Shown piece after piece: positions 1 through 64,000 of a DNA stretch of 64,000 nucleotides. The DNA comes from Devosia sp. A16 (GTDB lineage Bacteria > Pseudomonadota > Alphaproteobacteria > Rhizobiales > Devosiaceae). Below the pieces are notes generated by a model that searched no databases, had not been told where the DNA came from, and saw only the letters and a program-made list of their open reading frames with translations. Both the position numbers and the translations under genes were made by a program. The stretch covers positions 2,209,501 through 2,273,500 of the forward strand of contig NZ_CP012945.1 of the NCBI RefSeq assembly GCF_001402915.1, given 5' to 3'. Every line of letters begins with the position of its first letter. Within the stretch, counting starts at the first letter, position 1.

Positions 1-296
1 ATGGTGAGCTCCACGCCGAGCAGGTCGAGCGTCGAGGCGACGATCGCGACATTGGGCACGGAGGTCATCACCGCTGCGGAGGCCACCTTTGCATCGCCCA
101 GCAACAGGTCGTAGCTCGACACCTCACGGTCGGTACGCGAGATCCCGAGACCTGTGGAGGCGTTACCCTGTGGATCGAGATCGACGATCAGCACGCGCTC
201 GCCGATCGCGGCCAGCGCCGTAGCCAGGTTTATCGCGGTAGTGGTCTTGCCGACCCCACCCTTCTGATTGGCGAGGGTCAGGATTCGAGGAGCCAA
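1..296 (-). CDS. parA: Chromosome partitioning ATPase ParA (N-terminal part; gene runs off the left edge)
   Basis: ParA is the Walker-type ATPase that, with ParB bound at parS, moves newly replicated origins apart. The visible residues contain the deviant Walker A motif KGGVGKTTT and the following ATALAAIGERVLIVDLDPQGN segment typical of ParA. No in-frame ATG or GTG lies upstream; a TTG at 296-294 is preceded by GGAGG (plus-strand 304-308) seven bases away, so I take TTG as the start (Met-Ala-Pro-Arg-Ile-Leu-Thr). It follows rsmG by 23 bases on the same strand, the usual mnmG-rsmG-parA-parB order. parB should lie just outside the window. Confidence 0.95.
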   Translation of the reverse strand, partial: MAPRILTLANQKGGVGKTTTAINLATALAAIGERVLIVDLDPQGNASTGLGISRTDREVSSYDLLLGDAKVASAAVMTSVPNVAIVASTLDLLGVELT

Positions 297-319
297 GGCA
301 CGGCCTCCGAGCGTTTCCG

Positions 320-973
320 CTAACGAGTTGATTTCCGTCGCAAATTGCTGATCTGCAGCAACACGCCAGCCTCGTCGGTGGCGCTTCCGATTATTACCAC
401 GTCGAAGTCCCAGGCCAAACGACTTTCCTCGACCTCCACAGCATGATCCTTGCCCTTGTGCAGGATCGCGCGAGATTCCGGGCCAAAGAAGGGGTGGATA
501 AGTTCAAGCAGCAGCGGCAAGGCGGCAAGGGCGCGCGACGTGATCACGTCAAAGCGCTGCGGCTTGCCGCTCGATGTTTCACGTGACTCAAAGCTGTCGG
601 TTCGGCCGGCATGCACGGTCGCCGCGAGGCCGAGCTCACGGATCACCTGGCGCAGAAACGCCACCTTCTTGCCGATCGGTTCGACCAGGGTGAAGTGGGC
701 CGCGCCCCCCTTGAGCGCGATGGCCAGCGGAATGGCCGGTAGCCCGCCACCTGAGCCGACGTCCAGAAAGCTGGCGTCCTTGGACTGCAGCAGCGGCAGC
801 ACCTGCAGCGAATCGAGCACGTGGCGCGACCACAGCGCGCCCTCTGTTTCACGTGAAACAAGATTCTGTACGGCGTTCCACTTCCGCAGCAGCGCAGAAA
901 ACGATTCCAGGTCCCGCCGAACCGCGGCTTCTCCGCGGACAAAGCTGCCGGCGTACGGCGTCAGATCGCCCAT
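320..973 (-). CDS. rsmG: 16S rRNA (guanine-N7) methyltransferase RsmG
   Basis: Methylates G527 of 16S rRNA using S-adenosylmethionine. The SAM-binding glycine-rich loop FLDVGSGGGLPAIPLAI and VEPIGKKVAFLRQV are characteristic of GidB/RsmG, and 217 residues is normal. The ATG at 973-971 shares its A with the mnmG stop (TGATG), so translation is probably coupled; a TTG one codon upstream is possible but less likely. The gene carries two parS-type sites, encoding the peptides ESRETS and VSRETE, one of them a perfect match to the consensus. Confidence 0.97.
   Translation of the reverse strand: MGDLTPYAGSFVRGEAAVRRDLESFSALLRKWNAVQNLVSRETEGALWSRHVLDSLQVLPLLQSKDASFLDVGSGGGLPAIPLAIALKGGAAHFTLVEPIGKKVAFLRQVIRELGLAATVHAGRTDSFESRETSSGKPQRFDVITSRALAALPLLLELIHPFFGPESRAILHKGKDHAVEVEESRLAWDFDVVIIGSATDEAGVLLQISNLRRKSTR
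575..590. other. parS-like ParB-binding site 1 (14 of 16)
   Basis: TGTTTCACGTGACTCA inside rsmG, read on the minus strand as ESRETS. Confidence 0.75.
845..860. other. parS site 2, perfect consensus (16 of 16)
   Basis: TGTTTCACGTGAAACA, an exact match, inside rsmG (VSRETE). Confidence 0.95.
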
Positions 974-2835
974 CAACTGGCCTGGCGCAGGTTACCGCGC
1001 CGGATCACCGAGAGGATCAGGGTGATCGCTGCTGGCGTCACTCCGTCAATTGCCTGTGCCTGGGCGATCGTCGCCGGGCGGCGCTGACCGAGCTTCTGCC
1101 GCATCTCCATCGACAGCCCCGGCAAGGCCGCATAGTCTAGCCAGTCGGGAATCTCCCGGCTCTCATCGCGCTTAACGGCAGCGATATCCGCCTCCTGCCG
1201 CTCCAGATAGACGGCATACCGGGCGTCCACCGTCAGTTGATCGAGGATGGCCGGCGTCAGCTCGGCGATCTCCGGCCAGAGCGGCACCAGGTCCTTCGCC
1301 TCCATGTTCGGATAGGACAGAAGCTCGAAAGCCGTACGCTCATGCCCATCGGCATTGACCGCAAGCCCCGCTTTGCGCGCTGCAGTCGGCGTGGTGCGAA
1401 GTCGATCAAGCGTCGCTCGGCCTGCCGCCAGCGCGGCCGAGCGGACTTCGAACTGCTCGCGCCGCTCGGTACCAACGAGGCCAACCGCCGCGGCGAGGCG
1501 GGTCAGACGCTGATCGGCATTGTCACTGCGCAGATGTAGACGGAACTCGGCGCGCGAGGTGAACATCCGGTACGGCTCGCTGACGCCACGCGTCACCAGA
1601 TCATCGACCATCACACCGAGATAGCTCTCGGTCCGCGACAGCTGGAAGGTCCCAGCGTTCTTGGCGGCGAGCCCTGCGTTGGCGCCGGCGAACAGCCCTT
1701 GGGCAGCCGCCTCTTCGTAGCCGGTCGTGCCGTTGATCTGCCCCGCGAGGTACAGCCCCGGCAGGCGACGCAGTTCCAGAGTGGGACGCAGCTCACGCGG
1801 ATCGACATAGTCATACTCGATCGCATATCCCGGTCGGATGATCCGCACGTTTTCGAGGCCAGGCATGGACTTGAGGAACGCCTCCTGCACCTCCGCGGGA
1901 AGCGAGGTCGAGAGGCCATTCGGATAAATCGTGTTGTCGTCGAGCCCTTCCGGCTCAAGGAAGATCTGGTGGCTGTCGCGGTCGGCGAAGCGAACGACCT
2001 TGTCTTCGATCGACGGGCAATAGCGCGGCCCGCGGCTCTTGATGCGGCCGGAATACATCGCCGAGCGATGGAGGTTGTCGGAGATGATCCGATGCGTATC
2101 CACCGTGGTCCGGGTGATATAGCAGCTGATCTGCGGCGTGGTGATTGCCGCGGTCAGGGCAGAGAACGGTTCGGGTGGGTCGTCGCCACGCTGCTCCTCG
2201 AGCCCGGAGAACGCGATCGAACTTGCATCGAGCCGCGCCGGGGTACCGGTCTTCAAGCGGCCGAGCGTCAGGCCGAGGGCCTCGAGCCGCGTCGACAGGC
2301 CCAGCACCGGCTTCTCGCCGACCCGACCGGCAGGGACAGTCTCCTCGCCGCGGTGGATCAGGCCTCGCAGGAACGTGCCGGTAGTGAGGACGACGGCCCT
2401 GGCTGCGAACCGGCGCCCGTCCAGCAGGACCGCGCCCGCAATGCGGCCGTCGGTGACGATCAGATCGTCGACCTCCCCTTCGATCACTGTCAGATTTGGC
2501 TGCGCAAGGATCGCGGCCTGCATCGCCTGCCGGTAGAGCTTGCGGTCCGCTTGGGCGCGCGGCCCACGCACGGCGGCGCCCTTCCGACGATTGAGCACAC
2601 GAAACTGGATGCCGGCCGCATCGGCGACCCGCCCCATCAGCCCGTCCATGGCATCGATCTCGCGCACTAGGTGGCCTTTGCCGAGACCGCCAATGGCGGG
2701 ATTGCAGCTCATTTCGCCGATCGTCGCGAACTTGTGGGTGATCAGCGCCGTCGGCACGCCCAGTCGCGCCGCAGCCGCAGCTGCTTCGCTGCCGGCATGG
2801 CCCCCACCTACAACAATGACGCCGAAGTCGGTCAT
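973..2835 (-). CDS. mnmG: tRNA uridine-34 carboxymethylaminomethyl synthesis enzyme MnmG (GidA)
   Basis: FAD-dependent partner of MnmE that installs the (carboxymethyl)aminomethyl group at position 5 of wobble U34 in certain tRNAs. The N-terminal dinucleotide-binding motif [10 protein letters not shown] (about residues 10-19), the family segments [14 protein letters not shown] and LKTGTPARL, and the C-terminal helical domain ending near LSVIRRGNL are present. At 620 residues it is full length. It lies between mnmE and rsmG on the minus strand. Two parS-type sites occupy the 86-base gap to mnmE. Confidence 0.98.
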
Positions 2836-2871
2836 CTCTGAGAAATCCTTTGGAGCGCGGGTCTAGTCCAA

Positions 2872-2887
2872 TGTTTCACGTGAATCA
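2872..2887. other. parS site 3 (15 of 16)
   Basis: TGTTTCACGTGAATCA in the mnmG-mnmE gap. Confidence 0.9.
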
Positions 2888-2908
2888 ACGTGCGAGCGTG
2901 CTCCCAAG

Positions 2909-2924
2909 TGTTCCACGTGAATCA
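2909..2924. other. parS site 4 (14 of 16)
   Basis: TGTTCCACGTGAATCA, 37 bases from site 3; its last three bases form the mnmE stop codon. Confidence 0.85.
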
Positions 2925-4235
2925 CTTGCCGATGCAGAAGGCGCTGAACAATCGGTCCAGCACGGATTCGGCATCCATCCGACCCAGCAGTCTTTCGAGC
3001 GCGAATGACGCTTGCCGCAGATCCTCCGCAGCGAGCTCCGAGCTGTCGAGATGACCATCCACCCGGCTGAGACTGCCAACCGCGCCAAGCAACGCCTCGC
3101 GATCCCGCTCATGACTCACCAGCAGCTCGGCGGGGCGCACCGAGGCTGCCCCCGACGCTTCGTAGAGCCGGTCGACCAAGGCTGCAATGCCTGCGCCTGT
3201 GTCAGCCGATACGACCAGATCAGCGCCCGCTACGGCGCCGAGATCGCTCTTGGTGCCAATCACCAGGAACGGCGGCAAAGAGCCATCATCCGGAGACGGC
3301 ATCGTTCGCTCCGTCGCGACATCCGGCGCCCGCAACCACAGCACCAGATCGGCGCCGAGCATTGCCTGCCTAGCCCGCTCGACCCCCATGGCTTCGGCTT
3401 TCGAGCTGGTCTCACGGAGCCCCGCGCTATCCACCAGGATGATCAGCTGCCCCCTGACGTCGAGCGGAACTTCCTTGAGGTCCCGAGTGGTCCCCGGCTC
3501 GTCGGAGACAATCGCGGCATCCGAGCGCGATAGCGCGTTGAGAAGGCTCGATTTGCCGGCATTTGGAGGCCCGGCCAGGACGACGCGGAAGCCACTGCGG
3601 AGAATCCGCCCTCGACCACGCGTAGCCAGCACCTCGCCGATCTCCTGCTCCAACGCCGCAACATCGGCCGCAAAGCTGTGTGACAAACCTCCAACGTCAC
3701 TCTCGTCGGAGAAGTCGATCTGCGCTTCGATCTCGGCCCTGAGGTCAAGCAGCCGCTCGCGCCAACCCTCGACCTGCCGCGTGAGGCCACCTTCCAGCCG
3801 TGCGTAGGCGAGCGCTCGCTGGTTCTCCGTCTCGGCCTCGATCAGGTCGCCGAGCCCCTGGGCCTCCACCAGGTCCAGCTTGCCGTTCTCAAAAGCCCGA
3901 CGCGTGAACTCACCGGCTTCGGCGAGTCGGATGCCGGGTTGGGAGCTGAGTTTGCGCAGCGCGGCTCGGACCACCGCCGGCGAGCCATGCACCTGCAACT
4001 CGGCGCAATCCTCGCCGGTAAAACTGTTGGGTCCCGGCATCCAGGCGACGAGCCCCCGATCCAGCGTCTCACCGCCGATGCGGATATCGCTGAGCTTGAG
4101 CTGCCGCGGCGCCGGCAGGGCGCCGAGCATATCGCTCAGCACACGGCCGGCCATCGGACCCGACAGCCGGATGACCGCGACACCTGAGGGCAGGGCGCCG
4201 GAAGAGAGCGCTACGATCGTCTCATCGCTGCGCAT
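2922..4235 (-). CDS. mnmE: tRNA modification GTPase MnmE (TrmE)
   Basis: GTPase partner of MnmG in wobble-uridine modification. An N-terminal tetrahydrofolate-binding domain (about residues 1-115) is followed by a helical domain with an inserted G domain: G1 GPPNAGKSS at 222-230, G2/G3 region DEPGTTRD and VDSAG, G4 GTKSD. The protein ends in the required C-terminal motif CIGK (residues 434-437). The last three bases of the gene are also part of a parS-like site (2909-2924). Confidence 0.98.
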   Translation of the reverse strand: MRSDETIVALSSGALPSGVAVIRLSGPMAGRVLSDMLGALPAPRQLKLSDIRIGGETLDRGLVAWMPGPNSFTGEDCAELQVHGSPAVVRAALRKLSSQPGIRLAEAGEFTRRAFENGKLDLVEAQGLGDLIEAETENQRALAYARLEGGLTRQVEGWRERLLDLRAEIEAQIDFSDESDVGGLSHSFAADVAALEQEIGEVLATRGRGRILRSGFRVVLAGPPNAGKSSLLNALSRSDAAIVSDEPGTTRDLKEVPLDVRGQLIILVDSAGLRETSSKAEAMGVERARQAMLGADLVLWLRAPDVATERTMPSPDDGSLPPFLVIGTKSDLGAVAGADLVVSADTGAGIAALVDRLYEASGAASVRPAELLVSHERDREALLGAVGSLSRVDGHLDSSELAAEDLRQASFALERLLGRMDAESVLDRLFSAFCIGK

Positions 4236-4264
4236 GCTGGGTCCTGTATTCCCCCGCAGCGAAT

Positions 4265-4391
4265 GGCCACCTCACCCGGCGTTGCAGGCTGACCTCTCCC
4301 CCGAGGGAGAGGTAGCGCCATGGCGAGATCGTGCCCCGACTTGCCTCTTCCTTGCGGGCGAGGTCGCCGCGCAGCGGCGAGTGAGGGGGCC
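4265..4391. repeat. Type A palindromic intergenic repeat, copy 1
   Basis: GGCCACCTCACCCGGC at one end and GTGAGGGGGCC at the other, inner GACCTCTCCCCCGAGGGAGA. Between rho and mnmE, both on the minus strand; less regular than the copies at 23688 and 36172. Confidence 0.75.
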
Positions 4392-4409
4392 TTCTTACGC
4401 CCATATGGA

Positions 4410-5675
4410 TTAGGTGTTCATCGAGTCGAAGAAGTCGGAGTTCGTCTTGGTCTGACGGATCTTGTCCATCAGGAACTCCATGGCATCCACCGTGCCCATC
4501 GGGTTGAGGATGCGGCGCAGCACGTACATCTTCCTGAGGATATCGGGCTCGACCAGCAGCTCTTCCTTGCGGGTGCCGGACTTGGTGACGTCCATCGCCG
4601 GGAACACGCGCTTGTCGGACACCTTGCGGTCCAGCACGATTTCCGAGTTGCCGGTGCCCTTGAACTCTTCGAAGATCACTTCATCCATGCGCGAGCCGGT
4701 ATCGATCAGTGCCGTCGAAATAATGGTCAGCGAACCCCCATCTTCGATATTGCGAGCGGCGCCGAAGAAGCGCTTGGGCCGCTGCAGCGCATTGGCGTCG
4801 ACACCGCCGGTCAGCACCTTGCCCGAGCTCGGCACCACCGTGTTGTAGGCGCGGCCGAGGCGAGTGATCGAATCGAGCAGGATCACCACGTCGCGCTTGT
4901 GCTCGACCAGGCGCTTCGCCTTCTCGATCACCATTTCGGCGACCTGGACGTGACGCGACGCCGGCTCGTCGAAGGTCGAGGAGATGACCTCGCCCTTCAC
5001 CGAGCGCTGCATGTCGGTGACTTCTTCCGGCCGCTCGTCGATCAGCAGCACGATCAGGTAGCACTCGGGATGATTGATTGCGATCGATTGTGCAATATTC
5101 TGCAACAATACGGTCTTACCAGTACGCGGCGGCGCAACAATCAGGGCGCGCTGGCCTTTGCCGAGCGGCGCCACCAAATCCATGATCCGGGCGCTCTTGT
5201 CCTTGACCGTGGGATCCGGCAGCTCGAGCCGCAGCCGCTCGTCGGGATAGAGCGGCGTCAGGTTGTCGAAGTTGATCTTGTGGCGGACCTTTTCCGGGTC
5301 CTCGAAATTGATGGTGTTGACCTTGAGGAGCGCAAAGTAGCGCTCGCCTTCCTTGGGTGACCGGATCTGGCCTTCGACCGTGTCGCCGGTCCTGAGTGAG
5401 AAGCGGCGGATCTGCGAGGGCGAGACGTAGATATCGTCCGGGCCGGGCAGGTAGTTGGCGTCCGGGGAGCGGAGGAACCCGAAGCCGTCGGGCAGCACTT
5501 CCACCACGCCTTCGCCGGTGATGTCGACTTCACGCGCCGCCAGCTCCTTGAGGATGGCGAACATCAGTTCCTGCTTACGCATGGTCGAGGCGTTCTCGAC
5601 CTCGTAAGTCTCGGCGAATTCAAGCAATTCGGCAGGCGTTTTGGCCTTGAGCTCGCTGAGCTTCATATTTTCCAT
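4410..5675 (-). CDS. rho: Transcription termination factor Rho
   Basis: Hexameric RNA-dependent ATPase that ends transcription. The N-terminal Rho helix-loop domain ([17 protein letters not shown]), the cold-shock-like RNA-binding fold ([25 protein letters not shown] cut here for length: residues about 61-85), Walker A PPRTGKT (182-188) and Walker B VVILLDS are all seen. 421 residues is typical of alphaproteobacteria. In this lineage rho commonly stands between the haem genes and mnmE, as here. Confidence 0.98.
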
Positions 5676-5816
5676 TGCGCGGAAGACCCTTGGGCAATCG
5701 TAAGTGGCGGGAATGTACGGAGAGGGGGGTTCGCCCGGAAAGCGCCGGGGAGGCGCCCATCGATCAGGCAGTGCGCTTCAGATAGCTAAAAGCTTCGCCA
5801 CATTCAAGCGGAATGC

Positions 5817-5832
5817 GGATTCACGTGGAACA
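5817..5832. other. parS-like site 5 (13 of 16)
   Basis: GGATTCACGTGGAACA, between hemJ and rho; identical to site 7. Confidence 0.7.
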
Positions 5833-5852
5833 ACGGCTGCTCACCGCCGCCC

Positions 5853-6278
5853 TCAGAACGGCTTCACCACCACGGAAATCACGATGACGATGGCGATGAC
5901 GAACGGCACTTCGTTGATCATGCGGAAGAACTTCGCGGGCCGGGTGTTCCGGTCATTGGCAAAGTCGCGCAGTACGCGGCCATAAAAGCCATGAATGCCG
6001 CTCAACAGGATTACCATCAGCGCCTTGAGCCACATCCAGCCCTGCGAGAAATCGACGATGCCGAAGCCGAAGGCCAGCCATAGTCCGAACACCCAGGTGG
6101 CAACCATCGCCGGCGTGGTGATGCCGCGGTAAAGCCGGCGCTCCATCACCTTGAAGGTCTCCGACTGCACCGATCCCTTCTCGGCGTCGGCGTGGTAGAC
6201 GAACAGCCGCGGCAGATAGAGCATCCCCGCCATCCAGGCGATAACCGACAGGATGTGCAGTGCCTTGACCCATTCCAT
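5853..6278 (-). CDS. hemJ: Protoporphyrinogen IX oxidase HemJ, membrane protein
   Basis: Predicted to oxidise protoporphyrinogen IX to protoporphyrin IX in the inner membrane, the HemJ route used by many alphaproteobacteria. The 141-residue protein begins WVKALHILSVIAWMAGMLYLPR, the HemJ signature with its conserved histidine, and contains four hydrophobic segments; a late NEVPFVIAIVIVI segment is also typical. It starts three bases after the hemE stop on the minus strand, so the two haem genes form one operon read away from oriC. Confidence 0.93.
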   Translation of the reverse strand: MEWVKALHILSVIAWMAGMLYLPRLFVYHADAEKGSVQSETFKVMERRLYRGITTPAMVATWVFGLWLAFGFGIVDFSQGWMWLKALMVILLSGIHGFYGRVLRDFANDRNTRPAKFFRMINEVPFVIAIVIVISVVVKPF

Positions 6279-6281
6279 GCC

Positions 6282-7316
6282 CTAAGCTCCCCGCGCCACT
6301 TCAATCAGCCGTTCGACATGCGCGATCGGCGTTTCGGGCACGATCCCGTGCCCCAGGTTGAAGATATGTGGCCGGCCGCGAAACGCCGCAACGATCTCGC
6401 GCACCCGATTGTCCATCTGCTCGCCGCCAGCCAGCAACCGCAGGGGATCGAGGTTACCCTGCACCCCGAGGCCTGCCGGCAGCTCGGCGGCAAAGCCCAG
6501 CGGCGTAGCATAGTCGAGCCCCAGCACGTTGACGCCGGTCGCCTTGGCATAGGCCGGCAGGTTCCCTGCCGCCCCGCGTGGGAAGCCGATGACCGGGGCG
6601 TTCGGGACAAGCTTCCTCAGCCCTTCGACGATCCGCCGGTTCGGCTCGATCACCCAGTTGCGAAATGCCACCTCGTCGAGGTTGAGCGCCCAGCTCTCGA
6701 ACAGCTGCACCACATCGGCGCCGGCCCCCAGCTGCGCCGCGAGATAATCGATGCTGGTCTCGACCAGGATATCGATCAGCTGCGCGAAGGCCAGAGGCTC
6801 TGTCAACGCGAACACCCGTGCTGCCGCCTGGTCCGGAGAACCGCGGCCACCGATCATATAGGTGGCAACGGTCCAGGGTGACCCGCAGAAACCGATCAGC
6901 GTCTTGTCCGGTGCCAGCCCGGCGCGAACCCGTCGAACCGTCTCGATGATCGGGCCGAGCTTTTCGAAAGCCCCATTGGGGTCGAGCTGCGAGATGGAAC
7001 CGACCGTCATGGGCTCGAGCCGTGGACCTTCGCCGACCTCGAACCGCACCTCCTGGCCGAGGGCGTCAGGGATCACCAGGATGTCGGAGAACAGAATGGC
7101 CGCGTCGAGGTCGAACCGCCGGAGCGGTTGCAGCGTCACTTCCGAAGCGAGTTCGGGATTGTAGCAAAGGTCGAGAAAACTGCCGGCCCTGGCGCGAAGC
7201 TCACGGTATTCCGGCAAATAGCGCCCGGCCTGACGCATGATCCAGATCGGCAGGCGCTCCTGGCGCTGCCCGCGCACCGTCTCGAGCAACGGTTTCACCA
7301 CCGGCGCCTCGGTCAT
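6282..7316 (-). CDS. hemE: Uroporphyrinogen decarboxylase HemE
   Basis: Converts uroporphyrinogen III to coproporphyrinogen III. The signature PIWIMRQAGRYLPEYRE near the N terminus (residues about 23-39) and GFCGSPWTVATYMI in the middle identify the family, and 344 residues is the usual length. hemE borders the replication origin in many alphaproteobacteria, and here its 5' end faces the gene-free oriC candidate. A 16-bp palindrome lies 17 bases upstream of its ATG. Confidence 0.98.
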   Translation of the reverse strand: MTEAPVVKPLLETVRGQRQERLPIWIMRQAGRYLPEYRELRARAGSFLDLCYNPELASEVTLQPLRRFDLDAAILFSDILVIPDALGQEVRFEVGEGPRLEPMTVGSISQLDPNGAFEKLGPIIETVRRVRAGLAPDKTLIGFCGSPWTVATYMIGGRGSPDQAAARVFALTEPLAFAQLIDILVETSIDYLAAQLGAGADVVQLFESWALNLDEVAFRNWVIEPNRRIVEGLRKLVPNAPVIGFPRGAAGNLPAYAKATGVNVLGLDYATPLGFAAELPAGLGVQGNLDPLRLLAGGEQMDNRVREIVAAFRGRPHIFNLGHGIVPETPIAHVERLIEVARGA

Positions 7317-7332
7317 CGCCCAACCAACCCAA

Positions 7333-7348
7333 AAGAATCTAGATTCTT
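7333..7348. repeat. 16-bp perfect palindrome with two GANTC motifs in the oriC candidate
   Basis: AAGAATCTAGATTCTT reads the same on both strands. It contains GAATC and GATTC, both possible CcrM-type methylation sites, and lies in the most AT-rich part of the region, 17 bases upstream of hemE. It could be a protein-binding site for hemE control or part of the origin. Confidence 0.7.
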
Positions 7349-7496
7349 AATCTTCATTATCATGGCGGTGTTTTGCAGGAATTCCGGTTTGCCCACAACG
7401 TCGGCAGCGGCGACAGAAGCGCGCGGCGGGTGGTGTGTCGCAGGGCTGTGAATCCGCAAGCTGTGAACGGCACAGGGGTGACCGGGAGTCGCCCGG

Positions 7497-7512
7497 TTTA
7501 CTAAGTCTTAAC
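7497..7512 (+). promoter_or_regulatory. CtrA-like box 1 of oriC (TTTA-N7-TTAAC)
   Basis: One mismatch from the CtrA consensus TTAA-N7-TTAAC. It is the leftmost of three boxes in the same orientation. Confidence 0.55.
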
Positions 7513-7525
7513 CATGTCACAATCG

Positions 7526-7541
7526 CTAACGATCCGTTAAC
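7526..7541 (+). promoter_or_regulatory. CtrA-like box 2 of oriC (CTAA-N7-TTAAC)
   Basis: One mismatch from TTAA-N7-TTAAC, 29 bases downstream of box 1 and in the same orientation. Confidence 0.55.
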
Positions 7542-7594
7542 AGGGCTGTTGATGACGGGGCGTCATCCGCAACCGGTTATCCCCGAACCTCACA

Positions 7595-7610
7595 TTAAGC
7601 CTTTGTTAAC
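7595..7610 (+). promoter_or_regulatory. CtrA box 3 of oriC, perfect TTAA-N7-TTAAC
   Basis: TTAA, seven bases, TTAAC: an exact consensus match. It lies 69 bases after box 2 and about 130 bases before the maf start codon. Confidence 0.7.
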
Positions 7611-7738
7611 CGCTTGCCCGAGCGCGGCTGTTGAAGGATCGGCGCCCAGCGGGGAGAACGCCGCCGGTGTGGCGGCGCCCCGGTTTTTCCACCGCCACGA
7701 GGCTTGAGCAATCAAGGACAGTGTGGAAAACCGAGGCC

Positions 7739-8332
7739 ATGCTGATCCTCGCTTCCCAGAGCGCAACGCGAAAGGCCCTGCTGGCGGACGCCGGGCTGCG
7801 ATTCGAACCGAGTCCAGCGCAAATCGACGAGCGCGGGCTCGAAGCCGAAGTGCTGGGGAAAGGCGGCGATGCGCCTGCCGTGGCGCGGCGTCTGGCCGAA
7901 GCCAAGGCGGTTGCCGTCTCGACGTCGCGTGCCGGCGTGGTGATCGGGGCGGATCAGGTCCTCGCCTCGGACGGCGAACTTCTGCACAAGCCGGCAGACC
8001 TCGACGCGGCGGCCCGTCAGCTCGATCGGCTCGCCGGCCGTACGCATCACCTCCACGCGGGCATCGCGCTGGCCAGGGCCGGACGCTTGCTCTGGTCGAG
8101 CACCGAGAGTGCCGCGCTGACTATGCGGCGCTTCGATGCGGCGGAACGTGAGCAGGTGCTGGCCCTCGAGGGACCCGAAGTCCTCGCCTCGGTGGGCGCC
8201 TACCGCCTCGAAGGCGCCTCGATCCGGTTGTTCGAGCGCATCGAGGGCGACTATTTCACCATTCTGGGGCTGCCGCTGTTGCCTCTGCTCGCAGCCTTGC
8301 GTCAGCACGCACCCGAAACCCTCAGCCAGTGA
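7739..8332 (+). CDS. maf: Maf/YceF-family nucleoside triphosphate pyrophosphatase
   Basis: House-cleaning pyrophosphatase that hydrolyses non-canonical nucleotides. The N-terminal LASQSATRKALLADAG and VIGADQVL are the Maf signatures. I choose the ATG at 7739 (197 residues) because it places LILASQSATR at the N terminus as in the family, rather than longer in-frame options. It is the first gene right of oriC and overlaps aroE by four bases. A DnaA-box-like 9-mer ends nine bases before the start. Confidence 0.93.
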   Translation: MLILASQSATRKALLADAGLRFEPSPAQIDERGLEAEVLGKGGDAPAVARRLAEAKAVAVSTSRAGVVIGADQVLASDGELLHKPADLDAAARQLDRLAGRTHHLHAGIALARAGRLLWSSTESAALTMRRFDAAEREQVLALEGPEVLASVGAYRLEGASIRLFERIEGDYFTILGLPLLPLLAALRQHAPETLSQ

Positions 8333-9159
8333 TTCACGTGAAAAAAGCCTTCGTCATCGGCCATCCGATCAAGCATTCCCGCTCGCCGCTGATTCACGGC
8401 AGCTGGATTGCCGAGCACGGCATCGACGGCAGTTACGAAGCTATCGATGTTGCGCCCGAGAATCTGCCGGCATTTATGGAACGGCTGCGCGCGGGCGAGT
8501 TCGTGGGCGGCAATGTCACCATCCCGCACAAGGAAGCGGTGTTCGCGGTCTGCGACAGCGTCGACCCGCTGGCGAGGACCATTGGGGCCGTGAACACCCT
8601 GGTGCGCCTGCCCGACGGGCGGATCCACGGCTTCAACACTGACTATATGGGGTTTCTCGGCAACCTCGATCAGAACGCCCCGGGCTGGGACGGCGGCGCG
8701 GCCCCTGCATTAGTTCTCGGCGCCGGTGGAGCCGCACGGGCAATCCTTGTCGCTCTGCAGAGCCGGAGCATTCCGATTATCCTGCTCAACCGAACGCGCG
8801 CTACGGCCGACAGGCTTGCCAGCGAACTGGGTGGCGACATCATCATCGGGGCGCTGGACGAGGTCAATAGCGCTGCGCCGCTTGCCGAGCTTGTGGTCAA
8901 CACCACTTCGATCGGCATGCACGGCACCAGATTCGAGGATTTCGATCTCGATGTCCTGCGCCCGGAAACGCTGGTCACCGACATTGTCTATGTACCGCTC
9001 GTCACCCCTCTGCTTGCCGATGCCCGGGCTCGCGGGCTGCGCACCGTCGATGGGCTCGGCATGCTGCTGCATCAGGCGCTTCCGGGGTTCGAGGCCTGGT
9101 TCGGAGTGCGTCCCGAAGTGACGCCGGGCTTGCGGGCGAAAGTCGAGGCGACGCTCTGA
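8329..9159 (+). CDS. aroE: Shikimate dehydrogenase AroE
   Basis: Reduces 3-dehydroshikimate to shikimate with NADPH. Substrate-site motifs HSRSPLIH and NVTIPHKEA, the NADP loop GAGGAARA and NTTSIGMHG are all present. The start is a GTG at 8329 overlapping the maf stop, or a GTG at 8338 giving Met-Lys-Lys-Ala-Phe-Val; no strong ribosome site separates them. Both GTGs are part of or touch a parS-like site (8330-8345). 276 residues is normal. It overlaps coaE by one base. Confidence 0.95.
   Translation: MIHVKKAFVIGHPIKHSRSPLIHGSWIAEHGIDGSYEAIDVAPENLPAFMERLRAGEFVGGNVTIPHKEAVFAVCDSVDPLARTIGAVNTLVRLPDGRIHGFNTDYMGFLGNLDQNAPGWDGGAAPALVLGAGGAARAILVALQSRSIPIILLNRTRATADRLASELGGDIIIGALDEVNSAAPLAELVVNTTSIGMHGTRFEDFDLDVLRPETLVTDIVYVPLVTPLLADARARGLRTVDGLGMLLHQALPGFEAWFGVRPEVTPGLRAKVEATL
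8330..8345. other. parS-like site 6 (14 of 16)
   Basis: TGATTCACGTGAAAAA, spanning the maf stop and the aroE start region. Confidence 0.72.
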
Positions 9160-9755
9160 TGCTGAAGCTCGGCCTCACCGGTTCGATCGCGACGGGCAAA
9201 TCCACCGTGCTCGCGGTGTTCGCGGAGCAGGGCGTTCCGACCTTCTCGTCCGACGAAGCGGTGCATGAACTCTACCGCGGTGCGGCCGTTGCGCCGGTCG
9301 AGGCGGCGTTCCCGGGGGTCGCCATTGACGGCGTAATCGACCGGGAGAAACTCAGCCGGTTGCTGGTTGGCTATCCTGCGCAGCTGCAGCAGCTGGAAGC
9401 CATTGTCCATCCGCTGGTGCGGGCCCGGATCAGAGCCTTTCTGGAGCAGGCCGCGGCGAGCGGCGCGCCGATGGCGGTGGTCGATATCCCGCTCCTGTTC
9501 GAGAACGGCGTCGACTGGGGGCTCGATGCGGTCATCGTCACCACCGTCGACGCGGCTGAGCAGCGCCGGCGCGCTCTGGCGCGACCCGGGATGACGGTGG
9601 AAAAGCTCGACGCCATCCTTGCCCGGCAGCTGCCGCAGGCTGAAAAGGTCAAACGCGCCACCTACATAATCGACACCTCGGATACCATCGCAGCGACCCG
9701 GCAGAAGGTCGTCGAACTGGTGCAGAGGTTGCGTCAACAAGCTCAGGCCAGATGA
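9159..9755 (+). CDS. coaE: Dephospho-CoA kinase CoaE
   Basis: Last step of coenzyme A synthesis, phosphorylating the ribose 3'-OH of dephospho-CoA. It has the P-loop GSIATGKST at residues 8-16 and the family segments FSSDEAVHELY and VVDIPLLFENG. Its ATG shares a base with the aroE stop (TGATG) and its stop overlaps the dnaQ start, so maf-aroE-coaE-dnaQ is a tightly coupled operon. Confidence 0.96.
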   Translation: MLKLGLTGSIATGKSTVLAVFAEQGVPTFSSDEAVHELYRGAAVAPVEAAFPGVAIDGVIDREKLSRLLVGYPAQLQQLEAIVHPLVRARIRAFLEQAAASGAPMAVVDIPLLFENGVDWGLDAVIVTTVDAAEQRRRALARPGMTVEKLDAILARQLPQAEKVKRATYIIDTSDTIAATRQKVVELVQRLRQQAQAR

Positions 9756-10462
9756 CCCGCGAGATCGTCCTCGATACCGAAACCACCGGCCTGTCGCCGG
9801 CGACGGGCGACCGCATCGTCGAAATCGGCTGCGTCGAGCTGATCAACCACATCCCCACCGGCAGGCACCTGCATATCTACCTCAATCCCGAGCGCGACGT
9901 GCCGGACGAGGCGTTCCGGGTGCATGGGCTGTCGACCGAGTTCCTGCGCGACAAGCCGCTGTTCCGCACCGAGGTGGACAAGTTCCTCGAGTTCATCGGC
10001 GACGCGACGCTGATCATCCACAACGCGCCGTTCGACATGGGCTTTCTCAACTTCGAGCTCGAAAAGGTCGGTCGGCCCAGCCTCAGCAACCAGGTGATCG
10101 ATACCGTGATGGTGGCGCGCGAGCGCCATCCAGGCGCCCGCGTCAGCCTCGATGCGCTCTGCAAGCATTACGGCATCGACAATTCGAAACGCGTATTGCA
10201 CGGCGCGCTGCTCGACAGCGAGATTCTCGCTGACGTCTATCTCGAGCTGATCGGCGGACGGCAGGTGGCGCTGGCGCTGGTGGCCGAGACCCATATCGAG
10301 AACGGCATCACCGTGACCATCGCGCCGGCGCGGCAACGCCCGGTGCCCCTGCCGCCGCGCCTCAGCGACGCAGAGTTCGCCGCCCACCTGAAACTGGTCG
10401 GCACGCTCGGCGCCGACGCGTTGTGGAACAATTATCCCGGCGAGCAGGTGGCGGCGGAGTAG
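9752..10462 (+). CDS. dnaQ: DNA polymerase III epsilon subunit (3'-5' proofreading exonuclease) DnaQ
   Basis: Proofreading subunit of the replicative polymerase. The three exonuclease motifs are visible: ExoI DTETTGL (residues 8-14), ExoII HNAPFDMGF, and ExoIII with HGALLDSEILADVY. At 236 residues it is full length. It ends the maf-aroE-coaE-dnaQ operon, the standard order to the right of alphaproteobacterial oriC. Confidence 0.96.
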   Translation: MTREIVLDTETTGLSPATGDRIVEIGCVELINHIPTGRHLHIYLNPERDVPDEAFRVHGLSTEFLRDKPLFRTEVDKFLEFIGDATLIIHNAPFDMGFLNFELEKVGRPSLSNQVIDTVMVARERHPGARVSLDALCKHYGIDNSKRVLHGALLDSEILADVYLELIGGRQVALALVAETHIENGITVTIAPARQRPVPLPPRLSDAEFAAHLKLVGTLGADALWNNYPGEQVAAE

Positions 10463-10519
10463 GCTGGACCGGAAACTGAACCGATCCTCAGCTGGTCACC
10501 TGCCGTACCCCAAACTCGG

Positions 10520-10599
10520 TGTCATCCCTGCGGAAGCAGGGACCCAACTCTCAGCTGGCGCGGGCGGTGAAATGAATCCCCGCTTTCGCGGGGATGACA
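10520..10599. repeat. Type C palindromic intergenic repeat, copy 1
   Basis: Inverted arms TGTCATCCCTGCGG and GCGGGGATGACA bracket an 80-base element between the convergent genes dnaQ and secB. It matches the copy at 30842-30921. It could act as a transcription terminator for both genes. Confidence 0.8.
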
Positions 10600-10679
10600 T
10601 CGCGGGTGGGGCAAACCGCAGGTCAACACCGGCGGCCGCCTCAGCCACTCCGGCATATGGTTGCCACCAGCAGACAGCC

Positions 10680-11177
10680 TCAGTTCGGCTGCGTATTGGC
10701 CGCCTGCTGCGCCTGCAGGTTCCGCACGTTCTGGATGTAGAGCGCCTGGAAATCCACCGGTTCCATCATCAGCGGCGGGAAGCCGCCGAGCTGAACGATG
10801 GTCGCGAGCACATGGCGGGCGAATGGGAAGATCATCCGCGGGCATTCGACCATCAGCAGGGCCGGCAGCTGCTGCTCGGGGACGTTCTTGACCCGGAACA
10901 CGCCGCCATAGACCAGCTCGACGTTGAACAGCACGGTCTTGTCGCGCTCGGCCTTGGCGTTGAGACTGATTTCGACCGCATAGAGGTCGTCGGCCTGCTT
11001 CTTGACCCCGACATTGATGCCGACGGTGAAATTCGGGTTGGGGCCGCCGAGCATGACGGAACCGGGCGCGCCCGGGTTCTCGAAGCTCAGGTCGCGGGTA
11101 TATTGCCCAACCAGGCTGTAGCTGGGCGCCGTATTGGCGTTCGCGGGTGCGGCCTCGGGCGGGGTCTGGTCAGCCAT
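10680..11177 (-). CDS. secB: Protein-export chaperone SecB
   Basis: Tetrameric chaperone that keeps secretory preproteins unfolded and hands them to SecA. SYSLVGQYTRDLSFENPGAP at the N terminus and CPRMIFPFARHVLATIVQLGGFPPLMMEPVDF (about residues 108-139) are the SecB hallmarks. I choose the ATG at 11177 (165 residues, MADQTPPEA) over an upstream in-frame start that would add 14 unrelated residues. Confidence 0.96.
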   Translation of the reverse strand: MADQTPPEAAPANANTAPSYSLVGQYTRDLSFENPGAPGSVMLGGPNPNFTVGINVGVKKQADDLYAVEISLNAKAERDKTVLFNVELVYGGVFRVKNVPEQQLPALLMVECPRMIFPFARHVLATIVQLGGFPPLMMEPVDFQALYIQNVRNLQAQQAANTQPN

Positions 11178-11249
11178 AGTCGAAATTCCTCGAGCTTTCG
11201 GTGGCCGGCTGGCTAGCACCTTTGGCCCCGAGCCACAAGCATTGCGGCC

Positions 11250-11729
11250 TCAGCGCGGCCGCCACTCATCGGAATCGAGGTCGATCGTGCCGTCCTCGAC
11301 ACGTTCCTGGGAAAAGGCCGGTCCGCCGGTGGTCGTGGTGGTGACCACGCTCACCCGCGAGCGAAGCAGGGCATAGATCGCCGAGCGGATCGGGGGGATC
11401 AGCAACAGGATGCCGATCAGGTCGGAAAAGTAGCCAGGCAGCAACAGCAACAGCCCGGCGAGTCCGACCATCATGGCGTCGGCAATCGCCCGTGCCGGCA
11501 ACTGGCCGCGACCCATGGTCGAGCGCAAGTCGTTGAGCAACGACAGGCCCTGACCGCGGATCACCAAGGCGCCGACGATCGCCGCCAGCACCACGCCGCC
11601 CAGCGTCGGCCACAGCCCGATGGCGTTGCCGATCACCACGAACAGGCCGATCTCGATCAGCGGCAGGAGGAGCAACAGGAGCAGGAACAGGCGGCCCAAT
11701 GGGTAACCCTTTCGAAAGCGCTGCGTCAT
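11250..11729 (-). CDS. fxsA: FxsA-family membrane protein
   Basis: Inner-membrane protein of unknown biochemical role; E. coli FxsA affects exclusion of phage T7 by F plasmid. The 159-residue reading (start MTQRFRKGYPLGR at 11729) has hydrophobic segments at about 12-50 and 75-110, with the family pattern LPGYFSDLIGILLLIPPIR, then a polar tail. It is divergent from the Tim44-like gene across a 128-base gap that contains a palindromic promoter-like element. Confidence 0.85.
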   Translation of the reverse strand: MTQRFRKGYPLGRLFLLLLLLLPLIEIGLFVVIGNAIGLWPTLGGVVLAAIVGALVIRGQGLSLLNDLRSTMGRGQLPARAIADAMMVGLAGLLLLLPGYFSDLIGILLLIPPIRSAIYALLRSRVSVVTTTTTGGPAFSQERVEDGTIDLDSDEWRPR

Positions 11730-11784
11730 AACGGCCCCGACAGGCCCCTCAGCCAAACGTGAACTGGTTTCCGGCTGAGCGTTT

Positions 11785-11798
11785 CCCTATATATAGGG
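11785..11798. promoter_or_regulatory. Palindrome CCCTATATATAGGG between divergent fxsA and Tim44-like gene
   Basis: A perfect 14-bp palindrome that presents a CTATAT -10-like hexamer on each strand, facing both divergent genes. No good -35 partner is evident on either side, so promoter function is only suggested. Confidence 0.4.
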
Positions 11799-11857
11799 CA
11801 CATTCCTGGCTCCGCGAGCCGGGCGCCCCCGTTTCTCTGGCGCGAGTAGCACGTCCG

Positions 11858-12574
11858 ATGGATGAATTCTTCGATATCCCCACGCTCATCGTCATCGGTC
11901 TGGCGATTGTCGTGCTGTTCCGCCTCCGTCAGGTGCTGGGCACCCGCACGGGCCGCGAACGGACCCCGCTGCAGCGCCAGCGCGAAGCCGCGCAGGTCAA
12001 GGCCGGGGAAGAGAATGTCGTGCAGATGCGTCCGCGTCCGGCGCCCGAAACCGACGAAGACCTGGCGCGCGCGGCGCGCAAGCTCGAAGCCGAAATCACC
12101 CTCTTCGCGCATGGCGACGACAAGGTCGCGGCCGGGCTCAAGGCGATTGCCGACGCCGATCCCAACTTCTCGCCCAAGAGCTTCCTGGAAGGCGCCAAGT
12201 CCGCCTATGAGATGATCGTCACCGCCTTTGCCGCCGGCGACCGGCAGACGCTGAAGAACCTGCTCGACAAGGACGTCTATGACGGCTTCGAGCGGGTGAT
12301 CAAGGATCGCGAAGCCGCTGGCCAGAAGGTTGATTTCACCTTTGTCGGCCTGCCCAAGATCGAGATTTCCGACGCCGAGCTCGACAAGCGCGCCGCCAAC
12401 GTCACCATCCGCTTCCACGCCGAAGTGGTCTCGGCCACCCGCGACAAGGACGGCAACCTGCTCGAAGGCAATGCCGACCAGGTGGCCAATATCGCCGACG
12501 AGTGGACCTTCGCGCGCAATCCCAAGTCGCGCGACCCCAACTGGAAGCTCGTCGCCACCAGCCAACTCGAATAA
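11858..12574 (+). CDS. Tim44/TimA-like membrane-anchored protein
   Basis: Relative of the mitochondrial import motor protein Tim44; in alphaproteobacteria such proteins (TimA) are inner-membrane anchored and of uncertain function. The start at 11858 gives MDEFFDIPTLIVIGLAIVVLF, a single N-terminal membrane segment, then a charged linker, then the Tim44 fold (about residues 85-235) with SFLEGAKSAYEMIVTAFAAGD. It is the first gene of a group read toward the Smr and helix-turn-helix genes. Confidence 0.88.
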   Translation: MDEFFDIPTLIVIGLAIVVLFRLRQVLGTRTGRERTPLQRQREAAQVKAGEENVVQMRPRPAPETDEDLARAARKLEAEITLFAHGDDKVAAGLKAIADADPNFSPKSFLEGAKSAYEMIVTAFAAGDRQTLKNLLDKDVYDGFERVIKDREAAGQKVDFTFVGLPKIEISDAELDKRAANVTIRFHAEVVSATRDKDGNLLEGNADQVANIADEWTFARNPKSRDPNWKLVATSQLE

Positions 12575-12598
12575 TCGGCCGCGCTCGGGGGCGATGCG

Positions 12599-13180
12599 AT
12601 GGCCAAGCGCCGGTCGGATGGAAAGGGCCAGCTCCCCGACTGGCACCTGTGGCTCGAAGTGTCGCAGACGGTTTCGCCGCTGCGGTCGCAGCGGCCGATG
12701 GTTGATCTCGAATCCGAGCCCCTGCCGATCCCGGCGCCCCCGGTGCCGAAACCGCACCGGCTGCTGCCGCAAATGCCGCCGTATCAATCCGATGGCCGGC
12801 CTGGCCGGAAGTCGCCCAGGCCAGGCATCGAGCCGAACCTCAAGCAGCGCCTGCAACGCGGCCGCGAGGAGATCGACGGCACCATCGATCTGCATGGCAT
12901 GCGGCAGGTCGAGGCCCATGCAGCGCTCACCCGCTTCATCCACGCCCGCGCGGCGCGGGGGGACCGCACCTTGCTGGTCATCACCGGCAAGGGGTTGAAG
13001 AAGCTCGGCGACGACGCGGCGGTGATCGTCGAGCGCGGCGTGCTGCGCGCCATGCTGCCGGTCTGGCTGTCCGAACCCAACCTCGCCCCGCTGGTCGCCG
13101 GCTGGGACACCGCGGCGCAGGGCCATGGCGGCGATGGCGCCTTCTACGTACGTCTCAGGCGGGAGCGGGATTACCGATGA
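12599..13180 (+). CDS. Smr-domain protein (possible nuclease)
   Basis: The C-terminal half holds an Smr domain with IDLHGMRQVEAHAALTRFI and LLVITGKGLKK; such domains are linked to DNA or RNA cleavage. The N-terminal ~80 residues are proline-rich and probably unstructured. 193 residues. In many Rhizobiales an mltA gene stands between the Tim44-like and Smr genes; here only a 24-base gap does. It overlaps the next gene by four bases. Confidence 0.9.
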   Translation: MAKRRSDGKGQLPDWHLWLEVSQTVSPLRSQRPMVDLESEPLPIPAPPVPKPHRLLPQMPPYQSDGRPGRKSPRPGIEPNLKQRLQRGREEIDGTIDLHGMRQVEAHAALTRFIHARAARGDRTLLVITGKGLKKLGDDAAVIVERGVLRAMLPVWLSEPNLAPLVAGWDTAAQGHGGDGAFYVRLRRERDYR

Positions 13181-13536
13181 CACCACTGGGCCTCAAGCTG
13201 CGCTCGATGCGCGAGGAACGCGGGCTGACCCTCAAGGACATGGCCAAGGCGCTGCGTGTCTCCAGCGCCTATCTCAGTGCCCTGGAACATGGCCGTCGCG
13301 GCAAGCCGACCTTCGCGCTGCTGCAGAAGATCATCGCCTACTTCAACGTGATCTGGGACGACGCCGAGGAATTGCAGCGGCTCGCCGAGATCAGCGATCC
13401 GAAAGTCACCATCGACACCGCCGGCATGTCGCCGCAGGCGACCGAGCTCGCCAACCGCCTCGCCCGCGACATCGGTCGGCTCGAACCGGCTGACCTGAGC
13501 TTTCTCAGCAATGAAGTGGCGCGCCGGCTGAAATAG
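13177..13536 (+). CDS. XRE-family helix-turn-helix regulator
   Basis: DNA-binding regulator of 119 residues with a Cro/CI-type helix-turn-helix at about residues 8-65 (LKDMAKALRVSSAYLSALEHG). Its start overlaps the end of the Smr gene, an arrangement common in Rhizobiales, where gyrB usually follows; gyrB is not here. The target is unknown. Confidence 0.9.
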   Translation: MTPLGLKLRSMREERGLTLKDMAKALRVSSAYLSALEHGRRGKPTFALLQKIIAYFNVIWDDAEELQRLAEISDPKVTIDTAGMSPQATELANRLARDIGRLEPADLSFLSNEVARRLK

Positions 13537-13639
13537 TCGGCCACGCGGTTGATGACGAGCCGGCCACCACTTGCGCCCACGCGGAGGCCGGGAGTTTGCC
13601 GCCGCCGATCGTGCCAGGTTATCCTAAGCAGCATGTGGG

Positions 13640-14245
13640 GTGAGGCGAGGGAGCGGGTGCACCGTGGGCCGAAAACACGCGCTCGATTGCGACCTCGAGA
13701 CCGAACGCTTTCACCTGCGGCGCATGGGGCGGCTGCAGGCCTTCCTGCTGACCCGGCGCTGGCGGCATGATCCGGAGTTGCTCGAAGGGCTGTTCCTGTC
13801 GCCGCGCTCCCACTCCCTGCTGTCGTGGTGGTTTCGCGGCCCGCGACCCAACGGCCGTACGCGCTTCGCCCACGCCATCGTCGACAAGGCGGGCGGTGGG
13901 ATCATCGGCCTGCACATGGTCGTGCGTCCGGGCGACGGCTCCTTCGCCTATTGCCACGTCGCCCTCCACGATCGGGCCTGGTGGGGGCAGGGAGTGGTGG
14001 TCGAAGCGCGGGCCCGGCTGCTCGAGCATTTCTTTGCCCACGGCACCGACCGGTTCGTCGCCACCATCGATGCCCGCAATGCGCCGTCCATCTTCAACTA
14101 TCGCCGGCTCGGTTTTCGGGCTACGGGGAATGGCACTACGCGCCACCCCGACCCAGCGACTGGTGAGGGGCGGCCGGCAGTAGAACTGGAACTGCGCCGC
14201 CAGGATTGGCTCGGCGCGTCGCGGGGAGATCGCCATGACCGCTGA
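13640..14245 (+). CDS. GNAT-family N-acetyltransferase
   Basis: Predicted acyl-CoA-dependent N-acyltransferase. The pattern ETERFHLRRM ... IIGLHMVV ... VALHDRAWWGQGVVVEARARLLEHFF ... NAPSIFNYRRLGFRATG follows GNAT motifs, with the glycine-rich acyl-CoA loop at WWGQG. The start is a GTG at 13640 or a GTG at 13664, the latter having a purine-rich stretch upstream. It overlaps the next gene, an acyl carrier protein, by 11 bases, so the acyl donor or acceptor may be that carrier rather than CoA. Confidence 0.8.
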   Translation: MRRGSGCTVGRKHALDCDLETERFHLRRMGRLQAFLLTRRWRHDPELLEGLFLSPRSHSLLSWWFRGPRPNGRTRFAHAIVDKAGGGIIGLHMVVRPGDGSFAYCHVALHDRAWWGQGVVVEARARLLEHFFAHGTDRFVATIDARNAPSIFNYRRLGFRATGNGTTRHPDPATGEGRPAVELELRRQDWLGASRGDRHDR

Positions 14246-14453
14246 GCTTCGCGCCACGAGGCTGGTTGCCCAGGCGCTCGATATCCAGGGGAGCGTCATG
14301 GCCAGCGACGACATGAACAGCCTCGCGGCCTGGTCCAGCCTCGGTCACGCGCGGCTGGTGCTCGAACTGGAAGCCGAGCTGGGCCGCCAGCTGAGCGGCG
14401 AAGAGGTGGCCGGCATCACCTCGGTCGCGGCGGTGGCAAGGTTGCTCGCTTGA
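14235..14453 (+). CDS. Acyl carrier protein-like (phosphopantetheine carrier)
   Basis: A 72-residue protein with the helix pattern of acyl carrier proteins. The usual DSL attachment motif reads SSLGHARLVLELE, so Ser at about residue 35 is the likely phosphopantetheine site, and LSGEEVAGITSVAAVARLL matches helix III/IV. The aspartate before the serine is replaced, which is unusual. It overlaps the GNAT gene, suggesting a dedicated pair. It is not the fatty acid synthase ACP, which is much more acidic. Confidence 0.78.
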   Translation: MTAELRATRLVAQALDIQGSVMASDDMNSLAAWSSLGHARLVLELEAELGRQLSGEEVAGITSVAAVARLLA

Positions 14454-14457
14454 CGGC

Positions 14458-14473
14458 GGATTCACGTGGAACA
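14458..14473. other. parS-like site 7 (13 of 16)
   Basis: GGATTCACGTGGAACA, five bases after the acyl carrier protein stop; identical to site 5. Confidence 0.7.
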
Positions 14474-14547
14474 TCCCCCGCGGGTGGACAGCCCGCGTGA
14501 ACCGGCCTAAGCGCTACCCAATATTCTGACTACTGCGGACAAGTTTC

Positions 14548-16287
14548 ATGCTGCGCCGGTTCTTTTCCTATTACGCGCCCTACAAGCACCTGTTCCTGCT
14601 CGATTTCGGCTGCGCCGTACTCGCCGGCATCCTCGAGCTCGGCTTCCCGCTGGCCGTCAAGCTGTTCGTCGACGACCTGCTGCCGGGGCAGAACTGGGGG
14701 CTGATCGGCGCAACCGCGGCGCTGCTGCTGGGGGTGTTCGCGCTCAACACCGTGCTCTCCGCCGTCGTCAACTACTGGGGCCACGCGCTCGGCATCTCGA
14801 TCGAGACCGATATGCGCCGCCAGGCTTTCGATCACATCCAGAAGCTGAGCTTCCGCTATTTCGACAACAACAAGACCGGCCAGCTGATCACTCACGTGAC
14901 CAAGGATCTCGAGGAGGTGGGCGAGGTCGCCCATCATGGCCCTGAGGATCTGTTCATCGCGGTGATGACCTTTGTCGGCGCCTTCGTCCTGATGTTCACT
15001 GTGCACTGGCAGCTGGCGCTCATCACCACCATCATCGTGCCGCTGATGACCTGGCTGGTGAGCAAATACGGCTCGCGCATGACCCGGACCTGGCAGCAGC
15101 TGTTCCGCCAGGTCGGCGATTTCAACACCCGCGTGCAGGAGAGCGTCGGCGGCATCCGGGTGGTGAAGGCCTTCGCCAACGAGGACTATGAGCGCGGCCT
15201 GTTTGCCAGGAACAACGAGGGCTATCGCGCCACCAAGCTCAGCGCCTATGCCATCATGACCGCCTCGATCGCGCTCAGCTATTTCAGCACCCGCTTCGTG
15301 CAGCTGGTGGTGATGCTGGCCGGCACCTGGTTCGTCATTTCGGGCGAGCTCAGCTATGGCGGCTTCGTCAGCTTCCTCCTGCTGGTCAACGTGTTCTTCC
15401 GGCCGATCGACAAGATCACCTCGGTGCTCGAGAGCTACCCCAAGGGTATTGCCGGCTTCCGCCGCTTCACCTCGCTGATCGACACCGAGCCCGATACCGC
15501 CGACCGCCCGGGCGCCAAGCCGGTGGCGAACCTTCGGGGCGACATCGTCTACAGCGACGTGAGCTTTGCCTATTCGGGTGATCCGGCAGCCAAGGACAAG
15601 GTGCTCGAGGGGCTCAACCTCAGCATCAGGGCCGGCGAAACCGTCGCCTTTGTCGGCCCGTCCGGCGCCGGCAAGACCACCATCTGTTCGCTGCTGCCCC
15701 GCTTCTATGATGTCACGGCCGGCGCCATAACCATCGACGGCATCGATATTCGCGACATGACGCAGGCGTCGCTGCGCGGCCAGATCGGCATCGTGCAGCA
15801 GGATGTGTTCCTGTTCGGCTCGACCATCCGCGAGAACGTCGCCTATGGCCGGCTCGGCGCCAGCGACGCCGAGATCATGGATGCGCTGCGCCGCGCCGCG
15901 CTCGACGAGTTCGTGCTGTCGCTGCCCGACGGGCTCGATACCCCGACCGGCGAACGCGGGGTCAAGCTTTCGGGCGGGCAGAAGCAGCGCCTCGCCATCG
16001 CCCGGATCTTTTTGAAGAACCCGCCGATCCTGATCCTCGACGAGGCCACCTCGGCGCTCGACACCGCCACCGAATATGCCATCCAGCAGGCGCTCGCCGC
16101 GCTGTCGGAGGGCCGCACCACGCTGGTGGTGGCGCATCGCCTCGCCACCATCCGCAATGCCGACCGGATCGTGGTGGTGGGCAGCGAGGGCATCGTCGAG
16201 CAGGGCACCCATGCCGAGCTGCTCGGCCGGAACGGTGCCTATGCCCGACTGCACGGCGCGCAGTTCGGGCAGTTGGCGGGTCAATAG
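14548..16287 (+). CDS. ABC exporter, fused membrane and ATPase domains (MsbA-like)
   Basis: A 579-residue half-transporter with six predicted membrane helices (about residues 15-300) and a C-terminal ATPase with Walker A GPSGAGKTT (about 368-376), signature LSGGQKQRLAIARI and Walker B ILILDEATSALD. The substrate cannot be read from sequence; lipid or drug export is typical of the family. It lies after the GNAT-ACP pair with a parS-like site between, but there is no overlap to argue for one operon. Confidence 0.92.
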   Translation: MLRRFFSYYAPYKHLFLLDFGCAVLAGILELGFPLAVKLFVDDLLPGQNWGLIGATAALLLGVFALNTVLSAVVNYWGHALGISIETDMRRQAFDHIQKLSFRYFDNNKTGQLITHVTKDLEEVGEVAHHGPEDLFIAVMTFVGAFVLMFTVHWQLALITTIIVPLMTWLVSKYGSRMTRTWQQLFRQVGDFNTRVQESVGGIRVVKAFANEDYERGLFARNNEGYRATKLSAYAIMTASIALSYFSTRFVQLVVMLAGTWFVISGELSYGGFVSFLLLVNVFFRPIDKITSVLESYPKGIAGFRRFTSLIDTEPDTADRPGAKPVANLRGDIVYSDVSFAYSGDPAAKDKVLEGLNLSIRAGETVAFVGPSGAGKTTICSLLPRFYDVTAGAITIDGIDIRDMTQASLRGQIGIVQQDVFLFGSTIRENVAYGRLGASDAEIMDALRRAALDEFVLSLPDGLDTPTGERGVKLSGGQKQRLAIARIFLKNPPILILDEATSALDTATEYAIQQALAALSEGRTTLVVAHRLATIRNADRIVVVGSEGIVEQGTHAELLGRNGAYARLHGAQFGQLAGQ

Positions 16288-16318
16288 ACCAAGGTAGGAA
16301 TCGTGATACACACTTACT

Positions 16319-17374
16319 ATGGCCGAAGATCCGAAGCAGCTCTCATCTAGATTAGCTCAAATGGCATCCCGGGAGGACAACTCCGTTGAGCCGGTCCACC
16401 TGACAGAAGATGAAGACACCGGTGATCGGTTCCTAATCTACAGCACGGACTCGGGACTGAAGGTTCAGCTCCGGTACGAGGGCGAAGGGCTCTTCATGAG
16501 CCAAGCCCAGATGGCTGACCTGTTCGGAGTGGACGTTCGCACGGTCAGTGAGCACGTCTCAAACGTGTTTCGAGAGGGTGAACTCGAAGAAGGGGCAACT
16601 ATCCGGAAATTCCGGATAGTTCGAACTGAGGGTACGCGAGAGGTGGCCCGCGAGGTGAACCACTACAATCTCGATGTGGTTATCGCCGTCGGCTACCGCG
16701 TATCGTCCAAGCAGGGCACAATGTTCCGCAAATGGGCGACGGATAAGCTCGTCCAGTTTGCAACCAAGGGCTTCATCGTCGATGTTGAGCGGTTGAAGTC
16801 CCCGCAAGAGCGGGATCATTTCCGAGAGCTTCGCGAACTCATCCGGGAGATTCGTGCCTCAGAAGCAAATGTCTATCACGAGCTAAAGCAGATCATCTCA
16901 CTGTGTAGCGACTACGCTGCACTAGATGACACCCGAAAGAACGCGTTCTTTGCGACCGTTCAAAACAAGCTTCTCTATGCTATTGCTGGGATGACCGCGG
17001 CCGAACTTAGAGTAGAGCGGGCTTCGGCTGCGAAGGATAACATGGGCCTCACCGCCTGGAAGGGCAGGCAGGTCAGAAAATCCGACATAGGAATCGCAAA
17101 GAACTACCTGGGTGATGCTGAGATACGGGACCTAAATCGCTTCACCAATATGCTCTTAGATTATTTCGAGCAGGAGACCGACCGGCGACGCTTGGTACTT
17201 ACATCGGATGCTGAGGCGGCCGTCGACCGTTTCATACGAAACAACGACAGACACTTACTCAGAGGCGCGGGCACGGTCTCGAAGCGCGAAGCCGACGCCC
17301 ATTGTGAGTCGGAGTACGACAAGTTCGAGGACATGCGTCGGCGTAGGTATCTCCAATCCGACGAGGAAGTGTAG
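16319..17374 (+). CDS. RhuM family protein (virulence RhuM/ KilA-N-like DNA-binding domain)
   Basis: 351 residues matching the RhuM family: an N-terminal half with YEGEGLFMSQAQMADLFGVDVRTVSEHVSNVF (about residues 50-81, shown here only as a pattern of AQMADLFGV and TVSEHV), then NLDVVIAVGYRVSS and FRKWATDKLVQF. The role is unknown; RhuM genes are found on Salmonella islands and scattered elsewhere, often mobile. Codons such as TTA, CTA and AGA, avoided by neighbours, and lower G+C indicate recent transfer. It sits alone between the ABC exporter and a convergent aminotransferase, with no Fic gene, integrase or toxin beside it. Confidence 0.85.
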   Translation: MAEDPKQLSSRLAQMASREDNSVEPVHLTEDEDTGDRFLIYSTDSGLKVQLRYEGEGLFMSQAQMADLFGVDVRTVSEHVSNVFREGELEEGATIRKFRIVRTEGTREVAREVNHYNLDVVIAVGYRVSSKQGTMFRKWATDKLVQFATKGFIVDVERLKSPQERDHFRELRELIREIRASEANVYHELKQIISLCSDYAALDDTRKNAFFATVQNKLLYAIAGMTAAELRVERASAAKDNMGLTAWKGRQVRKSDIGIAKNYLGDAEIRDLNRFTNMLLDYFEQETDRRRLVLTSDAEAAVDRFIRNNDRHLLRGAGTVSKREADAHCESEYDKFEDMRRRRYLQSDEEV

Positions 17375-17454
17375 CACGGCGTCCCGTTGTGCTTCCTCGG
17401 TCCTGCAGCGATCACAGCCACGGTGACTGAGCGACCACTCGATCTCAAGTGAGG

Positions 17455-18645
17455 TCAGATTGACCGGCCAGATGGAAGATGGTCGAGGAAAGTCCTCAGG
17501 CGCCCAACCCCCTCGCGCAGTTTCGCCGGATCCACCGCGTGGCACCAACGCAGCCAGCCATCGCCTTCCGGCCCGAACGCCCCGCCTGGCGCCAGGCCAA
17601 GCCCGGCTTCCTCGACCAGGCGCTTCGCCAGCCCCAGCGTGTCGGCAAAACCCTCGATGCGGAAGAATACATACATCGCGCCCCCGGCATCGGGGACCAC
17701 GACGCCGGGGATCCGGGTCAGTTCGTCCACCAGCAGTTTCCGAGTCGCTGTGAGTTCGGTGCGAAGTTTTGCGACGGTCGGCTCACCCTCGGTCAGCGCG
17801 GCGGTCGCGGCGCGCTGGATCGGCTCGAGAATGCACGAGGTGTTGTATTCGATGACCTTGGTGAGGTCGTTCGACAGCGTCTCGGGGCTCGCCAGCCAGC
17901 CGATCCGCCAGCCGGTCATCGACCACGCCTTGGAAAAGCTGTTGACCGAGATGATCCGGTCTCCCGCCTCGTAGCGGCGGAGGAACGAGGGGGCCGAGCG
18001 GCGCGAGGGCTCATGCACCAGCCGCTCGTAGACGTCGTCGCTGAGCACCCAGATGCCGTGCCTGCGGCAATGCGCAAGGACGATATCCACTTCGGAGTCC
18101 TCGATGGTCCAGCCCGTCGGGTTGTTGGGCGAGTTGATGATGGCGAGCCTGGTGTCCGGGGTCAGCGCTTCCAGCAGCCGGTCCAGGTCGAGCGACCACT
18201 TCCCGTTCGCCGCGGTGAGCGGCACCCGCACCACCTCGGCCCCGAGGATCTTCGGAATCTCGACGATGTTGGGCAAGAGCGGCGTCACCGCCACTACCCG
18301 GTCGCCGGGAGACAGCAGCATCTGCGCCGCGATCATCAGCCCGGAGACGCCCGAGCCCACCGCGGCGACACGGTCCGGCGCCACTGCCGTGTGGTGCAGG
18401 TCGCTCAGATAGCCGGCGATGGCGTCACGCAGGTATGGCCGGCCGAGATTCTGCGAGTAGAAGGTCTCGCCCTGGTCCAGTGACGCCATCGCCGCTTCGC
18501 GGATGAAGCGCGGCGTCGGCTGGTCGGATTCGCCGAACCAGAAGGCCAGCACGTCGGTGCGCCCCATCCCGGCATTGGCCACCTCGCGGATCAGCGAAGC
18601 TTGCAGGGCTTGGACGTCGGGGCGGGCGGAGGCGGGGAGGGTCAT
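17455..18645 (-). CDS. PLP-dependent class I/II aminotransferase
   Basis: Fold-type I aminotransferase of 396 residues. NSPNNPTG, the aspartate in VLSDDVYERL and the PLP-lysine in SFSKAWSMTGWRIGW are all seen. The start at 18645 (MTLPASARPDVQ) is chosen because longer in-frame extension runs into the intergenic repeat upstream. Substrate is likely aspartate or another amino acid; sequence alone does not say. Confidence 0.9.
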   Translation of the reverse strand: MTLPASARPDVQALQASLIREVANAGMGRTDVLAFWFGESDQPTPRFIREAAMASLDQGETFYSQNLGRPYLRDAIAGYLSDLHHTAVAPDRVAAVGSGVSGLMIAAQMLLSPGDRVVAVTPLLPNIVEIPKILGAEVVRVPLTAANGKWSLDLDRLLEALTPDTRLAIINSPNNPTGWTIEDSEVDIVLAHCRRHGIWVLSDDVYERLVHEPSRRSAPSFLRRYEAGDRIISVNSFSKAWSMTGWRIGWLASPETLSNDLTKVIEYNTSCILEPIQRAATAALTEGEPTVAKLRTELTATRKLLVDELTRIPGVVVPDAGGAMYVFFRIEGFADTLGLAKRLVEEAGLGLAPGGAFGPEGDGWLRWCHAVDPAKLREGVGRLRTFLDHLPSGRSI

Positions 18646-18689
18646 GCGGCGAGGTATGGCCGATGCGCGTCGTGCCCGCAAGGAGTGGC

Positions 18690-18871
18690 GGAGCGTGGGG
18701 CCTGCCCCCACCCAGCGATGCTGGCTCGCTACGCTCACAAGCTCTGCTGCCCTCCCCCACAAGGGGGCGATAGCTGCAAGGTTTCGGTGCTTGCGTCTCC
18801 CTCCCCTCGGGGCGACCTCTTGTCGTCCCCCTTGTGGGGAGGGATCAAGGGTGGGGGTGGCCCCACGCTCC
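18690..18871. repeat. Type B palindromic intergenic repeat, copy 1
   Basis: Exact 13-base outer arms (GGAGCGTGGGGCC at 18690-18702 and its complement at 18859-18871) enclose CCCCCACCC/GGGTGGGGGT and inner pyrimidine-rich stems. It fills the gap between hslU and the aminotransferase, both on the minus strand. Confidence 0.85.
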
Positions 18872-18881
18872 GTCGCCAGAG

Positions 18882-20192
18882 CTACAGCACGAACCGGCTG
18901 AGGTCGGTGTCGGCCGCCATCTTGCCGATGCGCTCGTCGACATATCCCTTGTCGATGGTGATGGTCTGGCCTGCCTTGTCGGGTGCGTCGAACGAGATGT
19001 CCTCCACCAGCCGCTCGAGAATGGTGGCCAGCCGGCGGGCGCCGATATTTTCGACCGTGGCGTTGACGTGCACGGCCGCATCGGCGATCGCCTCGATCGC
19101 GTCGGGGGCGAAGTCGAGCGTCAGGCCCTCGGTCTTCATCAGTGCCACATACTGCTTGATCAGGCTCGCGTCGGTGTCGTTGAGGATGCCGATCAGGTCC
19201 TGGCGGGTCAGCGCCTTGAGCTCGACGCGGATCGGCAGGCGGCCCTGCAGCTCGGGCAGGAGGTCCGAGGGCTTGGCCACATGGAAGGCGCCCGAGGCGA
19301 TGAACAGGATGTGGTCGGTCTTTACCGGGCCGTACTTGGTCGAAACCGTAGTGCCTTCGATCAGCGGCAGCAGGTCGCGCTGCACGCCCTCGCGGCTGAC
19401 GCCACCGCCATAACCGCCTTCGCGGTTCACGATCTTGTCGATCTCGTCGATGAAGGCGATGCCGTGGTTCTCGACCAGGTCGACCGCTTCCTTGTTGAGC
19501 TGGTCCTGGTCGAGCAGCTTGTCGGCTTCTTCGGCGAGCAGCGGCGCATGCGCGTCCTTCACCTTGACCTTGCGCTTCACGCCGCGGCCGCCGAACGCCT
19601 TGCCCAGCATGTCCTGGATGTTGATCACGCCGATATTGGCCCCCGGCATGCCGGGGATCTCGAACCCCCCCGGGTTGCCGGTCGGCTGCATCTCGATCTC
19701 GATTTCCTTGTCGTCGAGTTCGTTGGTGCGGAGCTTCTGCCGGAAACTGTCGCGGGTCGACGGCGAGGCGGAGGAGCCCACCAGTGCGTCGAGCACCCGC
19801 TCCTCGGCATTGTGGTGGGCCTGTGCCTGCACCTCGGCGCGCTTCTTGTCGCGCAGCAGCGAGATGCCGGCTTCGACCAGATCGCGCACGATCTGCTCGA
19901 CGTCGCGGCCGACATAGCCGACCTCGGTGAACTTGGTCGCTTCGACCTTGATGAACGGCGCCTGGGCGAGCTTGGCCAGCCGCCGGCTGATCTCGGTCTT
20001 GCCGACGCCGGTGGGCCCGATCATCAGGATGTTCTTGGGGGTGACCTCGGCGCGCAGGTCGTCCGGGAGCTGCTGCCGGCGCCAGCGGTTGCGCAGCGCC
20101 ACGGCGACGGCGCGCTTGGCGTCGTGCTGGCCGACGATGTAGCGATCGAGCTCGGAGACGATCTCGCGCGGGGAGAAATTGGTATCACTCAT
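18882..20192 (-). CDS. hslU: ATPase/unfoldase subunit HslU of the HslUV protease
   Basis: AAA+ ring that unfolds substrates for Hsl[21 protein letters not shown] at the N terminus, Walker [10 protein letters not shown] (about 59-67), Walker [12 protein letters not shown] and the C-terminal LSRFVL tail that docks into HslV are present. 436 residues is normal. It lies downstream of hslV and a frameshifted GNAT gene on the same strand. Confidence 0.98.
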
Positions 20193-20198
20193 TGTCTG

Positions 20199-20707
20199 TC
20201 ACTTTCCGCTGCCCTCATCGAGGCGCAGCACCATGAGATAGTCATCGTAGAAGACGCCATCGACCTTGAGGCCGCGCGGGTCTTCGCCATAGATCACGAA
20301 CCCGTGCCGCTCGTAGAGCCGGCGGGCCCTGTCATTGTCCTTCGTCACGCCAGATGCAGCTGCAGCACGTGGCGGCGCGCTTCGGCGATCACTGCGGCGA
20401 TCAACAGGTCGGCGCCGCCCTGGCCGCGTGAGCCGGGGCTGACATAGACCCCGACGAGGTGGCCGCGATGCGCCGACTTCAGCATGGCCTCGCGATAAAA
20501 GCCGGCCGTGCCGACCAAGCCATCCGCATCGAACAGCCCGAACACGAAGCCCTTGTCGAGCCGGTCGACCCAGGCGGAGGCCGGCTTGTCGATCTCCTCG
20601 GCGAGGCTCGAGCCGAACGAGGCAGGCGAGTCCTGCAGTCCTTCGATTCGAAGGCCGCGATAGGCCTCCGCGTCGGAAGCGACGAGCCGCCGCGCCGCAA
20701 AGCTCAC
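20199..20707 (-). pseudogene. GNAT acetyltransferase broken by a one-base deletion
   Basis: The first 120 codons (from 20707) encode a GNAT enzyme up to RRHVLQLHLA, then hit TGA at 20347-20345. Reading on in the next frame from the same point gives the missing GNAT tail: TKDNDRARRLYERHGFVIYG and then a short strand ending at 20199. One G restored in GCG-TGACG would give an intact 169-residue protein. It overlaps the hslV stop by four bases and ends seven bases before hslU. Real decay and a sequencing error are both possible. Confidence 0.85.
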
Positions 20708-21267
20708 TTGCCGGTCTCGATTGCTTCGAGCGTCACGTTCTCGTTGGTGTAGATGCAGACCTCGGCGGCGATCTTCATCGCCTTGCGGGCGATTTCCTCG
20801 GCGTCCATGTCGGTGTTCTCGCTCAACGCCAGTGCCGCCGAATAGGCGTAGTTGCCGCCCGAGCCGATGGCGATGGTCGAGTGATCGGGGGTGAGCACGT
20901 CGCCGGTGCCGGTCAGCACCAGGGTCACGTCCTTGTCGGCGACGATCATCATTGCTTCGAGACGGCGGAGGTACCGGTCGGTGCGCCAGTCTTTCGCCAG
21001 CTCGACCGAAGCGCGCATCAGCTGGTCGGGGTACTGGATCAGCTTGGCTTCGAGCCGCTCGAACAGCGTGAACGCGTCGGCAGTGGCGCCGGCGAAGCCG
21101 CCGATCACCTTGCCGTCGGCGAGGCGCCGGACCTTCTTGGCGGTATGCTTCATCACGGTGTTGCCGACCGAGACCTGTCCGTCACCGGCCACCACCACCT
21201 TGTTGCCCTTGCGGACGGCGACGATGGTCGTGCCGTGCCAGCCGGGAAACGCGTTGTCGTTGGACAT
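20704..21267 (-). CDS. hslV: Proteolytic subunit HslV of the HslUV protease
   Basis: Threonine protease of the bacterial proteasome-like HslUV complex. After propeptide removal the catalytic Thr is in [22 protein letters not shown] (first T of TTIVAVR). 187 residues is typical. On the minus strand the order hslV-GNAT-hslU keeps the two subunits in one transcription unit. Confidence 0.97.
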
Positions 21268-21387
21268 CTTGGGAAAAACTCCAGAACTGTTCCGCCATAT
21301 TTAGGGGCGGACCGGGGGAATGCAAACCGGGCTAGCCGGTTGGGTAGTTTCCCCGAGGTTACCGTGCGGTGGTGTCACCGGTGCCGC

Positions 21388-21524
21388 GGCCACCCCCACC
21401 CAGCTTCGCTACGGCTTCGCCTAGCGGCGCTACCCTCCCCACAACGGGAGGGAGACCTGACTGTGAGTTCTCGATTCCATAGTCTCCCTCCCCCTTGTGG
21501 GGAGGATCGAAGGTGGGGGTGGCC
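21388..21524. repeat. Type B palindromic intergenic repeat, copy 2
   Basis: Outer arms GGCCACCCCCACC (21388-21400) and its complement (21512-21524). It occupies most of the 350-base gap (21268-21617) between the divergent genes hslV and hisB; I see no gene or clear promoter in the remainder of the gap. Confidence 0.85.
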
Positions 21525-21617
21525 ACACGCTCGGGCCGTGTTTCTGAGCAATTCACCGCATCTTCACCGCTGCGGCGCTATCTGCTACAGCCGCCGCGCT
21601 ACAACAGGACTGCCCCG

Positions 21618-22205
21618 ATGCGCACTGCCGAGATCAAGCGAAAGACCAACGAGACCGATATTCAGGTGTCGGTAAACCTTGATGGCTCGGGCAAGCACGA
21701 CATGCGGACCGGCATCGGCTTTCTCGATCACATGCTCGATCAGCTGTCGAAACACTCGCTGATCGACATGACCGTGCGCGCCCAGGGCGACCTGCATATC
21801 GATTTCCATCACACCGCAGAGGATGTCGGCATTGCGCTGGGGGAAGCGGTCCGCCAGGCGTTGGGCGACAAGAAGGGCATCCGGCGCTACGCCTCGTCCG
21901 ACCTGCCGATGGATGGCACGCTGACCCGCGTCGCCCTCGATGTTTCGGGCCGGCCCTTCCTCGTCTGGAAAGTGGAGTTCACCCGCGACAAGGTGGGCGA
22001 GATGGATACCGAGCTGTTCCGCGAGTGGTTCCAGGCCTTCGCCATGAATGCCGGCATTACGCTGCACGTCGAAACCTTCTACGGCGACAACAACCACCAT
22101 ATCGCCGAGAGCGCTTTCAAGGCGCTGGCCCGAGCCTTGCGCTCGGCGGTGGAGATCGATCCGCGTGCCGCGGATGCGATCCCCTCGACCAAGGGCACGC
22201 TGTAG
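21618..22205 (+). CDS. hisB: Imidazoleglycerol-phosphate dehydratase HisB
   Basis: Sixth step of histidine synthesis. [20 protein letters not shown], the metal-binding HHTAEDVGI and a later [17 protein letters not shown] are family signatures. ATG at 21618 (195 residues) is chosen because upstream codons fall in the repeat. It opens a histidine cluster that continues with hisH, hisA, hisF and hisE. Confidence 0.97.
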
Positions 22206-22230
22206 CGCCATTTCTCGGTGGGCCCGGTGG

Positions 22231-22354
22231 GTTGCTGACCCCACCCTTGATCCCTCCCCCTAAACATGGGGAGGGAGACGATAGCCTCGATATCAGCGTG
22301 TGGGTCTCCCTCCCCATACTACAGGGGGAGGGGACAGGGGTGGGGGTCGGCAAC
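22231..22354. repeat. Type B palindromic intergenic repeat, copy 3
   Basis: Outer arms GTTGCTGACCCC and GGGGGTCGGCAAC. Its inner part (22262-22300, AAACATGGGGAGGGAGACGA onward) reappears in reverse orientation in the copy at 61997-62110. It lies between the convergent hisB and the 52-residue membrane protein gene. Confidence 0.85.
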
Positions 22355-22381
22355 CACCGGCGGCGCCGACAACGCCCAGCC

Positions 22382-22540
22382 CTACTTGAAGCCGTGCGTG
22401 GCGCCGGCGCTGATGACCGTGAGCGTGAAGATCGCCATCACGACGAGCAGCCCGACGGCAAGCCAGCCGATGAAAATGCCCTGGCTCGGCTTGGACCCCA
22501 TCGTGCCATCGCCATGCGGGTCGGGTGAATCATGCGTCAT
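22382..22540 (-). CDS. Small single-pass membrane protein (52 residues), unknown
   Basis: I do not recognise a family. The ATG at 22540 is preceded by a strong ribosome site (GAGGAGAG, about five bases away), which supports the gene. The N-terminal 25 residues are polar (MTHDSPDPHGDG); one membrane segment IGWLAVGLLVVMAIFTLTVISA follows and the protein ends shortly after. It is divergent from the DUF2628 gene and convergent with hisB. Confidence 0.65.
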   Translation of the reverse strand: MTHDSPDPHGDGTMGSKPSQGIFIGWLAVGLLVVMAIFTLTVISAGATHGFK

Positions 22541-22665
22541 CTCGCTCTCCTCGAAGCCTGTTGAACGAACGGCGTGGCCAATGGCCGGTTCCCTCATCTT
22601 CCAACCGTGCGGGTTTTGCTCTAAGGCGAACCCCTGAACCACGCCGATCCAGCAAGAGGATAACC

Positions 22666-23016
22666 GTGACCCTCTATTCCGTCTACGAGCGCCCGAGCGA
22701 TGCGCCCATTGCGGTGGCCGATCGCTTCTCCTGGTCTGCAGCTCTGCTGCCGCCGGTGCATGCGCTCCTCCACGGGTTGTGGTTGCTGCTTGGCGTGTGG
22801 GTCCTCGGGGCCCTCGCGATCATCGCCCTGAGCATGCTGGTCGGCGGCGAAGCGGCGTTCTGGCTCTACGCCCTGTTCGCCGCCCTGATCGGTTTTGAAG
22901 CCGCAAGCTTCCGTCGGGTGAAGGCAGCCAAGCGCGGTGGCCTCTACCGCACGGAGATCGTTGCCGCCGGCGAGGACCTGGCGTTGGTCGACTACTTGAA
23001 GCGGCAGACCCGATGA
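22666..23016 (+). CDS. DUF2628-family small membrane protein
   Basis: A 116-residue protein of unknown role. The start is a GTG at 22666 with AGAGGA upstream. It begins TLYSVYERP, the usual DUF2628 opening, has two hydrophobic segments (about 30-75), and ends in a soluble tail [12 protein letters not shown]. It sits directly before hisH with a four-base overlap, a position often seen in Rhizobiales, so it is probably co-transcribed with the histidine genes. Confidence 0.8.
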
Positions 23017-23663
23017 GCACCGTCACCATCATCGATTACGGCTCGGGCAACCTCCGCTCGGCCGCCAAGGCCTTCGAGCGCGCCGCTCGCGAAGCCGGTA
23101 CCGGCGACGAGATCCTCGTCACCGATGACGTCGAGGCGGTGCGCCGCGCCGATCGCATCGTCTTGCCGGGCGTCGGCGCCTTCGCCGATTGCCGCGCCGG
23201 CCTCGATGCCGTGACCGGCATGGTCGAGGTGCTCGAGGAGCGGGTGATCAGGGGAGGCGTGCCGTTCCTCGGCATCTGCGTCGGCATGCAGCTGATGGCG
23301 ACCGAGGGTAGGGAAAAGACCATCACCAGGGGCCTCGGCTGGATTCCCGGCGCGGTGGTGCGGCTCGAGCCCGAAGGTGATCTCAAGGTGCCGCATATGG
23401 GCTGGAACACCCTGCGCTTCCACCGCGCCCACCCGGTGCTGGCAGGCATCCCCGACGGCTCCAATGGGCTGCACGCCTATTTCGTCCACTCCTACCATAT
23501 GGCGGTGGACCGTCCGGAACTCCTGGTCGCCAGCGCCGATTATGGGCAGCAGGTGACCGCCATCGTCGGCCGCGACAACCTGCTGGGCACCCAGTTCCAT
23601 CCGGAAAAGAGCCAGACGCTCGGTCTGACGCTGATCCGCAACTTCTTGGGGTGGAAGCCGTGA
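23013..23663 (+). CDS. hisH: Imidazole glycerol phosphate synthase glutaminase subunit HisH
   Basis: Supplies ammonia from glutamine to HisF. The class I amidotransferase triad is visible: nucleophile Cys in LGICVGMQL, and His/Glu in QFHPEKSQ. 216 residues. It overlaps the DUF2628 gene by four bases and is separated from hisA by a type A repeat. Confidence 0.97.
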
Positions 23664-23687
23664 GCTTGCTGGGGTGCGAGCCAGCAA

Positions 23688-23811
23688 GGCCCCCTCACCC
23701 GGTCCTTCGGACCGACCTCTTCCCCAAGGGAGAGGTGACGCGTGGGCGTGGCCAGCTCTTCACCTCTCCCTCTGGGGGAGAGGTCGCCGCGCAGCGGCGG
23801 GTGAGGGGGCC
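23688..23811. repeat. Type A palindromic intergenic repeat, copy 2 (inside the his cluster)
   Basis: Begins GGCCCCCTCACCC and ends GGGTGAGGGGGCC, with inner stems CACCTCTCCC/GGGGGAGAGGT. It separates hisH from hisA within one transcription unit, so here a complete terminator would be harmful; read-through or RNA processing is more likely. Confidence 0.85.
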
Positions 23812-23838
23812 TTTTTCGCGTACGGAGGGCGTCGGCCC

Positions 23839-24573
23839 ATGATTCTCTTTCCCGCCATCGACCTCAAGGATGGCCAGTGCGTGCGCCTGAAGCTGGGCGA
23901 CATGCAGCAGGCGACCGTGTTCAACGACGATCCGGCGGCGCAGGCGAAATCGTTCGAGGATCAGGGCTTCGAGTACCTGCACGTCGTCGACCTCAACGGC
24001 GCCTTCGCCGGCAGGAGCGTCAATGGCGAAGCGGTCGAAGCCATCCTCGAGGCCGTGAGCTTTCCGGTGCAGCTGGGTGGCGGGATCCGGTCGATCGCCC
24101 ATATCGAGGCGTGGCTCGCCCGCGGCCTCGCCCGCGTCATTCTCGGCACCGTCGCGGTGCGCGATCCCTCGCTGGTGCGCGAAGCCGCGCGGCTGTTCCC
24201 CGGCCGGGTGGCGGTCGGCATCGATGCGCGCGGCGGCAAGGTGGCGGTGGAAGGCTGGGCGGAAACCTCCGAGCTGACCGCGATCGAGCTCGGCAAGCGT
24301 TTCGAAGGGGCAGGGGTGGCGGCGATCATCTATACCGATATCGATCGCGACGGGGTGCTTAAGGGCATCAACTGGCCCTCGACCCTCGAGCTCGCCGAAG
24401 CCGTGTCGATCCCGGTGATCGCTTCGGGCGGGCTTGCCTCGATGGACGACATCCGGACCATGACCGAACCGCGCTACCAGATCCTCGAGGGCGCCATCTC
24501 GGGGCGCGCTCTCTATGACGGGCGCATTGATTCACGTGAAGCAATAGCGCTGCTCAAGGGCCGCGCCGCGTGA
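23839..24573 (+). CDS. hisA: ProFAR isomerase HisA
   Basis: Isomerises ProFAR to PRFAR in histidine synthesis. TIM-barrel signatures [16 protein letters not shown] (N terminus), GGGIRS and [10 protein letters not shown] are present; 244 residues. Near its end it carries a parS-like site at 24528-24543 read as IDSREA. Its stop overlaps the GTG start of the next gene. Confidence 0.97.
24528..24543. other. parS-like site 8 (14 of 16), inside hisA
   Basis: TGATTCACGTGAAGCA, encoding IDSREA. Confidence 0.65.
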
Positions 24574-24902
24574 CCACCGCCCGGCAGCGGCGCTTCCCCT
24601 GGTGGGTGTATTGGATCGTCCTGGCGATCATCCTGCTGGTGGCGCTGGCGCCGGTGTTTTCGGTGATGGTTGCCGGCTCGATCGCCGAGGCCAACGGCTG
24701 TGCCCTGGATGAGGGCTCGGTGCATCCCTGCATCGTCAACGGCGAAGACATCGGCTCGACGCTCTACACGCTGGGAGTGATGGGCTGGTTCATGCTGGCC
24801 ACCATCCCGCTCGGCGCGGGCGCGCTGCTGCTGTGGGCCGTTGTGCTGATCGTCCACCGGCTCTATTGGGGGCGGAAGCGGGAGGCGACGCCGAGTGGCT
24901 GA
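24570..24902 (+). CDS. Small two-pass membrane protein (110 residues), unknown
   Basis: No family recognised. GTG start at 24570 overlaps the hisA stop, and the end overlaps the next gene, so it is translated within the his operon. Two hydrophobic segments, about residues 10-36 ([20 protein letters not shown]) and 68-95, flank an outside loop with two cysteines (NGCALD and HPCIVN) that could form a disulphide. Confidence 0.75.
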
Positions 24903-25119
24903 GCTCAGGAACAAGCCGGTGCTGGTCCAGCGCGTGCGCCTCTGGTGGTATGCAGTGGCGCTGGTGCCTATATTGGTGCTGCTCTACGCCGGCCTGACCG
25001 GCATCCTCCCGACGCTGTTCGGCCTCGCCGCGCTGTTCGCCTTTTTCTTCTGGGTGTTTTCCTTCGGCTTTGCCATCTATGCGAAGCTCAGGCGCCCATC
25101 TCCGGATCCACGCCAATGA
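24895..25119 (+). CDS. Small membrane protein (74 residues), unknown
   Basis: No family recognised. GTG start at 24895 ([13 protein letters not shown]) overlaps the previous gene by eight bases and its stop overlaps the hisF ATG (ATGA). Two adjacent hydrophobic stretches, about 20-40 and 43-62, suggest a hairpin in the membrane, followed by a short basic tail. Confidence 0.72.
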
Positions 25120-25925
25120 GTCTCAAGACCCGCATCATTCCTTGCCTCGACGTCAAAGACGGCCGCGTCGTCAAGGGCGTGCAGTTCGTCGATCTGATCG
25201 ATGCCGGCGATCCGGTCGAAGCCGCCATAGCCTACAACGCTGCCGGGGCCGATGAGCTGACCTTCCTCGACATTACCGCCAGCCACGAGAATCGCGACAC
25301 TATCTTCGACGTGGTGGCGCGCACCGCCGAGCACTGCTTCATGCCGGTGACGGTGGGCGGCGGGATCAGGAAGCTCGAGGATATCCGCAAGCTCCTGCTG
25401 GCCGGCGCCGACAAGGTTTCGATCAACTCGGCCGCCGTGAGCGACCCCGATTTCATCGCCCGCGCCGCCGACAAGTTCGGCGACCAGTGCATCGTCGTTT
25501 CGGTCGATGCCCGGCAGCGCCAGACCCGCGCGCCGGGGCAGCACAATGTCGACGAATGGGAAATCTACACCCATGGCGGCCGCAACCCGACCGGGCTCGA
25601 CGCGGTGGAGTTCGCCACGAGAATGGTCGAGCGTGGCGCCGGCGAGCTGCTGGTCACCTCGATGGATCGCGACGGCACCAAGTCGGGCTTTGACCTCAAG
25701 CTCACCCGCGCCATCGCCGACGCGGTGCACGTGCCGGTGGTCGCCTCGGGCGGCGTCGGCTCGCTCGACGATCTGGTCGACGGGGTGAAAGAGGGGCACG
25801 CCTCGGCAGTGCTTGCCGCCTCGATCTTTCACTTCGGCACCTACACGGTAGGCCAGGCCAAGGACTATATGGAGCGCCACGGCATCCCGATGCGGCGCGA
25901 TTCCAATGCGGGAGAGTTGTTGTGA
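25116..25925 (+). CDS. hisF: Imidazole glycerol phosphate synthase cyclase subunit HisF
   Basis: Uses ammonia from HisH to form IGP and [24 protein letters not shown] at the N terminus, [10 protein letters not shown] and [12 protein letters not shown] are family motifs, including the two catalytic aspartates. ATG at 25116, 269 residues, slightly longer than E. coli HisF as usual in alphaproteobacteria. Confidence 0.98.
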
Positions 25926-26248
25926 GCTTCACCCTCGAAGACCTGGACAAGCGCATCGCCGTCCGTGCCGGCGCCTCGCCCGATGAGAGCTATACCGCCA
26001 AGCTCCTGGCCGGTGGCGTCGAGCGCTGCGCCAAGAAGTTCGGCGAGGAAGCGGCGGAAATCATCATCGCCGCGGTGACCAAGGACCGGAAGGGCACCGA
26101 GGGCGAAGCGTCCGACGTGCTCTATCACCTCTTGGTGCTGCTGCGCGCCGCCGGCGTGCCGCTCAGCGACGTGCTGGCGCAGCTCGAGCGCCGTACCGCG
26201 CAATCGGGCCTCGAAGAGAAGGCGTCGCGCGGGAAGGTTCAGGGCTGA
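25922..26248 (+). CDS. hisE: Phosphoribosyl-ATP pyrophosphatase HisE
   Basis: Second step of histidine synthesis, as a stand-alone enzyme. [24 protein letters not shown] and [13 protein letters not shown] carry the acidic metal-binding residues of the MazG-like fold. GTG start at 25922 overlaps hisF by four bases; its stop overlaps the coaA ATG. 108 residues. Confidence 0.96.
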
Positions 26249-27198
26249 TGGGGGCAAGAAAGCTCGAGCTCGCGCCGTACCACTATTTCAGCAAGGCCGA
26301 GTGGAGCGGTTTCCGCGCCGACGAGCCGATGACGCTCGACGCCGACGACGTCAAACGCCTGCGCGCCCTGACCGACCCGATCTCGTTCACCGAAGCCGAA
26401 GAGATCTACCTGCCGCTGAGCCGGCTGATCTCGCTCTATGTCGAGGCGACGCAGGAGCTGCACCGGGCCTCGACCAAATTCCTCGGCGCCGACGGCCGCA
26501 AGGTGCCCTATATCATCGGCGTTGCCGGCTCGGTGGCGGTAGGCAAATCCACCACCTCGCGCATCCTGAAGGCGCTGCTGAGCCGCTGGCCGAGCTCCCC
26601 CAAGGTCGACCTCGTCACCACCGACGGCTTTCTCTATTCCAACGCGAAACTCGATGAGCTGCAGCTCGCCGACCGCAAGGGCTTTCCCGAGAGCTACGAT
26701 CGCGGCGCGCTGATCCGCTTCCTTTCCGACATCAAGTCGGGCAAGCCCGACGTGAAGGTGCCGGTCTACTCGCACCTCGTCTACGACGTGATCGACGGCG
26801 AGTTCGTCACCATCGACCGGCCCGACATTCTGATCGTGGAAGGGCTCAACATCCTGCAGCCGGGCGAGCTGCCGAAATCCGGCAAGCCGATCCTGTTCGC
26901 TTCGGATTTTCTCGACTTCTCGATCTTCATCGATGCCGACGAGAACGACCTGACCACCTGGTTCATGGAGCGCTTCCGGCGCCTCCGCGAAACCGCCTTC
27001 GCCGACCCCAAGAGCTTCTTCCATCGCTTCACCCAGATGAGCAGCGAGGAAGCTGACGCGTTCGGCATGTGGGCGTGGACGGAGATCAACCTGCCGAACC
27101 TGCGCGACAACATCCAGCCGACGCGCAGCCGCGCCGATCTTGTGCTGACCAAGGGGCCAAGCCACACCATCGAGCGGGTGGCGCTGCGGAAGGTTTAG
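26248..27198 (+). CDS. coaA: Pantothenate kinase, type I (CoaA)
   Basis: First step of coenzyme A synthesis from pantothenate. P-loop [15 protein letters not shown] (about residues 91-105), DGFLYSN and FPESYDR are diagnostic. 316 residues. The hisE-coaA overlap is conserved in Rhizobiales. A second CoA gene, coaE, lies in this window beside oriC. Confidence 0.97.
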
Positions 27199-27201
27199 CG
27201 T

Positions 27202-27322
27202 GCTTGGCTGACCCTCACCCCGACCCTCTCCCCAGAGGGGCGAGGGGGCGATGTGGCACCGCCGGCGCAAAGTGCGTCCCCTCGCCCCTCTGGGGAGAGG
27301 GTCGGGGTGAGGGGCGCCAAGC
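27202..27322. repeat. Type E palindromic intergenic repeat
   Basis: Near-perfect inverted repeat: the arm running from CCCTCACCCCGACC through AGAGGGGCGAGGGG (about 36 bases) is matched exactly by its complement ending at GGTCGGGGTGAGGG, with GCTTGGC/GCCAAGC at the edges. It lies between the convergent genes coaA and the adenosine kinase-like gene. Confidence 0.88.
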
Positions 27323-27336
27323 GCACCGGCCAGCCG

Positions 27337-28338
27337 CTAAATCGCAATCCCCTTCTCGGCCGCCAACGCCTGCAAATCCGCCACCGGCCTCGCGCCGATA
27401 TGCGAAATCACTTCGCTCGCAGCCAGGCACCCCGCCTGCAGCGCCGTGCGGAAGTCGCGTTCCCGCGCGATCGCCAAGAGGAACCCCGAAGCGAACAGGT
27501 CGCCGGCGCCGGTAACGTCGACCACTTCTTTCACGGCGTAAGCCGGAACGGTGATGATCTCGCCCTGGTGCACCACCATGGCGCCCTCGGCGCCCATGGT
27601 GATCGCGGCGAGTTCGGCGTCCTTGGCGATGGCCTGCACCGCACCATGCAGGTCCGTCTGGTACAGCGACTTCAGTTCCTCGACGTTGCCGAACACGATA
27701 TCCATGGTCTTGGAGCGGATCAGGTCGAGGAACTCGTCGCGGTAGCGGTTCACGCAGAACGGGTCCGACAGCGTGAACGAGGCAGCGCGCTCGTGCTTGT
27801 GCGCGTAATGCGCCGCCATCACGAAGGCCTTCTTGGCCTCGGTCGGATCCCACAGGAACCCTTCCATGTAAGTGACGGTGGCCGCCCCGATCTCGTCTTC
27901 CTTGATGTCGGCGGTGGTCAGCTGGTGGCAGGCGCCCAGATAGGTGTTCATCGTCCGCTCGCCGTCCGACGAGAGCAGGATCATCGACCGGGCGGTGGCT
28001 GGGCCATCGCTGAGCCGCGACACACCGTAATGCACGCCGATGCGCTTGAGATCGTCGGCGAACACGTCGCCCAGGTCATCGTCCGCTACCTTGCCGACGA
28101 ACGAGGCGCGCCCGCCGAGCGAGGCGACGCCCGCCGCCGTGTTGGCCGAGCTGCCGCCCGAGATCTGGCGCTTGTCGGCCGGCATGCGCTCGTAGAGATA
28201 GGCCGAGCGTTCGGCATCGACCAGATGCATGATGCCTTCCGACAGCCCCTCGCGCTCGAGGAAGCCGGGATCGATGGGAGCTATGACGTCGACGATGGCG
28301 TTGCCGATGGTTAGAACGTCGAACCGGGCCTCGGCCAT
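27337..28338 (-). CDS. PfkB-family kinase, probably adenosine kinase
   Basis: A ribokinase-fold kinase of 333 residues. The N-terminal DVLTIGNAIVDVIAP, GGSSANTAAGVASLGG and the anion-hole signature DVTGAGDLFASGFL with catalytic Asp are seen. The start at 28338 (MAEARFDVL) is chosen because upstream codons do not resemble the family. Closest pattern is the alphaproteobacterial adenosine kinase; sugar substrates cannot be excluded. Confidence 0.85.
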   Translation of the reverse strand: MAEARFDVLTIGNAIVDVIAPIDPGFLEREGLSEGIMHLVDAERSAYLYERMPADKRQISGGSSANTAAGVASLGGRASFVGKVADDDLGDVFADDLKRIGVHYGVSRLSDGPATARSMILLSSDGERTMNTYLGACHQLTTADIKEDEIGAATVTYMEGFLWDPTEAKKAFVMAAHYAHKHERAASFTLSDPFCVNRYRDEFLDLIRSKTMDIVFGNVEELKSLYQTDLHGAVQAIAKDAELAAITMGAEGAMVVHQGEIITVPAYAVKEVVDVTGAGDLFASGFLLAIARERDFRTALQAGCLAASEVISHIGARPVADLQALAAEKGIAI

Positions 28339-28414
28339 CGGCGATCCTTCGATAAGTGGGTAAAGTGAGCCGCGCCGGGAATAATGCAGATTGTTCGGCC
28401 GCGCAACGCCAACC

Positions 28415-29014
28415 TCAGGCGGCGGGCGGCTTGCCGAACCGCTGCGCATGTCGGCGGGTCAGCGCCCGGATGAGCGGGGTGGCATTGGCGGCGGAAACGC
28501 CGAGCAACTGCTCGTCGAGCAGCAGCATGGAAAGGCCGTGCACGAACGCCCAGGCGCTGATTGCCGCTTCGCCGGGAGCATCGGGATCGGCCTTCGCGGC
28601 TGCGACCGCGAGGCTTTCATAGGCGGCGTCGGCGGCGCGCCGCAGGTCCTTGTCCTCGAACTTGCCGAGTTCCGACGAGAACATCAGCTTGTAGAGCCGT
28701 GGATAGCTGAGCGCGAACTGCACATAGGCCTCGGCCATGGCACCCAACTGCTCCTCCGGCGCCACGTCCGTCTTCGCCCCTTCCACGGCTTCGCGGAACA
28801 GCGCGAAGCCGGCTGCCGCAACTGCCTGGATCAGGGCCTGCTTGTCGCGGAAATGCCGGTAGGGCGCGGCCGCTGAGACGCCGACCCGCCGGGCCAGCTC
28901 GCGCATCCCTAGCGCCTCGGTGCCACCCTCGATCAGCAGTTCCAGCGCCGCCTCGACCAGCGCACGCCGGAGGTCGCCATGATGGTAACGGTCGGGTGTC
29001 TCGGATGTTGACAT
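28415..29014 (-). CDS. TetR-family transcriptional regulator
   Basis: 199-residue repressor-type protein. Helix-turn-helix at about residues 12-58 (RALVEAALELLIEGG ... GVSAAAPYRHFRDKQALIQA), then a ligand-binding helical domain. It is divergent from a DUF2214 membrane protein gene; the 87-base gap and the TetR start region contain two copies of ATGTT(G/A)ACAT, plausible operators, so self-control and control of the neighbour are likely. Confidence 0.9.
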   Translation of the reverse strand: MSTSETPDRYHHGDLRRALVEAALELLIEGGTEALGMRELARRVGVSAAAPYRHFRDKQALIQAVAAAGFALFREAVEGAKTDVAPEEQLGAMAEAYVQFALSYPRLYKLMFSSELGKFEDKDLRRAADAAYESLAVAAAKADPDAPGEAAISAWAFVHGLSMLLLDEQLLGVSAANATPLIRALTRRHAQRFGKPPAA

Positions 29015-29056
29015 TGCTCACATGCAGGATTATCTCGATGAGAACAATGTTAACAT
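29005..29056. promoter_or_regulatory. Paired palindromic operators for the TetR regulator
   Basis: ATGTTGACAT (29005-29014, covering the tetR start codon) and ATGTTAACAT (29047-29056) are centred 42 bases apart, about four DNA turns. The longer arms ATGTTGACATTG and CAATGTTAACAT are complementary at 11 of 12 positions. Confidence 0.55.
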
Positions 29057-29101
29057 GCTGCCTCGCACGGGTCGAGGCGCCTTTCGTCCGACCGGAGCGA
29101 C

Positions 29102-29554
29102 ATGATGACCGACCTGAGCCTCGCCATTGCCCACCACCTTGCCGTCTTCACCCTGGTGGCGGTCTTCGCCGCCGAGTTCGCTTTGCTGCGCCCGGGCATC
29201 GACGGTCGGCGCCTCGGCCAGCTCGGGGCACTCGATCGTGCCTATGGCGGGATCGCCATGCTGGTCATCGTCGTCGGCATCCTCAGGGTGATCTTCGGCG
29301 CCGCCGGCTGGCAGTATTATGTCGGCAACTGGGTATTCTGGGCCAAGATGATCGCCTTCGCCGGGGTCGGGCTCGCCTCGATCCAGCCGACGGTGGCGAT
29401 CCTGCGCTGGGTGAAGGCCGCGAAGACGGATGCCGGGTTCAGTCCGCCGCCAGCCGAAGTGTCCGCAGCGCGGCGCTTCCTCTATCTCCAGGCCGCGCTC
29501 CTGGTGCTCATCCCGAGTTTCGCCGCTGCGATGGCGCGCGGGTATGGGGTGTAG
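29102..29554 (+). CDS. DUF2214-family membrane protein
   Basis: 150 residues with four hydrophobic segments (about 12-35, 55-75, 82-103, 128-148). The pattern AIAHHLAVFTLVAVFAAEF with paired histidines is typical of DUF2214, a family of unknown function. Divergent from tetR and probably its target. Confidence 0.82.
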   Translation: MMTDLSLAIAHHLAVFTLVAVFAAEFALLRPGIDGRRLGQLGALDRAYGGIAMLVIVVGILRVIFGAAGWQYYVGNWVFWAKMIAFAGVGLASIQPTVAILRWVKAAKTDAGFSPPPAEVSAARRFLYLQAALLVLIPSFAAAMARGYGV

Positions 29555-29573
29555 CCGCCAGCCTGTCAGTCAG

Positions 29574-29598
29574 GCCTTCTCCCACAAGGGGAGAAGGC
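29574..29598. terminator. Hairpin between convergent DUF2214 and nth genes
   Basis: GCCTTCTCCC, four-base loop, then GGGAGAAGGC, a ten-base perfect stem. It resembles one stem of the palindromic repeats and could end transcription from either side, though no strong T-run follows. Confidence 0.45.
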
Positions 29599-29611
29599 GA
29601 TCACCTCCAGA

Positions 29612-30292
29612 TCACGTTCCCTTCGGCGGTGGGGTCTTCGGTTCGAACCGGCACCACTCACGAATGATGCAGCGCCAGCAGTCGGGCTTGCGCGCCTTGC
29701 AGATGTAGCGGCCGTGCAGAATCAGCCAGTGGTGCGCGTGCAGCAGATATTGGTCCGGCACGACTTTCAGCAGCCCCGTCTCGACCTCGAGCGGCGTCTT
29801 TCCCGGCGCGAGGCCAGTGCGGTTGGCGACGCGGAACAGATGGGTGTCGACTGCGATGGTCGGTTGCCGGAAGGCGATGTTGAGCACCACGTTCGCCGTT
29901 TTCCGTCCCACCCCAGGCAGGCTCTCGAGCGCCTCGCGATCCTCGGGCACTTTCGAGCCGAACTGTTCGATCAGCTGCTGGCTCAGCGCGAAGACGTTTT
30001 TGGCCTTGTTGCGGAACAGTCCGATGGTCTTGATCTTGTCCTCGATCTCGGCGACGCCGAGGCCGACCATCTTCTCGGGCGTATCCGCCAGCTGGAACAA
30101 GAGCTTCGTCGCCTTGTTAACCCCGGCATCTGTTGCCTGGGCGGAAAGCACCACCGCGACCAGCAGGGTGAAGGGGTTCACATAGTCGAGCTCGCCCTTC
30201 GGTTCGGGCTCCGCCGCCGCAAAAGCGCCGAAAATGGCTTCGACATCTGCTTTCGGCAGTCGCTTCACTTTTTGCTGCGCCATTTCCGTCAT
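29612..30292 (-). CDS. nth: Endonuclease III (Nth), DNA glycosylase/AP lyase
   Basis: Removes oxidised pyrimidines and cuts the abasic site. The helix-hairpin-helix with catalytic lysine LPGVGRKTANVV, the catalytic Asp in AVDTHLFRVANR and the iron-sulphur pattern C-X6-C-X2-C-X5-C (starting CKARKPDC) are complete. Start is ATG at 30292 (226 residues) or 30283. Divergent from the DUF2244 gene by 21 bases. Confidence 0.97.
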   Translation of the reverse strand: MTEMAQQKVKRLPKADVEAIFGAFAAAEPEPKGELDYVNPFTLLVAVVLSAQATDAGVNKATKLLFQLADTPEKMVGLGVAEIEDKIKTIGLFRNKAKNVFALSQQLIEQFGSKVPEDREALESLPGVGRKTANVVLNIAFRQPTIAVDTHLFRVANRTGLAPGKTPLEVETGLLKVVPDQYLLHAHHWLILHGRYICKARKPDCWRCIIREWCRFEPKTPPPKGT

Positions 30293-30313
30293 CCTGATTC
30301 TGAGCCTATAGTG

Positions 30314-30802
30314 ATGCCCAAGATGACGACCCAAACGCAAGCGAGGCCGCTCTTCGCGGCAAAGCTGACGCCCCATCGATCGCTGGGACGCAAGGGCTTT
30401 CGTGTCGTCATTGTTCTCGTGGCAGTTCTCGCCACCATCCCGGGGATCATCTTCTTCTCGATGGGCGCCTGGCCGATCGTCGGCTTCCTCGGTCTGGACG
30501 TCGCGCTGATCTGGTGGGCGATGCGTTCGAGCCAGCGCGACGGCAAGCGCTATGAGGAAGTGACGCTTTGGCCCGACCAGCTCGAGCTGAAGCAGGTCGA
30601 CGGTGCCGGCAAGGAAACCCTGAGCCGCTTCAACCCCTATTTCGTCAAGCTGGTGGTCGACCGCGACTACAACGAGCGCACGGTGGCGCTGCATCTGAGG
30701 ACGCGCGAGCGCGATATCGTGCTCGGCCAGTTCCTCAACCAGGACGAGAAGTCGAGCTTTGCCAAGGCGTTCGGCACTGCGCTGAAGCGGGCACGGGTTT
30801 AG
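30314..30802 (+). CDS. DUF2244 membrane protein
   Basis: 162 residues: a short polar N terminus with LTPHRSLGRKGFRVVI, two membrane segments (about 30-72), and a cytoplasmic domain with LKQVDGAGKETLSRFNPYFVKL. DUF2244 proteins are widespread in alphaproteobacteria beside nth, as here, but have no known function. Confidence 0.88.
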   Translation: MPKMTTQTQARPLFAAKLTPHRSLGRKGFRVVIVLVAVLATIPGIIFFSMGAWPIVGFLGLDVALIWWAMRSSQRDGKRYEEVTLWPDQLELKQVDGAGKETLSRFNPYFVKLVVDRDYNERTVALHLRTRERDIVLGQFLNQDEKSSFAKAFGTALKRARV

Positions 30803-30841
30803 TTCTCGCGGGTTTGGACCCCGATCCTTCCTCCCCACCGG

Positions 30842-30921
30842 TGTCATCCCTGCGAAAGCTGGGACCCATTTCGCAGCCCGTGCCAGTGGAGAGTTGGGTC
30901 CCTGCTTTCGCAGGGATGACA
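30842..30921. repeat. Type C palindromic intergenic repeat, copy 2
   Basis: Perfect 18-base arms: TGTCATCCCTGCGAAAGC (30842-30859) and its complement (30904-30921). Same element as 10520-10599. It separates the tandem DUF2244 and methyltransferase genes. Confidence 0.9.
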
Positions 30922-31013
30922 TCGAGTGAGTGGGGACGCCGGTGCTCTGACTCCATCCACCCCGTCAAAACCGGGTCGCAACAGCGCGTTCGTGCGCCTA
31001 TCTTCGACGCATC

Positions 31014-31877
31014 ATGAGCAAGCACGAAACCATCATCGCCAACTCGGATTACGAGACCGTCCGGGCCGCCATCGCCTATCTGAGCGAGACGCTGCCCGAC
31101 GAAACCGATCTGCCGCGCTTTGCCGGGGCGCTCGGGCTGACCGAGCGGCAGCTCACCGACCTGTTTCGCCGCTGGTGCGGGCTGAGCCCCAAGAGCTTCG
31201 CCCAGGCAGTGGCACTCAACCACGCCAAGCAGCTGCTGGCCGACCAGCAGAGCGTGCTCGACACCACCTATAAGGTCGGGCTCTCCTCGACCTCGCGGCT
31301 GCACGACCTGTTCGTCACCCACGAAGCCATGCCGCCCGGCGCCTTCCGCGCCCGTGGCGAAGGGCTCGAGATGGTGTGGGGCGCCGCACCGTCACCCTTC
31401 GGCACCGCGGTGCTGACCATGACCGAATATGGGCTGAGCGGCATCGGCTTTGCCGACGACAACATGTCGGTCGAGGAGGCCTTCGAGGATCTCGCCAACC
31501 GCTGGCCCAACGCGCGCTACCGCCGGGACGACAAAGCGGTGGCGCCGGTTGCCGCCCGGGTGTTCGACCCCAACCGCTGGGACCCCGAGCAACCGGTGCG
31601 CGTCGTCCTGATCGGCACCGACTTCGAGGTGCAGGTCTGGGAAACCTTGCTGAAGATCCCGGTGGGCAAGGCCACCACCTACCAGAAGGTCGCCAACCAT
31701 ATCGGCCGCCCCACCGCTGCCCGCGCCGTCGGCGCTGCGGTCGGCAAGAACCCGATCAGCTTCGTGGTGCCATGCCACCGAGTCGTCGGCACCAGCGGCG
31801 CGCTCACCGGCTATCACTGGGGCGTGCCGCGTAAACGGGCGATCCTGGGCTGGGAGTCGGGAGTGGTAGGGGCTTAG
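31014..31877 (+). CDS. AraC-type regulator fused to O6-methylguanine-DNA methyltransferase (Ada-like, no N-terminal domain)
   Basis: 287 residues. The N-terminal ~100 are an AraC-type helix-turn-helix (LPRFAGALGLTERQLTDLFRRW, FAQAVALNHAKQLLADQ); the C-terminal domain is a suicide DNA alkyltransferase with active-site PCHRVV and AARAVGAAVGKNPISF. The N-terminal zinc domain of classical Ada, which senses methyl-phosphotriesters, is absent, so how it is activated is open. Confidence 0.92.
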   Translation: MSKHETIIANSDYETVRAAIAYLSETLPDETDLPRFAGALGLTERQLTDLFRRWCGLSPKSFAQAVALNHAKQLLADQQSVLDTTYKVGLSSTSRLHDLFVTHEAMPPGAFRARGEGLEMVWGAAPSPFGTAVLTMTEYGLSGIGFADDNMSVEEAFEDLANRWPNARYRRDDKAVAPVAARVFDPNRWDPEQPVRVVLIGTDFEVQVWETLLKIPVGKATTYQKVANHIGRPTAARAVGAAVGKNPISFVVPCHRVVGTSGALTGYHWGVPRKRAILGWESGVVGA

Positions 31878-31896
31878 CGGCAAAGCCGACTGAAGC

Positions 31897-32020
31897 AGAC
31901 GGCCCCCTCCCGGCCTCCCCCCATAAAGGGGGAGGTGAAGAGTCGAGGCTCCGGCCCCGATCGTGCCCGGCACTCGATGCAGCACCTCCCTTTATGGGGG
32001 AGGATGGGAGGGGGCCGTCT
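31897..32020. repeat. Type D palindromic intergenic repeat, copy 1
   Basis: Starts AGACGGCCCCCTCCC and ends GGGAGGGGGCCGTCT, with inner stems CCCATAAAGGGGGAGGTG / CACCTCCCTTTATGGG. It lies between the convergent Ada-like and gpmA genes. Confidence 0.88.
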
Positions 32021-32036
32021 CTCTCGACCTTCGCCC

Positions 32037-32651
32037 CTAGATCTCGACCTTGCCCGCCAGCTTCCCGTCAGCGCCGATCTTGTAGATCACCGGCTCGCCG
32101 GTGGCGATTTCGCGCTTCAGGATCTGTTCCGGCGTGAGGTTCTCGATCGCCATGACGATCGAGCGCAGCGAGTTGCCGTGCGCGGCCACCAGCACCGTCT
32201 TGCCGGCCTTGAGCAGCGGGACGATCTCGGCGTCGTAATAGGGCAGGGTGCGGGCGGCCGTGTCCTTTAGGCTTTCACCGCCCGGCGGCGGCACGTCGAA
32301 CGAGCGGCGCCAGATCAGCACCTGCTCTTCGCCCCACTTGGCCCGCGCATCGTCCTTGTTGAGGCCGCTGAGATCGCCGTAGTCGCGCTCGTTCAGCAGC
32401 TTCGAACGGGTGATCGTCACCTCGGTAATCCCGAGTTCTTCGAGGATCAGGTCGAGCGTGTGCTGGGCCCGGCGCAGCGCCGAGGTGAAATAGACATCGG
32501 GCGTGTAACCGGCGGCCTTCAGCTTCCTGCCGGTGTTGCGGGCCTCGCCGATGCCCTGCTCGGTGAGGTCGGGGTTGCGCCAGCCGGTGAACAGGTTCTT
32601 GAGGTTCCAGTCGCTCTGGCCGTGGCGAACGAGGATCAGCGTTCCGGTCAT
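32037..32651 (-). CDS. gpmA: 2,3-bisphosphoglycerate-dependent phosphoglycerate mutase
   Basis: Interconverts 3- and 2-phosphoglycerate in glycolysis. [18 protein letters not shown] (phosphohistidine RHG near residue 9), [22 protein letters not shown] and VAAHGNSLR are complete. 204 residues, the short form usual in Rhizobiales. It follows dapB on the minus strand by 13 bases. Confidence 0.97.
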
Positions 32652-32664
32652 CGAAAAATCCCTG

Positions 32665-33471
32665 TCAGTTGAAGCCGAGCACGTCGGCCATGGAGTAGAG
32701 GCCGGGCTGCTGGCCGCGGGCCCAGAGCGCGGCGCGCACTGCGCCTTCGGCGAACAGCGCCCGGTTGTCGGCGATGTGGTTGAGTTCGATCCGCTCGCTG
32801 GGGCCGGCGAGGATCACCCGATGCTCGCCGATGACGTTGCCGCCGCGCAGTGTCGCAAAACCGATGCTGCCCTCCTCGCGCGGCCCGGTATGGCCGTCGC
32901 GCACGCGGACCGAGTGGGTCTTCAGATCGAGATTGCGTCCGCGCGCCGCCGCCTCGCCGAGCATCAGCGCCGTGCCCGAGGGGGCGTCGACCTTCTTGTT
33001 GTGGTGCATCTCGAGGATTTCGATGTCAAAGCCTGGCAGCGCCGCGGCCGCCTGCTTCACCAGGCCCAGCAGCAGGTTGACCCCGAGCGAGAAATTCCCG
33101 GCCTTGACGATCCGGGCCGTTGCCGCCGCCTCGCGGATCGCCGCGTCGTCGGCCTCGCTGCACCCGGTGGTCCCGATGATATGGACGAGGCCGCGCCGTG
33201 CCGCTTCCTTGGCCAGCGCCACCGAATTTGCCGGCGCGGTGAAGTCGATGATCGCCTCGGCGCCCGCCAGCGCCGCCGCCACATCGTCGGTGACCGCGAC
33301 ACCCAGCGCCTCGAGCCCGGCCAGCTCGCCGGCATCCTTGCCGAGCGCGGACGCACCGGCGCGATCGAGGGCGGAGACGACGGTCAGGCCGGGAGCGACC
33401 GTCACGGCGCGGATGTTCGCCGCGCCCATCTTGCCGCCTGCGCCGGCGATGGCGACCTTGAGGTCAGACAT
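32665..33471 (-). CDS. dapB: 4-hydroxy-tetrahydrodipicolinate reductase DapB
   Basis: Lysine and diaminopimelate synthesis. The NAD(P) motif [18 protein letters not shown] at the N terminus, [14 protein letters not shown] and the catalytic [16 protein letters not shown] are visible. 268 residues. Transcribed with gpmA. Confidence 0.97.
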
Positions 33472-33548
33472 GCTTGCTCCCGGATAACCTGTTGCGGTGG
33501 GCTATACCCCACCGGCTCATTGCTGCGAAAGCGGGAATCTCTGGCTGG

Positions 33549-34247
33549 TCACGCCAGCCGGGTGCCGCCGGCCATCTCGGCGAGGATCGCCTGGGCGGCG
33601 CTCGCCGGGTGTGCCGCCGCGGTGATCGGCCGGCCCACCACCAGGTGGGTAGCGCCGGCGGCCAGCGCTTCGGCCGGGCCGGTCACCCGCTTCTGGTCGC
33701 CATGTGCGCTGCCTGCAGGGCGAATGCCGGGGGTAACGATCGCCAGCTTGGCCCCCACGATCGAGCGCACCATCTGCGCTTCCTTGGGCGAGCAGACGAT
33801 GCCGCCGATGCCTGCCTGCTTGGCCTGCTCGGCGCGCAAGGCGACGAGGCCGGCGGCGTCGCGGGCATAGCCGGCATCCTCGAGGTCGCTGTCGTCCATC
33901 GAAGTCAGCACGGTCACCCCGAGCACGGTCAATCCCGAACCCGCCGCGGCCTTGGCAGCGGCGCGCATCGCCTTGGGATAGGCGTGCACCGTGAGCATGG
34001 TCGCGCCGGTTCCGGCGATCGCCGCGACGCCCTTTTCGACGGTGTTGTCGATGTCGAGCAGCTTCAGATCGAAGAACACCCGCTTGCCGGCAGCAAGCAG
34101 CGCCTTGCCCAGGTTGAGGCCGTCGCCGCCATAGAACAGCTGGTAGCCGATCTTGTAGAAATCGACCGCGTCACCCAGCTGCGCGATCAAGCGTTCCGCC
34201 TCGTCTCGCGTGTCGAGATCGAGTGCGACGATCAGTGTGCCTGCCAT
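33549..34247 (-). CDS. pyrF: Orotidine 5'-phosphate decarboxylase PyrF
   Basis: Last step of UMP synthesis. The family signature [16 protein letters not shown] with the catalytic Lys-Asp network, and [18 protein letters not shown] near the phosphate site, are present. ATG at 34247 (232 residues, [10 protein letters not shown]) is preferred over a longer frame without similarity. Confidence 0.96.
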
Positions 34248-34372
34248 CAGATGTCTCCGGATTTTCCGGTCAGTGCCACAGCCGGGCGAATCGGGCAAGC
34301 AGAAACGCCCGCTTGCGCGCGATGCTATGCCGCCATAGCGTCCGCGCAACCTGATGGAATCATAGATCAATC

Positions 34373-34825
34373 ATGCAGCAACAGGCACTTTCCGCCATTG
34401 TCGCCTGGGTGCGGCTCGAGCGGGCTACCGAAGCCTTCCACGCCGACCTGAAGAAGCGCTTCGGCATTACCGGGCTGCAGCTTGCCGTGCTCCGCATCTG
34501 CGCCGAGCGTCCGCAACTGCCGCTCGCCGCCTTGCGCAAAGCCCTGGTGATGCACCCGGCGACGCTCGGCCAGTCGATCGATGAGTTGCGCCGCATGGAC
34601 CTGGTGACGGTCAAGACCGACCCACGCGATCGCCGTGCTCGCCTGGTGGGGCTGACCGAGGCGGGAACAGAGCTGCTGGCGCGCGCCCCGCTCGCCGGCC
34701 CGACGCGGCTGCGCGAAATCGAGCACGATCCGGCGCGGCTCGACCGGTTGAAGCTGGCGCTCGAGGATGCGGTTGAGCTGTTCGGGCTGGCCGAATGGGC
34801 GCCGGGGCGGAGGGACGGGGCTTAG
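34373..34825 (+). CDS. MarR-family regulator
   Basis: 150 residues with a winged helix at about 30-105: LQLAVLRICAERPQLPLAALRKAL, then HPATLGQSIDELRRMDLVTVKTDPRDRRARLVGLTEAG, here noted by its DPRDRR wing. Divergent from pyrF by 125 bases; its targets cannot be told. Confidence 0.88.
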   Translation: MQQQALSAIVAWVRLERATEAFHADLKKRFGITGLQLAVLRICAERPQLPLAALRKALVMHPATLGQSIDELRRMDLVTVKTDPRDRRARLVGLTEAGTELLARAPLAGPTRLREIEHDPARLDRLKLALEDAVELFGLAEWAPGRRDGA

Positions 34826-34854
34826 AGCTTGCACTCAGCAATAGCAGCGATCGC

Positions 34855-34952
34855 TTCTCTCCCCCCTTGAGGGGAGGGATTGAGGGAGGGGGTGGTGCGG
34901 TGATCACCGATAGACCCCCACCCCCCACCCCTCCCCTCAAGGGGGAGGGGAG
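34855..34952. repeat. Type B palindromic intergenic repeat, copy 4
   Basis: Pyrimidine-rich arm CTCTCCCCCCTTGAGGGGAG and complement CTCCCCTCAAGGGGGAGGGG enclose GGAGGGGGTGG / CCCCCACCCCCC. It lies between the convergent MarR gene and the frameshifted phosphatase, and supplies the last codons and stop of the latter. Confidence 0.85.
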
Positions 34953-35559
34953 TAAAGCCCCTCGATCCGCTCCGGCAGGTCCTCCATCGGGATCCAGTCG
35001 GTCATGAGCTTGCGGTCGCTGAGCCGGACCACGAAGACGTTGCCGCCGCCGGGGTGGCCGATGCGGCGCTGGTCCTCGGAGCGGGCGATGGCCAGCCCGC
35101 CCAGATGACACTTCAGCAGGGTCCCCACCGCGCCGTGGCCGGCAAAGCCGATCGGCCTCGTCACATCGTGCCCGGCCAGCACCTCTTCGAAGGCGCCGAC
35201 CACCCGGCGCTGGGCGGCGCCTTCGTCTCCCAGCCCTCGGCCGATTCGTCGGGATGCGCGAACATCGCATCGGCCAGCGCCTCGAAGCGCGCCGTAGGAA
35301 CGAACCCGGTACTGCGACGGTCGTTCTCGTCGAACTTATCCCCGCTGTCCACAGGCGCTTTGCACCGCGCCGCGAGGATCGCCGCCAGCTCGAGAGCCTT
35401 GGTTTCCGTGCTCGAAACCAGCCTGGTCAGAGCCAGCACCAGCGGGTGGTTCGCAAAACGTTCTGCTCGCGCCCTCCCCACGCTGGACAGCCCCCAGCGC
35501 GGCGTCGCGACATTGGGGTCGATGACCACTTCCGGGTGGGTGACGTAGAGCGCGTACAT
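34937..35559 (-). pseudogene. Histidine phosphatase-like gene broken by a one-base deletion
   Basis: From ATG 35559 the frame reads MYALYVTHPEVVIDPNVAT and continues with SSTETKALELAAIL to EGWETKA, then drifts. Restoring one base near 35217 joins it to AAQRRVVGAFEEVLAGHDVT, GFAGHGAVGTLL and LMTDWIPMEDLPERIEGLY, stopping at 34937 (about 207 residues). The first catalytic motif is THPE rather than RHGE, so it may have been a divergent member. It starts one base after the FMN reductase stop, so the two were co-transcribed. Confidence 0.8.
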
Positions 35560-35560
35560 C

Positions 35561-36136
35561 TCAGATGCCGCCGCGCGAGAAATGGGTCAGCTCGCGCACC
35601 ATCTGGCCGACCTTCCACTTGATGTTGCCTTCGTTCGGCGCGCCGTCCGCGTCGAGCACGTCCGGGTAGGGCCCGAGTCCGAGCAATGTCGGCACCACCA
35701 GTGCGCCGATCTTGCTCAAGGAGTCGCGCAGGTGCGACAGCGCGAAGATCGTCGCATACTTGCCGTCGCTCATTCCGCCGATGCCGAACACTGCGTGCTT
35801 GAACGGATTGGGCTTCTCGCGGCTGACCCAGGAGATGAGGTTGGCGATCAGCGGCGTCACCCCGCCATTGTACTCGGGGCTGATGATCAGCACGATGTCG
35901 TGGCTGCGGAACATCTCTGCGAGGCGCTTGGCCGCTTCCGGCGTCTCGCCGGCATCCTCGATATCCTGGTTGAAGATCGGCATGTCGAACGCGCCGAGGT
36001 CGAGATCGGTAACGATCACCCCGGCCTCACGGAGCTTGGCCGACATGTGCCGGCGCAGGTGCTCGTTGATCGAGTCCTTACGCAGCGAACCACAGATGGT
36101 GAGGGCGGTCTTGGGGGGAGTGGTGTCGGGGGTCAT
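35561..36136 (-). CDS. NADPH-dependent FMN reductase-like flavoprotein
   Basis: 191 residues with the flavodoxin-like fold: ICGSLRKDSINEHL (phosphate-binding loop near residue 14) and ISPEYNGGVTPLIANLISW. Likely reduces FMN, quinones or azo compounds with NAD(P)H. It heads a two-gene unit with the broken phosphatase. Confidence 0.9.
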   Translation of the reverse strand: MTPDTTPPKTALTICGSLRKDSINEHLRRHMSAKLREAGVIVTDLDLGAFDMPIFNQDIEDAGETPEAAKRLAEMFRSHDIVLIISPEYNGGVTPLIANLISWVSREKPNPFKHAVFGIGGMSDGKYATIFALSHLRDSLSKIGALVVPTLLGLGPYPDVLDADGAPNEGNIKWKVGQMVRELTHFSRGGI

Positions 36137-36171
36137 GCGCTAGAGCTAGCCGATCTGGGCTACGCCGCAAA

Positions 36172-36299
36172 GGCCCCCTCACCCGCCGCTGCGCGGCGAC
36201 CTCTCCCCCAAGGGAGAGGTGGTCGTGGGTGAGATCGTGCCACCGCTTCACCTCTCCCTCGGGGGAGAGGTCGGCCCGAAGGGCCGGGTGAGGGGGCCT
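36172..36299. repeat. Type A palindromic intergenic repeat, copy 3
   Basis: GGCCCCCTCACCC at one end, GGGTGAGGGGGCC at the other, with inner ACCTCTCCC/GGGGGAGAGGT. It lies just past the dnaJ stop and before the FMN reductase start, both on the minus strand. Confidence 0.88.
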
Positions 36300-36333
36300 T
36301 TCTCGCCACCCCCGTGACAAGCCTTGCGGCCGC

Positions 36334-37455
36334 CTAGTTCTCGAACAGGCTCTTCAGCTTGGCGAAGAACCCTTCCGAGGTCGGAGAGTTCTCGCGCGTC
36401 GATTCGCGCTCGAACTCCTCGAGCAGCTCGCGCTGGCGCTTGGAAAGGCTCTGCGGCGTCTCGACGTCTAGCTGCACATAGAGGTCGCCGAAGTCCTTCG
36501 ATCGCAGCACCGGCATGCCCTTGCCCTTGAGGCGGACGCGCTGGCCGGGTTGCGTGCCCGAAGCGACCTTCACCCGGGCCCGCGCCGCATCGAGCGTCGG
36601 CACTTCGAACTCGCCGCCCAGCGCCGCCGTGGTCATGGCGATCGGCACGCGCGCGTAGAGGTCGGCACCGTCGCGCTGGAACAGGTCGTGCGGCTTGATC
36701 GAGATGAAGATGTAGAGGTCGCCCGGCGGGCCACCGCGCAGCCCTGCCTCGCCTTCATTGGCGAGCCGGATGCGGGTGCCGTCCTCGATGCCCTTGGGGA
36801 TATCGACCGAAAGCGTGCGGTTCTGCTGCCGGCGGCCCTGGCCGCCGCAATCGGTGCAGGGCTGCTCGAGGATCTGGCCGCGACCATTGCAGATCGGGCA
36901 GGTGCGCTCGATGGTGAAAAAGCCTTGGGCCGCCCGGACCTTGCCCTGGCCATTGCAGTGGCGGCAGGTCGACATGCCGGTGCCCGGCTTGGCGCCGGAG
37001 CCCTCGCAGGTGTCGCAGACGGCGAGGGTCGGCACGTCGATATCGACGGTGCGGCCAGCAAATGCCTCTTCGAGGCTGATCTCGAGATTGTAGCGCAGGT
37101 CGGAGCCGCGCAACCGGGACTGGCCGCCACGGCCGCGGCCGCCCATGAAGTCGCCGAAGATATCCTCGAAGATATCCGACATCGACGAGGTGAACTCGGG
37201 TCCGAAGCCCGCCGGTCCGCGCCCGCCATTCTCGAACGCCGCATGGCCGAAGCGGTCATAGGCGGCGCGCTTCTGCGGGTCCTTCAGCGTGTCGTAGGCC
37301 TCGCTGACTTCCTTGAACTTGTGTTCGGCTTCGGCATTTCCCGGGTTGCGGTCCGGGTGGAACTGCATCGCAAGCTTGCGGTAGGCGCTTTTCAGCACCG
37401 CCTCGTCGGCACCCTTGGGCACCCCGAGCACTTCATAAAAATCGCGTTTCGCCAA
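36334..37455 (-). CDS. dnaJ: Chaperone DnaJ
   Basis: Hsp40 co-chaperone of DnaK. J domain with HPD motif (FHPDRNPGN, about residue 35), Gly/Phe linker, four CXXCXGXG zinc repeats ([32 protein letters not shown]) and a C-terminal substrate domain. I take the TTG at 37455 as start because it yields [12 protein letters not shown], the usual N terminus, and AAGGACAAGG lies just upstream; an ATG at 37488 would add 11 atypical residues. 373 residues. Separated from dnaK by an esterase gene. Confidence 0.96.
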
Positions 37456-37594
37456 TCGGCCTTGTCCTTGGGTTGCCTGCGCCCGCATCAGGCTTTTCGG
37501 CCTAGATAAGTACTCTGGTGCCGGACGGCAACACTATCGAGCCTCGCGGCCCGACGTACGTGCCCGGTGTGACTTTTCCACCAGTCGTCGGAGG

Positions 37595-38620
37595 CTAGGC
37601 GCCGAAGGCGGCCGCGAGGTTGCGGCCGAGCTGGCCCTGCGCGAACATCGCCTTGTTGACGATGCGGTAGAGGCCGAAGAAGCCGTGCGTCACTCCCTCG
37701 TAGGTCGTCATGTCGACCCAGACGCCCGACCGGCGCAGCGCGTCGGCCAACGCCTCGCCCTCCGAGCGCAGCGGATCGGCTTCGGCGAGGATGATGGTGG
37801 CGGGGGGCAAGCCGCCGAGATCGACGCGGCCGGCAATGTTCATGCGGGCGTCGTGCGCCTCATCCTTCTTGCGGAAGAGCTTCCGCGCCGCCCATTCGAG
37901 CGTCGCGGTGGAATAGGGGAAGGTGTCGGCGTTCTGGATATGCGAGGGCAGGTCGAACAGCATCGCCGCCATCGGGGTCACCAGGCCGAGATGGATCGGC
38001 AGCGGCTGGTCTTCGGCGCGCGCCCTGAGCGCCACGTTGACCGCGAGGTTGCCGCCCGAGCCTTCGCCGACGATCGCCGCGCGCCTGGCGTCGCCGCCCA
38101 GCGATTCGGCATGCTCGAGCAACCAGTTCCATGCCGCGTAGGCGTCTTCGTGCGCCGCGGGAAAACGGTGCTCCGGCGCCTGGCGGTAATGTGCCGAGAC
38201 CACCACTGCACCGGTGCGCGCCGCCAATGCGCGCGGCGTCGCGTCATAATTGTCGACATCGCCCAGGACGAACCCGCCGCCATGCAGGAACAGGATCATC
38301 GGCCTGAGGCCCATGACGATGTCGTTCTGCGGCACGTAGATGCGAGCCCGGATGTCATCGGTCGGACCCGGGATCAGCCGCATCTCCATACCGATACCCA
38401 TGTCGTCGACCTGGTCGCGCAGGATCCGGCGCAGCGCCATGTCGAGTGTGGGCAGGGCGCGGGCCTCCGGCGAGCGGCACTCCTCGATGCGCTTGCCGCC
38501 CATCGACTGCAGCACGCTGAGGACGTGGCGCATGTCGGCGTCGAGCCGCTCCTGCGGCGCGACATCCGCTGCATGGAGATCGCCGTTCTCGGCGAAACTC
38601 CGCACCTCAACCGATGACAT
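37595..38620 (-). CDS. Alpha/beta hydrolase of the hormone-sensitive lipase type (esterase)
   Basis: 341 residues. Oxyanion-hole HGGGFVLGD, nucleophile elbow GEGSGGNLA (Ser about residue 188), a later acidic residue in ILAEADPLRSEGE and the histidine in EGVTHGFFG make a complete triad. Probably hydrolyses short esters. It lies between dnaK and dnaJ on the same strand, which is unusual, since those two are normally neighbours. Confidence 0.92.
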   Translation of the reverse strand: MSSVEVRSFAENGDLHAADVAPQERLDADMRHVLSVLQSMGGKRIEECRSPEARALPTLDMALRRILRDQVDDMGIGMEMRLIPGPTDDIRARIYVPQNDIVMGLRPMILFLHGGGFVLGDVDNYDATPRALAARTGAVVVSAHYRQAPEHRFPAAHEDAYAAWNWLLEHAESLGGDARRAAIVGEGSGGNLAVNVALRARAEDQPLPIHLGLVTPMAAMLFDLPSHIQNADTFPYSTATLEWAARKLFRKKDEAHDARMNIAGRVDLGGLPPATIILAEADPLRSEGEALADALRRSGVWVDMTTYEGVTHGFFGLYRIVNKAMFAQGQLGRNLAAAFGA

Positions 38621-38784
38621 GGGTAGTCCTTTCGAAGTCCGCCCTCAGCATCCGTTCCCCGGCCCGGGGTTCCGGCTGCTGCCTCAAGGCGCTCCGCTGC
38701 TGACGGTTCACGCCCACTTCAACTGCCGCAACATCGGCGGCGGATGTGAAAACAGTTGGACCAAGCTGCGGCAAGATTGCGGCC

Positions 38785-38800
38785 TGATTCACGTGAAACG
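38785..38800. other. parS-like site 9 (14 of 16)
   Basis: TGATTCACGTGAAACG between dnaK and the esterase gene, next to the dnaK terminator. Confidence 0.68.
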
Positions 38801-38802
38801 AA

Positions 38803-38828
38803 AAGGGCCCGGCAGGAGCCAGGCCCTT
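38803..38828 (-). terminator. Rho-independent terminator after dnaK
   Basis: On the minus strand AAGGGCC, an 11-14 base loop, GGCCCTT followed by TTTCGTTT, 46 bases past the dnaK stop. This would end most dnaK transcripts before the esterase and dnaJ. Confidence 0.7.
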
Positions 38829-38873
38829 CTCGGATCTAGGTTTTGCGGGATCAGGCCGAACCCTTGTCGGCCA

Positions 38874-40781
<1,908 letters not shown>

Positions 40782-40897
40782 AACTTACTGCCTCTTTCCT
40801 GGCGAACCCGGATGAAACCCCATCCGGCAGTTCCTGATCCCTCGCGGGTGTCCGGGTTCCCGTGTTGAAATTGACCCGTCGCCGGGCCTTGAGCGCT

Positions 40898-40926
40898 ATA
40901 TAGGAGGGGGCTTTTGGGGGTGCAAG
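40898..40926 (-). promoter_or_regulatory. Promoter for dnaK (CTTGCA-N17-CTATAT)
   Basis: On the minus strand CTTGCA (40926-40921), exactly 17 bases, CTATAT (40903-40898), close to the Sinorhizobium RpoD consensus CTTGAC-N17-CTATAT; CTTG and CCTATAT also resemble RpoH promoters. It is the one clear signal in the 305-base gene-free stretch 40782-41086; I see nothing else there. Confidence 0.65.
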
Positions 40927-41086
40927 CGCCGGAACACCACAATGTCACGGATACGCGGGCTCCCGAGCCGCTGCCCCGGCAGCCGCCGCAGTAGCGCCGC
41001 TGCTCTTGCCGCTGACTCGACCCGGCGCGTTTTTGATAGTGACGGCAAAGACTTGCGCCAGGCGTTGGCGCGAACAGGGGACCTCG

Positions 41087-41410
41087 ATGCGGGCGATTAT
41101 GTTGGCGGCGCTGATGCTGACTATTGTGGGCGCCATGCCGGTTGTTGCGGCGAGCCTCCCCGGATCGATCGACAAGGCCTTTTACTGCGCCCATGTCTAT
41201 GCTGAAGCGGCAAGGGTTATCGACGCCCAGGGCGATCCGGCCGCGGCCCGTGTGGTGCGGGCCTTCGGCAAGCAATGGCTGAGCTATTCCTACGATCTTT
41301 CCAGTGGCCTGACCCGCCGCCAGATCAACGCCTTCAGGCCGCAATACCAGGCCGAAGCCAAGGCGGCTGTCGCCGCCAAGCGCTACCGCCACGACTGCAG
41401 CAAGCGCTGA
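41087..41410 (+). CDS. Small secreted protein with cysteine pair (107 residues)
   Basis: Unknown function. A signal peptide (MRAIMLAALMLTIVGAMPVVAAS) is followed by a mature part with AFYCAHVYAEAARVIDAQGD near its start and HDC near its end, likely a disulphide. This cysteine layout resembles the two proteins at 42043-42420 and 43072-43425. It converges with the next gene across 22 bases. Confidence 0.72.
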   Translation: MRAIMLAALMLTIVGAMPVVAASLPGSIDKAFYCAHVYAEAARVIDAQGDPAAARVVRAFGKQWLSYSYDLSSGLTRRQINAFRPQYQAEAKAAVAAKRYRHDCSKR

Positions 41411-41432
41411 AGCCGGAACCTCGGCGGTCCGC

Positions 41433-41768
41433 TCAGGTGGCGTCGGTGAGCGTGTATTCGCCCACCGCGCACAGGTCGACCGCCGGTTCGATGAACTCGG
41501 AATCGTCCTCGAGCACGAATTTCATGTCGTAGACGCACTGCTCGCGGCCGTCGCCGATGGTCACTTCGACATAGTTGCCGGCCGGCAGGTACTTGTCGGC
41601 AAACACGTCGTCTTCCCAGCTGTCGACATCGGCCGGCGAAGTGAACAGGCTCTTGACCGCATAGGACGAGTTGTTGGTCAGCGTGAAGGTCAGGTCTTCA
41701 GCCAGCGCGGCGCTGGGCAGCGCCACCAGCAGCAGGGCGGCTATGCCACCCAGGATCGGCAGTTTCAA
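41433..41768 (-). CDS. Small secreted protein, unknown (111 residues)
   Basis: Signal peptide MKLPILGGIAALLLVALPSAALAED, then a domain with LTNNSSYAVKSLFTSPADVDSWEDD and two cysteines (EQCVYDM, DLCAVG). The NNSSY...SP...W pattern recurs in small periplasmic proteins of Rhizobiales with no known role. Acidic mature protein, predicted periplasmic. Confidence 0.75.
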   Translation of the reverse strand: MKLPILGGIAALLLVALPSAALAEDLTFTLTNNSSYAVKSLFTSPADVDSWEDDVFADKYLPAGNYVEVTIGDGREQCVYDMKFVLEDDSEFIEPAVDLCAVGEYTLTDAT

Positions 41769-42042
41769 AGGCGGCCCCCGAAGGCGGAATCGGCATACTC
41801 GACATGGACTCCCGGTTCGATCCCGCGATCACCGAAATCCAGGCGCCGCAGCGGCGCCGACCGTCGCTTAGCATTTTACGCGATTATGCCTCAAAGGCTG
41901 CCGATCGGCTTGGTTAGGAAAATCTCACCGGCGCCTGACCCAGCATTTGCGCCGCCGACCCGGCTTGTCGTTGCGGCCCGGGTTATGGTCTAAGAAGCGC
42001 TCGTTGCCGGCTCAGGGACACGACTATCTTGGGAACACGACT

Positions 42043-42420
42043 ATGCTGAGGTTCCTTGTCATCGCGCCGTTTTTCGCGGCCCTGACGCTGCTGCCGCTCG
42101 CCGCGCTGGCGCAGGAAGTGCCGGCCGAGGCGCAGATGGACATGTGGTGCGGCACGGCCTTCGAGCTGATGACCCGTGACGCGCCCGCCGATGCTACGCC
42201 GGAAAAACTCGCCTCCGCCAAGGTCTATGCCGATGGCGGGGCGTTGCTGCTGCAGCGCGCCATCCCGATCTACCTCGAGGCCGGCTATACCGACGAGGCG
42301 CTGGCCGATTACCGGCAGGATCTCGAAGCTTCCATCGGCCGTGTCGTCAACGGCTCGACCCGTGCTACCGATGATGCCGCCTATTCATTTCAGGATTGTT
42401 CGGCCCTGATCGGCCAATGA
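42043..42420 (+). CDS. Small secreted protein, paralogue of 43072-43425 (125 residues)
   Basis: Signal peptide MLRFLVIAPFFAALTLLPLAALA, mature part opening EAQMDMWCGTAFELMTRDAP and closing FQDCSAL. The WCG(T/S)AF motif and late cysteine match the protein encoded after pncA, so the two are paralogues flanking the nicotinamidase. Eleven bases separate it from pncA. Function unknown; location probably periplasm. Confidence 0.75.
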   Translation: MLRFLVIAPFFAALTLLPLAALAQEVPAEAQMDMWCGTAFELMTRDAPADATPEKLASAKVYADGGALLLQRAIPIYLEAGYTDEALADYRQDLEASIGRVVNGSTRATDDAAYSFQDCSALIGQ

Positions 42421-42431
42421 GATAGACCCGC

Positions 42432-43064
42432 ATGGCCATCACGCCCCGCTCCGACGACCTCTTCCTCGTGGTCGACCTGCAATATGATTTCCTCCCCGGC
42501 GGCAAGCTCGCCGTCGCCGGCGGCGACGAGATCGTCATCCCGATCAACCGGCTGGGCCGACGCTTCGAGAATGTCGGCATGACCCAGGACTGGCACCCGC
42601 GCGGCCATATCTCGTTCGCCTCGAGTCACGCCGGCGCCAAGCCATTCGAGATCATGGAACTGCCTTACGGGCCGCAGGTGCTGTGGCCGGACCACTGCGT
42701 CTGGGATACGCACGGCGCCGAGTTCTCGGCCGATATCGAGCTGCCCCACACCCAGCTGGTGATCCGCAAGGGCTACCACGAGGTGGTCGATTCCTATTCC
42801 GGCTTCCAGGAAGCGGACCGGCGGACCAAGACAGGGCTCGAGGGCTACCTCCGCGAACGCAGGTTCAAGCGGTTGTTCATCGCTGGCCTTGCCACAGATT
42901 TCTGCGTCAACTGGACGGCAGTCGATTCGGCCCGCGCCGGGTTCGAGACCTATGTGATCGAAGACGCCTGCCGCGCAATCGATACCTCGGGCTCACTGGC
43001 GCAGGCCTGGGCCGACATGAACGCCGCCGGCGTCAAACGGATCGTCGCCGGGGATATCGGTTGA
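42432..43064 (+). CDS. pncA: Nicotinamidase PncA
   Basis: Hydrolyses nicotinamide to nicotinate for NAD salvage. The catalytic Asp in VVDLQYDFLPGG, metal ligands in TQDWHPRGHISF, the Lys in VIRKGYHEV and the nucleophilic Cys in GLATDFCVNWTA are all present. 210 residues. It stands between two genes for paralogous small secreted proteins. Confidence 0.95.
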   Translation: MAITPRSDDLFLVVDLQYDFLPGGKLAVAGGDEIVIPINRLGRRFENVGMTQDWHPRGHISFASSHAGAKPFEIMELPYGPQVLWPDHCVWDTHGAEFSADIELPHTQLVIRKGYHEVVDSYSGFQEADRRTKTGLEGYLRERRFKRLFIAGLATDFCVNWTAVDSARAGFETYVIEDACRAIDTSGSLAQAWADMNAAGVKRIVAGDIG

Positions 43065-43071
43065 GGTACGG

Positions 43072-43425
43072 ATGCTCAGGCTTGTCGCTGCGGCGCTGCT
43101 GATCGGATTTCTGGCTGCACCGGCCGCGGCGGGCGAGCCCTCGGCAGCGGCCGACAGGCTGCTGTGGTGCGGCAGCGCCTTCTACTGGCTCTCCACCGAC
43201 GCCTACGATTCCGGTAACGATGCCGAAGGCGACCAGTACGGCGCCTGGTCGGACGATCTGGCGGCCCGCGCCGACATGATGCTGGAAGCGGAGGGCAACG
43301 ACGACGCGGCGATCACGGCACTGCGCGACGCCTATGACAGCCGGGTGGTCGGCGAGATGGGCAAGCCGGGCGCCAAGTACGACGTGACGACCTGTCCGGA
43401 TCTGGTGACCTCGGCGGTGAACTAG
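43072..43425 (+). CDS. Small secreted protein, paralogue of 42043-42420 (117 residues)
   Basis: Signal peptide MLRLVAAALLIGFLAAPAAAG, then DRLLWCGSAFYWLSTDAYDS and a terminal TTCPDL. Seven bases after pncA on the same strand, hence probably one transcript. Function unknown. Confidence 0.74.
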   Translation: MLRLVAAALLIGFLAAPAAAGEPSAAADRLLWCGSAFYWLSTDAYDSGNDAEGDQYGAWSDDLAARADMMLEAEGNDDAAITALRDAYDSRVVGEMGKPGAKYDVTTCPDLVTSAVN

Positions 43426-43443
43426 TCCGGCGCCGGTGGTTGT

Positions 43444-43553
43444 GGACCCCCACCCCTGTCCCCTCCCCGCAGGGGGGAGGGAGACAAGACACTGGCCTCT
43501 CAGTCTGCGTCTCCCTCCCCCTTGCGGGGAGGATCAAGGGTAGGGGGCAGCCC
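43444..43553. repeat. Type B palindromic intergenic repeat, copy 5
   Basis: GGACCCCCACCCC with GTCTCCCTCCCC/ GGGGAGGGAGAC-type inner stems and a closing GGGTAGGGGGCAGCC. Between the convergent small secreted protein and methyltransferase genes. Confidence 0.82.
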
Positions 43554-43582
43554 GCACTGGAGCGGCCGAAAGGCCCACTGTC

Positions 43583-44329
43583 TTATCCCGCCACCACACA
43601 AACGCACACCTGCCGGTGGCTCTCCGCCGTCAGTGCCCCGCGCTCGAAGTCCCCGAACCGCTCAATCAGCCGCAGCCCGCTCGCCTCCAGCAGCAACGGC
43701 AGCTCCTGCGGGAAAATCTGTCGTAGTTCCAGCCGGGTGTGGCGGAAGTCCTTGTGCTCCGCAGTCGACCAATACCAGTCGGTCCGCATCAGCTGGGTGA
43801 TCGGGTCGTAGCTGATGGTCTCCTCGACCCGGACCTCGCCCAGCCGCGGATGCGGAAACACTCCGAGCAGTTGCCGCTCCCCTGCCGGCAGACTGAGCAG
43901 ACGCGCGCTGGGCACGAACACGTCGAACAGCAGCCGGCCCCCGGGAGCGAGGTGCTGGCGGATTGCCGAGAAGGCCCGGCCGAACTCGTCGCGGCTGAGC
44001 AGGTGCATCAGCGAGTTGGCCGCGATGACGATGGCATCGAAACGACGGCCGAGCACAAAGCCGCGCATGTCGAGTTCGATGAACTCGGCCGATACCCCGC
44101 GCGCCGCAGCGGCGGAGCGGGCCTGCGCCAGCATGGCCTCGGACAGGTCGCCGCCCATCACCAGCGCTCCACTCGCGGCCAACGGCACGGTGAAGCGGCC
44201 GGAGCCGCAGGCGAGGTCGAGCACGCGCCGGCCGGCACCGCCCGCCAGCTCGACATAGAAGCGCTCCATCGCCGGATCGCGCGGCGCCACGAGGTCGTAG
44301 AGCTCGGCATCGTCATAAAGGCTCTGCAT
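43583..44329 (-). CDS. SAM-dependent methyltransferase, class I
   Basis: 248 residues. SAM-binding motif I VLDLACGSGRFTVPLA, motif II acidic GGDLSEAML and post-motif LAPGGRLLFDVFV. Substrate unknown. ATG at 44329 is chosen, with GGGAG upstream; a longer TTG start would run into the grpE terminator. Confidence 0.88.
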   Translation of the reverse strand: MQSLYDDAELYDLVAPRDPAMERFYVELAGGAGRRVLDLACGSGRFTVPLAASGALVMGGDLSEAMLAQARSAAAARGVSAEFIELDMRGFVLGRRFDAIVIAANSLMHLLSRDEFGRAFSAIRQHLAPGGRLLFDVFVPSARLLSLPAGERQLLGVFPHPRLGEVRVEETISYDPITQLMRTDWYWSTAEHKDFRHTRLELRQIFPQELPLLLEASGLRLIERFGDFERGALTAESHRQVCVCVVAG

Positions 44330-44355
44330 CACACTGCTCCCGTCGGCCAAAGAAA

Positions 44356-44375
44356 AAGGGCGCCGGAGCGCCCTT
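44356..44375 (-). terminator. Rho-independent terminator after grpE
   Basis: On the minus strand AAGGGCGC, loop TCCG, GCGCCCTT then TTTCTTT, 26 bases past the grpE stop. Confidence 0.82.
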
Positions 44376-44400
44376 CTGAGACATCACCGCAGCGGTGAGG

Positions 44401-45018
44401 TCAGACGCTCTTGTCGATCGTGCCTTCGGCCGGGGCGCCGTTGGCGCCGCCGCCCTTGGCCACGCCGACCATGGCCGGCCGCAGCACACGGTCGCCGATG
44501 GCGAAGCCGGCCTGCACCACCTGCACCACCGTGCCTTCCGGGCGCGACGGATCGGGCACTTCGAACATCGCTTGGTGCTTGTGTGGATCGAATTTCTGGC
44601 CTTCCGCCTCGATCGGCTTGACGCCGTGCTTGGCGAGGAGCCGCTGCATCTCGCGCTCGGTCATCTCGATGCCTTCGATCAGCGACCTCGTGGTCGCATC
44701 GGCGCTGTCGCGCGCCTCTGCCGGCAGCACCATCAGGGCGCGGCTCAGCGAATCGGTAGCGGTCAGCATGTCGCGGGCAAAGCCGGCGATGGCATAGGAC
44801 CGGGTATCGGCAATCTCGCGCTCGGTGCGTTTACGCAGGTTTTCCATCTCGGCGATGGTGCGCAGCAGCTTGTCGCGCAGGTCGCCGTTCTCGGCCTTCA
44901 GCGCCTCGATCGGGTCGGGCGTCGTCGCCGTCTCGGTATTCTGCTCCGTAGCGGTGCCGGTGGCCTCCGTCGCAGCGGCGGCCTTGTCGTCCTCGGGCTT
45001 GTTCGTATCGTCGTTCAT
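44401..45018 (-). CDS. grpE: Nucleotide exchange factor GrpE
   Basis: Releases ADP from DnaK. Disordered acidic N terminus, long helix with [25 protein letters not shown] (about residues 40-64), then the beta domain with [25 protein letters not shown]. 205 residues. Downstream of hrcA on the minus strand, ended by a clear terminator. Confidence 0.97.
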
Positions 45019-45113
45019 TGGGACCTTGGGATGTGTCGCTGTTCGCGTTTGCCCCGCATATCGGCCAATGAGCGATAAGATTCAAGCCTTGGAAAAGTTC
45101 CGCGAGCCTGGGC

Positions 45114-46208
45114 TCAGCCTTTGCGAGCCATCATCGCCGAGACGACATTGGCGGTATAGTCCACCACCGGCACGATGCGGGCATAGTTGAGCCGGGTCGG
45201 CCCGATGACGCCGAGCACGCCGACCACCTTCTGGTTGGCGTCCTTGTAAGGGCTGAGGATCACCGAGGAGCCCGAGAGCGAGAACAGCTTGTTCTCCGAG
45301 CCGATGAAGATCTTCACCCCCTGGGCCGTCTCGGTGTCGCCGAGCAGCTCGATCAGCCCGTCCCGGCTTTCCAGCTCGTCGAACAACTGCCTGACCCGAC
45401 TCAGCTCCTCGGATGCCATGGTGTCGTTCAGCAGGTTGGCCCGGCCGCGCACGATCACCGTCGGGGGCGCGGCGCTGCCGGAGCTCGAGAGCGTCGCAAG
45501 GCCGGCGTCCACCAGCTTGCGGGTCAGTTCGTCGAGCTCGTGCACCGTCGCTTCGCGCTGCGCCTGGAGTGCCTTGCGCGTCTCGTTCAGTGTCTTGCCG
45601 ACCGCGAAGTGGGCCAGGTAGTTGGAGGCCTGCGTCAAGGCGCTGGCCGTCAGCCCCGGGGGCAGCGGCAGCACGCGGTTCTCCACCGAGCCGTCCTCGC
45701 CCACCAGCACCACCATGGCGCGCTCGGGATCGAGCCGGATGAACTCGATATGCTTGAGCACCAGATCGGATTTCTGCGCGATCACCACGCCGGCGCCGTG
45801 GCTCAGTCCGCTGAGCAGCTGGCTCGCCTCGGTGAGCAGGTCCTCGACCTGCCCATGCACCGCCGGACCCTGGATCTGCTTGGCGATCGCCGCTTTCTCG
45901 TCCTCGTTGACCGCGCCCACCTCCAGCATGGCGTCGACGAAGAAGCGCAGGCCCTGCTGCGTCGGCAGCCGGCCGGCCGAGGTATGCGGCGAAGCGATGA
46001 GGCCGAGATCTTCGAGATCGGCCATCACGTTGCGCACCGAAGCCGGGCTCAGGCCGACGCTCAGCATGCGCGCCAGGTCGCGCGAGGCCACCGGCGCGCC
46101 GGTGTCGAGATAGCGCTCCACCAGCTTGCGGAAGATGTCCTGGCTGCGGGCGTTGAGGACCGCCAGAACGTCTTCGGGAGCTTTCGTGCGATCTGCCATG
46201 TTCACCAT
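45114..46208 (-). CDS. hrcA: Heat-inducible transcription repressor HrcA
   Basis: Represses class I heat-shock genes at CIRCE sites. Winged helix at about residues 15-90 (GLSPASVRNVMADLEDLGLIASPHTSAGRLPT: key residues SVRNVM and SAGRLPT), GAF-like middle and C terminus with GVLGVIGPTRLNYARIVPVVDY. 364 residues from ATG 46208; ATG 46199 is equally possible. No CIRCE sequence is seen upstream, so hrcA is not obviously self-repressed through CIRCE here. Confidence 0.97.
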   Translation of the reverse strand: MVNMADRTKAPEDVLAVLNARSQDIFRKLVERYLDTGAPVASRDLARMLSVGLSPASVRNVMADLEDLGLIASPHTSAGRLPTQQGLRFFVDAMLEVGAVNEDEKAAIAKQIQGPAVHGQVEDLLTEASQLLSGLSHGAGVVIAQKSDLVLKHIEFIRLDPERAMVVLVGEDGSVENRVLPLPPGLTASALTQASNYLAHFAVGKTLNETRKALQAQREATVHELDELTRKLVDAGLATLSSSGSAAPPTVIVRGRANLLNDTMASEELSRVRQLFDELESRDGLIELLGDTETAQGVKIFIGSENKLFSLSGSSVILSPYKDANQKVVGVLGVIGPTRLNYARIVPVVDYTANVVSAMMARKG

Positions 46209-46267
46209 TTAGGCGGAAAGCCCTGTGCCGCCAAGTCGCCGCTGCTTGTTCGAGGGGGCCGTCAGGG

Positions 46268-46283
46268 TTAAGAGGCGGTTAAC
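46268..46283 (+). promoter_or_regulatory. CtrA box, perfect TTAA-N7-TTAAC, between hrcA and rph
   Basis: TTAA, GAGGCGG, TTAAC; 30 bases before the rph start and 60-70 before the hrcA start. The only perfect match I found outside oriC. Confidence 0.6.
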
Positions 46284-46312
46284 AAGGTTTCCAGAACGAG
46301 TGATTTGACCAT

Positions 46313-47026
46313 ATGCGGCCTTCCGGACGCCAGCCAGACCAGATGCGGGCCGTGACGCTCGAACGCAACGTCGCTCCCAAGGCCGAGGGCAGCTGCCTCG
46401 TCAGCTTCGGCTCGACCAAGGTGTTCGTCACCGCCTCGGTCGAAACCACGCTTCCCTCCTGGCGGCGCAGCTCCGGCATGGGCTGGGTCACAGCCGAATA
46501 CGGCATGCTGCCGCGCGCCACCGGTTCGCGCACGAAGCGCGAGGCGGCGCAGGGCAAGCAATCCGGCCGTACCCAGGAGATCCAGCGGCTGATCGGCCGG
46601 TCGCTGCGCGCCGTGGTCGATATGCAGGCCCTGGGCGAGAACCAGATCACGCTCGATTGCGACGTGCTCGAAGCCGATGGTGGCACCCGCACCGCCTCGA
46701 TCACCGGCGCCTATGTGGCGCTCGCCGATGCGATCAGGTGGCTCGAAGCCCGCGGCCTCACCAAGGGCCCGGTGCTGCGCGATTCGGTCGCGGCGATTTC
46801 CTGCGGCATCTACCGCGGCACCCCGGTGCTCGATCTCGACTATCTCGAGGATGTCGAGGCCCACACCGACGCCAATTTCGTCATGACCGGCTCGGGCAGG
46901 TTCGTCGAGATCCAGGGCACTGCCGAACAGGTGCCGTTCAGTCGCGACGAGCTCGACAACCTGATGCGGCTGGCCGAGCAGGGCATCGGCGAGCTCACCA
47001 CCATGCAGAAGGCGGCGCTTTCCTGA
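46313..47026 (+). CDS. rph: Ribonuclease PH
   Basis: Phosphate-dependent 3'-5' exoribonuclease that trims tRNA ends. [18 protein letters not shown] at the N terminus, [29 protein letters not shown] and [18 protein letters not shown] are diagnostic. 237 residues. Its stop overlaps the rdgB start (TGATG). Divergent from hrcA. Confidence 0.98.
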
Positions 47027-47694
47027 TGGCAGACAAGCTCACATTGCGGCGCGGCGACCGGCTGGTGCTGGCGACCCACAATGCGGGCAAGCTCGCCGAG
47101 TTCAAGGAACTCCTGGCGCCGTTCGGGCTCGACCTGGTGTCGGCCGGGGAACTGGGCCTGCCGGAACCGGTCGAGACCGGCACCACCTTCATCGAGAATG
47201 CCCGCATCAAGGCGCATGCCGCCGCGGCCGCCGCCAACAACATCGCGTTGGCCGACGATTCCGGCCTGTCGGTCGACGCCATCGGCGGCAAGCCGGGCGT
47301 CTACACTGCCGATTGGGCCGGTTCTTCGGCCCATGGCGGGCGCGACTACATGGTCGGCATGCGCCGCGTCGAGGATGCACTGCAGGGGGTCGGCGCCAGC
47401 ACCCCGGGCGAACGGCGCGGCAGCTTCAACGCCACGCTCTGCCTCGCCCACCCCGATGGGCGCGAGGTGATCTACGAGGGCAAGGCCGAGGGCACGCTGG
47501 TCTGGCCGCCGCGCGGCGACAAGGGCTTCGGTTTCGACCCGGTGTTCATGCCCGATGGCTACGACATCACCTTCGGCGAGATGCCGTCCGAAGCCAAGCA
47601 CTCCTGGGCCCCGGGCAAGGTCGGCCTCAGCCACCGTGCCCGCGCCTTCGCCAAATTCGTCGACGATGCACTGGGAGGCGGCGTTGAGCACTGA
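47026..47694 (+). CDS. rdgB: XTP/dITP pyrophosphatase RdgB
   Basis: Removes deaminated purine nucleotides (ITP, XTP, dITP). LVLATHNAGKLAEF near the N terminus, FIENARIKA, ADDSGLSVDAIGGKPGVY and GFGFDPVFMP are the family motifs. 222 residues from ATG 47026. Coupled to rph before and hemW after. Confidence 0.98.
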   Translation: MADKLTLRRGDRLVLATHNAGKLAEFKELLAPFGLDLVSAGELGLPEPVETGTTFIENARIKAHAAAAAANNIALADDSGLSVDAIGGKPGVYTADWAGSSAHGGRDYMVGMRRVEDALQGVGASTPGERRGSFNATLCLAHPDGREVIYEGKAEGTLVWPPRGDKGFGFDPVFMPDGYDITFGEMPSEAKHSWAPGKVGLSHRARAFAKFVDDALGGGVEH

Positions 47695-48874
47695 GACGTT
47701 CGGCCACAACTCCGTCGACCCCCGCTCCAACGGCCTGTTCGGCGTCTATGTCCACTGGCCGTTCTGCGCCGCCAAGTGCCCGTATTGCGATTTCAACTCG
47801 CATGTGCACCGCGGTGAGTTCGACGAACAGACCTATGTTCAGTCCTACGCCGCCGAGCTGGCGTATTTCGCCAGGCAGGCGCCGGGCCGCACCGTGCAGT
47901 CGATCTTCTTCGGCGGCGGTACCCCCTCGCTGATGGATCCGCGTTCGGTCGAAGCCATCATCGATGCCATCGCTCGGCATTGGGTGATCGATCCTCGCGC
48001 CGAGATCACCCTCGAAGCCAACCCGACCTCGGTCGAAGCCGATCGCTTCCGCGGCTACCGCGCCGCCGGCGTCAACCGCGTGTCGCTCGGCGTACAGTCG
48101 CTGCGCGAAGGCCCGCTCGCCGAGCTCGGCCGCCGGCACACCGTCGATGAGGCCGTTGCCGCGGTGCGGCTGGCGCAGTCGATCTTCCCGCGCTCGAGCT
48201 TCGACCTGATCTATTCCCGGCCGCGCCAGACGCTCGACGAATGGCAGGACGAACTGACCGAGGCGCTGTGGCTGGCCGAAGCCGGGCACGTCTCCCTCTA
48301 CCAGCTCACCATCGAGATGGGGACGCGCTATTACGACCTGTTCCGCGCCGGCAAGCTGAAGATGCCGGATGAGGAACTGAGCGCCGATTTCTATGAGATG
48401 ACGCAGGAGCTGACCCAGCAGGCAGGTCTGCCGGCCTACGAGATCTCCAACCACGCCCGTCCCGGTCAGGAAAGCCGGCACAACCTGATCTACTGGCGCT
48501 ATGGCGAATATGTCGGCGTCGGTCCCGGCGCCCACGGGCGGCTGCTGATCAACAACCAGCGTCACGCCACCGCGACCGAAAAAATGCCGTTCGACTGGCA
48601 GAAGCGCGTGCAATCGCGCGGTCACGGCATGGTCACCGACGATATCCTCACCTGGGAGGAAGAGGGCGACGAGCTGCTGGTAATGGGCCTGCGCCTGCGC
48701 GAGGGCATCGACCCGCGCCGCTTCCACAAGATCTCCGGCCGCGCCATCTCCGAGCGCCAGATCAACGAGCTGCGTTCGATCGGCTTCGTCGAGACCCTGC
48801 CCAACGGCTTCATCCGCGTCACCGACAAGGGCTGGCCGGTGCTCGATGCGGTGGTCGCGGACCTGGCGGCCTAA
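47684..48874 (+). CDS. hemW: Radical SAM haem chaperone HemW
   Basis: Haem-inserting member of the radical SAM family, related to HemN. The cluster motif CAAKCPYC (residues 28-35) follows GVYVHWPF, and FFGGGTPSLM and GVQSLREGPL are typical. It has the HemW-type CPYCDF and no extra features of coproporphyrinogen dehydrogenase. Start is TTG at 47684, with GGGAGG six bases upstream, overlapping rdgB by 11 bases. 396 residues. Confidence 0.94.
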   Translation: MSTETFGHNSVDPRSNGLFGVYVHWPFCAAKCPYCDFNSHVHRGEFDEQTYVQSYAAELAYFARQAPGRTVQSIFFGGGTPSLMDPRSVEAIIDAIARHWVIDPRAEITLEANPTSVEADRFRGYRAAGVNRVSLGVQSLREGPLAELGRRHTVDEAVAAVRLAQSIFPRSSFDLIYSRPRQTLDEWQDELTEALWLAEAGHVSLYQLTIEMGTRYYDLFRAGKLKMPDEELSADFYEMTQELTQQAGLPAYEISNHARPGQESRHNLIYWRYGEYVGVGPGAHGRLLINNQRHATATEKMPFDWQKRVQSRGHGMVTDDILTWEEEGDELLVMGLRLREGIDPRRFHKISGRAISERQINELRSIGFVETLPNGFIRVTDKGWPVLDAVVADLAA

Positions 48875-48981
48875 TCGGATTTCACTCCGACCGCCCCGCG
48901 GGAGCCTCCGCCGCGTCACCAAACACCGGTGAGGCGGGACGTTTGGGGCAGCCACCCGCAGAAAGGTAGGTCTCGCCTAGT

Positions 48982-49959
48982 CTAAGCCCTGAGCCGTGTC
49001 ACGGTCGGCGCCGGCTGCTCGGCATGGAACAGCGTGCTCACCGATTCGCCGCTGTTGATCCTTCGCATCGCTTCGGCTAGCGCCGGGGCGATCGACAGCA
49101 CCGTCAGCTTCGGATGGCGGTGCGCAGCGACGATCGGCAGGGTGTCGGTGCAGACGATCTCCAGGACGTCCGGTTCGGCCGCCAGCCGCCCGATGGCGTT
49201 GTTGGCGAAGATGCCGTGCGTGCAGGCGATGCGGACCGAGCGGGCGCCGTGCTGCCGCAAATGCCGCAGCAGCTCGACCATCGAGCCGCCGCTCGCGATC
49301 TCGTCGTCGAGCACGATCACGTCGCGCCCCTCGACATCACCGATGATCGCGGTGATCCGCACCTCGCTGTCGCTGATCCGCTCCTTGGCGCCCGCAGCCA
49401 CCGGCACGCCGAGGCGCTTCGCAAAGGCTGCGGCATTCTTGGCGTTGCCGAGGTCCGGGGACACGACAACCGCATTGGCCGTGTCGTAGCGCCCGAAATA
49501 CTCGGCCAGTTCGCCGAGCGCATGCAGGTGATCGACCGGTACGCTGAAAAAGCCGTGCACCTGCGGCGAGTGCAACGTCATCGTCAGCACCCGGTTGGCG
49601 CCGGCGGTCTGCAGCAGGTCGGCGACCATGCGGCCGCCGATCGAGATGCGCGGCGCGTCCTTCTTGTCGGAGCGGGCATAGGCATAGTGCGGGATCACGG
49701 CGATGATGCGGGCGGCCGAAGCGCCGCGCGCCGCATCCAGCATCAGCAGCAGTTCGACCAGGTGGTCCTGCACAGGCGCACTCAGCGTCTGGATCAGGAA
49801 CACGTCCTGTTCGCGGCAATTGGCCTGCAGTTGTACTTCGATGCAGTCGTTGGAGAACCGCTTCACCCGTGTCGGCAGCAGCGGTACGCCGAGCTCGGCA
49901 CAGATCTGCGCAGAAAGTTCGGGATGAGAGCTACCACCGAAAATGGCAATCTGGCTCAT
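48982..49959 (-). CDS. Ribose-phosphate pyrophosphokinase-like protein
   Basis: PRPP synthase family, 325 residues. FGGSSHPELSAQI at the N terminus, ARSDKKDAPRISIGGRMVADLL and VVVSPDLGNAKNAAAFAKRLG match Prs. The PRPP-binding loop reads VLDDEIASGGSM where most bacterial Prs have DD.(I/V)D.(G/A)GT, so this may be a paralogue with altered kinetics rather than the main Prs. It is divergent from adenine and guanine deaminase genes, pointing to purine salvage. Confidence 0.85.
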   Translation of the reverse strand: MSQIAIFGGSSHPELSAQICAELGVPLLPTRVKRFSNDCIEVQLQANCREQDVFLIQTLSAPVQDHLVELLLMLDAARGASAARIIAVIPHYAYARSDKKDAPRISIGGRMVADLLQTAGANRVLTMTLHSPQVHGFFSVPVDHLHALGELAEYFGRYDTANAVVVSPDLGNAKNAAAFAKRLGVPVAAGAKERISDSEVRITAIIGDVEGRDVIVLDDEIASGGSMVELLRHLRQHGARSVRIACTHGIFANNAIGRLAAEPDVLEIVCTDTLPIVAAHRHPKLTVLSIAPALAEAMRRINSGESVSTLFHAEQPAPTVTRLRA

Positions 49960-50142
49960 CGCGACTTGTCCTCGCTGGTGCGGATCGAGGTCGGCAGCTT
50001 AGGGCAAAAGGCACCGCCGCGGGCAAGGCATCAGGCCACTCGAAGACGGACATTCGCCTGCCGTACGTCCCTCATTGCAACGCATTGCCTTCGGCCTCGT
50101 AAACCGCTTTACTAACGCGGTTGCGCCACCCGGAATCCGCTT

Positions 50143-52002
50143 ATGCACCTGCCCGACGACCTGATCCTCAACCCCGAGGACGAAGTTTCCATTCGCCAGC
50201 ATCTGACCCTGGTGGCGCTGGCTAAGCGCCCGGCGGATCTGGTGATCGAGGTCGGACGGTTACTGTCGGTGCATTCCCGGCACTGGCTCGAGGATCAGGA
50301 AATCGTCGTCGCCGGCCGGCGCATCGCCTTTGTCGGCCCGCGCGGCAGCTATCGCGGCGAGGTGAAGGCGCGGGTGAGCTACCCGGGGCTCAGCGCCGTG
50401 CCGGGTTTCGGCGAAGTGCACAAGCACATCGAATCGACCCACATCACCCCCGAATTCGAGGCGGCTCTGGTGCTGCCGCGCGGCAATACCTGGACCTGCG
50501 AGGCCAGCCACGAGTTTGCCAACGTCAATGGGCCCAAGAACCAGGAGTTCTGGCAGAAATCCCGTCTCGCCGGTTCGCCGCTCAAGATCTTCATCCAGCC
50601 CGGCTCGGCCGTGCCGCCCAGCGCCTGGGAAGAGTCGGGCGGCTACTATGGCTACGAAGAGCAGCGCGAGTTCCTTGCCCACGACATGGGAACGGTCAGT
50701 CTCGACGAGGTGATGGACTGGCCTTCGGTATGGAACCCCGAGAACCCGGGCTATATCCGGATGTGGGGGATGATCGGCGCCACCATGGAAATGCGCGGCG
50801 TTGTCGAGGGGCACGGCTCGGGCCTGATCGACCCGCACGACCTCTCGGCCTTTGCCGCTGCCGGCATTTCCTCCGACCATGAAGTCTGGGCGCTGGAGGA
50901 GGCGTGGGAGCGGTTGAGCCACGGCATTTTCACCGAGCTCAGGCCGTTCTCCTATGATGTCATACTTCCCGGTCTGATCGAGCGGCTCACCGACTGGTCG
51001 AACATCGCCTTCACCACCGACGACCGCTCGGCCTCCGAGACGCTGGAGAAGGGAGCCGCCGACTACAATGTGCGGCACGCCATCGAATATGGCCTCGCCC
51101 CCGAGATCGCCATCCAGTGCGCCACCATCAACCCGGCGCGGCATATGCGCATCGACCAGTGGGTGGGCTCGATTTCGCCAGGACGCTATGCCGACATAGT
51201 ATTGCTCGACGACGTCCAGACGCTGTCGATCCGGCACGTTTACGCTGACGGCCAACTGGTCTCCGAAGGCAAACGGTTCCTCGGCCCGCTGGCCGCCATC
51301 GACTGGCCGGATTGGGCGCGCAAGACCATGAATATCGGCCGGGTCCTCGGCGCCGATGATTTCGCCATCAAGGCCGAGCCGGGACGTCACACCATGCAGG
51401 CGGCGGTGCTCAGGCCGTTCCACTGGAACGAGGATTTTCTCGTCGAAACGCTGCCGGTGACCGACGGCCTGGTGCAGCGCGACGCCGAGCGGCTGATCAC
51501 CAAATGGGCGCTGGTCGACCGCTATCGCGGCGATGGCGCGGTGGCGAAAATGTTCTGGACCGGCTGCGGTCCTGCCGATCCGGAGACTGCACTCGCCTCA
51601 TCGGTGGCCCATGACAGCCACAATGTCTGGTGCATCGGCTCGTCCGACGCCGCCATGGCCAGGGCGGTGAACCGGCTGCAGGAGATCGACGGCGGTTGGG
51701 TGCTGGTGCATCGTGGCGAGGTGGTCGCCGAGATGCGTTTCGAGATCGGCGGGCTGATGACGGCGCGCTCGGCGGAAGCGTTCGATCAGGACATGCAGGC
51801 TTTCTACCGTGCCGCGGAGCGGGTCGACTGGATGTACAAGCCCTCGGCGCTGAACCTGTGGAAGCCCGGTTTCCCGGAATTCCTGAAGTTCGCGACGCTC
51901 ACCTGCTCGCCCTGGCGCTGGGTGCTGGTGGCGCCGAGCGAGCTGGCGCCGGAGGGCTTCGTCAACGTGCAGACCGGCGAACAGCACAAGGTGGTCTGGT
52001 GA
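50143..52002 (+). CDS. Adenine deaminase (Ade family)
   Basis: Converts adenine to hypoxanthine. Metal-dependent hydrolase fold with VPGFGEVHKHIESTHITPEF (family usually has H-H/K-H-IES), NPARHMRIDQWVGSISPGRYADIVLLDD, and the C-terminal adenine deaminase domain with SSVAHDSHNVWCIGSSD. 619 residues, slightly longer than E. coli AdeD. The guanine deaminase gene overlaps its end by four bases. Confidence 0.92.
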   Translation: MHLPDDLILNPEDEVSIRQHLTLVALAKRPADLVIEVGRLLSVHSRHWLEDQEIVVAGRRIAFVGPRGSYRGEVKARVSYPGLSAVPGFGEVHKHIESTHITPEFEAALVLPRGNTWTCEASHEFANVNGPKNQEFWQKSRLAGSPLKIFIQPGSAVPPSAWEESGGYYGYEEQREFLAHDMGTVSLDEVMDWPSVWNPENPGYIRMWGMIGATMEMRGVVEGHGSGLIDPHDLSAFAAAGISSDHEVWALEEAWERLSHGIFTELRPFSYDVILPGLIERLTDWSNIAFTTDDRSASETLEKGAADYNVRHAIEYGLAPEIAIQCATINPARHMRIDQWVGSISPGRYADIVLLDDVQTLSIRHVYADGQLVSEGKRFLGPLAAIDWPDWARKTMNIGRVLGADDFAIKAEPGRHTMQAAVLRPFHWNEDFLVETLPVTDGLVQRDAERLITKWALVDRYRGDGAVAKMFWTGCGPADPETALASSVAHDSHNVWCIGSSDAAMARAVNRLQEIDGGWVLVHRGEVVAEMRFEIGGLMTARSAEAFDQDMQAFYRAAERVDWMYKPSALNLWKPGFPEFLKFATLTCSPWRWVLVAPSELAPEGFVNVQTGEQHKVVW

Positions 52003-53351
52003 CGGGCCTGCGGGGGCGAAGCATCCGTGGCACCTTTATCCACGCGCCGGTGCGCGGTGCAGTCGAGGTGCTGCGCGATGCGGTGATCTCGGTCGATGGA
52101 GATGGAACCATCACCGCCATAGCGCCTGCTGCCGATGGCGTGCCCGAGGGAACGCTCGAACTGCCGGCCGGACAACTGGTGCTGCCCGGCTTCGTCGATC
52201 TTCACATCCATGCGCCGCAATACCCCCAGCTCGGCATGGCGCTCGACGCGCCGCTGGAGGTCTGGCTCGGCAAGTACACCTTCCCGCTCGAGGCGCAATA
52301 CGCCGACCTCGACTTTGCCCGCGAGCGCTACGAAACCCTGGTCCGGGACCTCCTCGCCTCGGGCACTACCACCGCCCTCTACTTCGCTACCGTGCACCGC
52401 GAGGCCACCGAACTGCTGGCCGAAATCTGCCTCAGGCACGGCCAACGGGCGCTGGTGGGGAAGGTGGTGATGGACGACCCGGCAAGTTGCCCGGACTATT
52501 ATCGCGACGCCTCGGCCGCCCTGGCGGTGGCCGAGACCCGTGAGGTCATCGACCACATCCGCGCGCTGCCCGACAATGACCGGGTGCTGCCGGTGATCAC
52601 CCCGCGCTTTATCCCGTCCTGCACCGATGCGGCGCTCAGCGGCCTCGGCGCACTGGCGGCGGAGTGCGGTTGCCACGTCCAGACCCATTGCTCGGAAAGC
52701 GACTGGGCCCATGGCCACGCGCTTGCCCGCTATGGCAAGACCGATACCGCCGCGCTCGACGGCTTCGGGCTGCTCGGCCGCAAGACCGTGCTGGCCCATT
52801 CGGTGTTCCTGACCGACGACGACATGGCCACGGTGCGCGCCGCCGAGGCCGGCGTCGCGCATTGCGCGCTCTCCAACATGTATTTCGGCAATGCGGTGTT
52901 CCCGCTGCGGCGGGCGCTGGAACAGGGCCTCCATGTCGGGCTCGGCACCGACATTTCCGGCGGCCGCTCCGGCTCGATGCTGGAAGCCTGCCGCGCCACC
53001 GCGCAGGCCTCGCGCCTGCTCGAAGACGGGGTCGACGCGACGGATTCACGTGAAACGCGGGGCGTCCCCAACTCGCGCATCGACCTGCTCACCGCCTTCC
53101 ACCTCGCCACGGCCGGCGGCGGCGTAACGCTCGACCTGCCCGTCGGTCTGTTCCGCCCCGGCTACCATTTCGATGCGTTGCTGCTGGATCCCCTGGCAGA
53201 GGCGGGGGCCATCCGGCTGTTCGGGGCGGAGCCTGCCGACCGCATCGAGCAGATCCTCTACACTGCCAGCCGACCCAATATCGGCGCGACCTTTGTCGGC
53301 GGCGACCTGGTCAGCGGAGCCGTTCCGCAGTCCGGCCGCAACAGCCACTGA
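51999..53351 (+). CDS. guaD: Guanine deaminase
   Basis: Converts guanine to xanthine. Amidohydrolase with zinc ligands in VDLHIHAPQYPQLG, THCSESDWAH, LAHSVFLTD and GTDISGGRSGSML; HAPQYPQ is characteristic of GuaD. GTG start at 51999 overlaps the adenine deaminase stop (GTGA). 450 residues. It carries a parS-like site at 53042-53057 encoding DSRET. Confidence 0.95.
   Translation: MTGLRGRSIRGTFIHAPVRGAVEVLRDAVISVDGDGTITAIAPAADGVPEGTLELPAGQLVLPGFVDLHIHAPQYPQLGMALDAPLEVWLGKYTFPLEAQYADLDFARERYETLVRDLLASGTTTALYFATVHREATELLAEICLRHGQRALVGKVVMDDPASCPDYYRDASAALAVAETREVIDHIRALPDNDRVLPVITPRFIPSCTDAALSGLGALAAECGCHVQTHCSESDWAHGHALARYGKTDTAALDGFGLLGRKTVLAHSVFLTDDDMATVRAAEAGVAHCALSNMYFGNAVFPLRRALEQGLHVGLGTDISGGRSGSMLEACRATAQASRLLEDGVDATDSRETRGVPNSRIDLLTAFHLATAGGGVTLDLPVGLFRPGYHFDALLLDPLAEAGAIRLFGAEPADRIEQILYTASRPNIGATFVGGDLVSGAVPQSGRNSH
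53042..53057. other. parS-like site 10 (13 of 16), inside guaD
   Basis: GGATTCACGTGAAACG, encoding DSRET. Confidence 0.6.
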
Positions 53352-53369
53352 CCCTCAGAACGAGACACC

Positions 53370-53939
53370 ATGCCCAAATCCGTCTACCTCGCCGGCCCGG
53401 AAGTCTTTCTCCCCAACGCCCGCGAAATCCTCGACCGGAAGATCGCCCTGACCCGCGAGGCGGGCCTCGTGCCGGTGTCGCCGGGCGACCTCGAATTTCC
53501 GCCGACCAACAGCAAGTGGGAACTGGGCCTCGCGATCAGCGCCATCGACGAGAAGCTGATGCACTCGGCCGACACCATCATTGCCAATCTGACGCCGTTC
53601 CGCGGCATCGCGGCCGACACCGGCACCTGCTTCGAGCTCGGCTTCATGTGTGCCCAGGGCAAACCGGCCTTCGCCTACACCAACGTCAAGGCCGACCACG
53701 GCGTCCGCACCCGCGCGCATTTCAACGGCGAGTGGTACGCCGATGCCGAAGGCAAGCCGCGCGGTCCCGATCACATCCTGATCGAGGATCTCGGTTTCAT
53801 CGATAACCTGATGCTGCATGGCGGCGTGGTGAACCGCGGCGGCGCCGTGGTGGTGGGCGATGCACCGGTCGGGCAGGAACTGACGGACATGACCGCGTTC
53901 AAGCGCGTGCTGGCGCTGGCGGTGGAGATGCTGGGGTAG
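53370..53939 (+). CDS. Nucleoside 2-deoxyribosyltransferase
   Basis: Transfers deoxyribose between bases. SVYLAGPEVFLPNA at the N terminus, the aspartate pair in ADTIIANLTPFRG and the nucleophilic Glu in DTGTCFELGFM are family marks. 189 residues. 18 bases after guaD, so part of the purine-salvage unit. Confidence 0.93.
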   Translation: MPKSVYLAGPEVFLPNAREILDRKIALTREAGLVPVSPGDLEFPPTNSKWELGLAISAIDEKLMHSADTIIANLTPFRGIAADTGTCFELGFMCAQGKPAFAYTNVKADHGVRTRAHFNGEWYADAEGKPRGPDHILIEDLGFIDNLMLHGGVVNRGGAVVVGDAPVGQELTDMTAFKRVLALAVEMLG

Positions 53940-53960
53940 GGCAGAGTGCGCTACTGAAGC

Positions 53961-54086
53961 AGACGGCCCCCTCCCATCCTCCCCCATGAAGGGGGAGGTG
54001 CCCCGCCAGCGTGCTTGGCACGATCGAAGACAGAGCCTCGACTCTTCACCTCCCCCATAGTGGGGGAGGCCGGGAGGGGGCCGTCT
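53961..54086. repeat. Type D palindromic intergenic repeat, copy 2
   Basis: Same ends as the copy at 31897. Its middle (about 53998-54050) is the reverse complement of the middle of copy 3 (about 56560-56613). Between the convergent nucleoside transferase and fabB genes. Confidence 0.88.
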
Positions 54087-54099
54087 CTATCAGTCGGAA

Positions 54100-55323
54100 T
54101 CAGGCGTCCGGATGCTGGAACACCAGCGTCGCATTCGTCCCGCCAAACCCGAAGCTGTTCGAGAGCGCGATGCCGATATCGACGTTGTCGCGGCGCTGCC
54201 GGAGGATCGGCATGTCCGAGAACACCGGGTCGAGTTCCTCGATATTGGCGCTTTCGCACAGGAACCTGTTCCGCATCATCAGGATGCAGTAGATCGATTC
54301 CTGCACGCCCGTGGCGCCGAGCGAATGACCGGTGAGCGATTTGGTGGCCGAGATCGGCGGGCAGTCGTCGCCATTGCCGAACACCGTGCGGATCGCTTCC
54401 ATTTCCTTGAGATCACCGACCGGGGTCGAGGTGGCGTGCGGGTTGATGTAGTCGACCTTGCCCTTCACCGTCGACAGCGCCTGCTGCATGCAGCGGATGG
54501 CGCCTTCGCCCGAGGGGGCGACCATGTCGTAGCCATCCGAAGTCGCGCCATAGCCGACCAGTTCGGCGTAGATCGTCGCGCCGCGCGCCTTGGCGTGCTC
54601 GTATTCCTCGAGCACCAGCACGCCGGCGCCGCCGGCGATGACGAAGCCGTCGCGCTTCAGGTCATAGGCGCGCGAGGCTTTTTCCGGCGTGGCGTTGAAG
54701 TCGGTGGACATGGCGCCCATCGCGTCGAACAGGTTGGAAAGCGACCAGTCGAGATCCTCGTGGCCGCCGGCAAACACGATATCCTGCTTGCCCCACTGGA
54801 TCTGTTCGTAGCCGGCGCCGATGCAGTGCTTGCTCGTCGCGCAGGCCGAGCTGATCGTGTAGTTCACGCCCTTGATGCCGAAAGGCGTGGCGAGCGTCGC
54901 CGAGGCCGTCGAACTCATTGCCTTGGGCACAGCCAGCGGCCCGATGCGCTTGGGGCCCTTCTCGCGGGTGATGTCGGCCGCTTCCACCACGGTGCGGGTG
55001 GAGGGGCCGCCCGAGCCCATGATGATGCCGGTGCGCGGGTTCTGGATATCCTTTTCCTCGAGCCCGGCAGTGGCGATCGCTTCCTGCATGGCGATGTAAT
55101 TCCACGCGGCGCCCTTGCCCATGAAGCGGGTGGTCCGGCGATCCAGCACCTCGAACGGGTCGAGCTTGGGCGCCCCATGCACCTGGCAGCGGAAATTGAG
55201 GTCGGCATATTCCTGGGCGAAGACGATGCCCGGCTTCGCCTCCCGGAGGCTCACGACCACTTCATCGAGATTGTTTCCGATAGAGGAGACGATCCCCATG
55301 CCGGTGACGACAACGCGCCTCAT
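54100..55323 (-). CDS. fabB: 3-oxoacyl-ACP synthase I, FabB
   Basis: Condensing enzyme that elongates unsaturated fatty acids. [15 protein letters not shown] at the N terminus, the catalytic Cys in [12 protein letters not shown], His in [11 protein letters not shown] and His in [11 protein letters not shown]. 407 residues. It follows fabA on the minus strand. In many Rhizobiales fabI comes next; here the downstream neighbour is a repeat and the convergent salvage cluster. Confidence 0.97.
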
Positions 55324-55369
55324 ACTGCCTCCTCTATGGCCGCCGATCAGCTCCGGCGGCGGGCGTAAC

Positions 55370-55873
55370 TCAAGTGAACAGGCCGACGCGCAGGCCGGAC
55401 ATCTCGTAGATGATCTGGCCGTCGGCCTTCACCCAGCCGTCGGCGATGCCGAGCACCAGCTTGGACTTCATCACCCGCTTCAAGTCGATGCCATACTCGA
55501 CGAGTTTGACGTCATTGGTGATCTGGCCGGAAAATTTCACTTCGCCGCAGCCCAGCGCTCGTCCCTTGCCGGGCGAACCGTCCCAGCACAGGTAGAACCC
55601 CAGCATCTGCCACACGGCGTCGACGCCCAGGCACCCGGGCATCACCGGGTCGCCGATGAAGTGGCACTGGAAGAACCACAGGCTCGGATCGACGTCGAGT
55701 TCGGCCCGCACCAGGCCCTTGCCATGTGCCCCGCCTTCCCGGCTGATCTCGGTGATGCGGTTGAACATCAACATCGGCGGGGCGGGGAGCTGGGCATAGC
55801 CGGGGCCGAAAAGCTCGCCCTTGCCGCTCAGGATCAGGTCGTCATAGCCGTATGAGTTCTTGCGCTCCGTCAT
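55370..55873 (-). CDS. fabA: 3-hydroxydecanoyl-ACP dehydratase/isomerase FabA
   Basis: Makes and isomerises the 10-carbon enoyl intermediate needed for unsaturated fatty acids. [27 protein letters not shown] carries the active-site His and Asp; [15 protein letters not shown] follows. 167 residues. With fabB it forms the anaerobic unsaturated fatty acid pair; divergent from irr. Confidence 0.98.
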
Positions 55874-56055
55874 GAGCCGGGGCTTTCTCCGATCGGTCAG
55901 TTGAAATCGTTACTAGAGAGCGGGGGGCGGAGGGTCAAGCTGCGCCAAGGGCGACCGAGCGTCGCGACTCACTGCCGCGACCGACCGCCGCTTGTCTAGA
56001 GCGGAGGCGAAAGTTATAAGCGGCAAGCCGATACGCCGTATTGCCAAAGGATCAG

Positions 56056-56502
56056 ATGACCGACCGCAGCCCTACCGCCAGGACCGTGCCGTCTCGCCGA
56101 CCGTGCCTGACGGCCGTGCTGCGTATGGCGGGCTTGCGGCCGACGCGGCAACGCGTGGCGTTGGCCGAACTGCTGTTCGGCGGCGCGCATCGCCATGTCA
56201 GCGCCGAGCAGCTGCATGCCGAAGCCGCCTCGGCGCGGGTCAATGTGTCGCTGGCCACCATCTACAACAGCCTGCACCAGTTCCGCGAAGCCGGGCTGCT
56301 GCGCGAGGTGGCGGTGGATGCGTCGCGCTCGTACTTCGACACCGACACCTCCGACCATCATCACTTCTACCTCGAGGACGAGCAGCGGGTGATCGATATC
56401 CCCGCCTCCTCGATCGTCATCCAGAACCTGCCCGAGCCGCCCCGCGGCATGGACATCACGCATGTCGACGTGGTGGTCCGGGTGCGCAAGGTTCGGGGCT
56501 AG
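56056..56502 (+). CDS. irr: Iron response regulator Irr (Fur family)
   Basis: Haem- and iron-linked regulator special to Rhizobiales and relatives. Fur winged helix (about 20-85: GLRPTRQRVALAELLFG, SLATIYNSLHQFREAGL) and the histidine motif DHHHFYLEDE. ATG at 56056 is preferred over a TTG at 56041 because AAAGGA lies five to ten bases upstream of it. 148 residues. The irr/fabA divergence is conserved in the order. Confidence 0.95.
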   Translation: MTDRSPTARTVPSRRPCLTAVLRMAGLRPTRQRVALAELLFGGAHRHVSAEQLHAEAASARVNVSLATIYNSLHQFREAGLLREVAVDASRSYFDTDTSDHHHFYLEDEQRVIDIPASSIVIQNLPEPPRGMDITHVDVVVRVRKVRG

Positions 56503-56522
56503 GACGCTATTCTGACTGATAA

Positions 56523-56647
56523 AGACGGCCCCCTCCCGGCCTCCCCCTTTAAGGGGGAGGTGAAGAGTCGAGGCTCTGTCTTCGATCGTGCCAAGCACGC
56601 AGGCGGGCACCTCCCCCTTCATGGGGGAGGATGGGAGGGGGCCGTCT
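56523..56647. repeat. Type D palindromic intergenic repeat, copy 3
   Basis: AGACGGCCCCCTCCC and complementary end GGGAGGGGGCCGTCT, inner CCCCCTTTAAGGGGGAGGTG. Between the convergent irr and SH3 genes. Confidence 0.88.
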
Positions 56648-56677
56648 GTTTCAGTCAGCTCGTACCCGTCAGCACCC

Positions 56678-57274
56678 TCAGTCGAACGTCTCGTCCTTGT
56701 AGACGCCCCACAACTGCTCCTGGTGCAGGTAGCCGTCGAAACTCTGCGGTCCCCCGGTCACCGGGTGGGTGGTCGCCACCACCTTGCACCACTTGCCATC
56801 GCATTCCTTGATGTCGACGCGGAAGCTCGGCGTCAGCCAGGCCCGCACGCCGGCATCGTCATTGGGGTCGCGGCGCAGTGCCACCGGCTCCGTGCCGCTC
56901 GGCGCCACGAGGCCGGCCCGCTTGCCCTGCAACAGGTTCTGGTGCAGCCAGCCTTCGGAGCCGTCGACGTCGCGGATTTTCCGCCAGGTGTCGAACTCCT
57001 GGATGATCTCGACGGGCGTCCCGGCCTTCACATAGACCCAGGCGACGTCGTAACGGGTGCCCGGCCCGACGCGCACGTTGATCGGGTTGGAGCGGGTGGT
57101 GACGAAACGTGGCAGCGGCAGGCCGCTCGGGCCCTCGGCCGCCGCCAGCGGTCCGACGGGCAGGCCGGTGCCCAGCAGGGTGCAGATGACAAGAGTGACG
57201 GCGCGCAGAATCGTTGGAATCTGTCGCCCGGTGGAGCGCCTCGGAAGGAGCATGGAGCTGACTTTGCCGAACAT
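56678..57274 (-). CDS. Secreted SH3-like domain protein
   Basis: 198 residues with a membrane or signal segment at about 23-47 (ILRAVTLVICTLLGTGLPVG) and an SH3b domain (RSNPINVRVGPGTRYDVAWVYVKAG, W in DTWRKIRDVDGSEGWLH) followed by a second SH3-like part with WCKVVATTH. Predicted periplasmic; such domains bind peptidoglycan or peptides. Divergent from the hydroxyacid dehydrogenase gene, a pairing common in Rhizobiales. Confidence 0.87.
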   Translation of the reverse strand: MFGKVSSMLLPRRSTGRQIPTILRAVTLVICTLLGTGLPVGPLAAAEGPSGLPLPRFVTTRSNPINVRVGPGTRYDVAWVYVKAGTPVEIIQEFDTWRKIRDVDGSEGWLHQNLLQGKRAGLVAPSGTEPVALRRDPNDDAGVRAWLTPSFRVDIKECDGKWCKVVATTHPVTGGPQSFDGYLHQEQLWGVYKDETFD

Positions 57275-57343
57275 GACTTTGCAGGGGTGTGCTTTTTTTC
57301 TACACTATGCAAAAGACCTTAATGGTCGCTGAAAGCGCCGCCT

Positions 57344-58360
57344 TTGACCCTCAGCCGACCCAAGATTTTCGTGACGCGACGCCTGCCCGAACAGATCGAG
57401 GCGCGCATGGCGACGCTGTTCGAAGTAACCTGCAAGCCGGTCGACGGCGCGCTGAGCCCCGACGCCATCATCGAGGGCGTGCAGGGCAAGGACGTGCTGG
57501 TCTCGTCGATCAACGACCGGATCGATGCGGCGCTGATCGCGCGGCTGCCGCCCGAGCTCAAGCTGATCGCCCAGTTCGGCAACGGTTTCGACAATATCGA
57601 CATCGAGGCCGCCTATGCGGCGGGGCTGACCGTCACCAACACCCCTTCGGTGCTCACCGAGGACACCGCCGACATGGCGGTGATGCTGATGCTGGCGCTG
57701 CCGCGCCGGCTGGTGGAAGGGGCCCAGGTGCTGCCGACCACCGGCGAATGGCCGGGCTGGTCGCCCACCTGGATGCTCGGGCGGCGCTTGCGCGGCAAGG
57801 CGCTGGGCATTGTCGGCATGGGCCGGATCGGCACTGCCGTCGCCCACCGGGCCCGCAGCTTCGGGCTGAACATCCACTATTTCTCGCGCCACCGTCGTCC
57901 GCCGCAGGTCGAGGACGCGCTCGAGGCGACCTACTGGGAATCCCTCGACGACATGGTGGCTGAGGTCGATATCGTCTCGCTGCACACCCCGCTGAGCCGC
58001 TCGACCCACCTTATCCTCAATGCCGAGCGGCTCGGCCGGATGCGGCAGGACGCCGTCGTGGTCAACGTGTCGCGACCTGAGCTCGTCGACGAGGCGGCGC
58101 TGATCGCCGAGATCGAAAGCGGACACCTGTCGGGCGCCGCCCTCGACGTGTTCGAGAGCCGCAACGGCATCGACCCCCGGCTGCTGCAACTGGCGCGCGA
58201 CAATCGCGTCGTGCTGACCGCCCACATGGCCTCGGCGACGCTCGAGGCCCGGCTCGAAATGGGAGAGACGGTGATCGTCAACATCCGCGCCTTCATCGAC
58301 GGCGCCCAGCCCCCGCACCGCGTGCTGCCGGAAAGCCGCAACAAGCTGGCGCGGGGATGA
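57344..58360 (+). CDS. D-2-hydroxyacid dehydrogenase (glyoxylate/hydroxypyruvate reductase type)
   Basis: 338 residues. NAD(P)-binding GIVGMGRIGTAVAHRARSFG (about 160-179), DIVSLHTPLSRSTHLI and VNVSRPELVDEAAL. The catalytic-histidine region reads LTAHMASATLEARLEMG, where the usual pattern is PHIGSAT; the H is kept. No in-frame ATG is available, so TTG at 57344 is taken as start, with modest certainty. The stop is three bases from the convergent sigma factor gene end. Confidence 0.9.
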   Translation: MTLSRPKIFVTRRLPEQIEARMATLFEVTCKPVDGALSPDAIIEGVQGKDVLVSSINDRIDAALIARLPPELKLIAQFGNGFDNIDIEAAYAAGLTVTNTPSVLTEDTADMAVMLMLALPRRLVEGAQVLPTTGEWPGWSPTWMLGRRLRGKALGIVGMGRIGTAVAHRARSFGLNIHYFSRHRRPPQVEDALEATYWESLDDMVAEVDIVSLHTPLSRSTHLILNAERLGRMRQDAVVVNVSRPELVDEAALIAEIESGHLSGAALDVFESRNGIDPRLLQLARDNRVVLTAHMASATLEARLEMGETVIVNIRAFIDGAQPPHRVLPESRNKLARG

Positions 58361-58363
58361 TCG

Positions 58364-59593
58364 CTAACTTCGAAGCTCCCGCAATCTCCCCTCCAGAAAC
58401 CGCTGCTCCGCCGCCTGGTGCGTCAGCTCCAGCGCCGCGACATAGGCGGCGCGGGCCTCCTCCGTCCTGCCCAGCCGGCGCAGCAGGTCGGCCCGGGCGG
58501 CGTGCAGATAGCGGAACTCGACCAGTGCGCCCCGTCCCGCGAGTGCCTGCATCTCAGCCAAGCCGGCCTCCGGCCCGTCGCGCATCGCCACCGCGACGGC
58601 GCGGTTGAGCCTGACGATCGGCGAGTCGTCGGCCTGCAGCAACAGGTCGTAGAGCCTCACGATCTCAGCCCAGTTGGTGGTCTCGGCCGTGGCGGCCGTC
58701 GCGTGCTGCGCCGCGATCGCCGCCTCGATGCCGTAGGCGGTGAGTTCGGGACGCGCCATCAGCCCATTGACCAACGCCACCCCCTCGGCGATCTCGGCGC
58801 GGTCCCATAGCCGCCGGTCCTGGTCGGCGATCAGCACCAGGTCTCCGGCTGCGTCAGTGCGGGCATCGCGGCGCGAGTGCTGCAGCAGCATCAGCGCCAG
58901 CAGGCCCTCAACCTCGGCATCGGGGTCGGGCAGCAGCGCCAGCAGCAGCCGGCCGAGCCGGATCGCTTCGGCTGCGAGATCGGCGCGTAGCAGCGTGTCG
59001 CCATGGCTCGCCGCATAGCCCTCGTTGAAGATCAGGTAGATGGTGCGCAGCACCGCGTCGAGCCGCTCGGCAAGGTCCTGTGGCTCGGGCACCTCGTAGG
59101 GGAGTTCGAGATCGCGGATGCGGTTCTTGGCCCTGACGATGCGCTGCGCGATGGTTGCGGGCTTGGCGAGGAAGGCCGCGGCAATCTCCTCGGTCGTGAG
59201 CCCGCAGGTTTCGCGCAAGGTCATGGCGATGCGCGCGTCGGCCGGCACTTCCGGGTGGCAGCACACGAAGATCAGCCTGAGCTGGTCGTCGGCGATGGTT
59301 TCGGCTTCGGGCGGCATCTGCGCCTCCTCTTCGAGCGCCAGTTCGGCGGCAACCACATCGAAGCGGGCCTTGCGGCGGATCCGGTCGATGGCCTTGAAGC
59401 GGCCGGCCGACACCAGCCAGGCCCGCGGATTGGCGGGAATTCCCTGGCGCGGCCACTGCTCGGCGGCGGCGAGAAAGGCGTCGTTGAGCGCCTCTTCGGC
59501 CCGGTCGAAATCCCGCAGCAGCCGGATCAGCGTGGCCAGCACGCGGCGCGATTCAGTGCGCCAGACTGCCTCGATGTCGAGTTGCGGCGTCAC
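58364..59593 (-). CDS. ECF42-like RNA polymerase sigma factor with long C-terminal domain
   Basis: 409 residues. Sigma region 2 (AVWRTESRRVLATLIRLLRDFDRAEEALNDAFLAA) and region 4 (LTTEEIAAAFLAKPATIAQRIVRAKNRIR) fill the first ~180 residues; a helical, TPR-like extension follows (GYAASHGDTLLRADLAAEAIRLGRLL, ending in EARAAYVAALELTHQ). This build plus the overlapping YCII/DGPF gene is the ECF42 arrangement. GTG start at 59593 overlaps the YCII stop. Confidence 0.9.
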   Translation of the reverse strand: MTPQLDIEAVWRTESRRVLATLIRLLRDFDRAEEALNDAFLAAAEQWPRQGIPANPRAWLVSAGRFKAIDRIRRKARFDVVAAELALEEEAQMPPEAETIADDQLRLIFVCCHPEVPADARIAMTLRETCGLTTEEIAAAFLAKPATIAQRIVRAKNRIRDLELPYEVPEPQDLAERLDAVLRTIYLIFNEGYAASHGDTLLRADLAAEAIRLGRLLLALLPDPDAEVEGLLALMLLQHSRRDARTDAAGDLVLIADQDRRLWDRAEIAEGVALVNGLMARPELTAYGIEAAIAAQHATAATAETTNWAEIVRLYDLLLQADDSPIVRLNRAVAVAMRDGPEAGLAEMQALAGRGALVEFRYLHAARADLLRRLGRTEEARAAYVAALELTHQAAEQRFLEGRLRELRS

Positions 59594-59967
59594 GGCGCCG
59601 CCGCTTCGTCGTGCCGCGGAATCTGGTAGACCGGCCGGACCTCGATGGTGCCGTGCTTGGCCAGGGGGATGCCGGCAGCGATGCGGATGGCGTCGTTGAG
59701 GTCGCGCGCCTCGATCAGGATCAAGCCGCCCAGCTGCTCCTTGGTTTCGAGGAACGGCCCGTCGGTGGCCGAGATCCTGCCGTCCCGCACTCTGACCAGC
59801 ACGGCAGTCTCGGGTGGCTGCAGCGCCTGCGCCCGCACCAGGTTGCCGCTCGCAGCCAGGTCGGCATCGTAGCTGAGCGAATCGATGTCGAGCTCGCGCT
59901 TTTCCGCGTCGCTGAGGCGGCTGAACACTTGCTTGTCGTCGAAATGGACGAGGCAGACATAGAGCAT
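59590..59967 (-). CDS. YCII-related (DGPF) protein
   Basis: 125 residues with the DGPF signature (ATDGPFLETKEQLGG). Members are found next to ECF42 sigma factors and may be linked to their control or be their targets. It precedes the sigma factor on the same strand with a four-base overlap. No enzyme activity can be assigned. Confidence 0.88.
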   Translation of the reverse strand: MLYVCLVHFDDKQVFSRLSDAEKRELDIDSLSYDADLAASGNLVRAQALQPPETAVLVRVRDGRISATDGPFLETKEQLGGLILIEARDLNDAIRIAAGIPLAKHGTIEVRPVYQIPRHDEAAAP

Positions 59968-60224
59968 GGCTGGGTCTCCGATCGGTGTTGCCAGCTAATC
60001 GAACGCCGCCCCGGGGTTTCGACAGGCCAGCCGGCAAACTGAGCCAGATTTTTCCGCAACTGTCGAACGGCGCCGGCCGGGCAGCATTTTAGGAATTTCG
60101 GTGGCGTCACCTTCACCAGTCCGCTTCACCGCGCGCTAAGCGCTTCTCCTGATGCCACAGCGCAACTCTGCCGATCTTTGGCATCCTCTCGCCCGATGCA
60201 GGACGCCCGGGGGCTTTCCGACCC

Positions 60225-61964
60225 ATGTTTGCCGGCCTCAACCAGGTGAAAGAGCAGGCGCCGCTGCCGGTACGCGTGCGCTCGCGCATGCTGTCGCTGG
60301 CGACGGTTGCCCTGGTGGTGACGCTGGTGGTGACAGCAATCGTCGGGTTCATCAATGTCAGCACGCAACAGCGCGCCATGACCGAGTTGCGCGTGCATGG
60401 CGACCAATTGCGCGCCATGCTGCAATCGCTCAACGATGCCGACGCCGACGTCATGCACGTGCTGACCGGCGAAGCCGGCGCGTTGCGCAACTATCTTTCC
60501 GAGGCCGATCGGCTGACTGGCGCCGGCGCCGCGATCCTCGACCAGATCGCACCCATCGCCCTACCTCCGGCGACCGAAGCGCGGTCGGTGCGCGACCTGC
60601 TCGCCGGACTGGTCGGCAACTGGAACGAGGCGATCGATCTCGCCTCCGCCGGCAACAACCAGGCGGGCGTCGATCTGCTGGCGGCGCGCCGCACCAGCGA
60701 AACCGTGGCGCTGATCGGCGCCGGCATTAGCGGGGTGCTCGCCGATGCCGACCTGCTCCTGCGCAAGTATGACGAGCACATCGAGGCTGCCACCACGCTG
60801 GTGTTGCTGATGCAGGTAGGGGCGGGAATTCTGGCGATCCTGGGGCTGCTCTATGCCTTTCGCTCCCTGATCACCGAGGCCGATGGTCGTGCCGCCGCGG
60901 TGGAGACCGCCGAGAAGGCACGCCAGCAGGTGGCGCGCCTGTTCGAGATGGCAGATGTGCTGCAGAGCGCCTCGGACCACGCCGACGCCAATGCGGTGTT
61001 GAAGGCGACGGCGGCGGAACTGGTGCCAGGCTTCTCCGGCGCGCTTTACGTGTTCAACAACTCGCGCGACCGGCTGGTGCTGTCGACCACCTGGGCGCGG
61101 GCCGAGAACGATGCGCTGCCCGAGACCATCAATCCCGGTGCCTGCTGGGCGCTGAAGCGCGGCAAGCCGCATCTCAACCGCGGCGATTCGACGAAGCTCT
61201 GCTGCGCCCACCATGTCGGCAGCGAGACCGCGCTGGAGATTCCGATGATTGCCCGCGGCGAGATCGTCGGGCTGCTGCAGCTGTTCGCCTCGGGGATCAG
61301 CGCGGTCGAGCGGCTCGAGCACATCACCGATCTAGGTTCGGCGCTGGCCGATGGCATGAGCCTGGCGCTCGCCAACATGGCGCTGCGTGAAAAGCTCAGG
61401 AACCAGGCGCTGCGCGATCCGCTGACCGGGCTTTATAACCGCCGGTACATGGAAGATTGCCTGCAGCGCTTCGTGCGGCTGGCCGAGCGCGAGAACCGCG
61501 AGATTTCCCTGATCATGGTCGATCTCGACCACTTCAAGCGGCTCAACGACGAACATGGCCACAGTTTCGGCGACCAGGTGCTGCGCGACGCGGCGCTGAC
61601 GTTGACCGGCTCGCTGCGCGAGACCGACATCGTCTGCCGCTTCGGCGGCGAGGAACTGGTGGTGATCCTGCCCGATTGCCCGCTGGAGCGCGCCGCCGAC
61701 AAGGCGGAGCTGCTTCGGCTTCGGATCGAGGAGCTGAGCAGTACCCACGGCGCCGACATCTCGGCCTCGTTCGGCGTCGCCTCGGTGCCGCACACCTCGC
61801 AGAGCGTCACCGACCTACTGCAGGCCGCCGACCAGGCGCTCTACAAGGCCAAGGAGAGCGGTCGCAACCAGGTCGCCAAGGCACCGCTCAGGCCCTATCG
61901 CCCCGACCGGCTCAGTGACGAACTGGCGGCGCTGGAAGAGTTTCCGCGGGCGGCGGCGGAGTAG
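60225..61964 (+). CDS. Membrane-bound diguanylate cyclase with sensor and GAF domains
   Basis: 579 residues. First membrane helix about 24-46, a periplasmic CHASE3-like helical sensor (about 47-185), second helix about 188-212, a GAF domain (about 245-385) and a GGDEF domain (about 400-560) with RDPLTGLYNRRYME and active site CRFGGEELVV. RETD five residues before GGEEL is an intact product-inhibition I-site. Predicted to make cyclic di-GMP. The 257 bases upstream (59968-60224) show no other gene. Confidence 0.93.
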   Translation: MFAGLNQVKEQAPLPVRVRSRMLSLATVALVVTLVVTAIVGFINVSTQQRAMTELRVHGDQLRAMLQSLNDADADVMHVLTGEAGALRNYLSEADRLTGAGAAILDQIAPIALPPATEARSVRDLLAGLVGNWNEAIDLASAGNNQAGVDLLAARRTSETVALIGAGISGVLADADLLLRKYDEHIEAATTLVLLMQVGAGILAILGLLYAFRSLITEADGRAAAVETAEKARQQVARLFEMADVLQSASDHADANAVLKATAAELVPGFSGALYVFNNSRDRLVLSTTWARAENDALPETINPGACWALKRGKPHLNRGDSTKLCCAHHVGSETALEIPMIARGEIVGLLQLFASGISAVERLEHITDLGSALADGMSLALANMALREKLRNQALRDPLTGLYNRRYMEDCLQRFVRLAERENREISLIMVDLDHFKRLNDEHGHSFGDQVLRDAALTLTGSLRETDIVCRFGGEELVVILPDCPLERAADKAELLRLRIEELSSTHGADISASFGVASVPHTSQSVTDLLQAADQALYKAKESGRNQVAKAPLRPYRPDRLSDELAALEEFPRAAAE

Positions 61965-61996
61965 CGCGGGCTCGTGCCGTTGCCGCCGGTCGCTGT

Positions 61997-62110
61997 GGCC
62001 CCCCACCCTTAATCCCTCCCGCAAGGGGGAGGGAGACCCTCACTCCGATGTTCGAGGCTATCGTCTCCCTCCCCATGTTTAGGGGGAGGGATTAAGGGTG
62101 GGGGTCAGCC
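61997..62110. repeat. Type B palindromic intergenic repeat, copy 6
   Basis: GGCCCCCCACCCTTAATCCC and a matching GGGATTAAGGGTGGGGGTC arm. Its interior is the reverse complement of that of copy 3 (22231-22354). Between the convergent diguanylate cyclase and small coiled-coil protein genes. Confidence 0.88.
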
Positions 62111-62144
62111 CGCGCCGGCGGCGGGGTGGAGCCGCAGGCCGATG

Positions 62145-62432
62145 CTAAGGCAGCAAATAACTCGGCTGCGCCTTCAGCAGTTCGATCTGCAGCTGCTGTT
62201 GCAGCAGCTTCTGCTGCTGCAGGTCGCGCTGCAGCCTCGACAAGGCGGCGTCCATTTCGCTGCGGATCGCCCGTTCTTCAGCCGACTGCCTCAACTCGTC
62301 CTGCAGGCACAGGGTGCGCTGCAGGTCGTTGCCCTGGTAGCCCTCCTTGGCGACGTCCGGCACCGGGGGGCAATAGGCCTGGGCTGCGGAGCCGAGGGCG
62401 ATGACGACGGCAGTGGCGATAAGGATGCGCAT
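62145..62432 (-). CDS. Small periplasmic glutamine-rich coiled-coil protein (95 residues)
   Basis: Unknown function. Signal peptide MRILIATAVVIALGSAAQAYC, two cysteines near the mature start (YCPPVP, TLCLQDE), then a continuous helix with repeated Q and L (RLQRDLQQQKLLQQQLQIELL), expected to form a coiled coil. It lies three dozen bases downstream of the lacI gene end on the same strand. Confidence 0.7.
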   Translation of the reverse strand: MRILIATAVVIALGSAAQAYCPPVPDVAKEGYQGNDLQRTLCLQDELRQSAEERAIRSEMDAALSRLQRDLQQQKLLQQQLQIELLKAQPSYLLP

Positions 62433-62468
62433 GCTGCAAATCTGGGGGCTGAAGCCGGCAGGATCAAG

Positions 62469-63533
62469 TCACGATCGCGCTCCCGGCGCCGCCGTGCTGC
62501 GCCGCACCACCAGTTCGAGCGGCAGGCTTTCGCGATGCACCGCACCGTCATGCTCGAGGATCGACTTGACGGCGCGGCGACCGATCTCGGCGATCGGCTG
62601 CACCACCGTGGTGAGCGGTGGGTTGGCGGCCGCGGCCTCCGGCACGCCGTCGAAACCGACAATCGAAATGTCCCTGGGCACGCTGAGCCCCCGCTCGGCC
62701 AGCATCTCCAGCGCGAACATCGCCACCCGGTCGGACATGGCGAGGATGGCGGTAGGCCGCTGCGGGCCCGAGAGGATCTGCTCGAGCCCGCGCCTCACGC
62801 TGTCGGCGGTGCTGCGCGTCTCGTAGATCGGGATCGTCTCGCGATCAACACCGTAGAGCGCCAGCTCCTCGAAATAGCCATTGGCCCGGTCGCGTGCGGT
62901 GGAATAGGTGGCGTTGGCGATCGCCGTGCCACTCACCTGACCCTCGTGTTCGTCGTCGAACTCGATAGCGAGGATGCCGAAATGGCGGTGGCCCAGTTGC
63001 GCCAGGTGCCGCGCCGCCATCTGTGCCCCGGCATAGTCGTCGACGCCGATCGCCGAGATGGTGTCGTCGGGCTTGCCGAGCGCTAGCGCCACGAACGGCA
63101 ACTGCCGCTCGCGTGTCAACTCCACCAGCTTCTCGCCGTTCTCGATACACAACAGCACGAAGCCGTCGACCAGCGCGCTCTGGATATTCCAGGCCAATCG
63201 CTCGCTGTTGCGGGCCGAGACCAGCGCCAGCCCGGCGCCGCGCTGGTCGCAGGCCTCCGAGATGCCCTGCATCAGGACGCGGGCGAATGGATCCTCGAAG
63301 AAGTAGGACAGCGGTTCGGCGGTCGCGACGCCGATGGCGTTGGATTTGCCGGCGCGCAACAGCCGGCCGCGCGGATCGGGGCCGGCATAGCCCAGGTCGC
63401 GAGCCGTCTGATGCACCCGTTCGCGCACTTCCGGACGCACCAGGTCGGGCCGGCTGAAGACGTTCGAGGCCGTGCCCTGCGACACCCCCGCCGCCTTGGC
63501 CACATCGCTCAAGCGCACCAGATCGCGTGCCAT
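62469..63533 (-). CDS. LacI-family transcriptional regulator
   Basis: 354 residues. DNA-binding VRLSDVAKAAGVSQGTASNVFSRPD with hinge helix (RPEVRERVHQTARDLGY), then a sugar-binding-protein-like effector domain (about 60-345). It is divergent from a gene at 63721, and the intergenic region carries three copies of a 14-bp palindromic site, so it likely represses that gene and itself. Effector, probably a sugar, not known. Confidence 0.95.
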   Translation of the reverse strand: MARDLVRLSDVAKAAGVSQGTASNVFSRPDLVRPEVRERVHQTARDLGYAGPDPRGRLLRAGKSNAIGVATAEPLSYFFEDPFARVLMQGISEACDQRGAGLALVSARNSERLAWNIQSALVDGFVLLCIENGEKLVELTRERQLPFVALALGKPDDTISAIGVDDYAGAQMAARHLAQLGHRHFGILAIEFDDEHEGQVSGTAIANATYSTARDRANGYFEELALYGVDRETIPIYETRSTADSVRRGLEQILSGPQRPTAILAMSDRVAMFALEMLAERGLSVPRDISIVGFDGVPEAAAANPPLTTVVQPIAEIGRRAVKSILEHDGAVHRESLPLELVVRRSTAAPGARS

Positions 63534-63608
63534 CCGTCCCTTTCCGATCTCCAGGGGTCCAATCGCCAGAGGAGCATTCTAGCCAACTCCTGATCAGATA
63601 GCACTCTT

Positions 63609-63622
63609 TTGTATCGGTTCAA
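63609..63622. promoter_or_regulatory. LacI-type operator O1 (TTGTATCGGTTCAA)
   Basis: One mismatch from O3 (TTGAATCGGTTCAA). 76 bases before the lacI start codon. Confidence 0.65.
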
Positions 63623-63629
63623 ATTTTTC

Positions 63630-63657
63630 TTGACTCGGCGACGAGGCCGCCTATCAT
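63630..63657 (+). promoter_or_regulatory. Promoter for the gene at 63721 (TTGACT-N16-TATCAT)
   Basis: TTGACT at 63630-63635 and TATCAT at 63652-63657, spacer 16. The -10 abuts operator O2, so a bound repressor would block it. Confidence 0.55.
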
Positions 63658-63670
63658 TGAACCGATTCAA
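63657..63670. promoter_or_regulatory. LacI-type operator O2 (TTGAACCGATTCAA)
   Basis: Exact reverse complement of O3; central CG as usual for LacI/GalR sites. Overlaps the end of the promoter. Confidence 0.75.
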
Positions 63671-63688
63671 GACTCATGCGTTCATTGA

Positions 63689-63702
63689 TTGAATCGGTTC
63701 AA
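63689..63702. promoter_or_regulatory. LacI-type operator O3 (TTGAATCGGTTCAA)
   Basis: Centre 32 bases from O2 (three turns) and 80 from O1. Ends 18 bases before the next start codon. Confidence 0.75.
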
Positions 63703-63720
63703 GTTGAAAGGAGACTTGTG

Positions 63721-63969
63721 ATGATCCCCGCCAGCTATCTCTACAAGGACGCCTATAGGCAGCACTGGGGCGAAGATTTCGCCCGCTCGAGCGGCCAAGC
63801 GCCATGGGGAGCGCAGCCCGACGCCGGACTGTGGGAGAAGCCATCGCTATGGCGTCGGCTCGCCGCGCTCTTTGGCAACGCGCGCCGCGTCGCCGTCGCC
63901 GTCGCCGTCGACACTTCGGGGCAGCATTGCCCCGAAGCCGCCGACCGCCGGACCGTCCTGCCGGCGTAA
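63721..63969 (+). CDS. Small protein of unknown function under LacI control (82 residues)
   Basis: No family recognised. ATG at 63721 has a strong ribosome site AAAGGAG nine bases upstream. The protein starts MIPASYLYKDAYRQHWGED, is rich in Arg/Trp/Ala, and has one mildly hydrophobic stretch (RRVAVAVAVD). It is the first gene after three operators, so it probably opens a sugar-use operon continuing beyond the window. It could also be a chance frame. Confidence 0.55.
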   Translation: MIPASYLYKDAYRQHWGEDFARSSGQAPWGAQPDAGLWEKPSLWRRLAALFGNARRVAVAVAVDTSGQHCPEAADRRTVLPA

Positions 63970-64000
63970 GTCGGCTCTAGCGCTGCTCCGGCCACACCCC

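Follow-up and report, generated by a model that had tools for sequence, protein, structure and literature searches.

Predicted CtrA boxes at the hemE-side chromosomal origin of a family of Hyphomicrobiales

Introduction

In Caulobacter crescentus, the chromosomal origin Cori lies between hemE and COG1806 and carries five CtrA boxes (PMC1914354, PMC4468827, PMC8959179). The hindering of DnaA by CtrA at this origin has been reviewed (PMC4468827, PMC4285127), and weakening the CtrA sites of Cori is described as having only mild effects on Caulobacter strains grown in the laboratory (PMC4468827). For Rickettsia, Wolbachia and Ehrlichia, the predicted origins lie beside hemE and contain from zero to seven CtrA boxes (PMC1914354). 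These genomes are mostly A+T-rich, which would make chance boxes easier to come by, and their order is distant from the one considered here. In Hyphomonas neptunium, a relative of Caulobacter that stands outside the Hyphomicrobiales, a CtrA ChIP-seq peak adjoins the origin (PMC7200025).

Sinorhizobium meliloti and Brucella abortus belong to the same order as the present genome. In these species ctrA knockouts are reported to have failed or to be severely impaired (PMC8116508), and CtrA-depleted S. meliloti over-replicates (PMC4433202). The S. meliloti origin is described as having no CtrA motif and as not being bound by CtrA (PMC4433202), so that any CtrA control there would be indirect, and the CtrA of B. 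abortus is reported not to bind the origin (PMC2877005). The exceptions predicted or seen in these sources are relatives of Wolbachia and Ehrlichia (PMC1914354) and Hyphomonas (PMC7200025), none of them in the Hyphomicrobiales. In the open literature, most subscription papers being outside our scope, we found no report of CtrA boxes or CtrA binding at a Hyphomicrobiales origin.

The DNA analysed here (the window) is a 64-kb stretch, 2,209,501-2,273,500, of a single 5,032,994-bp contig. A first-pass annotation had proposed that the gap between hemE and maf in this window is a Caulobacter-style origin with three CtrA boxes, and that this organism may have kept a direct CtrA gating of replication that is generally not reported for Sinorhizobium or Brucella. 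The contrast with these two genera does stand in print (PMC4433202, PMC2877005).

Results

The hemE-maf intergenic gap that forms the oriC candidate is 422 bp long (7317-7738; chromosomal coordinates 2,216,817-2,217,238) and has an A+T content of 42% (Table 1). The maf-like gene that adjoins it, with its start codon at 7739, matches Maf profiles below their curated cut-offs (NF002690, 210 bits vs 269). COG1806, the gene on the other side of the origin in Caulobacter (PMC1914354), was not found as the second flank of this gap, the maf-like gene being there instead.

Table 1. Features of the candidate origin and its surroundings (window positions; binding sites are predicted)
Feature	Position	Strand	Sequence	Remarks
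parS	845..860	.	TGTTTCACGTGAAACA	perfect
parS	2872..2887	.		one mismatch
hemE	6282..7316	-		left flank of origin; TIGR01464 profile, 391.5 bits, cut-off 302.95
Possible unwinding element	7321..7365	.		most A+T-rich segment of the gap, 70% in 40-bp windows
AT-rich palindrome	7334..7347	.	AGAATCTAGATTCT	two GANTC sites (7335, 7342)
DnaA-like 9-mer	7389..7397	+	TTGCCCACA	two mismatches; partly kept in the genus, identity 0.72 over 7388-7398
CtrA box I	7497..7512	+	TTTACTAAGTCTTAAC	one mismatch to TTAA-N7-TTAAC
CtrA box II	7526..7541	+	CTAACGATCCGTTAAC	one mismatch
DnaA-like 9-mer	7547..7555	-	TCATCAACA	two mismatches
DnaA-like 9-mer	7563..7571	+	TCATCCGCA	two mismatches
DnaA-like 9-mer	7577..7585	+	TTATCCCCG	two mismatches; TTATCCCCA or TTATCCACG in some relatives
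CtrA box III	7595..7610	+	TTAAGCCTTTGTTAAC	perfect
DnaA-like 9-mer	7685..7693	+	TTTTCCACC	
DnaA box	7722..7730	-	TTTTCCACA	beside maf; one mismatch to TTATCCACA
maf-like gene	7739..8332	+		right flank, directly after the gap; Maf profiles
parS-like	8330..8345	.		two mismatches; at the aroE start

Three kinds of in silico sign, namely skew, octamer polarity and parS placement, mark the gap as the chromosomal origin and support its first annotation as an oriC candidate. The cumulative G-C curve detrended over 2,097,076-2,573,500 is lowest at 2,213,576, within about 3 kb of the gap. Twelve of its 15 lowest half-kilobase points fall in 2,213,076-2,218,576, where the gap is included, and the other three in 2,223,076-2,225,576. 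A two-segment fit of the skew breaks at 2,214,076, 2.7 kb from the gap, and the gap lies inside the block-bootstrap 5-95% range of 2,207,526-2,223,626. The raw cumulative GC skew is weak, falls on past the gap and has no minimum there, because both arms have a mean skew below zero (-0.037 and -0.011; 20 sampled stretches each). The skew minimum that had been suggested as a check is thus seen near this place in the detrended curve and not in the raw one.

The second sign is the polarity of the exact, strand-biased octamer GGGCAGGG, which is KOPS-like, with a link to FtsK. Up to 2,207,116, eight of nine sites are on the minus strand, and from 2,213,688 onwards 22 of 27 are on the plus strand, which places the flip 3-10 kb from the gap. 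The 40 sampled 20-kb stretches show a switch of polarity here and the reverse switch between 4.61 and 4.78 Mb; the position diametrically opposed to the gap is 4.73 Mb. With a looser octamer, GGGNAGGG, polarity does not change sharply around the gap, and its best point (2,231,752) is barely better than none. Finally, all 10 parS-like sites (at most two mismatches) in the 5.03 Mb are located within 2,161,973-2,248,285, that is, in 86 kb around the gap, and in 20 of the 20 family genomes tested the parS sites (one mismatch) are close to hemE, 62 of 63 being at most 8 kb away. The dnaA gene is 321 kb from the gap, and a distant dnaA is not unusual for the class.

The three predicted CtrA boxes of the first-pass annotation, one perfect and two near-perfect, were all found between hemE and maf. 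They do share one orientation on the plus strand, as had been claimed, and this means little: TTAA-N7-TTAA is the same on both strands, the trailing C alone is directional, and each of boxes I-III also matches the minus strand with one mismatch. Outside the gap, the only box with at most one mismatch in the window is at 46268. This site (46268-46283) is perfect in both directions and lies between divergent genes that, judging by their translations, presumably correspond to hrcA and rph. A genome sample of 1,196,425 bp contains 39 sites with at most one mismatch, the three of the gap included, which corresponds to 0.014 expected per 423 bp; in this 1.196 Mb sample, the only one on which box clusters were counted, three sites inside 150 bp occur in the gap alone.

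The spacing of the half-sites was used as a control. In the genome sample, spacer 7 gave 39 sites, of which 8 were perfect, against 6-16 sites (0-1 perfect) for each of the spacers 3-6 and 8-12, so that the CtrA spacing is preferred genome-wide. In the whole genome, the excess of the motif over the reversed pattern is modest with one mismatch allowed (81/82 vs 62/70) and strong with none (12/12 vs 0/1). We also aligned the gap among 14 of the 18 genus genomes fetched, taking the gap ends from provisional maf distances or fixed lengths. The half-sites have identities of 0.79 for box I and 0.87 for box III, compared to 0.57 for the rest of the gap, and the spacers of these two boxes have 0.50; the half-sites of box II, at 0.50, are not above the rest of the gap. 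When a box-shaped template was slid along this alignment, a non-box place at 7705 outscored box III, and 11 of the 12 top places outscored the exact frame of box I (one of them being a 1-bp shift of box I), the remaining one being box III. The half-site conservation statistic alone is therefore unconvincing, while the spacer control is convincing. One member of the genus, L012, has a single box with one mismatch.

HemE was searched in the genome itself and in 150 relatives, with matches in 142 of 151. The box counts cover 79 genomes of the family (our own included) and 51 from other families of the order. Nine genomes without a HemE match, four with only a 32-34% relative and one with a partial hemE (G025) enter no box count, and the order genomes G095, G096, G098, G107, G115, G137 and G143 are also outside. 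In family f1, the six draft genomes without a HemE match and the four with only a 32-34% relative belong to genera g10 and g12; two g12 genomes carry hemE in full.

Within the first 450 bp upstream of hemE, allowing at most one mismatch, at least one box is present in 79 of the 79 family genomes, at least two in 73 and at least three in 55. The next 450 bp beyond contain a box in none of the 79. A perfect box occurs upstream of hemE in 70 of the 79 genomes, compared to 0-8 genomes for the other spacer lengths, and the perfect sites number 102 at spacer 7, 8 at spacer 6 and between 0 and 2 at any of the remaining eight. In block-shuffled gaps a box appears in 6.7% and a perfect box in 0.25%. 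The position is also kept, a box starting 165-215 bp from hemE in 75 of the 79 genomes. Conservation in relatives, which had been named as a check on the boxes, therefore holds throughout the family genomes examined, and predicted CtrA boxes at the hemE-side origin are, as far as examined, a trait of the whole family.

The right flank of the gap is less uniform. In 72 of the 79 family genomes maf lies 400-699 bp from hemE (in 71 of them at 400-499 bp). In the other seven (L021, L025, L220, L240, L248, L250 and L263), aroE is next to the gap and maf is absent from the fetched locus; the boxes are kept in all seven. In other families of the order, maf is 1100-1499 bp from hemE in 43 of the 48 genomes where it was found. 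This wider distance is consistent with room for one more gene, which in Caulobacter is COG1806 (PMC1914354). Origins flanked by hemE have COG1806 opposite in Caulobacter and Rickettsia and other flanks elsewhere.

DnaA-like 9-mers, also claimed by the first-pass annotation, are present in the gap and are mostly weak: one is within one mismatch of TTATCCACA and five have two mismatches. Two 9-mers of the gap are within one mismatch of TTWTCCACA, and by this pattern (one mismatch) the family gaps hold 2.6 DnaA boxes each vs 0.15 when shuffled. The sequence GTTATCCCC (7576-7584) has an identity of 0.90 in the genus alignment. Among 208 CtrA boxes of the family, 8.7% are at most 10 bp from a DnaA box vs 25.6% under random placement. 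CtrA boxes are thus rarer near DnaA boxes than expected by chance, and this family does not show the direct overlap with good DnaA boxes that is seen in Cori. In origins of the Caulobacter type, moderate DnaA G-boxes touch CtrA sites and an IHF site overlaps a CtrA box. The present gap contains neither the G-box TGATCCACA nor a match to the IHF pattern WATCAN5WTR.

The AT-rich palindrome noted in the first annotation was confirmed. GANTC occurs four times in the gap (two within 7335-7346, the others at 7450 and 7486) vs 0.7 expected. This is the sequence methylated by CcrM (PMC3708114), and such methylation could mark new origins here. An inverted repeat with 14-nt arms, 79% complementary, lies at 7544-7574 between boxes II and III. 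In four of the 79 family genomes (L014, L015, L022 and L225), the present one not among them, the exact IHF sequence of Cori, TAACGCTCTGTT (PMC4285127), is found inside a CtrA box, 126-127 bp from hemE; with one mismatch it occurs in five other family gaps and in five gaps of other groups. It may be a common site that serves both CtrA and IHF, or a coincidence in closely related genomes, inside a box that is under constraint.

Outside the family, 48 genomes of the order have the conserved neighbours, and a box is present in 25 of them and a perfect one in 15, compared to 0-3 genomes with a perfect site for each of the other spacers. The 15 genomes represent 13 of 42 families. The remaining three of the 51 order genomes have neither the conserved neighbours nor a box. 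Candidate boxes at the hemE-side origin are, by this motif count, common to a sizeable minority of the other families. Of the best 80 named alphaproteobacterial HemE loci among the matches listed, none of them closer than 60% in HemE, 41 are syntenic, seven with a box (perfect in three) and 34 without. Cohaesibacter has four boxes, Chelatococcus, Roseibium and an unplaced Hyphomicrobiales MAG two each, two Hyphomonadaceae three and two, and Rhizobium rosettiformans one with a mismatch. No box was found in the syntenic loci of all six Phyllobacteriaceae (Mesorhizobium, Aminobacter, Aquamicrobium), Rhizobium esperanzae, the Xanthobacteraceae, the Rhodobiaceae, all eight Sphingomonadales, the Rhodospirillales or the Acetobacterales. 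Six of the 39 non-syntenic loci of the same best 80 listed have a box, and hemE may not mark the origin there. Sinorhizobium and Brucella are outside the named set, and their origins are taken from papers alone.

In the HemE tree, the order-mates fall among sequences of Bradyrhizobium, Rhizobium, Chelatococcus and Roseibium, so that the order is the Hyphomicrobiales (Rhizobiales), in agreement with the first-pass placement. The family itself stood beside the Caulobacterales in the first tree, and this grouping returned in a smaller tree of 47 rows with a support of 86. With the family constrained to the other Hyphomicrobiales, the log-likelihood was 7.5 higher (p-AU 0.73), and the grouping of the free tree was not rejected either. 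Since the constrained tree is the likelier one, a transfer of the origin region from the Caulobacterales is not needed to explain the data, as far as a single-gene test goes. One MAG contig, L140, carries the label Hyphomicrobiaceae, yet its HemE clusters with two sequences of Rhodobacterales (support 100); this contig is perhaps mislabelled or contaminated.

The genome encodes a CtrA with 85% identity over 203 residues to a hand-typed Caulobacter CtrA query, the next paralogue having 37%, and the protein scores 426 bits with the CtrA profile NF045991 (cut-off 350). Its gene starts at 1,110,015 and is preceded by two one-mismatch boxes (1109660 and 1109847). ChpT and GcrA are also present; an in-frame TGA in gcrA turned out to be apparent only, as it is the terminal stop.

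Discussion

The locus resembles Cori of C. crescentus in its hemE flank, in a gap of about 400 bp with several TTAA-N7-TTAA boxes, few good DnaA boxes and an A+T-richer part, and in a genome equipped with CtrA, ChpT and GcrA. It differs from Cori in having three boxes instead of five, a maf-like gene in place of COG1806, and CtrA boxes that in this family are not beside DnaA boxes. We consider it probable that the gap is the origin and that phosphorylated CtrA binds there and restrains initiation, as in Caulobacter, the binding, its dependence on phosphorylation and the repression of initiation being drawn from the Caulobacter model.

DnaA would bind the good box beside maf together with the weaker boxes inside the gap, and would presumably open the A+T-rich part beside hemE. 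CtrA~P would occupy boxes I and III, and perhaps weakly box II, in the middle of the gap, where it would hinder the build-up of DnaA, so that cells with active CtrA would not initiate replication. With no CtrA/DnaA adjacency in the family, and no G-box or IHF-pattern match in its own gap, this origin is not a straight copy of Cori, and the label of Caulobacter style given to it at first was too close. If CtrA is a repressor here, it would more likely block the spreading of DnaA across the middle of the gap, or act via DNA shape, than share sites with good DnaA boxes.

The boxes might instead be CtrA sites that control how hemE, maf or an origin RNA missing from the annotation (like CcnA of Caulobacter) is transcribed, with an effect on replication that is indirect at most. 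CtrA is chiefly known as a transcription factor, which counts in favour of this explanation, as do the two boxes upstream of ctrA itself and the presence of hemE beside every box set examined, although the latter follows from our choice of locus. At Cori, moreover, hemE transcription can be CtrA-repressed (PMC8959179). Against it, we found no sigma-70-like promoter in 7200-7800. An RNA at the origin was considered and rejected, as nothing in the 64-kb window matched Rfam at gathering thresholds. The persistence of the boxes in 7 of 7 family genomes without maf beside the gap argues against a role tied to maf, and the boxes are located among conserved DnaA-like boxes. All these results are compatible with other promoter types and with an action on hemE. 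We regard an exclusively transcriptional role as rather unlikely, and retain direct restraint of initiation by CtrA as the preferred reading.

It is very improbable that TTAA-N7-TTAA is bound here by another protein or arises simply because the origin is richer in A+T. A binder of A+T steps of the MucR or nucleoid type would be an example of such a protein. In the family boxes, C is the most frequent first base of the spacer and G the most frequent last base, and many boxes thus read TTAAC-N5-GTTAA, an inverted repeat, which would suit another binder. This must be set against the sharp preference for spacer 7 (102 perfect sites vs 0-8), the rarity of boxes in shuffled gaps of equal composition, the identity of the motif with the published CtrA motif (PMC1914354, PMC4285127) and the clear CtrA orthologue encoded by the genome. 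That the gap is not the origin at all, as the raw skew falling on past it and the plus run of GGGCAGGG starting 3 kb to its left might suggest, is hardly credible given that the detrended skew, the GGGCAGGG polarity at both chromosome ends and parS converge within about 10 kb, and that the hemE flank is the known place of the origin in Caulobacter (PMC1914354).

The earlier interpretation, a direct CtrA gating of the origin, is thus partly supported; its restriction to this organism was too narrow, as a perfect box is found in 13 of 42 other families too. Direct gating may be old and common in the Hyphomicrobiales, either shared with the Caulobacterales or repeatedly re-made, with Sinorhizobium and Brucella being exceptions by loss and the present family having kept it in every genome examined; we put this forward tentatively, as a history that falls somewhat short of an even chance. 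Direct cell-cycle gating of replication may be wider in the order than its best-studied members implied. With boxes throughout the family (79/79), and a perfect box in one or more genomes of 13 of the 42 other families, comparing relatives becomes a tractable way to ask if direct gating has been lost, retained or invented anew.
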